Under the pieces are notes generated by a model. The model saw nothing but the letters and a program-made list of their open reading frames with translations. It did not search any database and was not told where the DNA came from. The translations under genes and the position numbers were made by a program. A DNA stretch of 64,000 nucleotides from Eggerthia catenaformis OT 569 = DSM 20559 (GTDB lineage: Bacteria > Bacillota_I > Bacilli_A > Erysipelotrichales > Coprobacillaceae), in NCBI RefSeq assembly GCF_000340375.1, contig NZ_KB446647.1, forward strand, positions 322,166 through 386,165, given 5' to 3'. Positions 1 through 64,000 of this stretch are shown in pieces (the first letter of the stretch is position 1; each line of letters opens with the position of its first letter).

Positions 1-46
1 TGATATGTACCCTCTTTACTGGACAATCAGTAAGGAGGGTATTTTT

Positions 47-616
47 ATGCGTTATAGCTATGAATTTAAGAAAAAATGTGTTGAAATGTATTATCAAGGA
101 ATTTATCCTGATACTCCTGAGGGGATCGATACCAAAATCTTTCGAAATAAAGTTAGAGAATGGGTTCGAATTGAAGAGGCAAACGGATCGGATGCTCTTC
201 GCCATAAGGCTCACAACAAAAATTGGACTCCGGAAGCTAAACTTGAACTTGTGGCTAAAGTGATTGCAGGTGAATCATACAAATCAGTGGCATTTAATGC
301 TGGAATTAGTGATGGTATGTTATATCAGTGGGTTCGCAAATATAAGATTTTTGGTTATAATGGACTTATCAATAAAAAGAAAGGTCGAAAATCAAAGAAT
401 CCGGATATGAAAAAAATAGGTACTAGAAAACCACCAAAACCAAATGAATCTGAATATGAAGAATTAATCAGATTAAGAGCTGAAAACGAATATATGAAAG
501 CAGAAATAGAAGTAATAAAAAAAGAGATCGCCTTGAGAGAAGAAAAGGAAGCTGCGCGACTCAAGGCGAAAAAGCAGCAATCATCAAAGAACTCCGCAAG
601 AATGGATACAAATTAA
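47..616 (+). CDS. IS3-family transposase OrfA (helix-turn-helix subunit)
   Basis: DNA-binding half of the IS3 transposase. I chose the ATG at 47 because AAGGAGG lies nine bases upstream (32-38); an earlier in-frame ATG at 5 lies inside the terminal repeat. The 190-residue product has two helix-turn-helix regions (about residues 1-50 and 65-110; the second contains ISDGMLYQWVRKY). A leucine-zipper-like stretch follows near residues 145-165 (ENEYMKAEIEVIKKE). The frame ends 18 bp before the first ATG of orfB, but the orfB frame is open well upstream, as expected for a frameshifted OrfAB fusion. The assignment is secure at family level. Confidence 0.93.
   Translation: MRYSYEFKKKCVEMYYQGIYPDTPEGIDTKIFRNKVREWVRIEEANGSDALRHKAHNKNWTPEAKLELVAKVIAGESYKSVAFNAGISDGMLYQWVRKYKIFGYNGLINKKKGRKSKNPDMKKIGTRKPPKPNESEYEELIRLRAENEYMKAEIEVIKKEIALREEKEAARLKAKKQQSSKNSARMDTN
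517..524 (+). other. Probable programmed -1 frameshift site of the IS3 element
   Basis: Seven A residues followed by G form the slippery heptamer A_AAA_AAA in the orfA frame. Slippage by -1 here enters a frame that stays open through 523-634 and joins OrfB (for example EKAAIIKELRKNGYK, conserved at OrfB N-termini). IS3 elements are known to make OrfAB this way. A second, weaker candidate is G_AAA_AAG at 568-574. Confidence 0.6.
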
Positions 617-633
617 AGTATCTCCTTAAAGCT

Positions 634-1434
634 GTGCCTATGGCTAAATCTACCTATTATTTTGAACTTAACAGAAAAGATGTTGTTGCTGAACGTAATC
701 AAGAATTACTAGAAGAAATCAAAAGTATTTTTGAAGAGAACAAACGTAGATACGGAGTAAGACGAGTTCATCAAGAACTTGTAAATCGTGGACACAAGAT
801 AAACCATAAGCGAGTTCAGCGTCTTATGCATGAAGCCAGCTTGTCCGGAAAACGTCCAAAGCAAAAATATCACTCATACAAAGGCAAAGTTGGAAAGATT
901 GCAGATAACATAATAGATAGAGATTTCACAACAACTGCACCATTACAGAAATGGACAACAGATATATCTCAGTTCAATTTTTCATGGGGAAAGTGTTATA
1001 TATCGCCGGTACTAGACATGAATACAAACGAGATTGTTTCATATGATTTATCAACTACTCCAAATCTTGAACAGATAGTAAGAATGCTGGATAGAGCTTT
1101 AGATAAGTTTCCCAATGTTGAAGATCTTATATTTCATTCGGATCAAGGTTGGCAATATCAACATGCTTATTTCAGAAATATTTTACAGGAACACGGAATT
1201 ATCCAATCAATGTCACGAAAAGGGAATTGCTATGATAATTGTATTATGGAGTCATTCTTTGGAAGGTTAAAAAACGAGATGTATTATGGTCATGAAAAGG
1301 ACTATTCTTCTTTTGAAGAATTCTCGAAGGCTGTTGCAGAGTATATAGATTATTATAACAACAAAAGAATTCAGGCGAAAACAAAATGGATGCCACCTGT
1401 AAAATACAGGATAACATCCATGTGTTCAGCCTAG
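634..1434 (+). CDS. IS3-family transposase OrfB (DDE integrase core)
   Basis: Catalytic half of the transposase; it carries out strand cleavage and transfer with OrfA as the OrfAB fusion. An N-terminal HTH_21-like segment (RRYGVRRVHQEL) precedes an rve-type integrase core. The DDE residues are visible: D in WTTDISQF, D in HSDQGWQYQ and E in NCYDNCIMESFFGRLK. The first ATG is at 634 but translation probably enters from orfA by frameshift, which would add about 37 residues. No internal stop is present, so the element looks able to transpose. Confidence 0.93.
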   Translation: MPMAKSTYYFELNRKDVVAERNQELLEEIKSIFEENKRRYGVRRVHQELVNRGHKINHKRVQRLMHEASLSGKRPKQKYHSYKGKVGKIADNIIDRDFTTTAPLQKWTTDISQFNFSWGKCYISPVLDMNTNEIVSYDLSTTPNLEQIVRMLDRALDKFPNVEDLIFHSDQGWQYQHAYFRNILQEHGIIQSMSRKGNCYDNCIMESFFGRLKNEMYYGHEKDYSSFEEFSKAVAEYIDYYNNKRIQAKTKWMPPVKYRITSMCSA

Positions 1435-1483
1435 CTCATAAATATGTGTCCAGAATTCTGGGTACATATCAATCCGTTTTTAA

Positions 1484-1497
1484 GTTAGACATAACTA
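1484..1497 (-). promoter_or_regulatory. Putative DtxR/MntR-type operator copy
   Basis: On the minus strand this reads TAGTTATGTCTAAC, identical over 14 bases to 20075-20088 in front of the metal ABC transporter operon. It lies between the IS3 right end (1471) and the stop of the BMP gene (1500-1502). No gene it could control is visible inside the window, so its target would be left of the IS3 element. Regulator identity is inferred. Confidence 0.45.
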
Positions 1498-1499
1498 CA

Positions 1500-2585
1500 T
1501 TATTTTTCGTATGCAACAGTAGTATTAGTTAAAACCTTCTTTAGCTGTTCAGCATTTGGACTACCCTTAGCCTTCTTATCAACATCATTAGATGAAATGA
1601 TTTTTACTTTATCGTCTTTTACATCATTGTATATTTTTTCATAATCAGCTTTTGTGAATTTCTTAAATCTAGAAAAATCATCAGGCAGACCAACAAAGCC
1701 ACCCTTAGCATCTAATAAATTTACGCCACCTTTAAATTTATTACTATAAATTAATTCTAACTGTTTAGTAACTGTACCTTTAACATTCTTCATAGCTGAA
1801 GTAATAACAGTATCAGATTGTTGTTTCTGATCTGAGTCAACACCGATAACTTTCTTTTTAGTTTCAGTTGCTGCTGAGAAGATAGAATTACAAATCTGTC
1901 CACCGCAAGAGAAGATAACTTCAGTTCCTGCTTTGTACCATCCTTTTGCTTTAGTAGCAATATCAGGTGATTCATTAAATGTACCAGAATACCAGTATTT
2001 AACTTCTATTTTAGTTTTTAATTCCTTAGCTGCATCATTAGCACCCTGTAAATAGCCATATCCATAGTTAATAACAGCTGGAAGAGCAATACCGCCCATA
2101 AATCCAAGCTTAGTATAGCCATCTTTAACAGCTGCATAACCGGCTAAATAGCCAGGCTGATATTCTTTGTAGTTTGCTGAAAATACATTTTCTTTTGGTT
2201 CAATTAATTTACCATCTTCTGTCTGGGGCTGATGGTCAATCAAAATAAACTTAACGTCCTTATAAGCTGAATCTTCCTGAATTTTTCCAATAGCAGCAGC
2301 AAACTTAAATCCCGGAAGGACAACAACTTTAGCTCCATTAGACACAGCGCTTTTAATCTGTGATTTATAGCCGGCAGTATCAAATGAAGCAGGCTTATAA
2401 TACTTGTAACTCAGCTTGTTCTTTGTGCCATACTCTTTTACTGCCTCCCATGCGGCCTGATTGAATGACTTGTCATTGATATCACCAGAGTCAGTAATCA
2501 TAGCAAGTTCAGCTTTGTTACTTTTGCTTCCACATCCAACTAACACCATTGATAGTACGACTGCGGATGCCAATACTTTTTTCAT
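1500..2585 (-). CDS. BMP-family (Med/PnrA) substrate-binding lipoprotein
   Basis: Extracellular lipid-anchored binding protein of the basic membrane protein family, whose characterised members bind nucleosides for ABC transporters. A lipoprotein signal peptide with lipobox VLVGC (Cys at about 18) is followed by the family hallmark AMITDSGDINDKSFNQAAWEA. Further typical segments are VVLPGF, LIDHQP, KLGFMGG and IGVDSDQ. At 361 residues it has the normal family length. The start is supported by AAGGAGG just upstream. No permease or ATPase gene is adjacent; they may lie elsewhere. The 3' flank has been replaced by the IS3 element. Confidence 0.9.
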   Translation of the reverse strand: MKKVLASAVVLSMVLVGCGSKSNKAELAMITDSGDINDKSFNQAAWEAVKEYGTKNKLSYKYYKPASFDTAGYKSQIKSAVSNGAKVVVLPGFKFAAAIGKIQEDSAYKDVKFILIDHQPQTEDGKLIEPKENVFSANYKEYQPGYLAGYAAVKDGYTKLGFMGGIALPAVINYGYGYLQGANDAAKELKTKIEVKYWYSGTFNESPDIATKAKGWYKAGTEVIFSCGGQICNSIFSAATETKKKVIGVDSDQKQQSDTVITSAMKNVKGTVTKQLELIYSNKFKGGVNLLDAKGGFVGLPDDFSRFKKFTKADYEKIYNDVKDDKVKIISSNDVDKKAKGSPNAEQLKKVLTNTTVAYEK

Positions 2586-2619
2586 CTTAAAAAATCCTCC
2601 TTAAATGATTTATATACTT

Positions 2620-2648
2620 ATTTTATCACGCATGACTAAGTTTTTAAA
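2620..2648 (-). promoter_or_regulatory. Probable promoter of the BMP lipoprotein gene
   Basis: An extended -10 (TGATAAAAT on the minus strand, 2620-2628) lies about 35 bases upstream of the ATG. The -35 region (TTTAAA at 2643-2648) is poor, as is often the case with extended -10 promoters. Inferred from sequence only. Confidence 0.35.
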
Positions 2649-2661
2649 GTCTAAAAGTTAA

Positions 2662-2686
2662 AAGAGCAACTATTATAGTTGCTCTT
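2662..2686 (-). terminator. Rho-independent terminator of ftsK
   Basis: A perfect 11-bp stem (AAGAGCAACTA / TAGTTGCTCTT) has a three-base loop that is exactly the TAA stop codon of ftsK. It is followed on the minus strand by TTAACTTTT. Confidence 0.75.
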
Positions 2687-4952
2687 CTGAATAACTTTGA
2701 ATATAAACTTCTCTAGGCTTAGAACCAATCTGTGGTCCAATAACACCATTTTCTTCTAATTGATCCATGATTCTGGCTGCTTTATTATAGCCAATATGAA
2801 ACTTTCTCTGCAATAAAGAAGTTGATGCTTTCTGCATCTGAATAACGAAATCTCGACATTCTTCATATTCTTCATCTTCTTGAGCAAAAGGATCATCACC
2901 ACTATTACTTTTATCATTAGAAAGCTCTTTAGCATTTACATATTTATCTTCATAGTTTGTTTCCATCTGATGAGAAGCAAAGTCAACAATTCTAGCTACT
3001 TCTGAATCATCAACATATGCTCCTTGTACTCTTACAGGAGATGAAGCGTCCATTGGTGAAAAAAGCATATCTCCTTTTCCTAATAGTTTTTCAGCACCGG
3101 AAGCATCTAGAATAGTACGAGAATCAATTTGTGATGAAACCGCAAAAGCAATACGTGAAGGAATATTAGCTTTAATAACCCCTGTTATAATATTAGTTGA
3201 TGGTCTTTGAGTTGCAACAATCATATGAATACCTGCTGCACGAGCCATTTGTGAAATTCTCATAATACAATCTTCAACAGTCTTACTGGCAACCATCATC
3301 AAATCAGCAACTTCATCAAGAATAACAACATGATAAGGCATAATTTCTTTCTTATCATCATGACTATTATTATAGTTTCCTGCAAATTCATTATAGCTAG
3401 AAATATTACGCTGATTGTTAGCAGCAAATACTTCATAACGTCTTTCCATTTCATTGACAACTTCCTGAAGTACACCGGCAGCTTTCTTGGCATCAGTGAC
3501 AACGGGTGCTAATAAATGAGGAACACCATTATAATTAGATAATTCAACTTTTTTTGGATCTACTAAAATCAGACGCACTTCTTCAGGAGATGCCTTCATC
3601 AATAAACTTGTAATAATAACATTAACACAAACTGATTTTCCGGAGCCGGTAGCACCTGCAATCAATAAGTGAGGCATTTTATTAAGTTCTGCTACCACAA
3701 GATTACCTTCAATATCCTTACCTAAAGGTACGGCAAGTTTATTACTCCAGCTTTTATGTCTCATAGCTAACTGAAATATTTCATTAAATGGAACCATTGA
3801 AGGTGATTTATTAGGTATTTCTACACCTACAAAAGGTTTACCCGGAATAGGAGCTTCAATACGAATTTCTTTAGCGGCTAAAGCCAACTGAATATCATCC
3901 TGTAATGAAAGAATCTTATTAACTCGTGTTCCAATATCCAGTTTTAATTCATATTTAGTAACAGTAGGTCCAATATGGTAATCTTCAACATGAGCATTAA
4001 CACCAAATTGTTTTAATAAATTTTCTAAAAGTAAAGCTGTAGATTTTGCTGCTCTGCTATCGTCATTACCTTTCTTATTCCTTGTAATCGGATTTAAAAG
4101 CTTATAAGTAGGAAGCTGATAACTGCTTATAATTTGAGGATTATGTTCAATAATAGTTTCTTTTTTTTCTATTGGTTTATTTTTCTGTTTAGTTTTAGTT
4201 TTTTCTTCGATATCCAATTTTAAGGTATTCTCATTAAATGAGAAGGCATCAGTAATTTCCGATTCAATATAGCTATCCTGATGATCTTCAAAGACATCAT
4301 CAGGAAATAATGTTATTTCCTTTTCCTGTTTCATAAAATCAAAGAATTTAGGAGTTTTCTTTCTGATCATTATTTTATTTGATTCTTCTTTTATCGGCTC
4401 TACATTTTTTTCTATATTCTTTTTAGGGTGAGCATTACGATAATTCTTATAGTGTGAATAAATAAAGCTATATAAAAGAATTATAGCAATAGAAAGAATT
4501 AATAATGCTCCTATCAAAGCTCCAACAACATCAAACAGCTGACTGAAAAGACCATAAAATAAAGCACCAAACAATCCTCCCTGAGGATATGAGCGATGTT
4601 TCAGATAATTAACAAATATTGTGATTCCCTTAAAATCTTTCTGTACAAGCAAAAGCATTTCAGCTGAAATAAATAATAAGAATGCTCCCATGATTTCAGC
4701 TGATAAAAAATGATAAAAAAGTCCTGAATATAGAGTATAGAGAGAAAGAATTCCTACTAGAATATAAAACAGATAAACAACTACGGAACCAAAAAAGAAA
4801 ACAAAAAAGATATGAAAATAAGCTCCTAACTTTCCCATCTGAAAAGCAGATACAATAATTAAAAATAAAAATATTAAAGCAATGATACGACGTGATAAAG
4901 GTGTCATATGAACACTTGCTGATTGTGATTTTTTCTTTGTTCTTTGTGCCAT
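2673..4952 (-). CDS. ftsK: FtsK/SpoIIIE-family DNA translocase
   Basis: Septum-located, ATP-driven DNA pump that clears chromosomal DNA from the closing division septum. About four N-terminal membrane segments occupy residues 20-170. A charged linker follows, then the motor domain with Walker A GATGSGKSV (near residue 434) and Walker B VVILDEVADLMM. The C-terminal gamma winged helix contains LLQRKFHIGYNKAARIMDQLEE. I place the start at the ATG at 4952 (MAQRTKKK) because GAGGAG lies just upstream; the frame is open further but would overlap the neighbour. The position downstream of an RNase J2-type gene matches the Bacillus spoIIIE locus. Confidence 0.93.
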   Translation of the reverse strand: MAQRTKKKSQSASVHMTPLSRRIIALIFLFLIIVSAFQMGKLGAYFHIFFVFFFGSVVVYLFYILVGILSLYTLYSGLFYHFLSAEIMGAFLLFISAEMLLLVQKDFKGITIFVNYLKHRSYPQGGLFGALFYGLFSQLFDVVGALIGALLILSIAIILLYSFIYSHYKNYRNAHPKKNIEKNVEPIKEESNKIMIRKKTPKFFDFMKQEKEITLFPDDVFEDHQDSYIESEITDAFSFNENTLKLDIEEKTKTKQKNKPIEKKETIIEHNPQIISSYQLPTYKLLNPITRNKKGNDDSRAAKSTALLLENLLKQFGVNAHVEDYHIGPTVTKYELKLDIGTRVNKILSLQDDIQLALAAKEIRIEAPIPGKPFVGVEIPNKSPSMVPFNEIFQLAMRHKSWSNKLAVPLGKDIEGNLVVAELNKMPHLLIAGATGSGKSVCVNVIITSLLMKASPEEVRLILVDPKKVELSNYNGVPHLLAPVVTDAKKAAGVLQEVVNEMERRYEVFAANNQRNISSYNEFAGNYNNSHDDKKEIMPYHVVILDEVADLMMVASKTVEDCIMRISQMARAAGIHMIVATQRPSTNIITGVIKANIPSRIAFAVSSQIDSRTILDASGAEKLLGKGDMLFSPMDASSPVRVQGAYVDDSEVARIVDFASHQMETNYEDKYVNAKELSNDKSNSGDDPFAQEDEEYEECRDFVIQMQKASTSLLQRKFHIGYNKAARIMDQLEENGVIGPQIGSKPREVYIQSYSEEQL

Positions 4953-5001
4953 TACAACTCTCCTCGTATGAATGATTATAGCAAAAAATCCTACAAATGA
5001 A

Positions 5002-5027
5002 AAGTATAAGCCAAAAGGCTTATACTT
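5002..5027 (-). terminator. Terminator after the RNase J-like gene
   Basis: A perfect 11-bp stem (AAGTATAAGCC / GGCTTATACTT) with a four-base loop is followed on the minus strand by TTTCATTTG. The rnj stop codon (5020-5022) lies inside the stem. Confidence 0.7.
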
Positions 5028-6717
5028 CAATTACAACACTGATAAAAACAGGTTTCTTCCCTATCTCTTTCATAATATACTTCATTGAAGCATCACGCAT
5101 AGCATTTCTGACTTCCTGCATATCTTTATAAGGATTCAGTTTAAGCTTGGCAACTTCCTCTTCACATAGTTCAATAATTTTTTTAATAATATATTGTGAA
5201 TCTTTTAAATAAACAAAGCCTCTGGTCTGACAATCTGTCTGAGCAATGATTTCTTTTGTATGACGATCAATTGTGATTCCAACAACAACAACACCATCAT
5301 TGGATAACTGAATACGATCATCAATAACCTTTTCTCCGACATCACCGATGCCACTTCCATCCACCATAACATCTTCAATATCAATCACATGACGATCATC
5401 TAATAGCTTTCCTTTGTCAAAAGTAATTTCTTCACCATTATCAATAATAATAATATGATCATCATCAATATTCATACTTTTTGCTACATTAGCATTAGCA
5501 ATAAAATGCTGATATTCACCTTTAATAGGTATAAAATAGCGAGGATTAAACATTTGAATAAGAACCTTTATATCTTCACTGGAAGCATGCATAGATTGAA
5601 GATCTTTGTTTTTCAAAATAGCAATCTTATCAGCTTCACTTTTATACAAATCATTATGCACCTTAACCGCAATTTTTTCAGTTCCTGGAAGAACGGGAGA
5701 AGCAACAATAAATGTATCGCCCTTTCTTAGCTTTAAATCATCTCCGCCATCTAATATATCAGAAATATCAGTATAAATAGTATGTGGTGCACCACTTAAT
5801 AAAATAACATAGTTTCTGTCCTTAACTGGATTACCAACATTTTCTTTGCTGCCAAGATTCTTTAATGGCACTTCGATTACGGGCTTTCTCATTGTCTTAC
5901 CAATTCTCAAAATAGAATTTGTCTTATCATATTTATCTCTTCCATAAAAAACAATCTGACGATGATATTTTTTAGTTAACTCAACAATCTCTTGAGTTCT
6001 AAATACATTTTGAGCATAGGAAGAAATAATAATTCTTCCGCTTGCCTCTTCAAACAGATGCTCTATTTTATTAGTTAATTTATGATTAGGTGATGTATAT
6101 CCTTCTTTTTTAGCATATGTAGATTCAACCATCAATGCTAAAACACCTTTTTTGCCTATTTCAAGCATTTTCTGCAAATTACACTTAAAACCTTCAGGAG
6201 CTCCAAAGTCTATAATAAATTCACTTCCATAAACAATATATCCTTCACTTGTATCAATCGCAACGCCAACAGTTCCCGGAATAGAATGTGTGATTGGGAA
6301 AAATTCAATATTTCTACCGGCAATTTCAATAGAAGCATCTCTTTTTACTCTATTCAAGTTAATGTTTAGTGAAGTCTTAGTACTTCTTTCAAAATGTTCA
6401 ATCATCTGTTCGATAAGATCGACAGTTAAAGCAGGTGCATAAACAGGAACATCTCCCACTTCTTTAAGCAAGTAAGGCAAAGCTGCCATTACATCATCAT
6501 GGGCATGAGTAATAATAATTGCAGCAATATCATTCTTTCTTTCAGATAGATAATCAAAGCTAGGAATGATGATATCTACTCCTAATTTATCTAAATCCGG
6601 AAATCGATGACCGGCATCTATTATGAAAATACTATTATTTATTTCAATACAGTACATGCTTTTTCCTAATTCAGCTTGTCCGCCGATAGGAAGTATTTTA
6701 ATTTGATCTCTTTTCAT
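5020..6717 (-). CDS. rnjB: RNase J2-like metallo-beta-lactamase/beta-CASP protein, degenerate active site
   Basis: Family role: RNase J proteins process and degrade mRNA; J2 acts mainly as the partner of J1. The beta-lactamase core, beta-CASP insert and C-terminal domain are all present in 565 residues. Several zinc ligands are changed. The HxHxDH motif reads HAHDDV (about residues 72-77), the usual GDFKFD reads GSEFIID, the HxSGH region is shortened to HASSED, and PVHGE reads PIKGE. Such losses are known for J2 rather than J1, and the gene sits beside ftsK as rnjB does in Bacillus. I chose the ATG at 6717 because AAAGGA precedes it. A J1 paralogue should exist elsewhere. Confidence 0.85.
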   Translation of the reverse strand: MKRDQIKILPIGGQAELGKSMYCIEINNSIFIIDAGHRFPDLDKLGVDIIIPSFDYLSERKNDIAAIIITHAHDDVMAALPYLLKEVGDVPVYAPALTVDLIEQMIEHFERSTKTSLNINLNRVKRDASIEIAGRNIEFFPITHSIPGTVGVAIDTSEGYIVYGSEFIIDFGAPEGFKCNLQKMLEIGKKGVLALMVESTYAKKEGYTSPNHKLTNKIEHLFEEASGRIIISSYAQNVFRTQEIVELTKKYHRQIVFYGRDKYDKTNSILRIGKTMRKPVIEVPLKNLGSKENVGNPVKDRNYVILLSGAPHTIYTDISDILDGGDDLKLRKGDTFIVASPVLPGTEKIAVKVHNDLYKSEADKIAILKNKDLQSMHASSEDIKVLIQMFNPRYFIPIKGEYQHFIANANVAKSMNIDDDHIIIIDNGEEITFDKGKLLDDRHVIDIEDVMVDGSGIGDVGEKVIDDRIQLSNDGVVVVGITIDRHTKEIIAQTDCQTRGFVYLKDSQYIIKKIIELCEEEVAKLKLNPYKDMQEVRNAMRDASMKYIMKEIGKKPVFISVVIEV

Positions 6718-6770
6718 TACAATTCCTTTCTTTCCAATGTATTTCAACAACTACATAATAACACAAATAT

Positions 6771-6798
6771 TTGAAAAAACATAATAAAAACCTATAAT
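6771..6798 (+). promoter_or_regulatory. Sigma-A-type promoter of the 6816 membrane-protein gene
   Basis: TTGAAA (6771-6776), a 16-base spacer and TATAAT (6793-6798) lie directly upstream of AAAGGAG and the ATG at 6816. Confidence 0.65.
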
Positions 6799-6815
6799 AG
6801 AGTAAAGGAGTTTTT

Positions 6816-7319
6816 ATGACTGATTTATTATTTTTATTATTCATGATTTATTTTACAACCAGAAATTCTATTCTGAGTGAAAATATTACAATTCTAAGTA
6901 ATATGCCTCAATATCATTATTACATTCTTTTTTATTTTTTTCTATTCATAGTCTACTATTCATATAGTTTTTTTAAATATACTAAAAATAAATTTGTTTT
7001 ACTCGCAGCTTTGCTTATGTATACAGGATTATTGTTTCCTTACAAAGTTCATACAGTAAATGGAACATTACATGTTATGCTTATTCAATTAAGTGTGTTT
7101 ATAATTCTTATTGTTTTAATACACTATATTTACCACTTATCTTATACTAATTATAATCAATCTTTACAATTATTACATCTAATAAGCTCTGCTTTTTTAT
7201 TTATCTTGACAATCTATTTCTTTTGTGGATGCATTAATGGACTAATCGAGTGTTTGTTACTTATCTTTTTAATACTGATTAAGCAAAATATAAAAAATCA
7301 CTCCATAAGAAGTGATTAA
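6816..7319 (+). CDS. Small polytopic membrane protein, unknown function
   Basis: I do not recognise this family. The 167-residue product is almost entirely hydrophobic, with about five predicted membrane segments and short polar loops, and it has no recognisable motif. It has a good promoter and a strong ribosome-binding site (AAAGGAG seven bases before the ATG), so it is very likely expressed. It is divergent from the RNase J-like gene and its 3' end overlaps the tRNA-Arg terminator. Confidence 0.6.
   Translation: MTDLLFLLFMIYFTTRNSILSENITILSNMPQYHYYILFYFFLFIVYYSYSFFKYTKNKFVLLAALLMYTGLLFPYKVHTVNGTLHVMLIQLSVFIILIVLIHYIYHLSYTNYNQSLQLLHLISSAFLFILTIYFFCGCINGLIECLLLIFLILIKQNIKNHSIRSD
7296..7317 (-). 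terminator. Terminator downstream of tRNA-Arg
   Basis: The stem AATCACT / AGTGATT is followed on the minus strand by TTTTTTAT. It lies 12 bp beyond the tRNA 3' end and overlaps the end of the converging plus-strand gene. Confidence 0.6.
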
Positions 7320-7328
7320 TTAATGAAA

Positions 7329-7405
7329 TGGCGTCCACGGAGGGATTCGAACCCGCGACCGCACGCTTAGAAGGCGTGTGCTCTATCCAGCTGAGCTACG
7401 TAGAC
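7329..7405 (-). tRNA. tRNA-Arg(TCT)
   Basis: A complete cloverleaf is readable. The acceptor GTCTACG pairs with CGTGGAC, the anticodon stem CACGC/GCGTG encloses the loop CTTCTAA giving anticodon TCT, and the T-arm contains GGTTCGAATCC. The CCA end is encoded. It reads AGA codons, which are common in this AT-rich genome. Confidence 0.97.
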
Positions 7406-7458
7406 ATATTTAGTACGTGATTTATATTAGCATACTATAAATATTCACGCAAGTATTT

Positions 7459-7926
7459 TTACAAAAAAGTCTTGAACTCTATTTGTAGATTTTTACCATT
7501 AACATAGATGACAGCATATCCTGCCTGAGATCCTCCTCTTGGCCATGAAGTAGAACCGGGATTAATAAAATGATATCCATTTTTGATAATGTGAGAAGGA
7601 ATATGTGTATGTCCGGATAATAAGACATCACAGTTTTTATTTTTTAAATCTCTCATCATATATTCTTCTCTATTAAAATAGCCATAGAACTGTCCGTGAG
7701 TTACTAAAAATTCTAACTCATCTACTTTAAATTGAGCATAGCGAGGCAAATCAAGACCCCAGTCATTATTTCCGGCAACACAGATATAGCCTGATAATTC
7801 TAATGAATTATCTGCTTCACTATCCCCACAGTGAACATATAAATAAGCATCCGGTTCTAATTCTTTAAGCAGTGATGTTTTTTCATGATCTCCATGATTA
7901 TCACTCATAACAACAATTTTTTTCAT
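7459..7926 (-). CDS. Metallophosphoesterase, YfcE/MJ0936-type phosphodiesterase
   Basis: Small calcineurin-like phosphodiesterase; family members hydrolyse phosphodiester substrates with two metal ions. All ligand motifs are visible in order: SDNHGD (residues 8-13), HCGDSE, GNNDW, THGQFYG and SGHTHIPS, followed by NPGS. At 155 residues it has the usual length. It is two bases downstream of the VanY-like gene, so the two are probably co-transcribed. The physiological substrate is not deducible. Confidence 0.88.
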   Translation of the reverse strand: MKKIVVMSDNHGDHEKTSLLKELEPDAYLYVHCGDSEADNSLELSGYICVAGNNDWGLDLPRYAQFKVDELEFLVTHGQFYGYFNREEYMMRDLKNKNCDVLLSGHTHIPSHIIKNGYHFINPGSTSWPRGGSQAGYAVIYVNGKNLQIEFKTFL

Positions 7927-7927
7927 A

Positions 7928-9055
7928 TTAATCCTCTATCTTCTTTAATACATAATCATTTAAAGTACTTTGACTATCATGAATCTCTTTAGCCGCTTTT
8001 TTGCCTACATAACGATAAACATGAGCATCATGAGATTTATTTGTAGATGAAGCTTTATTAGGCGGATATCTTAATATATAACCATATTCATGAGCATGTG
8101 CTTCCAGCCACCGCGATGTTTCAGAATCAGAAAAATCCTTATAATTATAAGAAGAATCTGTAAATTCTACAGTATTGCCCAACTGATACTCACTATGTCC
8201 CTGCTGTGAAGCCGGAAGATAGTTATAAGAAATATAAGCTTTTCTTACTACCAGTGTTTTACTTAAATTACCCATTGCTTTATATAATGATGCAAGTGCA
8301 TAATAAGAGTTATTTTCTAAATACATAACATATTTCATACGATGAATATTTTCTATAAGTACTAAACGAGCCGGTTCATAAGATCCAATATAACTGGTTT
8401 CATCTACAACTGCAGTTACTGATGATGGATGAATAATTCGTCTGGATATGCCTGCATTCATAATCAGTGTTTTTAATGATCCTCTGTTATAATCACTGAC
8501 AGCTGTTTGAAGCATATCTTCTATCTGCTTCATATTCATTTTTTCATCTGTCAGTTCTTCAACATACTGCTTGGTATCCTCAATATATCTTAAATCAGAG
8601 TATAAAGGTTTTAAAGCAATATAAATATTTAAATAATCAAAATTAAAGCTGTCGTCATTAAGATAGCCGGCTTCCAGATTATTATTAATAAGAGAAGAAG
8701 CTAATGCAAATGCATTAGATGATGTTTTTTTAGTCAATTTCTCTTTTAAAGCGTTTCCGGTACTAATAAGAATATTCTTATTAGTATATCTTTTTGTATC
8801 AATAAGAAGATTATAGTACTGATAATTTCTAATATTAAAATGATCGACACTCATATAATCGATTAATTTTGTGATAGAAATTTGGTTTTCTACAAGAAAA
8901 TTCTGATCTTCTTTACTTAAATACTTTTCAATAATTACGCGATTATCATTATTAATTCCATTGACACGATAGAAACGATCATAATTTAAATTAATTTTAT
9001 AAAATGTAGCAATAAATATAATAATGACGATTAAAAACAAATGCCATCTTTTCAT
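7928..9055 (-). CDS. VanY/LdcB-like M15B peptidase-fold protein, probably inactive
   Basis: Membrane-anchored protein: one N-terminal signal-anchor, a roughly 230-residue novel region, and a C-terminal D-alanyl-D-alanine carboxypeptidase (M15B) domain. Family landmarks are SEYQLGNTVEF (near residue 287), WLEAHAHEYGYILRYP and RYVG (near 345). Active members have SEHQTGLAxD and EPWHxRYVG. Here the zinc ligands His and Asp are Tyr and Glu, and the EPWH block reads DAHV. The start is the ATG at 9055, nine bases after GAGG; the GTG at 9064 overlaps the ribosome site. It may bind peptidoglycan rather than cut it. Confidence 0.75.
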   Translation of the reverse strand: MKRWHLFLIVIIIFIATFYKINLNYDRFYRVNGINNDNRVIIEKYLSKEDQNFLVENQISITKLIDYMSVDHFNIRNYQYYNLLIDTKRYTNKNILISTGNALKEKLTKKTSSNAFALASSLINNNLEAGYLNDDSFNFDYLNIYIALKPLYSDLRYIEDTKQYVEELTDEKMNMKQIEDMLQTAVSDYNRGSLKTLIMNAGISRRIIHPSSVTAVVDETSYIGSYEPARLVLIENIHRMKYVMYLENNSYYALASLYKAMGNLSKTLVVRKAYISYNYLPASQQGHSEYQLGNTVEFTDSSYNYKDFSDSETSRWLEAHAHEYGYILRYPPNKASSTNKSHDAHVYRYVGKKAAKEIHDSQSTLNDYVLKKIED

Positions 9056-9100
9056 TATGATCACCTCGCTTTAATCATGATAATTCATCTCTAAAAAATG

Positions 9101-10876
9101 TCAAGATTCTTCTTGATGAAGAATTTTAAAAAGACTGATAGATACCTTTTCAGGTAATATTTCCTGAAGTTCTTCTAATGATGCTTCTCGCATCTTTTTA
9201 ACACTCTTAAATCGATTTAATAGCTTTTTCTTTCTTTTTTCACCAATACCTTCTACATCATCTAAAATACTCGCAAATAATGATTTAGAACGTACATTTC
9301 TATGAAAACTGATAGCATAGCGATGAACCTCATCCTGCATTCTTGTCAGTAGGAAAAATAACTGACTTTTTGGGTTAATAGGTATTTGTTTGCCTTCTCG
9401 ATCTAACAGCATAGCAGTTGAATGCTTATCATCTTTTGCTAAACCACAGACTTTAACCGGAACTTTTAATGCATCAATAACATCACAAGCCGCATGAATC
9501 TGTCCCATCCCACCATCAACAATAATCATATCAGCTATTTCTCTTTTTTCAGAAAGCTGACGGTAATAGCGACGATAAATAACTTCACGCATACTAGCAT
9601 AATCATCAGGACCTTCTACCGTTTTTATTTTAAATTTACGATAATCTTTTTTTGATGCAATCCCATCTTTAAACACTACCATGCCGGCAACCGCATAGGC
9701 TCCCTGAATATTAGAATTATCATATAATTCAATAATATGAGGAGTATCAATATGAAGCAGTTTTCCTAATTCTTTAATCGCTTTTACTGTTTTTTCCTCT
9801 TGTGCCTGCTTCAGAAGAAATTTCTTTTCTAAAGCTTCTTTAGCATTTTTTATTGCCATATCTACAAGCGTCTTTTTTTCGCCTTTTTGTGGTTTTAGTA
9901 TTTTAATATTAATAACCTCTCTTAATAAGTGATCATCTACATCTTTAGGAATAAGCAGCTCTTTAGGTAATGCATTATCCTGATAATAAAATACTAAAAA
10001 TTGTATCAGATCTTCCTGATAATCATCAGAAACAGGAACCAAATTAAATTCATGTGATAAAAGATGCCCATCTCTCATAAAAAAGAGCTGTACAGAAAGA
10101 TATCCTTTATCGATATAATAACCAAAGATATCCCTATCAATACGATCCTTTAAATCTATTGTCTGCTTACTTGTGACATATTTAATAGATTGAATCAGAT
10201 CCCTATATTCTTTAGCAAGCTCATAATTTAATGCATTGCTGGCCTCTGTCATCTTATCTGTTAATTCTTCTATTTTATCTTTAACGTCACCCTTCATAAA
10301 TCTGATAATATCTTTTTTGATCTGACTATATGTTTCTTCACTAACATCATTAATACAAGGTGCCAGACACTGATTTAAAGTATAATAAAGGCAAGGTTTA
10401 TTAGGAATGTGTCTACACTTTCTTAATGGAAATAGTCGTTCCAAAAGCTTATAGGCAGTTCTGGCTGCCGTTGCATCAGGGAAAGGACCAAAATAAGTGT
10501 TCTTTTTTAATTTAGCTTTTCTGACAATTGTAAGTTTAGGATGTCTTTCATCACTCAATTCAATATAAGGATAATAAGTGCTATCCATAAACATAATATT
10601 ATATTCCGGCTGATAATCTTTAATTAAATTAATTTCTAATAAGAGTGCTTCCTTTTCACTATTCGCAACAATATAATCAAAATCCCAGATATTATCTACC
10701 AGTTTTTGAGTCTTATAATTATGAGCACCCGTAAAGTAAGAAGAAACACGATTTTTTAGCTTACGTGCTTTACCAACATAAATAATCTTTCCTTGACTAT
10801 TCTTCATAAGGTAACATCCAGGTGAAAGAGGCAATAAAGCTAATTTCTTCTTAATATACTTAAGATTTTTATTCAA
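9101..10876 (-). CDS. uvrC: UvrC, excinuclease ABC subunit C
   Basis: Makes both incisions in nucleotide excision repair with UvrAB. The domain order is normal for 591 residues: GIY-YIG nuclease (GKIIYVGKARKLKNRV), Cys-containing middle region, UVR motif (about 200-235), RNase H-like nuclease with Asp in ELYDNSN, Asp in VDGGMGQI and His in HRYAISFHR, and C-terminal tandem HhH. The start codon is TTG, located inside the last codons of mutS2 and overlapping it by eight bases; no clear ribosome site is seen, suggesting translational coupling. Confidence 0.96.
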   Translation of the reverse strand: MNKNLKYIKKKLALLPLSPGCYLMKNSQGKIIYVGKARKLKNRVSSYFTGAHNYKTQKLVDNIWDFDYIVANSEKEALLLEINLIKDYQPEYNIMFMDSTYYPYIELSDERHPKLTIVRKAKLKKNTYFGPFPDATAARTAYKLLERLFPLRKCRHIPNKPCLYYTLNQCLAPCINDVSEETYSQIKKDIIRFMKGDVKDKIEELTDKMTEASNALNYELAKEYRDLIQSIKYVTSKQTIDLKDRIDRDIFGYYIDKGYLSVQLFFMRDGHLLSHEFNLVPVSDDYQEDLIQFLVFYYQDNALPKELLIPKDVDDHLLREVINIKILKPQKGEKKTLVDMAIKNAKEALEKKFLLKQAQEEKTVKAIKELGKLLHIDTPHIIELYDNSNIQGAYAVAGMVVFKDGIASKKDYRKFKIKTVEGPDDYASMREVIYRRYYRQLSEKREIADMIIVDGGMGQIHAACDVIDALKVPVKVCGLAKDDKHSTAMLLDREGKQIPINPKSQLFFLLTRMQDEVHRYAISFHRNVRSKSLFASILDDVEGIGEKRKKKLLNRFKSVKKMREASLEELQEILPEKVSISLFKILHQEES

Positions 10877-13166
10877 AATAAACTAAAGTAGCACCTAATC
10901 CACCTTCATTAGGTCCACCATCACAATAATTTTTAATCATTTTATTCTTATCCAGCATCTTTCTTATCCCATTTCTTAAAGCTCCTGTTCCCATACCGTG
11001 AATAATACGTACACTGGGATATCCTTCAACAAGAGCATTATCTAAAAATTTATCAACAGTTTCCATAGCTTCATCATAGCGTTTTCCAATAACATTAATC
11101 TCATAGTAGCTTTCTTTCTTAATAGTTCTTTTATTAATAGTTACTGGTTTATTCACTTTTTGTTTTTCATGAAGAAATGTAACCTCATTATCCTTTAGCT
11201 TTAAAGATAGTCCACCAATACCTACAAGAATCTTATGATTCTTAAGTACTTCAATAATATCGCCTTCTCTGTTCATAGCATTCACTTTGATATGATCTCC
11301 CGGCTTTAAAATATGAGTCTGAGGAGGCATTTCTTTTTTGTCTTCAATAAATAAGCTATCTAAAGATCTTTTAGCATTTGTAAGATGATGATCTTTTACC
11401 TCTTTATGTTTTTTTAATTCATCAATAATCAATTCAGCTTCATGCTTTGTTTTTTCAACAAGTTTATTTGCATGATCCTGTGCCTGCTTAATAATGTTTT
11501 CTTTTTGTTTTTCAAGCTTATCTACTTTTTGTTGATAAAGTACCCTTAATTCTTTTTGTTTAGACAATTCATTCTCTAACGCTTTTTGCTTCTGATCTAA
11601 TTCTTCTTTTTGCTTTTCTAATTTTTCTAATAGTTTCTCAGCAGCATTCAATGAAGATTTCTTGTATAAATAAGCCTGCTCAATAATATCATTATCTAAA
11701 CCTAATGTATTAGCTATTTCAAAAGCATATGAACTACCGATACTATTTAATGACAGCTTATAAGTTGGCTTCATTGTTTCTAAATCAAAACCGACACTGG
11801 CAAGGATTACATCTTCTCTTGCTTTTCCATAATTTTTCAATGTTCCATAATGTGTACTGGCAATAACACTACATCCTCTTGCTAAGAGAACATCAAGTAC
11901 AGCTGAAGCCAAGGAAGCTCCTTCAACAGGATCTGTACCGGAACCTATTTCATCAATTAATATCAATGAAGAAGCAGAAGCATGAGAAAGAAAATAAATC
12001 ATATTTTTCATATGTGAAGAGTATGTAGAAAGTGATTCCTCAATAGACTGTCCATCACCAATATCAGCATAAATACAATCATAAAAATAAACTGATGCAC
12101 TTACTGAAGGAACAGGTATTCCTGATAAAGCCATATATGAGAGAAGTCCTGCTGTTTTTAAAGTAACAGTTTTACCGCCAGTATTACTACCTGTAATCAT
12201 CATCATTTTCTTAGTCAGAACAATATCATTACTGACAGCTTTCTTTTGATCCAATAGAGGATGTCTAGCTTCTTTTAAAATAAGCTCTTTTCGATTAGAA
12301 ATTTCCGGAATACATGAATGGTAAGCATTACCAAATGCCGCTAAAGAAAAATAATAATCCAATTCAGTTATCAATTTCTGATCATAACGTAATAGAACAG
12401 ATCTCTTTTTTATCTCTAAAGACAGAAACTTCAAAATCTTTTGAATTTCTTCAAATTCAGCATTTTTTAACTCATTAAGTTCATTATTTAATAATACAGA
12501 CTGCTGAGGCTCAATATAGAGTGTTGCTCCGGAAGCTGAACCGGCATGAACTATGCCTTGAAAATCACCTTTATGTGAAGTTTTCACAGCCAGTACAAGA
12601 CGATTATTTCTAATTATCAGATTATCCAGAGATAAAGCATCCTTATTCTTATTAAGATAGCTTTCCATTGTTTTTCTGATACGAGTAGTTATGTTTAAGA
12701 TAGATTTTCTGATATGGTAAAGTTCATTTGTGGCATGATCATCAATCATCATATCAGAAGTAATACATCTTTCTATTTCAGAAATAAGATAATCATCACC
12801 ATTAAGACCTTCAATTTCATCTCTTAAATAATAAAATGTTTTTTCGTAGTTGGAAAAATACTTTTTTAAAGTCTGAGTATTTTTTAATAATATATAAATC
12901 TTTCTTATTTCTTCAATCGACAGAATTCCTTCCATTTCAGATTTTTTTAATATAGAGTCGTTACTTTCTAAAGATTGCAAAGGTAAATGTCCTAAAATAT
13001 TATGAATAGACATTGCCTCTCCTGTTTTTTTAAGGTTATCCTGTAACTCTAGTTTATCTTTATATAAATCTAATGTCAGTATTCTTTCTTTAGCCTGCTG
13101 TGTTTTACTAAAAGCAGCAATTTTATTTAAGATAATATGAAACTCTAAAATATATTTTGTATCCAT
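10869..13166 (-). CDS. mutS2: MutS2 ATPase/endonuclease
   Basis: MutS2-family protein. Members act in suppression of homologous recombination and rescue of collided ribosomes rather than classical mismatch repair. The N-terminal mismatch domain is absent. Clamp and lever regions precede Walker A ITGSNTGGKT (near residue 325), signature ESLSTYSSHM and Walker B LILIDEIGSGTDP. A long coiled coil (about 520-620) leads to the C-terminal Smr nuclease domain with IHGMGTGALR. The 765-residue length is normal. It overlaps uvrC and follows cvpA by three bases; mutS2 next to cvpA and rnhC is conserved in Bacillus. Confidence 0.95.
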   Translation of the reverse strand: MDTKYILEFHIILNKIAAFSKTQQAKERILTLDLYKDKLELQDNLKKTGEAMSIHNILGHLPLQSLESNDSILKKSEMEGILSIEEIRKIYILLKNTQTLKKYFSNYEKTFYYLRDEIEGLNGDDYLISEIERCITSDMMIDDHATNELYHIRKSILNITTRIRKTMESYLNKNKDALSLDNLIIRNNRLVLAVKTSHKGDFQGIVHAGSASGATLYIEPQQSVLLNNELNELKNAEFEEIQKILKFLSLEIKKRSVLLRYDQKLITELDYYFSLAAFGNAYHSCIPEISNRKELILKEARHPLLDQKKAVSNDIVLTKKMMMITGSNTGGKTVTLKTAGLLSYMALSGIPVPSVSASVYFYDCIYADIGDGQSIEESLSTYSSHMKNMIYFLSHASASSLILIDEIGSGTDPVEGASLASAVLDVLLARGCSVIASTHYGTLKNYGKAREDVILASVGFDLETMKPTYKLSLNSIGSSYAFEIANTLGLDNDIIEQAYLYKKSSLNAAEKLLEKLEKQKEELDQKQKALENELSKQKELRVLYQQKVDKLEKQKENIIKQAQDHANKLVEKTKHEAELIIDELKKHKEVKDHHLTNAKRSLDSLFIEDKKEMPPQTHILKPGDHIKVNAMNREGDIIEVLKNHKILVGIGGLSLKLKDNEVTFLHEKQKVNKPVTINKRTIKKESYYEINVIGKRYDEAMETVDKFLDNALVEGYPSVRIIHGMGTGALRNGIRKMLDKNKMIKNYCDGGPNEGGLGATLVYFE

Positions 13167-13169
13167 AAA

Positions 13170-13952
13170 TTACTCGCCTATATGATTTAAAATATCTGTT
13201 TGTTCCGGAGAACTAAGCTTAGTTTTTTTAATAATCTTTGAAATGACCGTTTTATCTTCTTTAGATAATTGCGGATTATAGCGTAATATATCTTCACTTA
13301 ATTGCTTTTCTAAAAACTGAGTTGCTTTTTCTTCTGAAATAAGACCGTTTTTATAAGCATAAAGATAAACATGTAGAAGTTCTTCTAACACTTTCTTATC
13401 AGAGATATGCTGAAATTTTTGTGTATCTGATGATATTGGAAGCTTTTTAATAGAGACACTATTCACAATAGTGTAAGCAATCGGATTTTTAGCAAGTTTC
13501 TTTTGACTTTCCGGTATAAATGGAAGAAAAATAAGAACTAAGACAATGTAGATAATAACTAAGGACTGAACTGCACTTAAAATCATGCCTAAAAAATGAT
13601 TTATTGTCTTAGTTATATGAAATTTATCATTTAAACTTGTTAACATTGGCTTTAATGCTAATCCAATCACAATCCGTAAAATAAACAGAATAATAAAAAC
13701 AATAATGAAAATAGCTGTACTGTTAAAGACCGGTCCTACAACACTGGAAATTAAATCATTGTTGTAGGTATAAATTGTGATTAGGTTAGATAAGGGCTTG
13801 TAAATCATCATTGTAAATATTAGAATAAATATGAGGCTGGCGAGATTATAAAATAAAGCAATAAATCCGTCTTTAAAGCCTTTAATTAACATAACTATAA
13901 AGTAAATAAGAATAAGAATATCGATAAAATAATTTTGTACTATTGTTTCCAC
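13170..13952 (-). CDS. cvpA: CvpA-family membrane protein
   Basis: Inner-membrane protein of the CvpA (colicin V production) family with four or five membrane segments and a charged C-terminal tail. The frame is open far upstream, but the region before VINVETIVQNYF looks like non-coding antisense of the divergent gene. I place the start at GTG 13952 with GGTG six bases upstream; GTG 13961 is the alternative. It lies directly before mutS2, as in Bacillus (yshB-yshC-mutSB region). The molecular role of the family is poorly understood. Confidence 0.8.
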   Translation of the reverse strand: METIVQNYFIDILILIYFIVMLIKGFKDGFIALFYNLASLIFILIFTMMIYKPLSNLITIYTYNNDLISSVVGPVFNSTAIFIIVFIILFILRIVIGLALKPMLTSLNDKFHITKTINHFLGMILSAVQSLVIIYIVLVLIFLPFIPESQKKLAKNPIAYTIVNSVSIKKLPISSDTQKFQHISDKKVLEELLHVYLYAYKNGLISEEKATQFLEKQLSEDILRYNPQLSKEDKTVISKIIKKTKLSSPEQTDILNHIGE

Positions 13953-14039
13953 ATTAATCACCAAAAAAAGTATAACATCAATAAAATATACTGTCAAAAA
14001 ATGCGTTCTTGTGGTAAAATAGTAAGCGAGGTGAATATT

Positions 14040-14951
14040 GTGGAACCAATAATATTTAATATTACAAAAAATACACTTGAAAAAATGAATAAATTTTATG
14101 ATAGCCAAATGGTTCCATTCGATGAGACTGATATACTTCTTCAGGCGAAAACAATCAATTGTGAGATTACTGTCACAAAAGATATGAAGGCAAGATTTAA
14201 TGGTCAGAATGCTATTCATGAAGCTATTCACTGGAATAAAACATTAGCTAAAAAAATGCAGGCAGCTATTAAATCAAATGAAATTTATACATATCATCAT
14301 ATTGGAGCTGCTGAAACAGGATCAACTGATTTCATTGGTCCTTTATGCGTTGTTGCCTGCTATATTAATGAAGAAGGCATTGATTTTGTGGAAAATCTCC
14401 ATATTGAAGATATTGAATCACTAAGTACAGAAGAAATTATAGATTATGCTAAAACGATTAAGTCACATGTTATTAGTTCTCTTCTTATTTTGGATAACAG
14501 TCATTATAATGATATGATTAATAAAGGTTTTAATCAGGCAAATATCAGAGCTCGGCTTTTTAATCAGGCACTGGTTAATGTTCTTCAGAAGGCAAAGAAA
14601 AGCGTTGAATTAAAAGTTGTTGAGAAATATATTTCCCCTAAGACCTACTTTAATTATTTAAAAAGTGAAGTTATTGTTGTAAAGGATCTGCAATTTGAAA
14701 AAGAAGCTAAATCACAGTATATGGCAGTTTTAGCGGCTGAGATTATCTCTCGTTATGCCTATATTCAATATTTTACCAGTATGTCTAAAAGCCTTAAGTT
14801 CTCTTTGCTAAGAGGTACCGGCGCTAATGTAGATAATATAGTTGTTGAGATTGCAAAAAAATATGGACCAAAAATACTTACTAAAGTGGTCAAAATAAAC
14901 TTCAGTGATATGAAAAAAGTTAATAATATACTAAATAAAGAGTCTTTATAA
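14040..14951 (+). CDS. RNase HIII-like protein lacking catalytic residues
   Basis: The full RNase HIII architecture is present: N-terminal TBP-like substrate-binding domain (residues 1-75) and an RNase H fold. Active enzymes have GSDEVGTGD, DSK, IDQF and TKAE(S/G). Here these read GAAETGSTD (residues 89-97), DIE, VEKY and EKEAKS, so the first catalytic Asp is Ala and the others are changed. The surrounding fold motifs (FNQALV, PKTYFNYL, AVLAAEIISRYAY) are well kept. The start is GTG at 14040, preceded by GCGAGGTG; upstream codons lack a ribosome site. The locus (divergent from cvpA-mutS2) matches rnhC of Bacillus. I infer a pseudoenzyme. Confidence 0.78.
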   Translation: MEPIIFNITKNTLEKMNKFYDSQMVPFDETDILLQAKTINCEITVTKDMKARFNGQNAIHEAIHWNKTLAKKMQAAIKSNEIYTYHHIGAAETGSTDFIGPLCVVACYINEEGIDFVENLHIEDIESLSTEEIIDYAKTIKSHVISSLLILDNSHYNDMINKGFNQANIRARLFNQALVNVLQKAKKSVELKVVEKYISPKTYFNYLKSEVIVVKDLQFEKEAKSQYMAVLAAEIISRYAYIQYFTSMSKSLKFSLLRGTGANVDNIVVEIAKKYGPKILTKVVKINFSDMKKVNNILNKESL

Positions 14952-14965
14952 GACTCTTTATTTAG
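14931..14965. terminator. Bidirectional terminator between rnhC-like gene and brnQ
   Basis: A perfect 16-bp stem starting CTAAATAAAGAGTCTT has the loop TAT. It sits at the meeting point of the converging genes. The stem is A/T-rich at its base, so A and T tracts flank it on both strands. Confidence 0.75.
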
Positions 14966-14980
14966 TATGATCTATTTCAT

Positions 14981-16324
14981 TTAATGATTCTCTAATATCA
15001 TAAATATAATCCCAATTACTACACCTATCAGGGAAGGAATAACCCAAGCCATGCCATAAGAAGCAAGAGGCAGTGATGTGTACAAATGAGTCAGTGATTT
15101 CACTAAGGAGAATGATGTAAAAAAGGATTTTGGTAAAGCTATTAAAAATTCGCATACTGATGCCAGTAAAGTGGTTCTCATACACCAGACAAAAATATTC
15201 TTATTATAATTAAAATAGCGTCCACATAATGCAAGTATAATTAAAACAATTGTGAGAGGATATAAAAACATTAAAACCGGAATAGAAATAGAAATAATCT
15301 GTGATAATCCGATATTAGCAATCGCAAATGAGAAAATACTAAAAACGATAGCATAGCCTTTATAGCCAAATTTTGTTGGAAAAATATTCTGAAAAGTTTC
15401 AGCACATGACGTAACCAAACCAATCGATGTTTTTAAACATGCTAGTGTGATAGTAATGCCTAAAATCACTGCTCCGGCTAAGCCAAAATAATGACGTGCC
15501 ATTGTATAAAAAGTTATTCCTCCATCAGGAGCTGTAGGGTAAGCTGTAGCTACCTGGGCTCCTGCATAAGTAAGCAAAGCATAAATTCCTGCCATTGCAG
15601 CAACTGTTAAAAGCCCAGACTTAACAGTAATAGCTGAAATCTTCTCCGGCTGTTCTACACCGAGTTTTTTAATAGAATTAACAAGAATAATACCAAATGC
15701 CAGAGCAGCAAGAGCATCCATTGTATTATACCCGTCAAGTACACCGGTCATTAAACTCTTTGTAGCATACTGACCCTGCGGTGCTACCTGAGATATATTT
15801 CCCATTGGATTAAAAACCGCTGCTGCTATTAAAATACCTAAAAAGATTAAAAAAGCAGGATTAAGAATAATACCAACCCAAGTCATAATACCTGAAGGCT
15901 TGAGAGAAAAATAAAGAACAAATGCAAAGAATAATAATGAGAAAATAAATAAAGCTAATGATTGATTACTTTTTGGAACAAATGAGGCAACCCCTACCTG
16001 AAATGAAACAGTTGCTGTTCTTGGAATCGCAAATAATGGTCCAATAGTTAAATAGAGTGCACAAGTAAAGAAATAAGCAAATTTTTTACTTACCAGATGA
16101 CTAAGATCAAACAGACCATTACTCTTGGTTATACCTATAGCAGTAATTCCAAGCAAAGGCAGTCCTACCCCGGTAATACAAAAACCAATAACCGCAGGCA
16201 GAAAATTTCTTCCTGCTAATTCTCCCATATGAATCGGAAAAATTAAATTGCCTGCTCCGAAAAAAAGACCAAACATCATAGATGCTAAAATAATATATTC
16301 CTTTTTTGTTAATTTTCTGTCCAT
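14981..16324 (-). CDS. brnQ: BrnQ branched-chain amino acid carrier
   Basis: LIVCS-family secondary transporter taking up leucine, isoleucine and valine with a cation. The 447-residue protein has about 12 membrane segments and the family start region GLFFGAGNLIFPIHMG, followed by LTIGPLFAIPRTATVSFQ and LDGYNTMDALAALAFG. The ATG at 16324 is preceded by a weak GGGGAT site. No T-box or other leader is visible in the short upstream gap. Confidence 0.94.
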   Translation of the reverse strand: MDRKLTKKEYIILASMMFGLFFGAGNLIFPIHMGELAGRNFLPAVIGFCITGVGLPLLGITAIGITKSNGLFDLSHLVSKKFAYFFTCALYLTIGPLFAIPRTATVSFQVGVASFVPKSNQSLALFIFSLLFFAFVLYFSLKPSGIMTWVGIILNPAFLIFLGILIAAAVFNPMGNISQVAPQGQYATKSLMTGVLDGYNTMDALAALAFGIILVNSIKKLGVEQPEKISAITVKSGLLTVAAMAGIYALLTYAGAQVATAYPTAPDGGITFYTMARHYFGLAGAVILGITITLACLKTSIGLVTSCAETFQNIFPTKFGYKGYAIVFSIFSFAIANIGLSQIISISIPVLMFLYPLTIVLIILALCGRYFNYNKNIFVWCMRTTLLASVCEFLIALPKSFFTSFSLVKSLTHLYTSLPLASYGMAWVIPSLIGVVIGIIFMILENH

Positions 16325-16455
16325 AAAATATCCCCGTTTCCCTTAATATTGTTCTTATTCTATAACAGAAAAACAATTTGGTAAAGAATAAGTAAATAAT
16401 TTATTAAACCTGCAACTAAAGATAGACTATGCAACATACTGAAATACTAATTAAA

Positions 16456-16490
16456 AATCTGTTATTGGGGTTTATTCCCAATAACAGATT
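16456..16490 (-). terminator. Terminator of the metal ABC transporter operon
   Basis: A perfect 14-bp stem (AATCTGTTATTGGG with its complement) and a 7-base loop are followed on the minus strand by TTTTTAATT, just after the last gene of the operon. Confidence 0.85.
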
Positions 16491-16494
16491 AATA

Positions 16495-17601
16495 TTAGAT
16501 TGAGCTATCTTGATTTCTCATAAGTTCATTATAGTATTTTTGTCCCCTATCAGTTAACAGATAGCAGTTATTATTTAATTCAATGAAATGATTCATCATT
16601 AAAGATCTTATAACTCTCTTTAATTGTCTATCCGACCAATGTAAATGTTTATAAATTAGAGAATTATTATTTTCTGTTAGATATCTGCCATCTTTCTGGT
16701 GATTTCCAATATGAATAATAAATAACTGTTTATATAACTCTTTTTGACGTTGTTTTCTGACAATAATTTGTCTAATAATACCTTCTTTATGAAAACATAA
16801 TATAAGTATAAAATGAACCATAATCACAAAAGCTATCATTCCTGATATGGATGTATTAAATATAACAGAAAAAACTGTACCGATAAGTGTGTCTATTAAT
16901 CCTATTAACAAACTATATATATACATTTTATATAATCTTTTTGTGATTAAAAATGCACTGGCAGCAGGACCAATTAATAGTGATAATACAAGAATACTTC
17001 CGACTGAATCAAAAGCATTGACGATAGTAATACAAGTTAATGTAATTATAAGATAATAGATAAGATGAGTTCTTATATTTTTAATAAAAGCAAACTGAGA
17101 ATCAAAACATATGATTTTTATCTTTTGGAATAGAGCGATTATTACAATTAAATTAATAATAAAGAGAATAAGCATTTTAATAAATGCCAATGGTAAAACT
17201 AATGAACCTATAGATACAGTATCTAATGAAGTAAAAATCAATTCACCCATCAATACAATATCAGTATCTAAATGAACATTTCTGGCAAATCTGCTGATAA
17301 GTATTACTGCCATAGCAAAGAACATCGGAAAAACAACACCAATCGCATCCTGATAATTAACTTTTTTTGTTTTTCCCAAACTTTCTATGAAATAAACTGA
17401 AAACAATCCAAAAATAATTGCTCCTATAATTAACAAAGGTGATTTTAGATCATAAGTTATAAAGAATGCCAAAACTATTCCCAGTAAAACACTATGGCTG
17501 ATTGCATCAGCAGTCATTGATAGCTTTCGTAAAACAAGATAGGGACCTAAAAGGCTGCATGCTAAGGTTGTGACCGAAGCAACAAGTAATATATTAATCA
17601 T
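16495..17601 (-). CDS. Mn/Zn-type ABC permease with C-terminal winged-helix domain
   Basis: ABC-3 family integral membrane subunit of a manganese or zinc importer. Residues 1-265 form eight or so membrane segments with the family motifs KLSMTADAISHSVLLG and DAIGVVFPMFFA. The last ~95 residues are cytoplasmic and resemble a DtxR/MntR-like winged helix (LTENNNSLIYKHLHWSDRQL, then YLLTDRGQKYYNEL). This extension makes it longer than the usual 280-300 residues. It overlaps the preceding permease by four bases, last in a four-gene operon. Confidence 0.85.
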   Translation of the reverse strand: MINILLVASVTTLACSLLGPYLVLRKLSMTADAISHSVLLGIVLAFFITYDLKSPLLIIGAIIFGLFSVYFIESLGKTKKVNYQDAIGVVFPMFFAMAVILISRFARNVHLDTDIVLMGELIFTSLDTVSIGSLVLPLAFIKMLILFIINLIVIIALFQKIKIICFDSQFAFIKNIRTHLIYYLIITLTCITIVNAFDSVGSILVLSLLIGPAASAFLITKRLYKMYIYSLLIGLIDTLIGTVFSVIFNTSISGMIAFVIMVHFILILCFHKEGIIRQIIVRKQRQKELYKQLFIIHIGNHQKDGRYLTENNNSLIYKHLHWSDRQLKRVIRSLMMNHFIELNNNCYLLTDRGQKYYNELMRNQDSSI

Positions 17602-18461
17602 AAATGCTTCCCTCTTATCAAACCATATTTACCAAAAACAATTGCTAGTAAAGTCAATACTGACATAATAATAATGATACATGGACCTGTACTCAAGCCA
17701 CTGTATAAGCAACTTAAATAACTGCCAATAAATGCACTTATTGTTGAAAATAATATTCCTAATATAATAACATGATTAAATTTCTTAGATAACTGATTAG
17801 CAAAAATACAAGGCAGAATCATAAATGAACTAATCAAGATTGCTCCTACTGCTTTTAAACCTATCGAAACAGTTAGAATAGTCATAATAAGAATAACATT
17901 TTTCATTAGAGAAGTAGCAATCATATGAGTAAAAGCAAATTCATAATCGAATATATAAATTATCAGCTTTTGTTTAAAGAGGATAAAGAGAACAGAAACA
18001 ATGAAAGCAATGATGATAATCAGCTTAACATCATCCTCAACCATATAAGCGGCCTGCCCAAATATATATTTTTCCAGACCGGACTGGCTGGCATGAAACC
18101 GACCACCCTGTATAACGCTTTTTAAGACCATTCCAAGCCCAAAAAAACCGGTCAGATAAATTGCTAAGCATGCATCTAAATGAAGCTTGGAATAACGATG
18201 AGTCCATTGTATTAACTGATAACAAAGCATTCCCGATAAAAATGATCCAAGCAGAAGTAAATAAGGATTCCTTGTCTGAAAGATTATAAAAGCAAAAATG
18301 ATTCCCGGATATGAAGCATGACCGATAGCATCGCTAATTAAGCTTTGTCCTTTATAAACATTGACTGTTCCGGCAATAGCTGCACTAATAGCTAAAAAAA
18401 CTGTTCCTAAAGCAACTATGATAAATGAATAATTTGTAAGAATCATTGTCTTTTCATCCAT
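17598..18461 (-). CDS. Mn/Zn-type ABC transporter permease
   Basis: Second ABC-3 family permease (287 residues, about eight membrane segments) with the motif KGQSLISDAIGHASYPGI. It pairs with the downstream permease to form the membrane channel of the importer. It overlaps the ATPase gene by 19 bases, so translation is coupled. Confidence 0.88.
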   Translation of the reverse strand: MDEKTMILTNYSFIIVALGTVFLAISAAIAGTVNVYKGQSLISDAIGHASYPGIIFAFIIFQTRNPYLLLLGSFLSGMLCYQLIQWTHRYSKLHLDACLAIYLTGFFGLGMVLKSVIQGGRFHASQSGLEKYIFGQAAYMVEDDVKLIIIIAFIVSVLFILFKQKLIIYIFDYEFAFTHMIATSLMKNVILIMTILTVSIGLKAVGAILISSFMILPCIFANQLSKKFNHVIILGILFSTISAFIGSYLSCLYSGLSTGPCIIIIMSVLTLLAIVFGKYGLIRGKHL

Positions 18462-19165
18462 TCTAATGGTGTCATATCCGAAAAAAGATTTTGATAGCTG
18501 CCATGCCCCTTAATAGTATTATTCAGCAGAATAATATCATTGAAATAGTCTTCCAGCGTAATCATGTCGTGATGTACAGCAAGCACTGTTTTATTTTCAT
18601 TTTTCAGCTTTTTAAATTGTTCTACAATAATACTTTCTGATTTCTTATCTACTCCGGCAAACGGCTCATCCATAATATAGAGATCTGCTTGCTGATTAAG
18701 TGCTCTAGCTATAAAAACACGCTGTTTCTGTCCGCCGGATAATTGTGAAATATGAACATCACTGTATTCTTCCAAACCCATTTCTTTTAATGCAGAAAGG
18801 GCCTTTTCCTTCATCAGTTTATCAGGTCTTTTAAATAAAGGAAGCCGATAAGTATCACTCATCATAACAACCTCTTTAACAGTAATCGGAAAATTCCACT
18901 CAACACTCTCCCATTGAGGTACATAAGCGATTCGATCATGTACCTCTTTGAAAGATTTATCAAAGAAAAGCGTAAAGCCGGTTAATGGTTTCAGAAAACC
19001 GAGCATTCCTTTGATTAAAGTTGATTTCCCGGCACCATTGGGTCCAATAATAGCACAAACTGTTCCTTCATAAATATCCAGATCGATATCATAAATAACA
19101 GGTTTTTCATAATAAGATAAGGAAAGATCTTCGATATGTACAATAGATTTATTTAAGGTTTTCAT
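18443..19165 (-). CDS. Mn/Zn-type ABC transporter ATPase
   Basis: Nucleotide-binding subunit, 240 residues. Walker A is GPNGAGKST (about residues 39-47), followed by Q-loop YVPQWESVEW, signature LSGGQKQRV, Walker B LYIMDEPFAG and H-switch AVHHD. It belongs to the ZnuC/MntB branch by operon context. It overlaps the binding-protein gene by 17 bases. Confidence 0.92.
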   Translation of the reverse strand: MKTLNKSIVHIEDLSLSYYEKPVIYDIDLDIYEGTVCAIIGPNGAGKSTLIKGMLGFLKPLTGFTLFFDKSFKEVHDRIAYVPQWESVEWNFPITVKEVVMMSDTYRLPLFKRPDKLMKEKALSALKEMGLEEYSDVHISQLSGGQKQRVFIARALNQQADLYIMDEPFAGVDKKSESIIVEQFKKLKNENKTVLAVHHDMITLEDYFNDIILLNNTIKGHGSYQNLFSDMTPLEWMKRQ

Positions 19166-20060
19166 AGATTAAATTAATATTATGACGATACATTTCAATA
19201 TATGTATCACCATCTTTCCCCTTTTGTGCCAGTGAATCAGAAAATAATTCTTGCCCTTCCCCGCTTACTACCTTTACTGAAAAACCTTTTGCCTTAACTA
19301 CTTCTTGTAATTTCTTCATACGCTCCGGATTAGTCGTACTTTCAGAGAATATTGCTTTAATTTTATGCTTAAGAATAAAATTAGCTGTCGTTTCAATATC
19401 CTTATTTGCAACTTCCGAATCAGTGCTTACTCCCTGAGGAGCAACAACTTGTATATTATATAAACGAGAAAAATAATTAAAAGCATCATGTGGTGTAACA
19501 AGATAACGTCGAGCTGCCGGTATCTTCTCAAGCTTCTTTTTATTTTCAGCATGTAAATCATCAAGTTTTTTTAAATACGCGTCTCTGTTTTTATAATATG
19601 TCTCTTTTTTATCCTCATTTAATTTAGAAAGATAGTCTGTCGCCTTACTAACAGCTTTTTTATAAAGATTAATATCAAACCAAAAGTGCGGATCAATGAT
19701 TGTATGCCCATCTTCTTCCATACGTCCAATCTCTTCTTTTTTAAAATCTTTAGTCACTGCTTTTCCTTTTTTCTCTAGAACATCCTCCATCTTACCTTCA
19801 AAGTGTAAACCATGATATAAAAGTAAATCTGCTTTATTAATAACCTCAAGATCTTTTGTTTTGGCAGTATAAAGATGAGGATCCTCTCCCGCCGGAATAA
19901 TAGTATGAACATTGACATCCTGACCGGCAATAACACTTACCATGTCTGCCAAAAATGATGTTGTTACAACAACATCTTTCTTTGTTTTAGTGCTTTGCTT
20001 AGAACATCCTGTCATAAGCATAAACATTGATAATGCTATAATAATTAATATTTTTTTCAT
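19149..20060 (-). CDS. Metal-binding lipoprotein of Mn/Zn ABC importer (TroA/MntA type)
   Basis: Cluster A-I solute-binding protein that captures the metal outside the membrane. A lipoprotein signal with lipobox LMTGC precedes typical ligand segments EDPHLYTAKTKDL, DPHFWFDI, FSESTTNPERM and the final SDSLAQKG...DTYIEMY. There is no His-rich loop, which favours manganese over zinc, though this is not decisive. The start follows AGGAGG, and the operator-like sequence lies only 15-30 bases upstream. Confidence 0.88.
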   Translation of the reverse strand: MKKILIIIALSMFMLMTGCSKQSTKTKKDVVVTTSFLADMVSVIAGQDVNVHTIIPAGEDPHLYTAKTKDLEVINKADLLLYHGLHFEGKMEDVLEKKGKAVTKDFKKEEIGRMEEDGHTIIDPHFWFDINLYKKAVSKATDYLSKLNEDKKETYYKNRDAYLKKLDDLHAENKKKLEKIPAARRYLVTPHDAFNYFSRLYNIQVVAPQGVSTDSEVANKDIETTANFILKHKIKAIFSESTTNPERMKKLQEVVKAKGFSVKVVSGEGQELFSDSLAQKGKDGDTYIEMYRHNINLIYENLK

Positions 20061-20070
20061 ATATACCTCC

Positions 20071-20124
20071 TAGTTAGTTATGTCTAACCATATTCAGTAT
20101 ACATATTTTTTATCTTTAAGTAAA
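20071..20124 (-). promoter_or_regulatory. Promoter and operator of the metal ABC transporter operon
   Basis: On the minus strand TTTACT (20119-20124), a 17-base spacer and TATACT (20096-20101) form a promoter. Directly downstream, over the likely start point, lies the palindrome GTTATGTCTAAC (20077-20088; also GTTAG-N6-CTAAC from 20073). This placement suits repression by a DtxR/MntR-type metalloregulator. The regulator gene is not in the window. Confidence 0.6.
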
Positions 20125-20134
20125 GGAAAATAAT

Positions 20135-20168
20135 AAAAATAGTAAGTTATGACTAACTTACTATTTTT
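20135..20168 (-). promoter_or_regulatory. 15-bp palindrome with second operator core
   Basis: AAAAATAGTAAGTTA, loop TGAC, and the exact complement form a perfect hairpin. Its centre, GTTATGACTAAC (20146-20157), differs by one base from the operator at 20077-20088. It lies upstream of the operon promoter and downstream of the herA terminator. It may be an upstream operator, or a second terminator for herA; both are possible. Confidence 0.5.
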
Positions 20169-20177
20169 ATTATAGAA

Positions 20178-20198
20178 AAAGGTACACCAAGTACCTTT
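20178..20198 (-). terminator. Terminator of the HerA-like gene
   Basis: The stem AAAGGTAC / GTACCTTT with a five-base loop is followed on the minus strand by TTCTATAAT. It lies just after the stop codon. Confidence 0.65.
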
Positions 20199-20201
20199 AG
20201 A

Positions 20202-21767
20202 TTAACCTTTAAAGAAAGTGCCAAGAATACTTCTGGCCAATTGTGCCCCAACATTACCGCCAAGTGTTTTTCCAAAACTGCCAAATGATTTGCCGGCTTG
20301 TTTACCAAGTTCTCTGCCAACAGTTCCAGCTAGTGTACTGCCAACACTTTTAACAGCTTTCTGTCTTGCTTTTAAATCTTTTTCTGCTTCTTTGGCAGCT
20401 AATTTCTCTTGTTTAATCATTTCTTTTTCTGCCAGTTCTTGTGTTTTTTCTTCTTCCTTTCGAATTGCAGATGCTTCCTGATGTCTTTGCAGAAATTCAT
20501 AAGCAGAATCAGGGTCTTGAGAAATTGCATAACGGCTATATGCAAGACTACCTTTTACAGTTTGCTCTCTTTCAATATCAGTAATGGCACCAAAGCTACA
20601 TCTTGGTGGCATAATGTTAACTTTCTCTGCTATTGATGGAATACCATTCTCATCAATAAATGAAACAACAGCTTCACCAGTTCCTAAATTAAGAATGGCA
20701 TTAAATGTATTAAATTCCGGATTCACTCTAAAACTTTCAGCAGCTGCTTTAACACTCTTTTGATCAGCAGGTGTATAAGCTCTTAATCCATGTTCTATTT
20801 TATTACCAAGCTGTGTTAAGACATTGTTTGGTATATCATTAGGATTCTGAGTACAGAAATAAACACCTACACCTTTTGAACGAATAAGCTTTACAGTCTG
20901 TTCAATCTTAGTAAGCAATGTTTTTGAAATATCATTAAATAATAAATGTGCTTCATCAAAGAAGAAAACCATTTTTGGTTTCTCTGTGTCCCCTACTTCC
21001 GGCAAAGCTTCAAAGAGTTCTGAAAGCAGCCATAATAAAAATGTAGAATATAGCTTTCCATTATTTACAAGAGAACTGCTATCTAAAATATTAATCATGC
21101 CTTTTCCATCATTTCCTAAAGTCAGCCATTCACTGATATTAAGAGCAGGTTCTCCAAAAAATATATCTCCGCCTTGAGATTCTAAAGCAACGATTGATCG
21201 TATAATAACACCAATAGAAGCACTTGATATTTTCCCATAATCTGCTTGAAACTGATCAGTATTCTGTTCTACATAATTTAGCATTGCCTTTAAATCTTTT
21301 GTATCAATTAGAAGCAATTGATTATCATCAGCAATCTTAAATACAACAGACAAAATATCAGACTGTAAATCATTTAAATCAAGTATTCTAGAAAGCAGTA
21401 TTGGACCCATTTCAGATATTGTTGTTCTAAGCTGTATTCCCTTAGTACCATAAACATCCCAGAATGTAACAGGGCATCCTGAATACTGAAAACCAGCTTC
21501 ATCAAGCTTAAATTTTTTAATTCTTTCTTGCATATCGGCACTATCAGTTCCCGGTTTCATCATCCCGGATACATCTCCTTTTACATCTGCCATAAATACC
21601 GGAACACCCATTTCACTAAACGTTTCAGCCAGTACCTTTAAAGTAATAGTTTTACCTGTACCGGTTGCACCGCATATTAATCCGTGTCTATTCGCATATT
21701 GTGGTAATAAACTTATCATATTTCCTTTATCATTATTACCAATCCATATTTTATTATATTTATACAT
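20202..21767 (-). CDS. HerA-like ATPase of the DUF853/YjgR family
   Basis: P-loop ATPase of the HerA/FtsK superfamily, 521 residues. Walker A GATGTGKTITLK (about residues 33-44) and Walker B VFFFDEAHLLF are clear. The C-terminal ~90 residues hold a Lys/Glu/Ala-rich coiled coil, then Gly-rich helices (GRELGKQAGKSFGSFG). Cellular function of this family is not established. The ATG at 21767 is preceded by GGGAGG. It stands alone with its own terminator. Confidence 0.87.
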   Translation of the reverse strand: MYKYNKIWIGNNDKGNMISLLPQYANRHGLICGATGTGKTITLKVLAETFSEMGVPVFMADVKGDVSGMMKPGTDSADMQERIKKFKLDEAGFQYSGCPVTFWDVYGTKGIQLRTTISEMGPILLSRILDLNDLQSDILSVVFKIADDNQLLLIDTKDLKAMLNYVEQNTDQFQADYGKISSASIGVIIRSIVALESQGGDIFFGEPALNISEWLTLGNDGKGMINILDSSSLVNNGKLYSTFLLWLLSELFEALPEVGDTEKPKMVFFFDEAHLLFNDISKTLLTKIEQTVKLIRSKGVGVYFCTQNPNDIPNNVLTQLGNKIEHGLRAYTPADQKSVKAAAESFRVNPEFNTFNAILNLGTGEAVVSFIDENGIPSIAEKVNIMPPRCSFGAITDIEREQTVKGSLAYSRYAISQDPDSAYEFLQRHQEASAIRKEEEKTQELAEKEMIKQEKLAAKEAEKDLKARQKAVKSVGSTLAGTVGRELGKQAGKSFGSFGKTLGGNVGAQLARSILGTFFKG

Positions 21768-22064
21768 CTCAATAAGCCTCCCTATATAATATTATATAGT
21801 ATCATAAGAAAAATAGATAGCCATATTCAATGAATATTATAATTAGTAAAATCATAAGCAACTATTAAAGATATATTGAAATAACAGTTAAGAAATCACT
21901 TTAAACACATTAAAATCAGGTGCATTATCAGCAAGTCTCTATAATAAATAAAAGTACATCCATAACACTTATATGTTTTATTTGCTCACTTACATATTAA
22001 CATAGCTGATTAACTATGAGTTTTATAGTGTTGCACTAATTATGATAATTTATCGATAATAAAA
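21768..22064. other. Gene-free stretch upstream of herA-like gene
   Basis: Very AT-rich. No open frame with a ribosome site is seen and no repeat or conserved element is recognised, apart from the promoter region expected for the HerA-like gene. Confidence 0.5.
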
Positions 22065-22095
22065 AATCAGAAAATCTCTTTTAGACTTTCTGACT
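22065..22095 (-). terminator. Terminator of the decayed membrane-protein gene
   Basis: A 13-bp stem with three G-U pairs (AGTCAGAAAGTCT / AGATTTTCTGATT on the minus strand) is followed by TTTTTATTATC. Confidence 0.6.
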
Positions 22096-22109
22096 ATATA
22101 TCTAAATGT

Positions 22110-22436
22110 TTACAATAAACTAATTCTTAATACTGATAGAATAGCTCCTATCATCATAAAAACAATACCTATTCCAGCAAGCTTTTTATAACGAAAAATT
22201 TATATTACCAGATCTTCACTTTTATCAACAATACAATATTTTTTCTGGTAATAAGATATATTAATAATCCTTCACCACGCTGTCCGCTGTCCACCACTTA
22301 GAATAAAACTAATTGCTTTAGGATGAGGCAATCCACGGCGCTTTGTATCACATGAGACTATTTTATATAGTTGATACCATGTAAAAAATATCCCTACAAA
22401 TAGTATCGAAAAACCAATTAATAATAGATAATTCAT
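22110..22436 (-). pseudogene. Small membrane protein gene, frameshifted by a 7-bp tandem duplication
   Basis: The start (ATG 22436, AGGAGAAT upstream) and the first 51 codons are intact: MNYLLLIGFSILFVGIFF, then PKAISFILSGGQR. A tandem GGACAGC GGACAGC then shifts the frame, giving a 54-residue truncated product ending at 22272. Removing one copy restores GGQRGEGLLIY. Further downstream another shift and an in-frame stop precede RYKKLAGIGIVFMMIGAILS, which ends at TAA 22110. The family is not recognised. The original protein would have been about 105 residues with two membrane segments. Confidence 0.65.
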
Positions 22437-22448
22437 TTTATTATTCTC

Positions 22449-22589
22449 CTATATTCTCTTTACAATCTCAAACAGTAAAGCACTCATATCCATTATCATA
22501 AGAATAAATAATATTATAAATATTATTCGATTATTGGCAAACTGCAAGATTAGAAAAGCTGTTATTAATAATACTATTTTGCATATGCT
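22449..22589 (-). pseudogene. 3' remnant of a membrane-protein gene
   Basis: An open stretch of 46 codons, bounded by a stop upstream, encodes a hydrophobic segment (VLLITAFLILQFANNRIIF...MDMSALLFEIVKRI) and ends 13 bp before the next start, as if part of the same former operon. No start codon or ribosome site is present, so it is probably a truncated gene end. Confidence 0.4.
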
Positions 22590-22689
22590 CTATTAATTTT
22601 TCATCTTGTATTATTTAATTATCCGATATCTCTGGTATTTAAATAATATTTTCCTTTCTTGGGAATTGTTTATAATTTAATATTTATTT

Positions 22690-22870
22690 AGGGCTGTGGA
22701 TTTGTTTTTTTTCACTGTGGCGTAGACCATTTAAAGGAGTATCGGACCACAGTTTTTTATTTACAGCTTTGATTAGTTAGATAACACTTGATGTTTCATT
22801 TCACACAAGATTAGGCTCATGTAAAAACACTGTGTTCAAGGCCAGCCCATATATCACATTCATAAGGAGG
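22690..22870 (+). ncRNA. Putative IS110 bridge RNA region
   Basis: IS110-family elements are known to encode a structured bridge RNA in a non-coding end, which pairs with target and donor DNA. The 5' leader here has the expected length and structure. A 7-bp stem ACTGTGG/CCACAGT (22714-22720 with 22747-22753) encloses a 26-base loop, a second CTGTGG copy occurs at 22694, and another structured stretch follows before the ribosome site. Guide loops could not be matched to flanking DNA by eye. Extent and function are inferred. Confidence 0.4.
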
Positions 22871-22878
22871 AAACTTAT

Positions 22879-24000
22879 ATGTATTATGTCGGCATTGATA
22901 TTGCCAAGTATAAACACGACTGTTTCATCTTCACTTCTGAAGGTGAGACTGTGTTAGAATCTTTCACTTTTGAAAATACAAGAGAAGAATTCAACAAACT
23001 AAAGTTGGTTCTAGACGCATTGAATTATTCCCAAAAAATCAAAATAGGTCTAGAAGCAACCGGTATTTATAGAAAGAATTTAAAACTCTTTCTATCATCT
23101 ATTGAATATGACTTTGACGAACTGAACCCTCTTCAAGTCAAACGTTTTACTAACGCTATGTCCAATAGAAAAAACAAAACTGATAAAATCGACGCTTCCC
23201 AAATAGCACGATTCGTATCAACAGGTGCTTCCAGAACCTATGTATACTCATCATACTATACTGAAGCTTTAAAACAACTGACACGTGCCAGAAATTCATT
23301 AATCGATGAACGTAGTAAGCATCAGATAGTGCTTACTGATATTCTAGATGTCGAGTTTCCTGAATTTAAAGGGTTCTTTAATAATAAATTCATTGATACA
23401 GCGTTATATCTTTTAAATAAATATCAAACTGTAAAACGTATCAGTAAGTTATCTTATAATGATTGTGTATTACTACACAACAAATCCAGGAATACATGTG
23501 GTCATCATTTTGACTACAATGATTCTTTAATCTCCGCAAATCTACAAATAATAAAATGTTTAAACAACGAAATAGATAAAATAGAAAAAGAAATCAATTC
23601 TATCATGTCTACAATTAACTCTCCAATAGTAAGCATAACGGGTATATCAGCTATATCTGCAGCTTCTATTATTGGTGAATTTGGAGATTTCTCCCGTTTC
23701 AATAATACAAAACAACTGTGTGCTTTTTGCGGTGTAGAACCATCTATTTACCAATCCGGTACTTCTTACCATGAAGGTAAAATGGTGAAACATGACTCAT
23801 CCAATCTAAGGCGAACCTTATTTAATGTAGTACCCTACATCATTATGCATAACGAAACATTTAAAACATTTTATAATAAAAAACGTAGTGAAGGGAAAGC
23901 ATATAGAGTTGCACAGTCACATGTAGTAAAGAAACTACTGAGAGTAATATTTATTCTTGAGATGACCGGCAATACCTTTGACCCTTCAAAACTATATTAA
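22879..24000 (+). CDS. IS110-family transposase
   Basis: The 373-residue recombinase has an N-terminal RuvC-like DEDD domain (GIDIAKYKHD at residues 5-14; GLEATGIY; KTDKIDASQIARF). The C-terminal Tnp_20 domain has TGISAISAASIIGEFG and the Ser-containing CGVEPSIYQSGTSYHEG. An AAGGAGG ribosome site lies ten bases before the ATG. The frame is intact, so the element may be active. Confidence 0.95.
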   Translation: MYYVGIDIAKYKHDCFIFTSEGETVLESFTFENTREEFNKLKLVLDALNYSQKIKIGLEATGIYRKNLKLFLSSIEYDFDELNPLQVKRFTNAMSNRKNKTDKIDASQIARFVSTGASRTYVYSSYYTEALKQLTRARNSLIDERSKHQIVLTDILDVEFPEFKGFFNNKFIDTALYLLNKYQTVKRISKLSYNDCVLLHNKSRNTCGHHFDYNDSLISANLQIIKCLNNEIDKIEKEINSIMSTINSPIVSITGISAISAASIIGEFGDFSRFNNTKQLCAFCGVEPSIYQSGTSYHEGKMVKHDSSNLRRTLFNVVPYIIMHNETFKTFYNKKRSEGKAYRVAQSHVVKKLLRVIFILEMTGNTFDPSKLY

Positions 24001-24027
24001 ATTGAACTAACTGAACAATTTTTAAAA

Positions 24028-24044
24028 AGTGCATTTTATGCACT
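24028..24044 (+). terminator. Terminator of the IS110 transposase gene
   Basis: The stem AGTGCAT / ATGCACT with loop TTT is followed by GTTTTC, 28 bp after the stop codon. Confidence 0.55.
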
Positions 24045-24100
24045 GTTTTCAGTGCGTCCAAAATTATCACTCTAAAATTTCTTAAAAAAGTCTTTACTTC

Positions 24101-24304
24101 TTAATAGTTAGCTCCTTTTAATAATTGATCAAAACTTATCTGATACATTTCACTCATAATAAGAACATTCAAAATATCCGGATAAGAGTGATTATTTTCC
24201 AAGTTAGACACTGTTTATCTACAAACTTGAAGTTTTTCTGCCACCTGCTCTTGTGTAAACTCTGCCTTTATTCGAGCTTCTTTCAATTTTTCTCCAGTGT
24301 CCAC
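24101..24304 (-). pseudogene. XRE-family helix-turn-helix regulator with a nonsense mutation
   Basis: GTG start at 24304 with AAGGAGG upstream. The product would be 67 residues: TGEKLKEARIKAEFTQEQVA, then EKLQVCR, a TAA stop, and TVSNLENNHSYPD in the same frame. The interrupted position is normally Gln (RQTVSNWE), so a CAA to TAA change explains it. The rest of the frame runs to TAA 24101. It is located beside the IS110 right end. Confidence 0.75.
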
Positions 24305-24431
24305 TTAAAAGCCTCCTTTCTCTTTACTACTATTTATAATTTATAAGAGATATTAAATCTATCAAAAATATTTGACAATAGCCTTTTTTACAATAAATAT
24401 CTTTAACATTTTAGCTATCAGGTTAATAAAT

Positions 24432-24466
24432 AAGCTTCTTACTGAAATCATCGTAGTAAGAAGCTT
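24432..24466. terminator. Strong 12-bp hairpin, probable terminator
   Basis: The perfect inverted repeat AAGCTTCTTACT / AGTAAGAAGCTT has an 11-base loop and lies about 110 bp beyond the end of the broken immunity gene on the minus strand. The downstream T-tract is weak on both strands. Confidence 0.45.
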
Positions 24467-24574
24467 TGTTTCAATTAGAAGATTTGTCCCGGTAATTTTA
24501 GTTTTTTTTATATGGAAAACCTTTATCAAATTTCTTAACATCTTTGTATTCACACAAATTCCTATTCCTATTTG

Positions 24575-24985
24575 TCATTCGGTATATTTGCTGAAGCCAG
24601 CAAGCAACTGTTTAACAAATGTTCTCAGGTAAGTCTGATCAATCTCATTTTCAAAGGTTATTTCCTGTGTGCAGCCGAAAACACTGTTGTTCAGTCATCC
24701 TATTACTCTGATATAACCGCCTGTTTCAGCAATAAATTCAATATAATTATGAATGCTATACGGTTCTTCCAGTCTTACTTCTCCAATCAGTGTTTCATAT
24801 AGAGCCTTCAACTGTAAAGCAAATTCAGCAATTCCCTAAACACAGGCATCCACAAAGGTGTCCGCTGAATAGCTATAACTGGAAACCTTCACACCAAGAG
24901 TTACATTTACATGATATATAAAATCCTATTCATGAATCTCCGGAAACAGCTCTAACAAGAATGTATCTACTTCGATTCTGTACAT
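24575..24985 (-). pseudogene. WapI-type immunity protein gene with three in-frame stops
   Basis: ATG 24985 (GAGG upstream) begins a 136-codon frame, MYRIEVDTFLLELFPEIHE. Stops TAG, TAG and TGA interrupt it, but no frameshift occurs. The C-terminal half, including ITFENEIDQTYLRTFVKQLL, resembles contact-dependent toxin immunity proteins of the WapI family. All three stops can arise from single C-to-T changes in CAG or CGA. No toxin gene is visible nearby. Confidence 0.6.
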
Positions 24986-25191
24986 TTTTATCCTCACAAT
25001 TTTAATTGCCGCTGTCTAATATACTGACAATATATGAACAGTTCTACCGATAAAAAAGCCGACACTCCGTCTTCCACAACTTCTAAACTGCTAACTAAAC
25101 TCTCTGAGAAACCATGTAGATTTATTCCCTCAAAGCGAAGGTTCAGCGCCGAATATATCTCTAAATCGGATTATAAGCTTTCCGGTTCTCA

Positions 25192-25430
25192 TCATTGATT
25201 GTTTTGAGAAGCATCAATTTTTTGAGAATCCATTGTTGACTCATTCCTTACATTCACATATTTGAATGTCATGTAGCCAAAATCATCTGCCAGAGTAAAG
25301 CTCACTGAACTATAAAATGTTCTGATCTTTTCCATGTTATCCGGCAGCAACTTTATCTAACATACATCCCTGAATTTGTCTACAACAGTGTGAATCAACT
25401 CGCTTCCGATGCCTTTTCGCTTAGTAATAA
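25192..25430 (-). pseudogene. 3' remnant of a GNAT acetyltransferase gene
   Basis: The reading frame shows the GNAT motif A/B region RKGIGSELIHTVVDKFRDVC, a TAG stop (Gln position), then IKLLPDNMEKIRTFYSSV and FTLADDFGYMTFKYV. The N-terminal half is missing; the remnant abuts the end of the zinc-ribbon gene. It is non-functional. Confidence 0.6.
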
Positions 25431-26708
25431 TTATCTCTTCTCAAATAGTCGTTTTAATAATCCTTTTTTTCTAAACGCTTCATCTGCTGAAACACGTTTG
25501 TAAATTTGCGATTTTTGTTCGACCACCGGCTGCCAGCCTGATTTTAATGTCGTCTCCCGAAAGCTATTTATATCTACATTCCCCGGAGCAAACAATGTCT
25601 CCCTGCCTTCCATCTGCCCTCGGCCTAACGCGCAAACAGCTCCGGTCTGCCCATTGACCATAAAGTAAACTTTAATTCCGTTGCTCATCTTATCAAGAAA
25701 ATAAACCGGCAACATGGCCGTTTTAACTGTTCTTAATTCTTCTCTTATCCAATTTATGCGATAGTTTTTCGAAGGATATAATTTCTTGATTGTCGTGACA
25801 ATTTCCGGTTTTAATGTATTCTCCCTGATGAATAAGGCCGGCGAGCTATCCGCCTTATAACTCTCATCAAACATGATATCACCTTCCGCAAACTTTGCGG
25901 AGAATGGAGCAATAGCTGACAAGTCCCAGGGACCGATATCATTCAACATGTGCTGGTTGTGATCGTGAGTAATCGGAGTGACCAAGTTTATATAGTCCTG
26001 CAAAAGCAATGCGGTGCCTTTTTCATTCTCGACTTCGACTAAGAAACTTGAATCGCTAATTCTAAAGGGTACATAAAATTGCCAAAGCTCATCGACTCTT
26101 TTTTCGAGATTTTGTTCCTTAAAAGCATTCGGTCTTAAGGCGGCAAACCGTAAAATAACACGCTTTGCTTCTTCTCTGGAAACTGAAAATGGGATGGCGA
26201 AATGAGGGAGTAAATCATTGCCATTATCAATCACTTCGTATGATTTATAGGCTTTTGATTGCAGGATCTCGTCTTTGATAAACTTATTGCGGCAATAATC
26301 ACAATGCCAAATATTTTGGGAAGCAAAAGCTTCGACCTGAGCACCGCACATGGGACAACTATGAATCAGGAGTTCTCTTGTTCTATAGTTTTGCCTTTGT
26401 TGATGATCGAGAAACTTTTGTTTAATGATATACTGCCAATTGCGATCCTGCTTCCAGCCTTTTCCATGAATCATGTCGCGGCTCTCACCAAGTTGATCCA
26501 AGCAATAGCACTCTTGTTCAACGGTGATTGGAATGTGATCGAGATGAAAGGATGTCTCCTCAACGCCATCATCACCTTCATAAGGTATTACATTTCTGCA
26601 GTACAAACAAGAAAATCCATTTTGCGCGGCATCATAGTAAACGGGTGCTCCACAAGTATTACATTTCATGGCTTTAAACTTCAAACGATTTTTCTCTTCC
26701 AATTTCAT
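25431..26708 (-). CDS. TFIIB-type zinc-ribbon protein, unknown function
   Basis: 425 residues with two zinc ribbons. The first has CNTCGAPVYYD and CLYCRNVIPY (residues 16-42) and the second CPMCGAQVEAF and CDYCRNKFI (about 117-145). A beta-rich C-terminal domain of ~270 residues follows. Family members in Bacillota are often mislabelled as PriA; no helicase motif is present. The ATG is preceded by AGGAGG. Base composition looks richer in G+C than its surroundings, suggesting acquisition. It is the only intact gene between decayed neighbours. Confidence 0.7.
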   Translation of the reverse strand: MKLEEKNRLKFKAMKCNTCGAPVYYDAAQNGFSCLYCRNVIPYEGDDGVEETSFHLDHIPITVEQECYCLDQLGESRDMIHGKGWKQDRNWQYIIKQKFLDHQQRQNYRTRELLIHSCPMCGAQVEAFASQNIWHCDYCRNKFIKDEILQSKAYKSYEVIDNGNDLLPHFAIPFSVSREEAKRVILRFAALRPNAFKEQNLEKRVDELWQFYVPFRISDSSFLVEVENEKGTALLLQDYINLVTPITHDHNQHMLNDIGPWDLSAIAPFSAKFAEGDIMFDESYKADSSPALFIRENTLKPEIVTTIKKLYPSKNYRINWIREELRTVKTAMLPVYFLDKMSNGIKVYFMVNGQTGAVCALGRGQMEGRETLFAPGNVDINSFRETTLKSGWQPVVEQKSQIYKRVSADEAFRKKGLLKRLFEKR

Positions 26709-26732
26709 TATTTTCCTCCTATCTATTCAAAG

Positions 26733-27079
26733 CTAATTTTCTTGAATTGATACCTCTATTCTCAAGTTCAGTCTCCATACAGGTATTTCCTCATCACCAG
26801 ACCAATATTCATCAAGCTCCGAGATCAGATTATCTTTGAGTTTTATAAAACTTACGGCGTGAAAGGATGCGCTCCTGTCTTTTAGAAAAAACGCTCACAG
26901 CCGTAATTCGTGCTTCTCCAACTTCGCCAGGATAATCACAATTGACTTTGATATATTCCTGAGCACTAAATTTCTCGTTCGTGCAATGTCAGTGGATAAC
27001 GGTATCCTTGCAAAAATAAGCTTGCAGGGCTTCCCTGTTCTGGGAAAGCACATCCCGCCAAAAAAACTTTTACATCCAT
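26733..27079 (-). pseudogene. NTF2/SnoaL-like gene with two +1 homopolymer frameshifts
   Basis: ATG 27079 is coupled to the stop of the upstream gene (TGATG). MDVKV joins FWRDVLSQNREALQAYF only if a T is removed from a T7 run. Later AVSVF joins LKDRSASFHAVSFIKLKDN only if a T is removed from a T6 run. The C-terminus LISELDEYWSGDEEIPVWRL follows to TAG 26733. The sequence fits the nuclear transport factor 2-like fold (KDTVIHWHCTNEKFSAQEYI). Both lesions are in homopolymers, so sequencing error is an alternative. Confidence 0.65.
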
Positions 27080-27294
27080 CACTCTTCCTCACGCTTCACA
27101 TACCTTAGCTCAATATCATACCCCTGAGCTTCCATCATTTTGACAAGCGTGTTGTTGACGATGCTTTCCTTGCTGCGGCTCGCCCAGTTTATGTAGGAAG
27201 CATATGTACTGATTTCCTTTGCAAGCTTTGCCTAGGTGATTCCGGCTTCAATGTATTTTGTTTTCACATCAAATTCTATATTGTTTTTAAGCAC
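27079..27294 (-). pseudogene. Small helix-turn-helix protein gene with a nonsense mutation
   Basis: GTG start at 27294 with AAGGAG six bases upstream. The frame reads VLKNNIEFDVKTKYIEAGIT, TAG, AKLAKEISTYASYINWA and on to YDIELRYVKREEE. The interrupted residue is the conserved Gln of the HTH (TQAKLA), consistent with CAG to TAG. It overlaps the NTF2-like gene. An extended -10 (TGGTATAAT) lies at about 27340-27348. Confidence 0.6.
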
Positions 27295-27414
27295 GTCAGG
27301 CTCCTTTGTGCTCACTTTCTTTAATCGATAAGATAACTTATTATACCATGACATGTTGATGATTTCCATATAGAAAGCACCGTCAAATCTTGACGTGTGT
27401 AGCACTATATATAT

Positions 27415-27915
27415 CTAATCTTCTCTATAGCAGATAATATATGCTTTTATATTGTCACTTCCTTCATATAAACTTAAAGGAATTGTCAAAATATCAGTTC
27501 CAGTACTATCTGTATTATAATCTTTTCTTTCTTTTGGAGGATATGAATACATTGCTACTGTATATGTATGTCCTTCTTCCAAATAAAGATTGAACTGTAT
27601 TTTTTCAGTTTTTATATTCCTTGTTTTCCCTAAAAATATTTCTGTTGACTCAAAAATACCTTCAAAAAAATGATTTCCAGATGATAATGCTACTATTTTT
27701 TCTAGATTTTCACCGGAAACAGGATTAAAAACAGAAATATCCTGATTATCTATCTTAGTTTTTCGACAATATAAATGGACAATAGCTTTATCTTTATTAT
27801 TTACAATAAAAGAAGATGTTTTTGCTTTATTTCTTTTAGTTATAAACATAAATAAAATAAAAAATATCAGCCACAAAACTGTAACAATTAAAATAATTAA
27901 AATAGTCTGATTCAT
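27415..27915 (-). CDS. Membrane-anchored protein of unknown function
   Basis: I do not recognise it. One N-terminal membrane helix (residues 5-27) is followed by a basic stop-transfer stretch and a ~135-residue soluble beta-rich domain containing KAIVHLYCRKTK and LEEGHTYTVAMYSYPP, which looks like an Ig-like or jelly-roll fold. There is no strong ribosome site. The position among accessory genes suggests cargo, but function cannot be inferred. Confidence 0.5.
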   Translation of the reverse strand: MNQTILIILIVTVLWLIFFILFMFITKRNKAKTSSFIVNNKDKAIVHLYCRKTKIDNQDISVFNPVSGENLEKIVALSSGNHFFEGIFESTEIFLGKTRNIKTEKIQFNLYLEEGHTYTVAMYSYPPKERKDYNTDSTGTDILTIPLSLYEGSDNIKAYIICYRED

Positions 27916-28023
27916 AAATTTACCCCTGCTTTCTTATTTAAAAAATATTCTAATTGATTATACACTTCTATTAAAATAATAACAACCTCCGTCTTTTGAA
28001 ACTATCACTATGTTTTTTAGACC

Positions 28024-29108
28024 TTGAATTGTCAAGTCAAATGCAACTCTACTGAATGATAAACCTCGTATGGAGTTTTCCAATTTAAGCATTTGCGCGG
28101 TCTAAGATTCATTTCTTTCATTTTTGCTTCAACATAGCTATCTGATTGATTAATATCCACAGTCTTCGGGAAATATTCTCTCAACAATCCATTGGTATTT
28201 TCGTTTGTTCCTCTTTGCCAAGGATGATGTGGAAATGGAAAATAAAACTCTACTAAATTCAACTCCTGACTAATTTCTGCATGTTTAGAAAACTCTTTCC
28301 CTCTATCCGGAGTTATTGTTTCTAGAGGTTGATTTTCTAAAAGCTCAATCATCGCTTGTTTGACTAAAAATGAATTCTTTTTTGCATTTTTTTTACATAG
28401 TAGATACCTACTTTTTCGATCAGTTAATGTTACTAAGCAAGCCTTACCGGTCTGTCCCATAACTATATCAGCCTCCCAATCACCTAATCGTTCTCGATTA
28501 TTTGCAGGATCCGGTCTATCTGTAATTAAATTATTAATTTGAATTTTGCCACGTCTTTCTTCATAATTTTTTGTATGACGGCTTTTACCACGATGTCGTA
28601 GTTTGCGAATGACTCCTCTATTTCCATGCGATAGTCCTTTTTCATCAAAACGACCATTATATATTTCCCTGTAAATTGTATTGTAGCTAATAGTGAAGCT
28701 TGAATTTTCAAATTTCAATCGAGAGGAAATCTGTTCCGGAGACCATTGATGCCTCAAAAATAAATCCTTTACACATTCATATAGACTTGGATTATCTAGC
28801 TTTTTTCTTGGTCTACAATTAAAGCGTCTATTTTTATATCTGTCATGGGCTTCACAAGGTATGTACTCACCATTTTGACTATTTCTTTTAATTTCTCTTG
28901 ATATAGACGATTTGTTTTTCCCTAGTAAAATTGAAATTTCTGTTTGATTTTTGCCTATATCAATAAAATATTTTAGCATTTCGCGCTCTTTTAGTGTAAA
29001 ATGAGTATAATGATTCATGGCTCCTCCTGATTTTTAGATGTCTTTGCAAACACTATTTTATCAGAAAGCTATGAATCTTTTTTAGTTGCACTTAGATTAT
29101 AAATTCAA
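28024..29108 (-). mobile_element. IS30-family insertion sequence
   Basis: Imperfect inverted repeats of about 25 bp occur at 28024-28048 and 29084-29108. They share TTGAATT at the outer end and GCAACT at the inner end. Total length is 1085 bp, normal for IS30. A target-site duplication is not evident. The element sits against the left end of a different IS3-type element (29109-29170). Confidence 0.8.
28032..29018 (-). CDS. IS30-family transposase
   Basis: 328 residues. The N-terminal HTH (FTLKEREMLKYFIDIGKNQT and ISILLGKNKSSISREIKRN) precedes a DDE core. Acidic residues are visible in GDWEADIVMG, ITPDRGKEFSKH and RGTNENTNGLLREYFPK. The stop codon lies inside the terminal repeat. The frame is intact. 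Confidence 0.95.
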   Translation of the reverse strand: MNHYTHFTLKEREMLKYFIDIGKNQTEISILLGKNKSSISREIKRNSQNGEYIPCEAHDRYKNRRFNCRPRKKLDNPSLYECVKDLFLRHQWSPEQISSRLKFENSSFTISYNTIYREIYNGRFDEKGLSHGNRGVIRKLRHRGKSRHTKNYEERRGKIQINNLITDRPDPANNRERLGDWEADIVMGQTGKACLVTLTDRKSRYLLCKKNAKKNSFLVKQAMIELLENQPLETITPDRGKEFSKHAEISQELNLVEFYFPFPHHPWQRGTNENTNGLLREYFPKTVDINQSDSYVEAKMKEMNLRPRKCLNWKTPYEVYHSVELHLT

Positions 29109-29170
29109 GTCATAAAAATACCAACCTCCTATCGTTAGCTTTTTTGGTCTAACTTTTGGGGTCGGTACAG
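29109..29170 (-). repeat. Left-end fragment of a second IS3-type element
   Basis: On the minus strand TGTACCGACCCCAAAAGTTA resembles an IS150-group terminal repeat. AGGAGG and an ATG follow (29113-29111), as at the start of an IS3 orfA. Everything after the first codons is replaced by the IS30 element. Confidence 0.45.
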
Positions 29171-29186
29171 TATTAGTATTTGCATA

Positions 29187-30824
29187 TTAGATTAATGACT
29201 TGTACTCAGGACACCATTTAATGCTTTGTATCCTTTGTTTCACATCTGAAATCGGTTCACGGTTTAGATTTTGTGCAATCGCTTCATTTGCTACACCTAT
29301 AGCTACTGTTTCCGAAAACATAGTTAATTTACTTACAGGTGGCAGAACTGCCGCTCCGAGTCTATTCGTATCCACTATTCCACCTAAACTGTGGGCAGCT
29401 TTTGATATCATTTCTTCAGATAAAAATTTTGCCCTTGTTGCGATAACACCCAATCCTAAACCCGGATAAATCAAAGCATTATTTGCCTGTCCTATTTCAT
29501 ATTTCACACCGTTATATTCTACATCTGCACTGGGAATACCTGTAGCAACCAAGGCACGCCCATTTGTCCATTTTATTAAATCTTCTGCGGTTGCCTCAGC
29601 CAATTCTGTAGGATTACTTAACGGGAAAATCATCGGTCTTTTACAATAGCTTGCCATCTCCTTTACCACCTGTTCTGTAAAAGTATGCGGTTCAGTAGAC
29701 GTACCTACCATGATTGTCGGTTTTACAGTCTTGACAATATCAAGTAAATCAACAAGTTTATCTGCATTGTCAAACTCGCTGCGTTTTCTGGCAAAAGGTC
29801 GTTGTTGTGGAGTAAGGTCATCCATATCATCAAATAGAAGTCCCTGCTTATCTACAAGGTAGAAATGCTTACGTGCCTCTTCCTCACTCATCCCTTGCTG
29901 CACGAATTCTTTAAAGACTCTGTCTGCAATCCCAGCTCCTGCAGTTCCGGCACCGAAACAAAGGTAGATTTGATCGCTCAACTTTTCTTTTGAAATATTT
30001 AATCCTCCCAAAATACCTGCCAAAGTGATGATGCCTGTTCCTTCTATATCATCATTGAACACGGCATACTTATCTTTATATTTATTTAATATGTTTGCCG
30101 CATTACCTCTTCCAAAATCTTCAAAATGTAGATATAAATTTGGAAACAATGACTCTGCTGCATTGACAAACTTGTCCACAAAATTGTAGTAATCGTCACC
30201 GTAAACACGTTTTTGAGGGTTTCCAAGATAAAGAGGATCATCCAATAAAGATTGTCTGTTTGTACCTGCGTCCAATACTACAGGCAAAATCTTCGTAGGA
30301 TTGATACCGGCTGCTGCTGTATATACCATCAATTTGCCTACCGATATACCTACACCATTAAGTCCCCAATCACCTATACCTAAAATAGCTTCAGCGTCAC
30401 TGACAACGATAAGTTCAATATCACGACCGTCAGCTGCTTGTTTTAAGATAGTTTCGATATTATCTTTTTGGTGAATTGAAATAAATGCTGCATTTTGAGG
30501 TTCTACAAAATAATGACTGTAGTTTTCAATTGCATCTGCTACGACCGGATCGTATACGATAGGCATAAACTCCTCCACGTGTTGGCTAAAAAGTTTATAA
30601 AACAAGGTTCTGTTTCTTCCGAAGATTTCCATAAGATAATGTCTTTTTTCAATATTATCTACCTTTTTTTGAAAATTTTCATAAGCTTGCTTTGTTTGTT
30701 GTTCAATGGTTTGAATACGATCAGGTATTAGCCCAACCAATCTTAATTGCTCTCTTTCTTCTTTAGTGAAAGCTGTTCCTTTGTTCAAAAACGGATCATT
30801 TAATAACGCATAGCCTTTTTTCAT
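29187..30824 (-). CDS. Malolactic/NAD-dependent malic enzyme
   Basis: Converts L-malate to lactate plus CO2 (malolactic) or to pyruvate plus CO2 (malic enzyme); the two are hard to separate by eye. The N-terminus [16 protein letters not shown] and segments [53 protein letters not shown] and [11 protein letters not shown] are close to lactobacillus malolactic enzymes as I recall them. The Rossmann motif is FGAGTAGAG. The 545-residue length is normal. The ATG follows TTGGAGG. It lies between IS-derived sequence and decayed genes. Confidence 0.88.
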
Positions 30825-30860
30825 GTTAATACCTCCAAATTAATATTTTTTTATCATTGA

Positions 30861-30883
30861 TATATATATATATATATATATAA
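30861..30883. repeat. (AT)11 dinucleotide repeat upstream of the malic enzyme gene
   Basis: Twenty-three bases of alternating A and T lie 37 bases before the ATG, between possible -35 elements (TTGTGT or TTATGT on the minus strand) and the ribosome site. Such a tract can change length by slippage. Confidence 0.8.
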
Positions 30884-31133
30884 CATAAACACAACATATT
30901 AGTATAGCCTTACAGATTATGTTTTTAATATATGTTCAAAATAATGATGTATGCTGACTTCCTATTATCTTTCTCATTTTTTCAAAACACTCTAAATTTT
31001 ATTTAAAATTAGTTTTATCATACCTTATTATACGTTTAAAAGAACAAGCAAAATGCATATAAGTTGAATATTGTCCCCACTTAAAACTACTTTCGTGTTT
31101 TTATCACTTTATCTATTAATTATTAATGTTCAC
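30884..31133. other. Gene-free stretch
   Basis: AT-rich and without a credible open frame. It presumably contains the malic enzyme promoter on the minus strand; nothing else is recognised. Confidence 0.4.
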
Positions 31134-31259
31134 TTATAAATTGTTTAAAACAAATCTATGAATAACCTCTGCAACTGCATTTTCATCACAAGTAGCATCC
31201 GTTATATAATCACAGTACTTTTTCATGTCTTCAGTAGAATTCTGAACACCAACACCCAA
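31134..31259 (-). pseudogene. 3' remnant of a HAD (Cof-type) hydrolase gene
   Basis: The open frame LGVGVQNSTEDMKKYCDYITD then ATCDENAVAEVIHRFV ends at TAA 31134. This is the typical C-terminus of Cof-family HAD phosphatases (N..E..K..A...T..n.edGVa). The N-terminal ~220 residues are missing and the fragment starts abruptly at the end of the next gene. Confidence 0.6.
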
Positions 31260-31469
31260 TCACTTTTTAACTAAAAGAAAACTTGCGCTAAGAAACACCA
31301 ATACTATCAATAAAAGAAGCACCGGATATGATTTAAAAAAATCATTAAGTTTTAAATAAAATGAAATTAATTGTATTGCCAAAATAGGAGTCATTATTAT
31401 CACAGGAAACATTAAACCGGCAATAATATCTGATTTTGCCGTTGTTGCTGTCAATTCATATCTTTTCAT
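31260..31469 (-). CDS. Small membrane protein, unknown
   Basis: 69 residues with two hydrophobic helices (about 16-38 and 48-66). The ATG is preceded by GAGG with acceptable spacing. No family is recognised. It may itself be a truncated gene, because its stop abuts the HAD remnant. Confidence 0.4.
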   Translation of the reverse strand: MKRYELTATTAKSDIIAGLMFPVIIMTPILAIQLISFYLKLNDFFKSYPVLLLLIVLVFLSASFLLVKK

Positions 31470-31764
31470 TAGCTATACCTCACAAAATCTTCTAAATTAT
31501 TTACAATCTCATATATAACAGAAATGCCTCATTGTCATTAATCTAATTACCACACTCAGCTAGCATTATACTATTTTATGGTATTTTTTTAACTGCCTGA
31601 TTTGCTCCTTTAATATATTCTCGTTCCTTGTATTTCATATCTTCCCCTGTTAATAACATAATCCCTTGAAAGCGTTTTGCCAAGCACTATTTTATTTGTG
31701 CTTTTTTTAACGCTGAAAAATAAAGACGGTAAATTTCTTTAATTTACTGTTCTCTATCAATTTT

Positions 31765-32005
31765 TTAGTTATCCATTTCCCATCTTACAAGTACAATTAT
31801 TAAAATAATAGCAATAATTAGAAATCCGGATATTTTATTCAAATATCCCGTAAATGCCAAAATCTATACAAAGTAAAATGACTTGTAACAAATAACCCAT
31901 CATAGAAAAGCTGCTATCAATATAAAATTTTCTCTCATCTGTTTCACTTATCCAATCATTTAAATCAGTTTCAATTATTCTTCAGTCCAGTACATATTTT
32001 TTCAT
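31765..32005 (-). pseudogene. Small membrane protein gene with stop and frameshift
   Basis: From ATG 32005 the frame reads MKKYVLD, TGA, RIIETDLNDWISETDERKFY, then SSFSMMGYLLQVILLC. After a one-base shift it continues YLNKISGFLIIAIILIIVLV and ends RWEMDN at TAA 31765. The ancestral product would have been about 80 residues with two membrane helices. The family is not recognised. About 290 bp between it and the 31469 gene hold no intact gene. Confidence 0.5.
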
Positions 32006-32052
32006 CTTGATAGTATTTTTTAATATAATATGTTATATAATCTACCTTACCT

Positions 32053-32532
32053 CTAAAATGTAGACATATATTTTATTAAAATTATAAACAAGCAAATAAT
32101 AAGAATAGCATAAAATAAAGCTGCTAATATCATCCTCTGTTTACTCTTATACAGTTTTTTTGCTAATTTCTGCTCTAATATAAAAATCAAAAACACAAGA
32201 CCCTCTGAAAAATATATATAGCTCAAAGTATAAAATGCGGTCTTTGGTTTAGTTAAAAGTAAAAGATAGCTAAGGAAACCACCAATATTTGAAAATTTTA
32301 GAAAATATAGGGCACAGATAATAGGAATTGGTAAAAGAAAACTCAATACCCAAGCTAATTTTTTGTTTTTTAATTTGAAAATCGGCTCCATTTCATTGAA
32401 ATGTTTTGTAAAATAATCATCTACAAAAAACAAATAACTTAGTAATCTTGCAAATCTTGTAATTAAAATACCACCAAGTATAAAAATCAAAATATAGCAT
32501 AAAAAGTGACAAAGGATTCTATTGTTTAACAC
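32053..32532 (-). CDS. Polytopic membrane protein, unknown
   Basis: 159 residues with four hydrophobic segments (about 10-35, 60-80, 100-118, 133-155). The start is GTG 32532, preceded by AAGGAG at ten bases. No conserved motif is recognised. The position within the accessory region next to immunity genes makes it likely cargo. Confidence 0.5.
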   Translation of the reverse strand: MLNNRILCHFLCYILIFILGGILITRFARLLSYLFFVDDYFTKHFNEMEPIFKLKNKKLAWVLSFLLPIPIICALYFLKFSNIGGFLSYLLLLTKPKTAFYTLSYIYFSEGLVFLIFILEQKLAKKLYKSKQRMILAALFYAILIICLFIILIKYMSTF

Positions 32533-32768
32533 ATTTTTTCATCTCCTTAACTTTTAATTATCTTCTTTATCTTTTATTAGTTGATTATGTCCAATATTTT
32601 ATCATTTTTAAAAACTTACTACCACCAATAAATTTTTATTTACTGCATACTTAGAATTTTTTTGTACTAAATTCATGGTTAATCTTTCTCAATTACTAAG
32701 TAAAAATATTGTTTTCAAAAATTTCATTCATAATTGACGTTTTTTCTTTTAACATTTGAGCAAGAAAA

Positions 32769-32797
32769 AAACAGCAAACCTTTTTGAGTTACTGTTT
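32769..32797 (-). terminator. Terminator of the Imm51 gene
   Basis: On the minus strand AAACAGTAAC pairs with GTTTGCTGTTT (one G-U) and is followed by a run of T. It overlaps the 35-bp repeat described separately. Confidence 0.55.
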
Positions 32798-32824
32798 CTC
32801 AAATTATTATATTCAATTAGGCAA
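32790..32824. repeat. 35-bp direct repeat, copy 1
   Basis: It matches 33575-33609 at 32 of 35 positions and shares the core CAAATTATTATATTCAATT. Each copy lies just downstream of a minus-strand gene. Confidence 0.85.
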
Positions 32825-32848
32825 ACTAGAAGTTATCAGATTGAATTT

Positions 32849-33202
32849 TTAGTCTAATTCAGCTCGACTGAATAAGTCTAAAATAAAGGGTTTATTCTCA
32901 CAGGCTTTTTTGAAACGAAGAATAAAATCTGCCAGTGCATTTTTATCTTTTGAATAGACACAGAACATACTGCCCTCTGGGTCAAAGTCTATTTTTTCTT
33001 GCAAATCCGAACACTGTTCGTCCAAAAATACTTGTGCTAAACTTCCCCAATCATAACCGTTCCCCTCAAATCCTTCATCCGCACGAGTATCAAAAATTTC
33101 TTGTAGATATTCTCCTACATTTAAGCAAACAGAAGCACTTTCTTCATGTTCTACCCAGAAAAACGGGGTAATTTCTTTTTCAAATTGTTCTGTAACTTTC
33201 AT
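32849..33202 (-). CDS. Imm51-family immunity protein
   Basis: 117 residues. The characteristic block EGNGYDWGSLAQVFLDE, followed by FDPEGSMFCVYS and a C-terminal helix, fits the Imm51 family, which neutralises polymorphic toxins. It is acidic and cytoplasmic. No cognate toxin is visible. An AAAGGAG ribosome site lies upstream. It is probably an orphan immunity gene kept for protection against neighbours' toxins. Confidence 0.75.
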   Translation of the reverse strand: MKVTEQFEKEITPFFWVEHEESASVCLNVGEYLQEIFDTRADEGFEGNGYDWGSLAQVFLDEQCSDLQEKIDFDPEGSMFCVYSKDKNALADFILRFKKACENKPFILDLFSRAELD

Positions 33203-33303
33203 ATCAATGTGCTCCTTTCAAATTTTAATTTGCTTCACTCAATATTTTTAGTATCATACCATATTTTCAATTAGTTTTACAGGTCTAATTCTTGTTTCTT
33301 TAC

Positions 33304-33549
33304 CTATGTTAGTTCTCTGTTTTCTTGTTGCAATTTCTCTATACAGCTTCTAACACTTTCAGCTTGTTCGACTTCTTTTCGTAGGTCTATGATTTGATAA
33401 TACAGACTATCTTTTTCTTTCTTCAAGGCTGTTACTTCCGATTTCCATTGAGATACATTTAAGGTCTTGCTTTCGCCTAAATGCTCTTTCAAATATTTCT
33501 CTGCATTGAGTTTTTTGATCTCATATTCGTTTTGAGCAATAAAAAACAA
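33304..33549 (-). pseudogene. Relaxase C-terminal fragment (ICE remnant)
   Basis: The product, 81 residues if translated, is a coiled coil: LNAEKYLKEHLGESKTLNVS, then WKSEVTALKKEKDSLYYQII. This resembles the C-terminal tail of MobP/Tn1549-type conjugative relaxases. The nuclease domain is absent. No ribosome site precedes the frame, so it is best read as a leftover of an integrative conjugative element. Confidence 0.55.
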
Positions 33550-33574
33550 TAAATCCTTTTACACATCATTGATT

Positions 33575-33609
33575 TACTGTTTCGCAAATTATTATATTCA
33601 ATTGAGCAA
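33575..33609. repeat. 35-bp direct repeat, copy 2
   Basis: Partner of 32790-32824 (three mismatches). The two copies bracket the Imm51 gene and the relaxase fragment, 785 bp apart. This copy lacks the opposing arm of the terminator. Confidence 0.85.
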
Positions 33610-33629
33610 TATGAAAGTTTTAGAATATG

Positions 33630-34109
33630 CTAGAAAATCAGCACAACAATTTCAGCTACAATTGCTGCCCCGGCAATCCAAATCAGGGTAAGAAAACCTC
33701 GCTTTTTTAATACTTGCTTCCACGTTTGAATAAATGGCAATTCTTCGCAACCTTCCAGTATCCAAAACTTGCTGTGTCCTACCCATATTTTATCAATCAC
33801 GATACCGTCATACCAGTTCATAACCTCTAAAAAAAGCAATGCCAGCAGATATGCTGTTTTGAAATCCGATACCTTATGGCACACACCAATTATAAATACA
33901 AGTGCAACCAACATGATAATATAAAATTCAGTCATGAAGATCTTCTTTTTACGCTGCATTACTTCTTTTGTGGTTAGTCCTATCTCGATGGCTCGCTCCT
34001 GAACAATCTTCGGATAAAAATACAACCCATCAATCGCTCCACCTCTCACAGCATATCTCACCATTATTGTAAACAGGAAACAGTATAAAGCTAATTCCAA
34101 TGCAATCAT
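33630..34109 (-). CDS. Polytopic membrane protein, unknown
   Basis: 159 residues with about four membrane helices and a cytoplasmic loop RGGAIDGLYFYPKIVQERA. It contains NWYDGIVIDKIWVGHSKFW, which looks like a conserved family motif, but I cannot name the family. The next gene upstream ends 31 bp away, so the two may be co-transcribed. Confidence 0.55.
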   Translation of the reverse strand: MIALELALYCFLFTIMVRYAVRGGAIDGLYFYPKIVQERAIEIGLTTKEVMQRKKKIFMTEFYIIMLVALVFIIGVCHKVSDFKTAYLLALLFLEVMNWYDGIVIDKIWVGHSKFWILEGCEELPFIQTWKQVLKKRGFLTLIWIAGAAIVAEIVVLIF

Positions 34110-34139
34110 ATCGTCACCTCCACAACTTCATCTTTGTTA

Positions 34140-34598
34140 TTACGCTTTTTCTTCATATCGCTTATTAAGTAGCTTTATCCACTTCTTTTGTCTGTGCGAG
34201 TAAAATGCCTTTGCCCATAAATATATAAACGGTGTTTTCCATCCTGCCTCAATTTCTACCTCATCAGTATATTCGGTTTTCCTTTCAGCAATTTCTTTAA
34301 GAATAATTCGATGATTCCATATTGGGCAAAAAGGATTGCCCTCATTTGTATAGATGTTGTCTATGTTGAATTCTTTGACATTTATAATATGAACACCGAG
34401 TGAAATGAAGCCAAACATCTTAAAATCAAAAGAGAAACTTTTGCCAACTTCCCAAACCAGTTCGGTTTGTCCATCGATGTTTTTGAATGTTGCATAGGGC
34501 TTGGCAATATATGCAAGTGTATCAAATCTTTGTAGTAGTCCAAAAACATTGCTTTGCTTCGCTGAAAAAACGGAAGTCTTTTTAACAGTCATTTTCAT
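34140..34598 (-). CDS. SRPBCC-like protein, unknown function
   Basis: 152 residues. The pattern of an N-terminal KTSVFSAKQSNVFGLLQRF, a central WEVGKSFSFDF and a long C-terminal helix suggests a START/SRPBCC-type ligand-binding fold. This is a structural guess from pattern only. It is adjacent to the membrane protein downstream. Confidence 0.5.
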   Translation of the reverse strand: MKMTVKKTSVFSAKQSNVFGLLQRFDTLAYIAKPYATFKNIDGQTELVWEVGKSFSFDFKMFGFISLGVHIINVKEFNIDNIYTNEGNPFCPIWNHRIILKEIAERKTEYTDEVEIEAGWKTPFIYLWAKAFYSHRQKKWIKLLNKRYEEKA

Positions 34599-34686
34599 TT
34601 ATCATTCCTCATTTCCAAAGCGAGTAATCACCTCAACAGATTCAAATTTTTCACCTATACCATAAAAATTCTAATCATAAACTTCG

Positions 34687-35329
34687 TCATTTATCCCACT
34701 TTGAACCTTTTTTACATACATAAAAATCACAACAATCTGCACCTGTAGCTATTGTTCCTTTTCTTTTTAGTACACCGCCCATCATCGTTATAGTCTCATA
34801 ATCCATTTTACACATATATGGTATCAATTCCTCATGATGTTCCTGTTTGCCCAAGGCGCAAAGCCCACATCTATGATACATTACTGTGTATTCATCTTCA
34901 TCTCTACCTAAAATGAGTTCTGTATTCCAATTAAACTCACTGTCAGAAGCTGCATTGGCAATCTTGTTTTTTTCTATTTTCTTTTTCTGCTTTTTTATAT
35001 CAAAAGCCTTTTGCTTTTGAAAATTTTTCTTTAACATAGGAGCTTCTATTGTAGCACTGACCATCTTCCCAAACTGCTCTTGATTCATTTTTCCTTCCAT
35101 TGCATCATATATAGATAACCACAACATTCCACCTGCAAGAGGTATTCTAAGTGGATTTTTTCTAAAACTGCCTATGTCCGGTGTACGCTTAATTATAGCC
35201 TTATAGTTATCTTTAGAAAGTCTTTTAATACTCTTTATGTTAATATTTTTTCCAATATTGTTCTATAAATTTGAATATGACAGGCGATAAAGCATACCAC
35301 ATTATCTTTTCACATAACGAATTTTTCAT
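34687..35329 (-). pseudogene. L-2-amino-thiazoline-4-carboxylic acid hydrolase-like gene, frameshifted
   Basis: ATG 35329 with AGGGGG upstream starts MKNSLCEKIMWYALSPVIFK. Near 35255 the frame shifts, and the remaining protein reads NIKSIKRLSKDNYKAIIKRT through PLRIPLAGGM to the stop at 34687. The C-terminal half has the family motif YHRCGLCALGKQEHHEELIP and GADCCDFYVCKKG. An internal ATG at 35127 could still give a 146-residue C-terminal piece. It would be inactive as a whole enzyme. Confidence 0.6.
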
Positions 35330-35453
35330 GATATCCCCCTACCTTTTCAAATCTTTCAATATATAATATTATATCAATTTTAGGTTAATTTTACCATTGC
35401 TATATTTGCCACCCATTGAGTTTTGTTTTTTCATTTTTTCTGTTTCGATTATA

Positions 35454-35693
35454 TTACCTTGAACAACCTTCTTCAATACCACAACACTCTATCACTTGTC
35501 CATTGTCCAAAACAACTTTGAATTGATTTAAACTCAATATCCTCAACAGCAACTTTTTTATTGAGCTTTCGTTTGCATTAAAATTTTTAAAATGATGTTG
35601 AATCCATGATAAATACAATGAACAATTCCTTCATAATCTTGCGGATTTGCATCTTTAAACTCCATAAAATCTATCTCTTCAACATCAATTTTG
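35454..35693 (-). pseudogene. Fragment of an unrecognised gene, frameshifted
   Basis: Readable segments MEFKDANPQDYEGIVHCIYH then NANESSIKKLLLRILSLNQF and VVLDNGQVIECCGIEEG lie in two frames, ending at TAA 35454. The N-terminus is cut off by the neighbouring gene end. No family is recognised. The rest of 35330-35453 holds nothing I can identify. Confidence 0.4.
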
Positions 35694-35695
35694 TT

Positions 35696-36103
35696 TTAAT
35701 CTATATTTATTCTTCTCAATTTTTTTATTTCTTTTTTAGACTTCTCAATTAGTATATCATTCTTTTGAGTTTTACCGAAAAATAACGTAATCGTTTTCCC
35801 TCGTTTTCTTTCTATATACATACCATATCTTCTTCCGTTACAATGAAATCCGGAAATTTCTCTTACAGTAATAAGGCTTATTTCTTTTAACGGAATAATT
35901 CTTTTACCAAAACATATGCCATTATGGATATAAAAATTACCTTTGGCAATATGATAAGGTGCTAAAAAAGGACCACCACTTCTGATGACAATATATAATC
36001 TACGCACCCATAGTAAGCTATATAAAGCAAAAACAATAGCTATATATTTGAAAACAGCTATACTCCATGCCGTTTTGATTCCTATCCAAAAATATTCAAA
36101 CAT
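35696..36103 (-). CDS. Membrane protein with PH-like domain, unknown
   Basis: 135 residues. One or two N-terminal membrane helices (about 13-35) are followed by a basic soluble domain with a beta-strand pattern (NFYIHNGICFGKRIIPLKEI then SLITVREISG). This resembles bacterial PH-like membrane-associated domains. AAAGGAG lies upstream of the ATG. Function unknown. Confidence 0.5.
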   Translation of the reverse strand: MFEYFWIGIKTAWSIAVFKYIAIVFALYSLLWVRRLYIVIRSGGPFLAPYHIAKGNFYIHNGICFGKRIIPLKEISLITVREISGFHCNGRRYGMYIERKRGKTITLFFGKTQKNDILIEKSKKEIKKLRRINID

Positions 36104-36445
36104 TTATACAATTTATCTCCTTTTTCAAAATTTTATTCGCCGTTTATGAAAAGTGGCATGGTTTGAATAATAATAGCCGAAAATAGCTTAATAAAAATCA
36201 TTAAAAAGATTCCTTTTTTTCTCACTCACATCTAAATGGAGAGATTTTCCGCCTTTTCTGCAAAGACATTCTAAACTCAAATAAAGTATTATATGCTACT
36301 TTGTGTGATTCCTCCCAACACAGCTTGTAAAACCACACAAAGTAAAATGCTTAACAGCATAATAGCAAGTTTGTGAAATTCTAATTTGTTTACGTCTCTT
36401 CACTATTACTCCCTTATTGATTGCTGTTAACTCTAAAATCAAGAG
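36104..36445 (-). other. Decayed stretch with small membrane-protein remnants
   Basis: There is no intact gene. Two remnants are readable on the minus strand: HKLAIMLLSILLCVVLQAVL then GGITQSSI, ending at 36289, and GIFLMIFIKLFSAIIIQTMP nearer 36140. Both are hydrophobic and lack starts with ribosome sites. Confidence 0.4.
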
Positions 36446-37036
36446 TCATCTTAAGCACATAATATATTTCCTGATTTTTTTCTCCAACTCATCTTTGTTT
36501 TCTTCCAAGGCAGGATAAAATCCCGTAACTCCGTATCCAATCATTTTGTAAAGAGCGATAAAACGATAAGTATTTTCTGCTTTTTTATTTCCCATACTAG
36601 CTTCCTCTGCAATCTCTTCCATATTGCATAAATCCTCAAAGGTTTGTCTATTTGCAGTTTTTTGGTAAGACTTCCACATTTCATCTTCTGTTTTATCGTT
36701 ACAGTTAGGTGTTGACCAGACCCTTTTCATTTGTGATATCCGAATTTTTTTATCATCTGTTCTTCCATATTCATCATAGATATACGCTTCTAATCCCCAT
36801 ATCCAAAGAATAAAATCCCAGATATTATAGTTGATTTTTGTTGGAATATCAATATTGGTATGCTCGCATACCTTTAATGCGTTTTCCTTGTCATTTGAAA
36901 TATATAAACAATATGCAAGCTCACACAAAGATGTAACATCTGAATTTCTCGTAAATGAACAGCTTTTACTTAATTTTTTACAAAGCCTGATGACTTGCTT
37001 TTTATCATGTACCTGCATAATTTCTTCAAATAACAT
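36446..37036 (-). CDS. Hypothetical helical protein (possibly DUF6707)
   Basis: 196 residues, soluble and mostly helical, with a TPR-like start (LCELAYCLYISNDKENALKV) and a Trp-rich centre (INYNIWDFILWIWGLEAYIY). It is similar to small accessory proteins found near immunity genes; I recall DUF6707 but cannot confirm it. It overlaps the end of the broken CD1845-type gene by 11 bases. Confidence 0.5.
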   Translation of the reverse strand: MLFEEIMQVHDKKQVIRLCKKLSKSCSFTRNSDVTSLCELAYCLYISNDKENALKVCEHTNIDIPTKINYNIWDFILWIWGLEAYIYDEYGRTDDKKIRISQMKRVWSTPNCNDKTEDEMWKSYQKTANRQTFEDLCNMEEIAEEASMGNKKAENTYRFIALYKMIGYGVTGFYPALEENKDELEKKIRKYIMCLR

Positions 37037-37348
37037 AATTTAACCTCCACAACTTCCAATTTGTCAACACCACTTTAATCTTATCATTTATCAATTCAAT
37101 AAATACTATCACAGTCGCTCCTATCATCGGCAGTCCATAAGGACTTAATAGAAATCTGATGATGAGTGCTTCTATTGCTGCTTTTGTATCGTGTAGCATA
37201 AATAATGAACCAAGTGCTATAAATACACAGATTGTCATTACGATATAAAGTAACGCTGTCCCTATAGCAAGCAGGAATGTCAGAAAGCAGTGAGTATACT
37301 AAGCGCCAAACTGATTGGAAACAAGATTATTTTTATTATCCATCGCAT
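37026..37348 (-). pseudogene. CD1845-family ICE gene with a 1-base deletion
   Basis: ATG 37348 starts MRWIIKIILFPISLALSILT, then a missing base in GCC/TTT creates a TGA. Comparison with the intact paralogue at 38617-38898 shows GCCTTTCTG there and GCTTTCTG here. The rest (FLTFLLAIGTALLYIVM to LLSPYGLPMIGATVIVF) is well preserved. CD1845-type proteins are cargo or structural genes of Tn1549-like conjugative elements. Confidence 0.7.
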
Positions 37349-37370
37349 ACACTACCTCTTTTTCTCTTCG

Positions 37371-37430
37371 GCTTATGTGCTGCTTACAACCATTATTTTA
37401 ATAGATAGTGGCTCTAAGCAACACATAAGC
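37371..37430. repeat. Imperfect 16-bp inverted repeat with 28-base loop
   Basis: GCTTATGTGCTGCTTA pairs with TAAGCAACACATAAGC (15 matches plus one G-U). It overlaps the last codons and stop of the cysteine-containing ICE-type ORF. It may act as a transcriptional attenuator or terminator. Confidence 0.7.
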
Positions 37431-37692
37431 TATCAGTTTCTTCATTTTTTAACTTTGGTAAAAGCTTCAAAACCTTTGATTTTACTGAACTATTTGCCTC
37501 TGTCATTATTATGACACGAGTCCCGCAAGCCGGATCTGTTGCCGTGTCTAATTTGATACAACATAACGGCAGCCTATTTCTACCCCTTAACGATGAACAC
37601 CCCCGTGTGCATTTTTGCACACCCCTCATAACGATGCCGTATGCACCGTTACGGAGTAAGGTATTCGGTTTTATCGCTGCCTGTGCGTACAT
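37414..37692 (-). CDS. Small Cys/Arg-rich ICE-associated protein, unknown
   Basis: 92 residues beginning MYAQAAIKPNTLLRNGAYGI, with a Cys-rich middle (CTRGCSSLRGRNRLPLCC). GAGGAG stands seven bases before the ATG. The base composition is clearly higher in G+C than neighbours, and similar short ORFs occur in Tn1549-type elements beside CD1845 genes, as I recall. It may be a non-functional leader; the coding status is uncertain. Confidence 0.4.
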   Translation of the reverse strand: MYAQAAIKPNTLLRNGAYGIVMRGVQKCTRGCSSLRGRNRLPLCCIKLDTATDPACGTRVIIMTEANSSVKSKVLKLLPKLKNEETDSLCVA

Positions 37693-37716
37693 TGCGCTCT
37701 CCTCATGAAACTGGAT

Positions 37717-38241
37717 TTAACCTTGAAATAAAGTCTGAATTGTCGAGTAGTAATCCGAATCAATGAGTGTGACTTGCTCACCGCTTCGTTCATATCCCTC
37801 AATGTAAATGCGATTATCTTTTTTCAAACTGTCAATTTTACAGTCAGTATCATCCAACCTCGATTCTATTGCAGACCCATATTTCTTTATCTCGTGGAAA
37901 TGGGCATCAATATATGCGTCCGTCATCGCAAGGCAGATGAACTTAATAGAGGGCAAATATATCTCATCAAAATCCTTTCTCCAATCAAACGGAATATAGC
38001 AGCCCTCCACAATCAGGTTTTGTTTATTCTCGATTGCGGTCTTTATCATTTTCCGGACAATCGGCCAAAGATAAGTTGTAAGATCATCATCGTCCTCCGG
38101 CGTGAGATTGGTATTCCCGCTGCGGATCAGTCCCATTTTCAGATGATCAATTGACAGATACGGGTAATAGTATTTTTCGAGCATCTTCTGTGCCAGAAGC
38201 GTTTTTCCGGTGTGTGATGCACCTGTTATCAGTATGATCAT
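37717..38241 (-). CDS. P-loop kinase-like ATPase
   Basis: 174 residues. Walker A GASHTGKT (residues 7-14), a central LIVEGCYIPFDWRK and a C-terminal region fit the nucleoside-kinase or 2-phosphoglycerate-kinase-like P-loop group. The substrate cannot be predicted. It overlaps the truncated acetyltransferase by four bases (ATGA), so it was part of an operon. G+C looks slightly raised. Confidence 0.6.
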   Translation of the reverse strand: MIILITGASHTGKTLLAQKMLEKYYYPYLSIDHLKMGLIRSGNTNLTPEDDDDLTTYLWPIVRKMIKTAIENKQNLIVEGCYIPFDWRKDFDEIYLPSIKFICLAMTDAYIDAHFHEIKKYGSAIESRLDDTDCKIDSLKKDNRIYIEGYERSGEQVTLIDSDYYSTIQTLFQG

Positions 38242-38585
38242 AGTTTTGCCTCCAATTCTTCTCTAACCTTTTCCAAATCACTGCACGTTAAGATTGGAAT
38301 AAGACTATTAATTTCTCTGATACTCTTGAAGCGGAGCATCAGATCGATCAATTCTTCATCAAATCGTTTTCTTATGACCTTTGCTGGATTTCCCGCCACT
38401 ATAGTATAGGGAGCAACTTTGGTGCCTACAACACTGTTAGCTCCAATGATTGCACCGTCCTCGATGTTTACTCCGGGAAGAATCACTGCATTCTGCCCAA
38501 TCCACACATCGTTGCCAATTACAGTATTACCCTTGGCAAATTTATCCCAAAATTTTTTATTGCTTTTATCATCCACTGTCAACAC
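38238..38585 (-). pseudogene. 5'-truncated hexapeptide acetyltransferase (CatB/Vat type)
   Basis: The left-handed beta-helix repeats GNTVIGNDVWIGQNAVILPG, VNIEDGAIIGANSVV and VAPYTIVAGNPAKVIRKRFD are typical of xenobiotic acetyltransferases of ~210 residues. Only the C-terminal ~115 residues remain and the catalytic-His region is absent. A GTG with AGGAG upstream could still start translation, but activity is unlikely. Confidence 0.65.
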
Positions 38586-38616
38586 TCCTTTTAATATATA
38601 TTATCTTGTCGATCAT

Positions 38617-38898
38617 TTATATTGACCTTATTTTCTCATTTATACTTTCTAAAAAAGCTATAACTACTGCTCCAACCATCGGTATTCCGTATGAGCTTAA
38701 TAAAAAACTTAATACCAAAGCTTCTATACCAAGTGATACATCTTTTTGTATAAATGAGCCTATCGCAGCAACTATACACATTAACATCAAAAGGTAAAGA
38801 ATAGTTGTTCCTATGCCGAGTAAGAATGTCAGAAAGGCAGTGAGGATACTCAGTAGCAAGCTGATAGGAAACAAGATTATTTTTATTATCCACCTCAT
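38617..38898 (-). CDS. CD1845-family ICE membrane protein
   Basis: 93 residues from MRWIIKIILFPISLLLSILT, with three hydrophobic segments and a conserved end (SYGIPMVGAVVIAFLESINE). An earlier TTG at 38922 is possible. The family is known from Tn1549/CTn-type conjugative elements. Together with the relaxase tail it marks a degraded ICE. It lies immediately after rlmD. Confidence 0.65.
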   Translation of the reverse strand: MRWIIKIILFPISLLLSILTAFLTFLLGIGTTILYLLMLMCIVAAIGSFIQKDVSLGIEALVLSFLLSSYGIPMVGAVVIAFLESINEKIRSI

Positions 38899-38914
38899 AA
38901 AATATCTTCTCTTT

Positions 38915-40540
38915 CTATTCAACCATTTTGAAATACCTCAAGGCATCCATGATAGCTTCCTCTTTTTCCGGTGTGCATTGTGGAATAACCTGTTTCTCTT
39001 TTTTCGATTTATTATAATTCTCCCTCAGTACAATTCCACACTTCTTTTTAATCTGTGCAATATAGAGTGTCGAAACCTTTAAATCAAATTTTTCTAATAT
39101 ATATTCCTTAATTTGTGCATAAGACGCTTTACTTTCAGCAGATGTCAAATCAAGCTCATCAAGCTTAATTTCAACATCTATATGCTTATCGACATCGAGT
39201 TTGGACAAAAGTGTTACCGTCTCCACATGCACAGTATTAGGAAACATATCAACAGGCTGACAAACAACAGGTTTATAATAATCTCTTAAGTAATACAAGT
39301 CCCTCGCCTGAGTAGCTACATTGCAGGAAATATAAATCACTCTATCAGGAGATAACTGAATAAGGTGATCTAAAAACTGTTCAGAACACCCCTTTCTTGG
39401 AGGATCTACAATAACTACATTAATATTCTTATGACTATTAATGCACCCTTCCATAAAATGACCAGCATCATCACATTTAAATTCTATATTATCAATATGA
39501 TTTCTTCTAGCATTATCTCCAGCATCAATAATAGCCTGTTCAACAGCTTCAACACCGTAAACTTTCTTTACCTTAGAAGCTAAGGTTATACCAATTGTTC
39601 CTATTCCACAATAAGCATCTAAGACAATATCATCTTTATTAAAATCAGCCAGTTCTATTGCCTTACTATACAATACCTCTACTTGTCTGGGATTAATTTG
39701 ATAAAATGATTTTAATGATATTTGATAATCATTACCAAGCAGTTTATCATGAATAACACCATCACCATAGAGAACAATAACCTCATCTCCCAAAATAACA
39801 TTATCGTGTCTTTTATTAATATTTAAAATAACTGTTCTAATATTAGGAAATTTTTTTATAACTTCATCTATAAGATTATTTAAATAAGGAATATCTTTTG
39901 TATAAGATATGAGAGCAAGCATACCTTCATCAGTATGTACTCCATAACGTGTTAAGATATGTCTAATCATACCGGTATGATTCTTTTTATCATAAGGCAT
40001 GATATGATATTTATTCATTATCTCTTTAACATATGCAGTTACATCATTAGAAAACTTATTTTGTATAAAACAATAATTATTATCAATAATATCATTAGTA
40101 TGAGCTTTATAAAATCCGGAGATAATATAATTATCTTTTATATCTACAGGAACCTGTACTTTGTTACGATAATAGTAGGGATTACTATCCATAAGACAAT
40201 CATTGACTTTAACATCCAGATGTCCTATTCGTTCCAGTGTTTCCCTAACTCTTCTAGTTTTAAAGTCCTGCTGTCCCTCTTGTGTTAAATGCATTAAAGA
40301 ACATCCACCACACTGTTTATAATAATCACATATCGGTATTTGTCTATATAAAGACTGATCTTTAAATTCAATAACTCTTCCTACACAATAATTCTTTAAA
40401 ACTTTAATAATCTCTATAAGAGCTGTTTCACCGGCAATCATATTCTTTACAAATACAGTTACACTATTATATTTTACTATACCTAATCCATCATGTGTAT
40501 AATCAATACATTGTCCAATAAAATGATCCTTCTTTTTCAT
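38915..40540 (-). CDS. rlmD: RlmD/RumA-type 23S rRNA (uracil-5)-methyltransferase
   Basis: Methylates a conserved uridine of 23S rRNA using SAM. The TRAM domain is at the N-terminus, then iron-sulfur cysteines in CDYYKQCGGCSLMHL (about residues 73-87). SAM motif DAYCGIGTIG, catalytic region VDPPRKGCSEQF and YISCNVAT follow. The last ~90 residues (DVEIKLDELDLTSAESKASY onward) form an extra tail seen in many Bacillota homologues, so 541 residues is expected. It is downstream of a terminator and transcribed alone. Confidence 0.92.
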   Translation of the reverse strand: MKKKDHFIGQCIDYTHDGLGIVKYNSVTVFVKNMIAGETALIEIIKVLKNYCVGRVIEFKDQSLYRQIPICDYYKQCGGCSLMHLTQEGQQDFKTRRVRETLERIGHLDVKVNDCLMDSNPYYYRNKVQVPVDIKDNYIISGFYKAHTNDIIDNNYCFIQNKFSNDVTAYVKEIMNKYHIMPYDKKNHTGMIRHILTRYGVHTDEGMLALISYTKDIPYLNNLIDEVIKKFPNIRTVILNINKRHDNVILGDEVIVLYGDGVIHDKLLGNDYQISLKSFYQINPRQVEVLYSKAIELADFNKDDIVLDAYCGIGTIGITLASKVKKVYGVEAVEQAIIDAGDNARRNHIDNIEFKCDDAGHFMEGCINSHKNINVVIVDPPRKGCSEQFLDHLIQLSPDRVIYISCNVATQARDLYYLRDYYKPVVCQPVDMFPNTVHVETVTLLSKLDVDKHIDVEIKLDELDLTSAESKASYAQIKEYILEKFDLKVSTLYIAQIKKKCGIVLRENYNKSKKEKQVIPQCTPEKEEAIMDALRYFKMVE

Positions 40541-40552
40541 ACTTCTCCTTTT

Positions 40553-40578
40553 AAAAAGCGGGACAATTCCCGCTTTTT
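40553..40578 (-). terminator. Terminator after the 40577 gene
   Basis: The stem AAAAAGCGGGA / TCCCGCTTTTT with a four-base loop ends in a T tract on the minus strand. It separates the camS-linked gene from rlmD. Confidence 0.8.
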
Positions 40579-41266
40579 AACTACCTGATTTTACTTTTCT
40601 ATAAGTATTTTGGTCTTTTATGCTGGCATAAGAATAATTAAAACCATCCTTATTGGCAACTTTTGTACCATACATCGGAAAATCAGCATTACCTTTGCAA
40701 GTCATGTAAAAATTAACTTCATACTGTCTAACATTTTTATAAGTATTAAAGAGACTGCTATAATCACTGCCTTTATCCTTGTTTAATCCTTGCAGGCTGT
40801 CAATTTTTTTAACCAATGCCTGACTAACTGTTTTAGCATAAGTATAATGTGTACCTTCTTTAAATACGATATCAGTTTTTATTGTCTTACATGCTATTTC
40901 AGTTTTTATAGACTCAACTTTATCATAAGACTTTTTAATTGTATTTTCTGCTTCCTTTAATACACCGCTTTTAATTGTAATCAATCCTTCACAGCGATCT
41001 CCTCTAACAGGACCATCTTCACTTGCCATAATAGCAATTACAATCGTAAATATAATTGCAAATAAAGCAATAACAGTAATCGTAACATGCCATTTTTTTA
41101 ATTTTAGTTTCTTTTTAGAGGGCTGAGTCTCCTTCTCATATTTTTTTTGCTGACTATTATCAGCAAAAGCAAAAGATTGTTTTGTGTTTTTAATAGGTCC
41201 TTTTTGGGGATCACGTCCCTGACTATTTTCATCATCAAAGCTAAATTGTTTTCTTGCCAAATTCAT
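40577..41266 (-). CDS. Single-pass membrane protein, unknown function
   Basis: About 229 residues. A ~70-residue hydrophilic cytoplasmic N-terminus (Gln, Lys and Ser rich) precedes one membrane helix (about 77-100) and an extracellular domain with three cysteines. The start could also be TTG 41260 (AGGTG upstream). It follows camS by about 50 bp, so both are surface proteins of one transcription unit. No family is recognised. Confidence 0.6.
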
Positions 41267-41316
41267 CACCTGCTTTATATGTATTTTAACAAATTTTTTC
41301 TTACATGTATAGTTTA

Positions 41317-44423
<3,107 letters not shown>

Positions 44424-44462
44424 TTATTAGAAAACCTATTTAATGAGTTCTTTAAAGCAAAT

Positions 44463-44483
44463 AAAATGGGTATAACCCATTTT
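44463..44483 (-). terminator. Hairpin at the pcrA 3' end
   Basis: The stem AAAATGGGT / ACCCATTTT with a three-base loop spans the stop codon and is followed by ATTTGCTTT on the minus strand. It separates pcrA from ligA. Confidence 0.55.
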
Positions 44484-46623
44484 AATTTGATAAACGTTTA
44501 ATTGCTTTATGAGAACCCATTAAAGTTTTTAACCCATATGGGATATTAAAAGCAACATCAAGCATTTCTCCATTCACATTAACAACAACACCTTTACCAA
44601 AAACATCATGAATAAGCAAATCTCCAGCTTTCCAGTCAGTTATTTCATTATCACCGATCATTTCTTCAACAGTTTCTTTGGTATTAATATAATTTTCTGT
44701 TTTAAACTTATTTTTAGCCCCTATATGCTCAACTTTATTTTTTCCTAATTCACTAATGAAACGAGAAGTCAGCTTAGGAGAATGAGAAATATAAGAAAAG
44801 CCCTGTGAATCAGTTAAATAAAGAGCCTTCTTTGCTCTTGTAAAAGCAACATACGCTAAACGTCTTTCTTCTTCTAAACCATCATTTCCTTCTTCCTCTA
44901 AAGCATGAAGTGAAGGAAAAATATTTTCAGAAAGACCGGTTACAAAAACATATTCAAACTCTAATCCTTTCGCCATATGAATACTCATTAATGAGACATA
45001 ATCGCCTTCACCGACAGTATCTTGAGAAGTATATAAAGCTATTTCCTGAAGATAAGATTCAAAATCAGCAGTATCAGGGTGATCTCTCATATAGCCGGCA
45101 ATAGAACTTTTTAATTCCATTAAATTCTCTATTCGAGACTTCTCTTCATTCTTTTCTAACATTTCATAATAGCCTAGATCCTTAAACATATGATCAAAGA
45201 TATCTTCCGGATTATCTTTACTTAATCTGGCATTTTCCATAATCTGTATCAGATTCTTCAATTGACTCTGTACTTTAACTGAAAGATTCATTTCCTTCAT
45301 ATAGTAACAGATAGCTTCATAATCTGATATTCTATGATTAATCGCAATTGCCTGTATCTTTTCTAATGTCTTAATACCAATGTTTCTTGTTGGTACATTA
45401 ATAATTCTTTCAAAAGAAAGATCATCATTACTGACAAGTAGTCTTATATAGCTTAAAGCATCCTTTATTTCTTTGCGACTAAAGAATTTTAAACCGCCAA
45501 AGATACGATAAGGTATCTTCATTTTAATCAATATCTGTTCAACTGAACGAGATAAATAATTAGCACGATATAAAACCGCAAAATCCTTATACGAAAGATC
45601 ATACTTAGTTCTGAGTATTTCAATCTGATCAGCTACATATTGTGCTTCAGCTTCTTCACTTCTTCCAGAAAAATGAATCGTTTTTGTTCCTTCTTCAAGA
45701 TTAGAAAAAAGTTCTTTATCCAGTCTATTTTTGTTTTTTCTAATAAGATTATTGGAAACTTCTAAAATATTTTTAGTAGAACGATAATTTTGATTAAGAT
45801 AAATTGTTTTTACATCTTCATAGTCCTGATCAAAATTAATAATAAAATTAACATCACTGCCTCTAAATGAATAAATAGTTTGGTCAGGATCCCCTACGAC
45901 ACAAACAATTGAGTCTTTTCCAAAAAAAGAAATCAATTCATACTCTATCTCTCCAACATCCTGAAATTCATCTACATGCACATACTGATATCTTTGTGAC
46001 CATCTTTCAACAATATCGGGATTATCTCTAAAAAGTTCCAATGTCTTTAAAAGAAGATCATCAAAATCAAGCATATTATGAGCTCTATTATAATCTTCAT
46101 AAGCCTGATATAATTTTGCTTTATCCTTTTCTCCTTTAAGACTGTTCATTGATAAAGCCTTCTTAGGTGTAATAAAAGCTGTCTTATATGAAGAAATATA
46201 ATGAATAAGAGATTTTGGAGTATAAATCTTACTATCCAACGATAATTCTTTTAACAGTTTTTTTACCAGAGCTTTTTGATCCTCTTCATCCATAATAATA
46301 AAATTATGACCATAGCCAAGTTTAGAAATATGCTGGCGAAGAACACGCACACACATAGAATGAATAGTACTGATTGTAGAACCTAGTGCCTGTGTTCCTA
46401 AAATTTTTTCTACTCTCTCTTTCATTTCATTAGCCGCCTTATTAGTAAAGGTAATTGCTAAAATATTTTTAGGATAAACACCAATATTTTCAATCAGATA
46501 AGCAATACGGTAAGTAATGACTCTTGTTTTACCTGAACCTGCACCGGCAATAATTCTTAAATGACTATCAAGATAAGTAGCTGCCTCATATTGCTTTTCA
46601 TTTAATAGTTTTTTTAAATTCAT
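44482..46623 (-). CDS. pcrA: PcrA/UvrD-type superfamily 1 helicase
   Basis: 3'-5' DNA helicase essential in Gram-positive repair and plasmid replication. Motif I is AGAGSGKT (residues 27-34). Further motifs are TFTNKAANEM, DEFQDVGEIEYEL, VGDPDQTIYSFRGSD, LNQNYRST, MSIHMAKGLEFEYVFV and VAFTRAKK. The C-terminal ~50 residues match the UvrD tudor-like RNA polymerase interaction region (VFGKGVVVNVNGEMLDVAF). 713 residues is normal. Confidence 0.96.
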   Translation of the reverse strand: MNLKKLLNEKQYEAATYLDSHLRIIAGAGSGKTRVITYRIAYLIENIGVYPKNILAITFTNKAANEMKERVEKILGTQALGSTISTIHSMCVRVLRQHISKLGYGHNFIIMDEEDQKALVKKLLKELSLDSKIYTPKSLIHYISSYKTAFITPKKALSMNSLKGEKDKAKLYQAYEDYNRAHNMLDFDDLLLKTLELFRDNPDIVERWSQRYQYVHVDEFQDVGEIEYELISFFGKDSIVCVVGDPDQTIYSFRGSDVNFIINFDQDYEDVKTIYLNQNYRSTKNILEVSNNLIRKNKNRLDKELFSNLEEGTKTIHFSGRSEEAEAQYVADQIEILRTKYDLSYKDFAVLYRANYLSRSVEQILIKMKIPYRIFGGLKFFSRKEIKDALSYIRLLVSNDDLSFERIINVPTRNIGIKTLEKIQAIAINHRISDYEAICYYMKEMNLSVKVQSQLKNLIQIMENARLSKDNPEDIFDHMFKDLGYYEMLEKNEEKSRIENLMELKSSIAGYMRDHPDTADFESYLQEIALYTSQDTVGEGDYVSLMSIHMAKGLEFEYVFVTGLSENIFPSLHALEEEGNDGLEEERRLAYVAFTRAKKALYLTDSQGFSYISHSPKLTSRFISELGKNKVEHIGAKNKFKTENYINTKETVEEMIGDNEITDWKAGDLLIHDVFGKGVVVNVNGEMLDVAFNIPYGLKTLMGSHKAIKRLSN

Positions 46624-46640
46624 ACTTACCCTCCTTTTGT

Positions 46641-47558
46641 TTAATATTGATGTGATAAACCAATAATATCCTTGACATCCTTAATATGCATACGATCAAG
46701 AATATCATTCATTTCATTAATGATCTTTGGGCAGGCATATGGATCAATAAGATTGGCACAGCCTATCTGAACTGCACTGGCACCTGCAATCATCATCTCA
46801 ACAGCATCTTTTCCACTGCTAATTCCTCCCATACCAATAACAGGTATGGAAACAGCCAGAGAAACCTGATAAACCATTCGCAAAGCAATCGGTAAAATAG
46901 CAGGACCACTATATCCACCGGTTTTATTCGCAATAATCGGTTTACCTGTTTTAATATCAAAACGCATACCAACCAATGTATTAATCATAGAAATACCATC
47001 AGCACCTGCTTTTTCTACTGCACAGGCAATTTCTGTAATATCAGTCACATTAGGAGAAAGCTTCACATAAACAGGCTTCGCTGATACTTTCTTTACTTCA
47101 CTTGTTAGTTTTGCAGCAGTCATTGGATCAGTACCAAATTGCATTCCTCCATCAGCAACATTTGGACAGGAAATATTTAATTCCAAAGCACCAATATTAT
47201 CCGCCTGACTTAAAATTCTTGCAGTTTCAATATAATCAGCAAAACTGTGTCCGCCAATATTTCCAATCACTTTATCATTAAATATTTCAGCTAATCTTGG
47301 TAATTCATATCCGGTTACATGATGAACCCCGGGATTCTGTAAACCAATCGCATTGAGTAATCCTGCCGGTCCTTCAGCAATTCTTGGTAAAGGATTACCA
47401 TATCTTTTTTCTAAAGTCGTTCCTTTAATAGAAATCGATCCTAATACATTTAAATCAAAAAAGCGAGTGAATTCTTCTCCATACCCAAATGTTCCTGAAG
47501 CAGGAATAACAGGATTTTTTAAAGATAAACCAGGTAATTCTATTTTCATATTAGCCAT
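46641..47558 (-). CDS. pyrD: Dihydroorotate dehydrogenase B, catalytic subunit
   Basis: Class 1B FMN enzyme of de novo pyrimidine synthesis; oxidises dihydroorotate to orotate and passes electrons to PyrK and NAD. Active-site Cys lies in [14 protein letters not shown], and FMN-site segments are PVYVKLSPN and [15 protein letters not shown] start it at ATG 47558, which follows the pyrK stop by one base, with GTGAGG upstream. The remaining pyr genes are not adjacent. Confidence 0.94.
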
Positions 47559-47559
47559 C

Positions 47560-48306
47560 TTATTGTACCTCACTTGAAGAAAATACAGGACCTTCTACAC
47601 AGACACGTTTAGAAGTTCCATCTTTCATAAGCATCGAACAGCCCATACATGCACCAAAGCCACATCCCATTCTTGCCTCATATGACAATGATCCATTCTT
47701 GTTATCAAAGGAAGCTAAAGCTTTAAGCATTGGCAAAGGTCCACAGGCATAATAATGATCATATGTAAAACTATATTTTTTAATACAGTCAATAACAGTT
47801 CCTTTTATTCCTAAGGAACCATCCATTGTCGAAATATAAACTGGACAGAGTGCTTCAAATTCTTTCTGATAAAAAACATCATCAACTGAATTAAATCCCA
47901 ATATAGCTTTAACTTTAACACCCATATTAATAAGATCTTTACATGTTTTATATAATGGCGGTACCCCAAGTCCCCCGCCAATCAGCAACGCCTCTTTTTC
48001 ATTATGATAAATAAAACCATTACCTAATCCAGTCAAAACATCAAGAATATCACCTGTTTTTTTCTTAGATAAAATTCTTGTTCCTTCTCCTACAACTTTA
48101 TAAATCAATTTAATTTCATGATTATTATAATCACAAATACTCATTGGTCTTCTCAAATAAGGATCTTTATTTTCAGTCAGCCTGATATTAATAAACTGAC
48201 CGGCATGTTCAACATAAGAAGCTGCTTCTCCTTCAAGTATCATTTCATAAACATTTTCAATTAATTTCTGATGTGAGACTATTCTCATCAATCCTTGATT
48301 ATTCAT
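47560..48306 (-). CDS. pyrK: Dihydroorotate dehydrogenase B electron-transfer subunit
   Basis: FAD and [2Fe-2S] subunit that couples PyrD to NAD. FAD motif [12 protein letters not shown]-binding [13 protein letters not shown], and cluster cysteines in [15 protein letters not shown] with the last Cys in [12 protein letters not shown] 48306 overlaps the coaD stop; ATG 48288 (AAGGA before it) is an alternative start. 248 residues is normal. Confidence 0.93.
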
Positions 48307-48788
48307 TTTTTATCTCCAAATTTTTTTATTAAAGCTTTATTTACACATTCCGGTACAAGAGGTGAAACATCATGATGATGACTGGCAATCTCTTTAATAT
48401 TAGAACTTGAAATAAAAGTCTGATTAAGATGAGACATTAAGAAAACAATTTCTATCTCATCATCAAGATACTGATTTGCATAAGCCATCATTGATTCATA
48501 ATGATAATCCTGAGTTGCTCTTAAGCCTCTGATTAGAGCTCCTGCTCCTACTTTTCTAGCATATTCAACCGCAAGCTTATCACTAAAATCAACATACACA
48601 TTATCCAGATCTTTAACTGTCTCCTTGATTAATAAAAGTCTCTCTTCAATATTAAATAATCCCTTTTTATCAGGATTTTCAAAGATTGTTACATAGACCT
48701 TATCAAATAATTTAGATGCTCTTTTAATAATATCCAAATGCCCATTAGTAATTGGATCAAACGTTCCTGCATAAACTGCCTTCATCAT
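48303..48788 (-). CDS. coaD: Phosphopantetheine adenylyltransferase CoaD
   Basis: Penultimate step of coenzyme A synthesis. N-terminal YAGTFDPITNGHLDII contains the TxGH nucleotidyltransferase motif, and LIRGLRATQDYHYE and SSSNIKEIASHHHDVS complete the active site. It overlaps rsmD by four bases; rsmD-coaD is a conserved pair. Confidence 0.96.
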   Translation of the reverse strand: MMKAVYAGTFDPITNGHLDIIKRASKLFDKVYVTIFENPDKKGLFNIEERLLLIKETVKDLDNVYVDFSDKLAVEYARKVGAGALIRGLRATQDYHYESMMAYANQYLDDEIEIVFLMSHLNQTFISSSNIKEIASHHHDVSPLVPECVNKALIKKFGDKK

Positions 48789-49339
48789 AATTCCTCTCTA
48801 TATTCAAAAATTTGAAGCATCGTTATACCATAAACAATTTCTTTAATAGTATGGAAATGCTTATCCAGTATCATTTTCTCTTCATATAAATCTTCAGTCA
48901 CAATAATACATTTATCATTGAGCATACCTGCTTCTTGCATGAATAAAATAATATCTTTATTTATCTTCATAGAATAAGGCGGATCAAGTAAAATGAGATC
49001 AAACTTAATCTCTTGTTCTTTTAAATAAGAAAGTGCCTTCCGATAATCCATTTTTAATGGATATGCATTTAAAATATGCAATGCTTCAATATTTTCTTTA
49101 ATAACTTTATATGCCTGATAGCTTTTATCACATACATATAAAGTATCCATTCCTCGGCTAATAGCCTCAATACCAAGCCCTCCACTGCCACCAAATAAAT
49201 CCAAGACAGTCCCACCATTAAGATATCTTTGAATAATATTAAAAAGATTTTCCTTATTCTTATCCGTCGTTGGTCTTGTTTTCTGAGAAGGAACAGTTTT
49301 CAAACGACGACTTTTATACTTTCCTGAAATAACTCTCAT
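48785..49339 (-). CDS. rsmD: 16S rRNA (guanine(966)-N2)-methyltransferase RsmD
   Basis: 184 residues. The family N-terminus MRVISGKYKSRRLKTV and RPTTDKNKENLFNII are followed by SAM motif VLDLFGGSGGLGIEAISRG and catalytic LILLDPPYSM. It overlaps the ylbF-like gene by 26 bases and coaD by four. Confidence 0.95.
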   Translation of the reverse strand: MRVISGKYKSRRLKTVPSQKTRPTTDKNKENLFNIIQRYLNGGTVLDLFGGSGGLGIEAISRGMDTLYVCDKSYQAYKVIKENIEALHILNAYPLKMDYRKALSYLKEQEIKFDLILLDPPYSMKINKDIILFMQEAGMLNDKCIIVTEDLYEEKMILDKHFHTIKEIVYGITMLQIFEYREEL

Positions 49340-49700
49340 AAATTTTACCTATCCTTGAAGTCACCAGTTCATCTGAAACACCATTAAACAAAATATTTGA
49401 TATTTCATCCAAACGATTATTTAAAATCTTTAAACAACTATTATAAACAATAACTTCATTATAACTATAAAGACTGATTTTTAGGTTTCTGATCTCTTCT
49501 TTAAGATCATCCAAGGAAATATAATTTTTATATTTCATCATTTCCTGATATTGCTGTTCTTTTTCTTTAATACGAGAAATCAGTAATAGAATATTCTGTT
49601 TGCTGTCAATATCCCTCTTAGCCTTCATAAAATCCTGATAACACTGTTCTTGCTTAATACTTTCAATGAGCTGTTCTAAAAGATCATAATCCATATTCAT
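49314..49700 (-). CDS. YlbF/YmcA-family protein
   Basis: 128-residue helical protein of the YlbF/YmcA family, whose Bacillus members help RNase Y-dependent mRNA processing. The helical hairpin region (YQDFMKAKRDIDSKQNILLL then ISRIKEKEQQYQEMM) and its position directly before rsmD-coaD support the call. No Cys ligands for the iron-sulfur form are evident. It overlaps the FtsW-like gene by 17 bases. Confidence 0.65.
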   Translation of the reverse strand: MNMDYDLLEQLIESIKQEQCYQDFMKAKRDIDSKQNILLLISRIKEKEQQYQEMMKYKNYISLDDLKEEIRNLKISLYSYNEVIVYNSCLKILNNRLDEISNILFNGVSDELVTSRIGKIYESYFRKV

Positions 49701-50904
49701 AATCTTCCTTTAATTGATCACGATTATGCTTAGTGATAATAGACTGAATAATACCTATTGACAATAAAGCAACAACAGTAGATGATCCGCCGGCAGAAAT
49801 AAGCAGCAATGGAACACCGGTCATAGGAATAAGACCGGATACACCGCCGATATTGACAAAAAGATGAGTAAGAAAATAAGCAGCAATACCGATTAATGTC
49901 AGCTTGTCAGAAGATTCCTTGACCTTAAACACATATCTAAAGCATACAAAAATAATATAACAGTATGGTATCATAATACAGGCAAAACCGATAAGCCCCA
50001 GTTCTTCCATAATAATAGCTGAAATATAGTCATTCTGCGCTTCAGGAATATAACCAAATTTCATAACACTGCTTCCAAATCCTTTTCCTAAAAGTCCCCC
50101 GCTTACATAACCTACCAATCCATTCACTATCTGATAAGATTGTCCATAAATATCTCTTAATGGATGAAGCCATGAATCAATACGAGATAGCTGATGAGAC
50201 TTTAATAGTCCTGAATACATAAGAAAAACAACAGGTAAGGCAATAATCAAAATATATGTAAGTCTTTTAAATTTCTGAAAAAAAGAATAATCAGTACATA
50301 AAAATATTACATAGCTGATTCCGCCAATAATCAAAGCTGAGCCTAAATCCTTCTGTATAAATGCACACACTAAAAAGGCAAAGCCAGCCATAGCAATAGG
50401 ATAAACAAGACATTGTTTTAAAAGTTTATCCTGTAATTCATTTTTCAGCTTTTGACTGCCTTTTCTAAAATCATAATGTCTAGGTAATTCGCCAAAAGCA
50501 TAAGAAAGATATAAAATAATTGTCAGCTTCATAAATTCTACCGGCTGAATAGTTACAGGCCCTAAAACAATCCACGCATGTGTTCCATTAATAACCCATA
50601 AAAGACATATAAACATACTCATTAAGACAATAAAGTACATAAGCTTTAAAAACTTTCCTGAAAGTTTTCTTTTTTTATAATTATGAGCTAAAAACGTCAT
50701 TCCTATTGTTCCGGCACATACAAATACAATCTGCTTAATCATATTGATAGCAGCATAAGCTGTTCCATATTTATTAGCCATTCCTACTGATGCATCTCCA
50801 ATCATAACTATCCCAAATACACAAAGAAATATGCACATAAAATACAGTACACGATCAGAACCGGTATTCTTAAATACCTTTTTTAAAAACTCTTTTCCTA
50901 TCAT
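49684..50904 (-). CDS. FtsW/RodA/SpoVE-family SEDS glycosyltransferase
   Basis: Polytopic SEDS protein (406 residues, about ten membrane segments) that polymerises lipid II into peptidoglycan. Landmarks are WVINGTHAWIVLGPVTIQPV, FMKLTIILYLSYA, IQKDLGSALI, GLLGKGFGSS and PEAQNDYISAIIMEELGLIG. FtsW versus RodA cannot be settled by eye. It overlaps the UPF0223 gene by four bases. Confidence 0.9.
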   Translation of the reverse strand: MIGKEFLKKVFKNTGSDRVLYFMCIFLCVFGIVMIGDASVGMANKYGTAYAAINMIKQIVFVCAGTIGMTFLAHNYKKRKLSGKFLKLMYFIVLMSMFICLLWVINGTHAWIVLGPVTIQPVEFMKLTIILYLSYAFGELPRHYDFRKGSQKLKNELQDKLLKQCLVYPIAMAGFAFLVCAFIQKDLGSALIIGGISYVIFLCTDYSFFQKFKRLTYILIIALPVVFLMYSGLLKSHQLSRIDSWLHPLRDIYGQSYQIVNGLVGYVSGGLLGKGFGSSVMKFGYIPEAQNDYISAIIMEELGLIGFACIMIPYCYIIFVCFRYVFKVKESSDKLTLIGIAAYFLTHLFVNIGGVSGLIPMTGVPLLLISAGGSSTVVALLSIGIIQSIITKHNRDQLKEDYEYGL

Positions 50905-51158
50905 AAACTTATCCAGCTTTCTTCTTTAGATTTTTTTATAGCCTGATAAATAGAATAGCCGCTGTTTTTCTCAAATTCTTTATCCAGTTGTTTTTCCTGG
51001 CTCTTGGAAGTTACAATCACTTTAAATTTCTTATAAGCAGCTAAAAGCTCATCACTTGAGATACCACCTTCATAGGCTTTCTCAACTGCATTATATAATG
51101 CCATAACATCTATAATTTCATTAACTGTCCATTCACTGTCTAATGGATAATCATACAT
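50901..51158 (-). CDS. UPF0223-family protein
   Basis: Small cytoplasmic protein of unknown function, similar to Bacillus YktA. From ATG 51158 it reads MYDYPLDSEWTVNEIIDVMA, and then YEGGISSDELLAAYKKFK and KEFEKNSGYSIYQAIKKS. GGAG lies at suitable distance; earlier starts at 51164 and 51182 are less well placed. Confidence 0.8.
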   Translation of the reverse strand: MYDYPLDSEWTVNEIIDVMALYNAVEKAYEGGISSDELLAAYKKFKVIVTSKSQEKQLDKEFEKNSGYSIYQAIKKSKEESWISL

Positions 51159-51242
51159 ATTCATCACTCCAATTATGTCCATTATACATGAATTTAATGA
51201 TTTTATAAAGTCACATAGATAGATTTATAGGGATTGTTTTGT

Positions 51243-51248
51243 TATAAT
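51243..51248 (+). promoter_or_regulatory. -10 element of the def promoter
   Basis: TATAAT lies 17 bases before the ATG at 51266, upstream of GAGGTGG. The transcript leader would be very short. A clear -35 is not seen. Confidence 0.45.
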
Positions 51249-51265
51249 GTCACTGAGGTGGTAAC

Positions 51266-51835
51266 ATGTTAACAATGAAAGATATAATTGATGATAAAAA
51301 TCCATTAATCAGAAAAAAATCTAAAGATATTTCTATACCTGTTGACGAACAAACAAGAAAACTGGGAATAGAAATGTTTGAATATTTAAAGAATTCACAG
51401 GATGAAGAAATCAGCGAAAAATATGATTTAAGACCCGGTGTCGGACTGGCTGCTGTTCAGGTTGGTGTTTTAAAAAGAATGCTTGCAATATATATACCGG
51501 AAATAGATGAAAACGGTGAAATAACTCACTGTGATCAATATATATTGGTTAATCCAAAATTAATTTCCTATACTGCTAAGCCCTCTTATCTAAAAAATGG
51601 TGAAGGATGCTTATCAGTTCCGATAGATCAGCAGGGAATCGTTCCAAGACATGCAAAAGTAACCGTTGAAGCCTATGATCTTTTAACTGATAAACAAGTA
51701 AAAATTGTAGCGAGAGGTTTTTTATCCATCTGTCTTCAGCATGAAATGGATCATCTAGATGGTATCCTCTATTATGATCACTTTAATAAAGATAATCCTC
51801 ATGCTCCAATCAGCAACGCTATAGTAATTGAATAG
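51266..51835 (+). CDS. def: Peptide deformylase
   Basis: Removes the N-formyl group from nascent proteins. The three family motifs are intact: GVGLAAVQVG, EGCLSVP and QHEMDHLDG (the last with the two His metal ligands and catalytic Glu). The 189-residue length with the insert NSQDEEISEKYDLRPG is typical of type 2 Gram-positive enzymes. Confidence 0.96.
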   Translation: MLTMKDIIDDKNPLIRKKSKDISIPVDEQTRKLGIEMFEYLKNSQDEEISEKYDLRPGVGLAAVQVGVLKRMLAIYIPEIDENGEITHCDQYILVNPKLISYTAKPSYLKNGEGCLSVPIDQQGIVPRHAKVTVEAYDLLTDKQVKIVARGFLSICLQHEMDHLDGILYYDHFNKDNPHAPISNAIVIE

Positions 51836-51851
51836 AAGTCCTAGGACTTCT
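51834..51851 (+). terminator. Terminator of def
   Basis: The perfect palindrome AGAAGTCCTAGGACTTCT is followed by ATTTTTTATTT. Confidence 0.85.
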
Positions 51852-51939
51852 ATTTTTTATTTACAGATTTATTATTTAGTTTTTAAAATAATGATTTAAT
51901 TATATAAGTATTTACTGAAATGAAAATATAAAAGAGAAA

Positions 51940-52692
51940 CTATAACATATTTTTATAGTTTAAATCATTGCTATAAGCTAATATAAACTGCTTATGCTGC
52001 TCAGCTCTAGGATCATTTCTAAATTTATAAAATTCATATAAATAAAAATGATCAATAACTCTACCATAATTATTCAGTCTGTTTCTCAGTACCCCATAAA
52101 GATAGAATTCAATATAGCGATCATCGCCTTCTTTAAAGGCAATAATATGATTTAAATATTCAATATTCTGAGAATAAAATTTCTGCTGTGATTTTGTAAG
52201 TGAAGAAACATAAGATTTCGTATATTCCAAATATTCCTTACTCTTACTCAATTGATTAACTAACAGATAATACAAAGCTAAATTATAAAAGTAATTTACA
52301 AGAATCCTTTGATCATTCTTTTTTCTGCCATATTCAAATACCTGATTCATAAGTATTAAAAACTCATTATAGTTTCCTAAATCCAAATAAGCGATTGCTC
52401 TGTCAACTGTGTGAGCAATTCTTTGTTTAACTGTAGTTCCTCCCATATCAAAAGATTCAATTTCTTTTAAATATTCTCTCATACAACAGTTTTCTTTTAA
52501 TTTTCTTATCTTCTTTATTCTAGTGAATTCAATTATAGTAAGAAGAAGATATACGCTTGAAATAAGCATACTATAAAAAACTAGAATATAAAAGAATTCC
52601 AATTGGAATAAAAGTACTATACACCAAGCAATAAATCCACCAAAACCTAAAGTATAATAAAATATGTTTTTTAAATCTTTAAAATAACTCAT
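51940..52692 (-). CDS. Membrane protein with TPR-like helical domain
   Basis: About 250 residues from ATG 52692 (AAAGGGATAGG upstream). Two membrane helices (about 13-60) are followed by a cytoplasmic helical region whose repeats (RAIAYLDLGNYNEFLILMNQ, LALYYLLVNQLSKSKEYLEY) resemble TPR units. No family name is recognised. It is downstream of the flavodoxin-like gene and may share its transcript. Confidence 0.55.
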   Translation of the reverse strand: MSYFKDLKNIFYYTLGFGGFIAWCIVLLFQLEFFYILVFYSMLISSVYLLLTIIEFTRIKKIRKLKENCCMREYLKEIESFDMGGTTVKQRIAHTVDRAIAYLDLGNYNEFLILMNQVFEYGRKKNDQRILVNYFYNLALYYLLVNQLSKSKEYLEYTKSYVSSLTKSQQKFYSQNIEYLNHIIAFKEGDDRYIEFYLYGVLRNRLNNYGRVIDHFYLYEFYKFRNDPRAEQHKQFILAYSNDLNYKNML

Positions 52693-52721
52693 ATATCCTA
52701 TCCCTTTCACAAAGTATTCTA

Positions 52722-53141
52722 TTAGTAATAATGCTCACAAATAGTAATCATATCATCAATATAACAGCGAGAAAGCTGTTTGATATCATCCGGAAGTTTT
52801 TTAGAAAAAAGCGGCAGTTTACAGCAGCATTGTTCTCGCATTAGTGGAAGATCTTTCTTAATAGCATATGAAATAATATCCTGCATTCTTCGATCATTCA
52901 TATGATAAGTAGAAAATAAAGCAAAATTAGAAACATGAGCTCTGGATAGCTTAGAAATGAATGATTTAATTATCTTCTTTTCTTGAGGTAATGATGAAAA
53001 GCCTAAAATAAGTAAATCGGTTTTCTGATTAAAATCATATTCATTTATCTCTATGACATGCGTTTTCCCATATCTTGCTAATTCATCAGCAAGCTGTAAA
53101 GTTAATTTGTTCTTACTGCTACATACAACTGCTATATTCAA
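52722..53141 (-). CDS. Flavodoxin-like fold protein
   Basis: About 139 residues. The N-terminus NIAVVCSSKNKLTLQLADEL resembles the phosphate-binding loop of flavodoxins, and TDLLILGFSSLP and FALFSTYHMND fit later strands. The start is probably TTG 53141, eight bases after AGGTGG; GTG 53153 is inside the ribosome site. A redox role is possible but cofactor binding is unproven. Confidence 0.55.
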   Translation of the reverse strand: MNIAVVCSSKNKLTLQLADELARYGKTHVIEINEYDFNQKTDLLILGFSSLPQEKKIIKSFISKLSRAHVSNFALFSTYHMNDRRMQDIISYAIKKDLPLMREQCCCKLPLFSKKLPDDIKQLSRCYIDDMITICEHYY

Positions 53142-53185
53142 AGAAATCACCACCTATTACAGTTTAATAAAATAGTATGAACTTA

Positions 53186-53782
53186 CTATAAATTATTTAT
53201 CTTAATAAGCAAATAACTGCTAAAAAAACCACCTATAAAACCACAAATATGTCCTGAAAGAGAAATATTCGGTACAATTATAGAAATCAAAATCATTGCA
53301 ATCAGATTAGGTAAAAGACTTTTAAAAATATCTGAAAAAATATTCTTTTTAAGTAACGCAAGAGCAGCTAATGCTCCAATTAATCCAAAGATAAGTCCGC
53401 TAATACCTCCGCTTACAGTTAATTTTCCAAAACCATTATAAAGATAAAGAAGATATGGAAGAAAATTTGTTGAAAGAAGTGACACAAAAGCAACAATGAT
53501 CATTTTCTTCTGAAAAATCCGTTCTACAAATATGCCAAGATTATATATAGCAGACATATTCACAGCTAAATGAAGAATTCCAAAATGAATAAAGTTTGCT
53601 GTAATTAAACGATAATATTGGTGATAATCATGGACATATATAGGATTATATCCTCCTAGTTCAAGACCCTGATAAGCATTCATTTCTAATCCATAAAGCA
53701 GAAAAGAAATGATATAAACAAAAATACATATGCTCATGAGTGTATAGATAACTGGAGATTTCTTATATTCATATTTAATCAT
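53186..53782 (-). CDS. Rhomboid-family intramembrane serine protease
   Basis: About 198 residues with six membrane helices. The catalytic Ser is in TVSGGISGLIFG (GxSG) and the catalytic His in LSGHICGFIGG. HFGILHLAVNMSAIYNLG matches the conserved helix-2 His and Asn region. Start ATG 53782 overlaps the end of the DprA-like gene by eight bases, implying coupling. The substrate is unknown. Confidence 0.87.
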   Translation of the reverse strand: MIKYEYKKSPVIYTLMSICIFVYIISFLLYGLEMNAYQGLELGGYNPIYVHDYHQYYRLITANFIHFGILHLAVNMSAIYNLGIFVERIFQKKMIIVAFVSLLSTNFLPYLLYLYNGFGKLTVSGGISGLIFGLIGALAALALLKKNIFSDIFKSLLPNLIAMILISIIVPNISLSGHICGFIGGFFSSYLLIKINNL

Positions 53783-54770
53783 CAAGAAATTCATAAATTG
53801 ACATCTGATCAATCAATGTGATTGATTCTACTTTCTTTTCTTCATTATTCATAACTATTTCATCAATACTTAAATCACTTAATAAATCTGCACGGGATAC
53901 CGGGATAGCACCCATTTCAATAAGTCTTAAATTTCCATTGTAGTCAGTATCCGTTGTTAAAACTAAAGGCTTTGTCCATTGATAATGGAGATTCTGAACA
54001 GAAGTAAACCAGACTGGACCGCTATTAATATGAGCAGCTATTACAAACTGAGTATTAGATAGACCACATACATAAATATTACGATCTAATGAATTAGTCA
54101 GGTTAAAATAAGCATATGGATCTACAGCAGAAATAAGAAGCATCTGCGCATTTCTAATTTGCTTTTTATATTCAATCATTTTATCAAGCATATGATCTGC
54201 TGTCATCATCACTAATTTACCATTATTTTTTAACACAATCTGTGTAACATACTCATCAGTACCCTTAATTCCCTGTACCAATATAGGAATCTTTTCCTGA
54301 AGTATCTTATCAACAACTTTACGAATGGGCTTAGATAGAATCTTATCCTTAGTTTGCGGTCCTACTATAGAAACAACATTATGCTGAAGTAAGTTAAGAT
54401 CCCCGCAATAATATAGAATAAGCGGCATTCTTCCTTTTAACTTAAGAAGTGACTGTGGATAATCATTTTCATATTTTGTTGTTATAGAAATATGCTCTGA
54501 ATCCAAGTTATGTAAAGAATGAATAAGATCAGGCAGAAGACCCGTACGGGCAATAAGCTTTTTAGCAATATCTAAATCTATACCTAAAATCTGATGAAGC
54601 GTATCAATGTTCATTCCAATCAATCTGCTAGGATCGTGATTTTCTCCTCCTCTTAAATGTTTCTCAACATGAAACCATTCTTCATTAGTAAGAGGTTCAA
54701 TATTTGTAGGTATAATATCACTTGTATATAATATCACAGCCAAGCTGTCCAAATTAAGTTTTATTTTCAT
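53775..54770 (-). CDS. DprA-like protein, strongly diverged
   Basis: Classical DprA loads RecA on incoming DNA during transformation. This 331-residue protein keeps the Rossmann-like order: VVSIVGPQTKDK where VGSR is normal, LVQGIKGTDEY where SGLARGID is normal, LDRNIYVCGLSNTQFVIAAH for the RNRIISGLS region, and a C-terminal winged-helix-like end. The nucleotide-loop and Arg motifs are altered, so DNA handling may differ. The best start is ATG 54770, six bases after GGTG. Confidence 0.65.
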   Translation of the reverse strand: MKIKLNLDSLAVILYTSDIIPTNIEPLTNEEWFHVEKHLRGGENHDPSRLIGMNIDTLHQILGIDLDIAKKLIARTGLLPDLIHSLHNLDSEHISITTKYENDYPQSLLKLKGRMPLILYYCGDLNLLQHNVVSIVGPQTKDKILSKPIRKVVDKILQEKIPILVQGIKGTDEYVTQIVLKNNGKLVMMTADHMLDKMIEYKKQIRNAQMLLISAVDPYAYFNLTNSLDRNIYVCGLSNTQFVIAAHINSGPVWFTSVQNLHYQWTKPLVLTTDTDYNGNLRLIEMGAIPVSRADLLSDLSIDEIVMNNEEKKVESITLIDQMSIYEFLDD

Positions 54771-54833
54771 TTTCATCACCATTTCTTATATTATATCATA
54801 TAAAATAATGATAAAACAGTTCTCAATGAAAAA

Positions 54834-54853
54834 AAAGACCCCTAAGGGTCTTT
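54834..54853 (-). terminator. Terminator of ppdK
   Basis: The stem AAAGACCC / GGGTCTTT with a four-base loop is followed on the minus strand by TTTTTCATT. Confidence 0.88.
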
Positions 54854-54856
54854 AAA

Positions 54857-57511
54857 TTATTTACCTAATTTTTCTTTAACAGCAGCCTGAGCAGCAGCTA
54901 AACGAGCTAAAGGTACTCTAAATGGAGAACATGATACATAAGTTAATCCTACATTATGACAGAACTCAACTGTCTTAGGATCTCCACCATGTTCACCACA
55001 GATACCAAGTTTGATATCTGGACGAGTAGATTTACCCTTTTCAACTGACATCTTAACTAACTGACCAACACCATCAACATCAATAGTTGCAAATGGATCA
55101 TGTTCATAGATATTATTTGCATAATAATCACCTAAGAATTTACCTGCATCATCTCTAGAGAATCCAAATGTCATCTGAGTTAAGTCATTTGTACCAAATG
55201 AGAAGAATTCAGCTTCTTGAGCAATCTTATCAGCAGTTAAGGCAGCTCTTGGAATCTCAATCATAGTACCTACATGATACTTCATATCTAATCCGCTTTC
55301 AGCAATAATAGCATCAGCAGTAGCAACAACTGTCTTCTTAACAAAGCTTAATTCTTTTACTTCACCAACTAAAGGAATCATAATTTCAGGTTCAATTAAT
55401 GTGCCGGTTTCTTTAGAAACATTAATAGCAGCTTCAATTACAGCTCTTGTCTGCATAGCAGCAATTTCCGGATATGTAACAGCTAATCGGCAGCCACGAT
55501 GACCCATCATTGGATTGAATTCCTTTAGTGATTCAACACGTTCTTTTAATGCTTCAAAAGTCATTCCTAAACTTTCAGCTAATGGAGCAATTTCTTCATC
55601 AGTATGAGGTAAGAATTCATGTAAAGGAGGATCTAAGAAACGAATATTAACTCCGTATTTACCCATTGTTCTATATAAATTCTCAAAGTCTTCTCTCTGA
55701 TATGGAAGAATATTAGATAATGCCTCTTCCCTAGCTTCAAGTGTTTCAGCAGTAATCATACGGCGGAAGTTAAAGATTCTTTCTTCGTCAAAGAACATAT
55801 GTTCAGTACGGCAAAGACCAATACCTTCAGCACCAAATTCTTTAGCCTGTTTTGCATCTCTTGGATTATCAGCATTCGTTCTAACCTTTAATTTTCTTGC
55901 TTCATCAGCCCATTCCATAAATTTAGCAAAATTACCGCCAATTTCAGGAGCAACAGTCTTAATCTGTTCAGCAAAAACTTCACCAGTAGAACCATTTAAT
56001 GATAACCAGTCACCTTCATGTAATACTCTGCCATCTGGTAATACAACAGTCTTATCAGCTTCAGAAACTTTTAAAGAACCGCATCCAGATACACAACAAG
56101 TACCCATACCACGAGCAACAACAGCAGCATGTGAAGTCATACCGCCACGTACAGTTAAGATACCATGAGCTAAGTTCATACCTTCAATATCTTCCGGAGA
56201 AGTTTCATTACGTACTAAGATCATATCCTGTACGCCATTTTCTTTAGCTGCCATAACATCTTCAGCAGTAAAATATAAATGACCTGTAGCAGCACCCGGA
56301 GAAGCAGCTAATCCGGTAGCAACAGCTTTTGCCGCTTTATATGAATCATTGTCAAAGTTTGGATGTAATAACTGATCTAAAGCCTTTGGATCAACCATTA
56401 ATAAAGCCTGGTCTTTAGAGATCATACCTTCATCAACCATCTCAACAGCAATTCTTAATGCAGCTTGAGCAGTTCTCTTACCATTACGAGTCTGTAGCAT
56501 ATATAATCTACCATCTTCAATAGTAAATTCCATATCCTGCATATCTTTATAATGAGATTCTAATGTTTCACAGATCTTAACAAATTGATTATAACAATCA
56601 GGCATCTGCTCATGTAAGGCAGCAATTGGACTAGGTGTTCTTACACCGGATACAACGTCTTCACCCTGAGCATTCATTAAATATTCACCATATAATACAT
56701 TTTCACCAGTAGCCGGGTTTCTAGTAAAGGCAACACCAGTACCGGAAGTTTCTGAACGGTTACCGTAAACCATCTGTTGTACATTAACAGCTGTACCCCA
56801 AGAACCTGGAATATCATTTAAACGACGATAAGTGATGGCACGATCATTGTTCCAAGAACCAAATACTGCACCAATAGCAGCCATCAGCTGTTCTTCAGGT
56901 TTCTGAGGGAAACCAGCTGGATCAAGTTCAGCAAATTCTTTCTTATAAACTTCAACAACTTCTTTTAAATCTTCAGCAGTTAAGTCTAAATCGTTCTCTA
57001 AGCCTTTCTGTTCTTTAATAGCATCAAACTGATGTTCAAATTTCTCTCTTGGGAAGTTTCTTACAACATCAGCAAACATCTGAATAAAACGACGATATGA
57101 ATCATATACAAAACGTTCATTGCCAGTATCTTTTGCGAATTGAGCAGCAACCTCATCATTAAGACCTAAGTTTAATACAGTATCCATCATACCCGGCATA
57201 GATTCTCTTGCACCGGAACGTACAGAAACCAATAATGGATTCTCAGGATTGCCAAATTCTCTTCCTGTAATTTTTTCAAGTTCTCTAAGATTAGCTAAAA
57301 CTTCTGCTTTCATTTCATCAGTCATTTGAGCTCCATCTTCATAATACTTAGTACAAGCTTCAGTAGAAACAGTGAAACCTTGTGGAACAGGTAATCCAAT
57401 ACCAGTCATTTCTGCCAAGTTTGCACCTTTACCACCAAGAAGTTCTTTTTTCTTGCTAAGTGGCATATCTAAAGCAGCACCTTCTTTGAAAAGGTAAACA
57501 TACTTTTTCAT
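54857..57511 (-). CDS. ppdK: Pyruvate, phosphate dikinase
   Basis: Interconverts pyruvate, ATP and Pi with PEP, AMP and PPi; in anaerobes it often serves PPi-linked glycolysis. ATP-grasp N-terminus GGKGANLAEMTGIGLPVPQG, central phospho-His motif GGMTSHAAVVARGMG and C-terminal PEP site GLCRTEHMFF, MGHRGCRL and FGTNDLTQMTFG. The ATG at 57511 follows AAGGAGG; 884 residues is normal. Codon choice looks tuned for high expression. Confidence 0.97.
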   Translation of the reverse strand: MKKYVYLFKEGAALDMPLSKKKELLGGKGANLAEMTGIGLPVPQGFTVSTEACTKYYEDGAQMTDEMKAEVLANLRELEKITGREFGNPENPLLVSVRSGARESMPGMMDTVLNLGLNDEVAAQFAKDTGNERFVYDSYRRFIQMFADVVRNFPREKFEHQFDAIKEQKGLENDLDLTAEDLKEVVEVYKKEFAELDPAGFPQKPEEQLMAAIGAVFGSWNNDRAITYRRLNDIPGSWGTAVNVQQMVYGNRSETSGTGVAFTRNPATGENVLYGEYLMNAQGEDVVSGVRTPSPIAALHEQMPDCYNQFVKICETLESHYKDMQDMEFTIEDGRLYMLQTRNGKRTAQAALRIAVEMVDEGMISKDQALLMVDPKALDQLLHPNFDNDSYKAAKAVATGLAASPGAATGHLYFTAEDVMAAKENGVQDMILVRNETSPEDIEGMNLAHGILTVRGGMTSHAAVVARGMGTCCVSGCGSLKVSEADKTVVLPDGRVLHEGDWLSLNGSTGEVFAEQIKTVAPEIGGNFAKFMEWADEARKLKVRTNADNPRDAKQAKEFGAEGIGLCRTEHMFFDEERIFNFRRMITAETLEAREEALSNILPYQREDFENLYRTMGKYGVNIRFLDPPLHEFLPHTDEEIAPLAESLGMTFEALKERVESLKEFNPMMGHRGCRLAVTYPEIAAMQTRAVIEAAINVSKETGTLIEPEIMIPLVGEVKELSFVKKTVVATADAIIAESGLDMKYHVGTMIEIPRAALTADKIAQEAEFFSFGTNDLTQMTFGFSRDDAGKFLGDYYANNIYEHDPFATIDVDGVGQLVKMSVEKGKSTRPDIKLGICGEHGGDPKTVEFCHNVGLTYVSCSPFRVPLARLAAAQAAVKEKLGK

Positions 57512-57620
57512 ATTCAATCCTCCTTATTAATAACTGAAGATAGTATACACCATCATGTATCTTTCAAGCAAGCAATTTCACCTAATTTCAGTTGATAAAC
57601 TTAAAAATGTTATACAAATC

Positions 57621-57649
57621 AAAAGAAGTAAGATTATCTTACTTCTTTT
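57621..57649 (-). terminator. Hairpin at the DEAD-box gene 3' end
   Basis: A perfect stem of at least 12 bp (AAAAGAAGTAAG / CTTACTTCTTTT) overlaps the stop codon. The downstream T content is modest. Confidence 0.55.
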
Positions 57650-59193
57650 GCAAACTCTAATTTTATTCTTGTTCCTTTTATTTTTTTATTAAAACAGTTC
57701 TTAACAGTTTTCTTTGAAACCTTACTATTAATATCTACAAAAGTAAATTTTCTCTTAATAACAATTTCTCCGATATCATCTTTTCTAATCTTACCAAATT
57801 CAATAAGAAAATCCTTAACTTTTGTTTTATTGAGTTTTTCATTGCTTCCAGCATTTAAGAAAATACGATCATATTTTTTTGAAGACTTATTAAAATCATC
57901 ATCTTTATACTCAAATGCAAGTCTTGAAGAATAATTCATTTTAAGTAAAGCGGCTAAAACATCGTCCTTTAAACGGTTAGGAACGTCTTTGACAACATCC
58001 ATGAACTCCTGATATTTTCCAGCATCTAAAATATGTTGTACATCCTCTAATAATTCTTTGATTTTTTGATTAAAAATATCATCAACAGATGGAATCTTAA
58101 GCTCTTCAAAATGTGATTTTGTTTTACGCTCAATTGATCTTAAATAATTGATTTCTCTTGGTGATACAAAGCTATAAGCAATACCGGTTTGCCCTGCTCT
58201 TCCGGTACGTCCAATACGGTGAATATAAAGTTCATCTTCCTGTGGAAGTTCATAATTAATAACATGGGAGACATGATCAACATCAATTCCTCTAGCAGCC
58301 ACATCAGTAGCAATCAGTATCGGAATCTGTTTTTCCTTAAAACGTCTTAATGTACGCATTCTTGCATCCTGATCAATATCTCCATGAATACTGGCTACAT
58401 GAAATTTATGAGTAGCCAGCTGATTAGTCAACTCATCAACACTTCTCTTCGTACGACAAAAAATAATAATAGACTCTTTTTCAATAGAATCCAATACTCG
58501 GCATACTGCTTCAAACTTAACATTGTTTTTAACAACATAGAAATACTGTTTAACAGTTGTTGCAGTTTTCTGAACAGATTTGATCTGAATATGTTCATAA
58601 TCTTCTTTCATATATGAAGAGGCAATCTTTTTTATACCCTCCGGCATAGTGGCTGAAAACAAAATAGTTTGACGTTCTAACGGTACTGAAGATAAAATTG
58701 TTTCAATATCTTCAATAAATCCCATATTAAGCATTTCATCAGCTTCATCTAGCACAAAGTAATGAATACCATCAAGTTTCAAAACTTTTCTTCTCATCAG
58801 ATCCATAACTCTTCCCGGTGTTCCAATCACAATATCAACACCGCTTTTGATTGTACGAATCTGTTTTTCAATATTACTTCCTCCATAAACACAGGTATAT
58901 CTTAATCCTGTGAAATGACCAATCCTTGTCAGTTCCTCATAAATCTGCAAAGCTAACTCTCTGGTAGGTGAAAGGATAATTGCCTGAACTCTTTCTCCGG
59001 GTTGAATCTTAGAAAGAAGCACACTGCCAAAAGCCAATGTTTTTCCGGTTCCAGTCTGTGCCTGACCAATTACATCCTTCCCGGTTAATAAAACCGGAAT
59101 AGATTTCTCCTGAATAGGTGATGGGGAAACAAACCCCATTTTTTCTATTCCTTTTTGAATATCATCTGATAAGTTTAATTCTTTAAAATTCAT
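57634..59193 (-). CDS. DEAD-box RNA helicase with DbpA-type RNA-binding domain
   Basis: ATP-dependent RNA helicase, 519 residues. Q motif, Walker A AQTGTGKT, PTRELA, DEAD, SATMP, and HRIGRTGRAGQTG are all present. The C-terminal ~75 residues (RIFLNAGSNEKLNKTKVKDF onward) match the DbpA/CsdA RNA-binding domain, which suggests a role in ribosome assembly or cold-stress RNA remodelling. Confidence 0.92.
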   Translation of the reverse strand: MNFKELNLSDDIQKGIEKMGFVSPSPIQEKSIPVLLTGKDVIGQAQTGTGKTLAFGSVLLSKIQPGERVQAIILSPTRELALQIYEELTRIGHFTGLRYTCVYGGSNIEKQIRTIKSGVDIVIGTPGRVMDLMRRKVLKLDGIHYFVLDEADEMLNMGFIEDIETILSSVPLERQTILFSATMPEGIKKIASSYMKEDYEHIQIKSVQKTATTVKQYFYVVKNNVKFEAVCRVLDSIEKESIIIFCRTKRSVDELTNQLATHKFHVASIHGDIDQDARMRTLRRFKEKQIPILIATDVAARGIDVDHVSHVINYELPQEDELYIHRIGRTGRAGQTGIAYSFVSPREINYLRSIERKTKSHFEELKIPSVDDIFNQKIKELLEDVQHILDAGKYQEFMDVVKDVPNRLKDDVLAALLKMNYSSRLAFEYKDDDFNKSSKKYDRIFLNAGSNEKLNKTKVKDFLIEFGKIRKDDIGEIVIKRKFTFVDINSKVSKKTVKNCFNKKIKGTRIKLEFAKEVR

Positions 59194-59257
59194 TTCTTTC
59201 CTCGTTTCTTTTAGTCAAATGAGTTTATCATGTTTTCTAGCTATCCACAAGTAAAAT

Positions 59258-60823
59258 TTAATAATTATGTAATATATACGCTCTAACTAACGAAATAAAA
59301 TATAATGAGCCTGTAATAAACATATTCTTTTTATATTTTATGGCATTATCAACAGCAGTTTTCCAGTCTTCTTTTTTAACAGGAAAATCCTCAGCCAGCT
59401 GATCATAAGAAGCAGCTCGGGGATGATCAAAGGTACAGACTGTAACATCATCAGTTAATTTTAATAATGTCTTTATCATTTCATGTGTATCTTTATCTCT
59501 TAATGCCGAATAAATAATTCCAAATCCAACATAATTTTTTGCAGTTTCATAAAAAGCATTCATTCCTTCTTTATTATGTGCTCCATCAATTATAATCACA
59601 GGATTATCATAAATGCATTCAAAACGTCCTGCCCATTCAGCTTGTTTAAATCCTCTCTCTAAATCATCATTATCAAAAGGAAATCTATCTCTGATATATT
59701 CTAAGACGTTAATAGCTAAAAGACTGTTATTAATCTGATAGAAAGCATTTGTATTTAATTCAATATGATAATGATGATAGTCATAAACAATAGGAGTATA
59801 TCCTTTTATATTGTATGCTTTGTTAATACATATCAAATGAGAATGATATTTTTGGCAGGTATCTCTAAAAACTTCTAAACAGTCTTCTCGAACTTCTCCG
59901 GTCATATAATCAATTCCCTCTTTAACAATACCGGCTTTATTGAATGCTATCTCTTTATATGATGAGCCAAGATAATCGGTATGATCTAATCCTATATTTG
60001 TATTAACAGCCAAAATAGGCATAATAATATTGGTAGCATCCAGCAATCCGCCTAATCCTACTTCATATAAAACAATATCAGTTGCCCTATAAAGAAAATA
60101 AACAACAGATACAAATACTTCTATTTCAAACATAGAAAGATGGTAATATAAAAATACATTCATATACCTATTTATGATTTTGATAAATATTTTTTCATCA
60201 ATAGAATGATCATCACTTTTTATAATTTCCAGACGATTAATAAGAGCCGGTGAAGTAAACATACCTACTGTATATCCCGATGTCTTCAATACTTCCTTAA
60301 TATAATTAATTGTTGATCCTTTTCCATTAGTCCCGCCAACATGAATGCATGTTAATGCTTTTTGAAAGTCAAAAAAGGAAATCATACATTCTTTAAAATG
60401 ATCTAGCGAGTAAACACGATGGGGCAGCTTTTCAATAAATTCTCTTGCTTTTTCATAATTCTTAAAAGAGGCCGATAAAGGAAGGATTTTTACCATAGTA
60501 TTTTCTGAAGATACAAGATAGCCCAATTTTTTAAAAAACGGAATGGAAGAAAAAGAAACATGAAGAACTATCCTAGAAAACCCTATTGTTTCAGCAGCTG
60601 TTAACAGTTCTCTAAATATTTCTTCTTGAATAGCCCCCGGAGCAGCATAAAGATATGTTACTTTTTCCATTTTATAAAGCTGAATAAATCCTACCAGATT
60701 GTTATTTTCAATGGCACATAAAGTTACAGTTCCCGGCTGATGTAATCTTATTGTTATATGAAGCATATCACCTAAATGAAGAACTTTAGGCTCAGTACTA
60801 TTATTAAGTAATTCTATATGCAT
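59258..60823 (-). CDS. folC: GNAT-like domain fused to FolC-type folylpolyglutamate synthase
   Basis: Residues ~130-521 are a Mur-ligase-like folylpolyglutamate/dihydrofolate synthase, with P-loop HVGGTNGKGSTINY (near 160), FTSPALINRLE, YEVGLGGLLDATN, TNIGLDHTDYLG and DGAHNKEGM. Residues 1-115 form a GNAT-like N-acetyltransferase fold ending in PFFKKLGYLV. Standard FolC lacks this extension. The frame and spacing give no sign of a fused pseudogene. The C-terminal part extends tetrahydrofolates with glutamate; the role of the N-terminal domain is unknown. Confidence 0.85.
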   Translation of the reverse strand: MHIELLNNSTEPKVLHLGDMLHITIRLHQPGTVTLCAIENNNLVGFIQLYKMEKVTYLYAAPGAIQEEIFRELLTAAETIGFSRIVLHVSFSSIPFFKKLGYLVSSENTMVKILPLSASFKNYEKAREFIEKLPHRVYSLDHFKECMISFFDFQKALTCIHVGGTNGKGSTINYIKEVLKTSGYTVGMFTSPALINRLEIIKSDDHSIDEKIFIKIINRYMNVFLYYHLSMFEIEVFVSVVYFLYRATDIVLYEVGLGGLLDATNIIMPILAVNTNIGLDHTDYLGSSYKEIAFNKAGIVKEGIDYMTGEVREDCLEVFRDTCQKYHSHLICINKAYNIKGYTPIVYDYHHYHIELNTNAFYQINNSLLAINVLEYIRDRFPFDNDDLERGFKQAEWAGRFECIYDNPVIIIDGAHNKEGMNAFYETAKNYVGFGIIYSALRDKDTHEMIKTLLKLTDDVTVCTFDHPRAASYDQLAEDFPVKKEDWKTAVDNAIKYKKNMFITGSLYFISLVRAYILHNY

Positions 60824-60838
60824 ATAAATCTCCTAAAA

Positions 60839-60860
60839 AAAGGATGGTTCCCCATCCTTT
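60839..60860 (-). terminator. Terminator between darA and folC
   Basis: The stem AAAGGATGG / CCATCCTTT with a four-base loop is followed on the minus strand by TTTTAGG. It lies 15 bp before the folC start, so it may attenuate rather than stop transcription. Confidence 0.7.
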
Positions 60861-61185
60861 AGATTTTTTCAAATCTATCAATATCCAATACAAAAATTGT
60901 AGCTCCGCCTACTAAAATATCAACCATGATAGGAGTAAAAAATTCACCCATTTCAGTAGGTGGTACAGTAGGTTCTTTTTCTACCCTCTTTTTTGCATGA
61001 TTCTTTATTATTTCAATAGCAGCATCCACTCTGTCATCATTAGTTCCAATAAAAAAAGTTGTATTTCCTTTTTTTAGAAAACCGCCACTTGTTGCTAATT
61101 TAGTAACAAAGAAACCGCCTTCTGTTAAAGAAGTCTGAACGAGAGAACTATCATCATTATTTACAATAGCCATAATCAATTTCAT
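60859..61185 (-). CDS. darA: PII-like cyclic-di-AMP receptor (DarA/PstA)
   Basis: 108-residue PII-like trimeric protein that binds c-di-AMP. The sequence follows the family closely: MKLIMAIVNNDDSSLVQTSL, then FFVTKLATSGGFLKKGNTTF, a B-loop of ordinary length, and a C-terminal VGGATIFVLDIDRFEKI. The downstream target in the cell is not established. It is upstream of folC. Confidence 0.93.
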   Translation of the reverse strand: MKLIMAIVNNDDSSLVQTSLTEGGFFVTKLATSGGFLKKGNTTFFIGTNDDRVDAAIEIIKNHAKKRVEKEPTVPPTEMGEFFTPIMVDILVGGATIFVLDIDRFEKI

Positions 61186-61273
61186 ATTCGTCTACCTCCT
61201 AGAAAAACATTCTAGCATACAAGCATAAAAAAAGCTAGGAAGTCTTAACCGTGATATTTCTTTTTAAATATAG

Positions 61274-61279
61274 TATAAT
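61274..61279 (+). promoter_or_regulatory. -10 element of the mutY promoter
   Basis: TATAAT sits 20 bases before the ATG at 61300 and is followed by AAGGAG. The -35 is not obvious. Confidence 0.4.
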
Positions 61280-61299
61280 GTGAAATCAAGGAGAACTCT

Positions 61300-62304
61300 A
61301 TGCAATCAGAATTAATACGTTGGTATATACACAATAAAAGAAAGCTGCCTTTTAGAGATATTAGAGATCCCTATAAAATATGGATTTCAGAAATTATGCT
61401 TCAACAGACAACTGTTCAGGCAGTTATTCCTTATTATCTTCATTTTATTGAAGTCTTTCCGGATATTAAAACACTGGCAAAAGCTTCATTAGATGATGTC
61501 TATAAGTGTTGGGAAGGTCTGGGATACTATCGCCGAGCTAAACATATCTATGAAACAGCACAGATTATTCATATAAAGTATCATGATACCTTTCCTGATG
61601 ATTATAATACTATTTTATCATTAAAAGGAATTGGACCTTATACTGCCGGTGCTATCTGCAGTTTTGCTTTTAATCAAAGCTATGGAGCTATTGACGGCAA
61701 TGCTTTAAGAGTACTATCAAGAGTCTATAGAATATCTGATAACATTGCTTTAAATAAGACCGTTAATACAATCAGAAATTTGGCTAATCAATTAATTGTT
61801 GGCTATGATTCCAGTTCCTTTAATCAGGGTCTCATGGATTTAGCAAATGCAATATGTAAACCTTTAAATCCTTTATGTAAAGAGTGTCCCTTAAATAAGG
61901 TTTGTAAAGCTTATCATTATCATGAAGAAAAAGTTCTTCCTATTAATATCAAGAAAATCAAAAAGACAGAAACAAGTTATATTACTGGATATATTACTTA
62001 TCAAAATAAGATTATGCTGATTAAAAATAAATCAGGATTATTAGAAAATATGTACGGTCTCCTTCAATATGAAGCAGAAAGTCCTTATACATTTATAGAA
62101 TATTTTTACAATGAATACCATGCTGATTTAACTGTTAATGCATTTATCAAAGATTTTAAACATATCTTTACTCATCGTACATGGTATATGCATGTTTATC
62201 ATTTTACCCTAAACAAAGATATTCCTGCACTTTTTTCTTCATATGATACTCTCACTATCCCTACTGCTCATAAAAAAATATTAGATTATATAAATAAAAC
62301 ATAA
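61300..62304 (+). CDS. mutY: A/G-specific adenine glycosylase MutY
   Basis: Removes adenine mispaired with 8-oxoguanine. HhH-GPD core with catalytic Glu in WISEIMLQQTTV, GLGYYRRAKHI, hairpin LSLKGIGPYTAGAI and catalytic Asp in AIDGNALRVL. The [4Fe-4S] loop is CKPLNPLCKECPLNKVCKAY with normal spacing. The usual LPWR near the N-terminus reads LPFR. A short C-terminal NUDIX-like domain is present. Confidence 0.94.
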   Translation: MQSELIRWYIHNKRKLPFRDIRDPYKIWISEIMLQQTTVQAVIPYYLHFIEVFPDIKTLAKASLDDVYKCWEGLGYYRRAKHIYETAQIIHIKYHDTFPDDYNTILSLKGIGPYTAGAICSFAFNQSYGAIDGNALRVLSRVYRISDNIALNKTVNTIRNLANQLIVGYDSSSFNQGLMDLANAICKPLNPLCKECPLNKVCKAYHYHEEKVLPINIKKIKKTETSYITGYITYQNKIMLIKNKSGLLENMYGLLQYEAESPYTFIEYFYNEYHADLTVNAFIKDFKHIFTHRTWYMHVYHFTLNKDIPALFSSYDTLTIPTAHKKILDYINKT

Positions 62305-62330
62305 AACAGGATTACAATCAATCCTGTTTT
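62303..62330. terminator. Bidirectional terminator between mutY and phoH
   Basis: The stem AAAACAGGATT / AATCCTGTTTT with a six-base loop lies between the convergent genes, with a T tract on the plus strand and an A/T-rich flank on the other. Confidence 0.8.
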
Positions 62331-63265
62331 TCATTATTGTATTTTTCAATAATTCTTGCTACTACCGGATGTCTAATAACATCTGCTGCATTTAAATAGA
62401 CAAACTGTATACCTTTTACATCAGTCAATAAACAAGAAGCTTTCTTTAATCCCGATTCAGACTGATGAGGTAAATCTATCTGTGTAATATCACCAGTAAT
62501 AATCATTTTTGAATTAAAGCCGAGTCTTGTTAAAAACATCTTCATCTGATTATTTGTTGTATTCTGCGCTTCATCTAAAATAATATAAGCATCTTCTAAT
62601 GTGCGTCCTCTCATATAAGCTAGTGGAGCAATTTCAATAATCTCTTTTTCGATCATTCTTTCTGTTTTCTCAGCTCCCAGCATATCATACAAAGCATCAT
62701 ATAAAGGTCTTAGATACGGATCAGCTTTCTCTTTTAAATCCCCCGGAAGAAATCCTAAAGACTCTCCTGCTTCAACAGCAGGTCTAGTAAGAATTATCTT
62801 TTTGACCTCATTATTTTTTAAAGCCTGGACCGCAAATATTACTGCAAGATATGTCTTTCCTGTCCCGGCAGGTCCAATCGCAAAAACAATATCATTCTTT
62901 TTTAACGACTGATAATAGACTTTCTGTCCAATAGTCTTGGGAGTAATCAGCTTTCCTGAATAAGTACGAGCAATATGTATATTATAAAGCTGATCCATAG
63001 CAGCCAGAGATCCGGATCTACCCAAAGAAATAGCATATAAGATTTCTTTATCCGTAATTAAAATATGTTTTTTTGATAGATTCAATAAATGCTCAATAAC
63101 TTGTTCAAGTTCTTTATTACCCTGTTTCAGAATAATCTGATCTCCTCGAACATTAATATCTGTCTGGAATTCATCACCAAGTAAGGTAATATTCTCTTCA
63201 TTGACACCACAAAAAAGCTGTATTTCTTCCATTGTGTAATTATCTAGTTTTATAACTTTCTCCAA
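62318..63265 (-). CDS. phoH: PhoH-family ATPase
   Basis: Cytoplasmic ATPase of the PhoH family, implicated in RNA metabolism. Walker A is IGPAGTGKTYLAV (near residue 135), followed by LTRPAVEAGESLGFLPGD, Walker B YIILDEAQNTT and a C-terminal GDITQIDLP. The start codon is TTG with GAGGTGAG upstream. 315 residues is the usual length. Confidence 0.94.
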   Translation of the reverse strand: MEKVIKLDNYTMEEIQLFCGVNEENITLLGDEFQTDINVRGDQIILKQGNKELEQVIEHLLNLSKKHILITDKEILYAISLGRSGSLAAMDQLYNIHIARTYSGKLITPKTIGQKVYYQSLKKNDIVFAIGPAGTGKTYLAVIFAVQALKNNEVKKIILTRPAVEAGESLGFLPGDLKEKADPYLRPLYDALYDMLGAEKTERMIEKEIIEIAPLAYMRGRTLEDAYIILDEAQNTTNNQMKMFLTRLGFNSKMIITGDITQIDLPHQSESGLKKASCLLTDVKGIQFVYLNAADVIRHPVVARIIEKYNNEKQD

Positions 63266-63287
63266 TTATCTCACCTCTGTATGAAAA

Positions 63288-63308
63288 AAAGAGTCCATAG
63301 ACTCCTTT
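63288..63308 (-). terminator. Terminator of rpsU
   Basis: The stem GAGTC / GACTC with a four-base loop is extended by AAG/CTTT pairs and followed on the minus strand by a run of T. Confidence 0.7.
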
Positions 63309-63310
63309 CT

Positions 63311-63496
63311 TTATTTTCTTCTTTTACGCTGATTTTTTCTTGCAGCTTCAGATTTCATTTTTCTCTTTAAGCCAGGTTTTACATAAAACTCTCTCTTACG
63401 AGCTTCAGCAAGGGTTCCTGTTCTAGAAACTTGTCTTTTAAAACGACGTAAAGCATCATCTAAAGATTCATTTTCTCTCACTACAGTCTTAGCCAT
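63311..63496 (-). CDS. rpsU: 30S ribosomal protein S21
   Basis: 61-residue basic protein, [20 protein letters not shown] with a Lys/Arg-rich tail. S21 helps mRNA base-pairing with 16S rRNA on the platform of the small subunit. It has its own strong promoter (63533-63561) and terminator. Confidence 0.97.
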
Positions 63497-63532
63497 CGGA
63501 CATTCCCCCCTTTGCTTTTAATTTTCTACCTG

Positions 63533-63561
63533 ATTATATATTATTTGTTCAGTAAATGCAA
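63533..63561 (-). promoter_or_regulatory. Promoter of rpsU
   Basis: On the minus strand TTGCAT (63556-63561), a 17-base spacer and TATAAT (63533-63538) lie 37 bases upstream of the ATG. A G-rich ribosome site (GGGGGG) follows. Confidence 0.7.
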
Positions 63562-63584
63562 CCATGTTTTTAAAATTAGAAATC

Positions 63585-64000
63585 TTAGTCTAATAAAGCA
63601 ACACCGGCACTGGCTCCAATTCTTGAAGCCCCTGCTTCAATCATTGCTATCATTTCTTCATGAGTATGAATACCGCCACTTGCTTTTACTAAAGCCTTAT
63701 TAGCTACTGTATCTTTCATAAGCTTCACATCAGCAATTGTTGCTCCGCCATTAGAAAAGCCGGTAGATGTTTTAACAAAATCCGCTCCTGCCTCAACAGA
63801 AAGCTGACAGGCTCTGATTTTTTCTTCATCAGTTAAAAGACATGCTTCTATGATAACCTTTGTTAGAGCACCTTTAGCAGCTTCAACAACTGCTTTAATA
63901 TCCTCAAGAACAAGCTGATTATTGCCATCTTTTAAAGCACCTACATTAATAACCATATCTACCTCAACTGCTCCATTATCGACAGCATTTTTAGCTTCAT
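63585..64000 (-). CDS. deoC: Deoxyribose-phosphate aldolase, C-terminal part (runs off the window)
   Basis: Class I aldolase that cleaves deoxyribose 5-phosphate to acetaldehyde and glyceraldehyde 3-phosphate in nucleoside breakdown. The visible 138 codons include [28 protein letters not shown] and the Schiff-base Lys segment [15 protein letters not shown], then [12 protein letters not shown] and [10 protein letters not shown]. The frame remains open to base 64000, so the N-terminal ~85 residues lie outside. Confidence 0.93.

Follow-up and report, generated by a model that had tools for sequence, protein, structure and literature searches.

RNase HIII carries the catalytic set DEDE (PMC9719913; PMC4132731). 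A D to N exchange at the first Asp inactivates Ta-RNase H3 (PMC4132731), the D107N variant of Tm-RNase H2, equivalent to D202N, is without enzymatic activity (PMC3025331), and characterised enzymes with a substituted N-domain Tyr or Gln54 are less active and bind their substrate less tightly (PMC4132731). The RNase HI/HIII pair has served as a published test case for the mutual exclusion of redundant genes (PMC1950709). According to Model A of Kochiwa (2007), an RNase HI equipped with a hybrid-binding domain makes RNase HIII redundant, and in that study all 31 species possessing this kind of RNase HI lacked RNase HIII (PMC1950709). An RNase H relative devoid of activity that exists beside other RNases H is known from B. 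subtilis as an inactive RNase HI homologue (PMC1950709), and pseudoenzymes in general have lost a catalytic motif, kept their fold and stayed under purifying selection (PMC5106787, PMC10211241). The RNase HIII described here resembles both, with the difference that in B. subtilis the type 1 enzyme is inactive and HIII active, whereas in the host family of our gene HIII is dismantled and RNase HI intact. Full-text literature searches returned no described pseudo-RNase HIII.

The window, a stretch of 64,000 nucleotides from Eggerthia catenaformis, contains an rnhC gene whose reading frame runs uninterrupted from GTG 14040 to a stop at 14951 (Table 1); the GTG start is backed by relatives beginning with M/V-EPI. 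The protein matches Pfam RNase_HII (4.7e-20) and, narrowly, DUF3378 (27.3 bits, cut-off 27), and it was aligned to Bst-RNase HIII (2d0a) at an E-value of 1e-29 as well as with MAFFT. Its match to the rnhC profile TIGR00716 (E-value 2.5e-42) reaches 145 bits and lies under the cut-off of 161.2 bits. An AlphaFold2 model had a pLDDT of 93, and Foldseek placed Bst-RNase HIII (3asm/2d0a) as its best PDB matches (E-value 9e-28). The genes uvrC, mutS2 and cvpA lie divergent from rnhC in 33 of 33 host-family loci (in one of them uvrC falls past the contig end), and mutS2 and uvrC are arranged in the same way at the HIII locus of the sister family. The gene is thus an orthologue of RNase HIII rather than a stray paralogue, since sequence, fold and neighbours across the family agree, and the first-pass annotation was right to place an intact gene at the conserved rnhC locus. 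A paralogous or horizontally acquired copy is ruled out by synteny and by the tree, and a phage origin found no PHROGs match. Elsewhere in the window, at 5-1434, two neighbouring ORFs resemble an IS3-type transposase pair, as read from their translations.

Table 1. Features of the rnhC locus in the window (residue numbers refer to the 303-residue product).
Feature	Position	Strand	Remarks and basis
mutS2	10869..13166	-	Syntenic neighbour; marks the ancestral rnhC locus
cvpA-like gene	13170..13931	-	Divergent from rnhC; start approximate
GAGGTG, ribosome-binding-site-like	14028..14033	+	6 bases 5' of the GTG start; direct sequence reading
Putative pseudo-RNase HIII gene, rnhC orthologue	14040..14951	+	303 aa, GTG start; ORF, profile and fold evidence
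N-terminal TBP-like (DUF3378) domain, residues 1-66	14040..14237	+	Pfam, alignment
Motif 1, residues 90-97, AAETGSTD for SDEVGTGD	14307..14330	+	Ala91 for the catalytic Asp; Glu92 retained; Thr96 for the second Gly of GxG
Residues 124-126, DIE for the DSK loop motif	14409..14417	+	Alignment
Residue 195, Glu for the third catalytic Asp (Bst D202)	14622..14624	+	Asn in most of the family
Residues 199-216 (SPKTYFNYLKSEVIVVKD)	14634..14687	+	Near-invariant across the family, variable in active sister-family HIII; candidate interaction surface
Residue 224, Lys for the fourth catalytic Glu (Bst E232)	14709..14711	+	Alignment
Residue 234, Glu for the conserved Ser of the AASIIAR helix	14739..14741	+	Fixed in the main branch lacking the first Asp

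Domain order, fold and the mutS2-adjacent orthologous locus are those of the characterised enzymes (Bst-RNase HIII, 2d0a/3asm; Ta-RNase H3, 4py5), but the window protein departs from both: three of the four carboxylates are missing, as are GxG, DSK and the N-domain contacts, and the block at residues 199-216 is a gain. In the alignment, Bst D97, E98, D202 and E232 correspond to A91, E92, E195 and K224, so that the DEDE set is replaced at three positions (D97 to A, D202 to E and E232 to K in Bst numbering) and only E98 is retained. GST stands in place of the GxG motif, which functions in 2'-OH recognition, and DIE in place of DSK. The acidic residue that follows GxG survives, Ta E84 being D97 of the window protein. 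The claim of the first-pass annotation that all four active-site motifs are changed therefore stands as a comparison of motifs, with the correction that one catalytic residue, E92, and the acidic D97 are still in place. From these residues we infer that the window protein is catalytically inactive.

The same state extends across the host family, for which we examined 43 genomes of gut bacteria, its named members including Sharpea, Kandleria, Massilimicrobiota, Longibaculum, Stoquefichus, Beduini, Thomasclavelia and Faecalibacillus. An rnhC gene is present in 41 of them, spanning 19 genera; it is missing from G001, with a completeness of 69%, and from G028, with 96% in 320 contigs. None of the 41 copies has the DEDE set. 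Among the 35 genomes tallied first, the sets were AENE (10), DENE (10), AEDD (3), AEED (2), AEND (2) and, once each, AEEK, AENQ, SENE, AENS, AEEQ, DDEY, DETE and DENY; six further genomes added one AENE and five DENE. The dismantled site is thus shared by the relatives, as the first-pass annotation had asked, with varying residues; a local sequencing or annotation artefact is ruled out by the occurrence of the trait in 41 genomes. In the sister family, all 22 of the 22 HIII sequences recovered are DEDE (that of G046 was read in two pieces). The nearest HIII outside the family in a sample of 344 genomes of the phylum, 15 of 15 inspected (L209-L223), are DEDE too, the best match being 34% identical. 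The substitutions are not a matter of chance, because they fall on positions that are invariant in active relatives and recur throughout the family.

The host-family HIII form one clade in the tree (support 100/100), within which the closest named relative of the window protein is that of Sharpea (67% identity). Two branches can be told apart. In the Thomasclavelia/Faecalibacillus branch the DUF3378 N-domain is absent and the other carboxylates are mostly retained, and in the branch of the window genome the N-domain is kept, the first Asp, GxG and DSK are lost, and position 234 is Glu. The third carboxylate (D202) was probably the first to go, as it is missing in nearly all members of both. 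Three members (AEDD) keep D202 and several keep D97, and residual activity in some branches is for that reason formally possible. Five genomes (G011, G033, G023, G029 and G036; L039-L043), all of one genus (g12, which includes Faecalibacillus), carry a second HIII-like copy that is shorter, more degenerate and without N-domain; these copies read YEDE, DDHY and CDHE, and in G011 and G023 the distance to the main copy is about 28 kb.

A nuclease that is still active through a rearranged metal site, in which Glu92, Glu or Asp at 195 and the newly acquired Glu234 stand in for the lost carboxylates, could account for the near-invariance of E92, for the fixation of Ser to Glu at 234 in the main branch where the first Asp is gone, and for the three acidic positions held by the AEDD members. 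However, positions 195 (N/E/D) and 224 (E/D/K/Q/S) vary freely within this branch, as would not be expected of catalytic residues, both DSK and GxG have disappeared too, and the two early-branching members are without Glu234. We consider such a nuclease improbable; the Glu at 234 is possibly a structural compensation.

Loss of catalytic residues together with one interrupted frame (G034) might also be expected of a pseudogene caught before frameshifts accumulate. Yet the frame is of intact length in 40 of 41 genomes across the 19 genera, and many columns, including those of the new block, are invariant. Pairwise dN/dS of the main HIII copy within the family ranges from 0.02 to 0.12, as compared with 0.11 and 0.16 for two active sister-family pairs, and the gene is therefore not decaying. 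Judged by these substitution ratios, the HIII protein is under strong purifying selection across the host family. Decay is ruled out at the family level by dN/dS and conservation, and we give it hardly any credence. Lost catalytic residues and purifying selection (dN/dS, presence in 41 of 43 genomes) are what marks a pseudoenzyme, and the proposal of the first-pass annotation that the protein is non-catalytic but retained gains strong support from the 0 of 41 DEDE sets and the low dN/dS.

That proposal had gone one step further and pictured an RNA-DNA hybrid-binding protein; such a protein would bind hybrids or R-loops without cutting them and would shield them or mark them for other enzymes. 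The fold, the N-domain (in the source branch), Gly55, Asp97, the pocket Gln166 and Phe288 are indeed kept, the Thomasclavelia/Faecalibacillus branch retains D97, E98, most of GxG and the DSK Lys alongside D202 to N, and the equivalent RNase H2 D107N still binds its substrate in crystals (PMC3025331). However, the contacts of the N-domain are replaced in the window protein (position 46 Tyr to Thr, 54 Gln to Asn), and across the family the Tyr (position 46, Ta Tyr43) is kept in 7% and Gln54 in 0% of the aligned rows, two residues whose mutants lose affinity. The pocket His, the second Gly of GxG and the DSK Ser and Lys are also gone in the window protein and most relatives. GxG and DSK as motifs are missing from the source branch, the N-domain is missing from the other, and the hybrid-binding region of the N-domain is among the largest drops in conservation. 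What the annotation said of a retained N-domain and core thus holds for the DUF3378 fold but not for its hybrid contacts, and hybrid binding as such is unsupported by the residues; we regard it as unlikely, though less so than a rearranged nuclease. Weak or altered nucleic-acid binding by the window protein is possible.

A different picture emerged from the positions that remain constrained. The two groups compared, host family and sister family, are unequally divergent (61% and 46% mean identity), so conservation was compared by ranks only. On that scale the largest gain of the whole protein is found in the block at residues 199-216, SPKTYFNYLKNEVIVVKD, which is nearly invariant in both branches, including the one without N-domain. 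This block holds 11 of the 36 positions that are conserved in the family and variable in the sister family (permutation p 2e-4), and a further seven of the 36 fall within residues 15-24 (p 0.005), where the N-domain bears the family-specific motif K15..K18.YDSQM24. The largest drops lie at about residues 37-59, the hybrid surface of the N-domain, and from 221 onward, at the catalytic Glu and its helix. Positions conserved to at least 90% in the active sister family and lost in the window branch include three N-domain residues (Tyr46, Lys50 and Gln54), two of the DSK motif (Ser and Lys), the second Gly of GxG and three catalytic carboxylates (D, D and E); known functional positions are enriched among those lost (Fisher p 0.04, a modest test on a hand-made list of positions). 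The new invariant block suggests a scaffold that was repurposed.

The remaining RNases H of the host family point to what may have permitted this change. Besides an RNase HII whose site is intact, the source genome encodes an RNase HI that carries a Cauli_VI hybrid-binding domain and has kept D-E-D-D, which answers the question of the first-pass annotation whether another RNase H is present. RNase HI was found in every tested host-family genome of at least 80% completeness, with DEDD intact wherever inspected and the Cauli_VI domain present where scanned, and RNase HII in nearly every adequately complete genome, with intact sites where inspected. In the sister-family genomes no RNase HI was matched by PF00075, a profile that missed the RNase HI of G009, recovered by a protein query; one of them (G047) gave a partial Cauli_VI match. 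Another sister-family genome (G056, 99% complete) had no match to RNase HI, HII or HIII. We consider it likely that hybrid cleavage passed to RNase HI and that HIII was thereby freed from its catalytic role.

A survey of 247 genomes of the class places this pattern in a wider context. Several lineages with the hybrid-binding domain are without HIII (for example, G062, G074, G149, G184, G199, G262 and G270), and the pattern of Model A is seen in the host family versus the sister family and in several genomes of families f5 and f21. Five genomes (G066, G088, G116, G175 and G256) carry both an RNase HI with the hybrid-binding domain and an intact HIII, which rules out strict exclusivity and reduces it to a tendency. 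Unrelated dismantled HIII occur in G217 (L169, SDEE), beside an E. coli-like RNase HI, and in G223 (L177, NMDT), beside a hybrid-binding domain. These two, each from a different family elsewhere in the class, are independent repeats of HIII dismantling, and the idea that the trait is confined to the host family without parallels is in part ruled out by them. The RNase HI gene adjoins a pepT-like peptidase gene, named from its translation, in both the source genome and the unrelated G217 (L033 and L184), the two RNases HI being of different types. In family f7, G064 (L164/L182) and G075 (C88) have two adjacent RNase HIII genes in tandem; the gene read from the G064 pair is DEDE.

Taken together, we think it fairly probable that the RNase HIII of the host family has turned into a pseudoenzyme, a scaffold that no longer catalyses but binds a partner by means of a new surface. 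In such a course of events, the RNase HI with hybrid-binding domain would take over the removal of RNA from hybrids, and the third Asp would be the first to be lost (D202 to N or E). The Thomasclavelia/Faecalibacillus branch would then lose the N-domain and mostly keep the other carboxylates, and the branch of the source genome would later shed the first Asp and GxG/DSK while keeping the N-domain. The RNase H-fold scaffold would bind its partner, most likely a protein, via the surface at 199-216, joined by residues 15-24 in the branch that bears the N-domain, and it would not grip RNA-DNA hybrids in the standard way. The complete account, that HIII was rebuilt after its replacement by RNase HI, that the conserved 199-216 surface binds one specific partner, and that the function was changed and the gene kept, is plausible but held more tentatively. 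The partner could possibly be a replication or R-loop factor, or RNase HI itself.

Some practical consequences follow for the reading of genomes. Going by E-value, some family proteins (for example, that of G025) seem to exceed the cut-off for 'ribonuclease HIII', and they risk being labelled active enzymes. Intermediate states (DENE, AENE, AEND, AEEK) are still visible in the family, and the order of loss is therefore both readable and testable. The pattern of the host family fits Model A (PMC1950709), except that the broken HIII stays as a selected protein: it is the activity that appears to be excluded, the protein itself being kept across 19 genera. If this is true, enzymatic redundancy would here have been resolved by changing the function of a gene and not by losing it.
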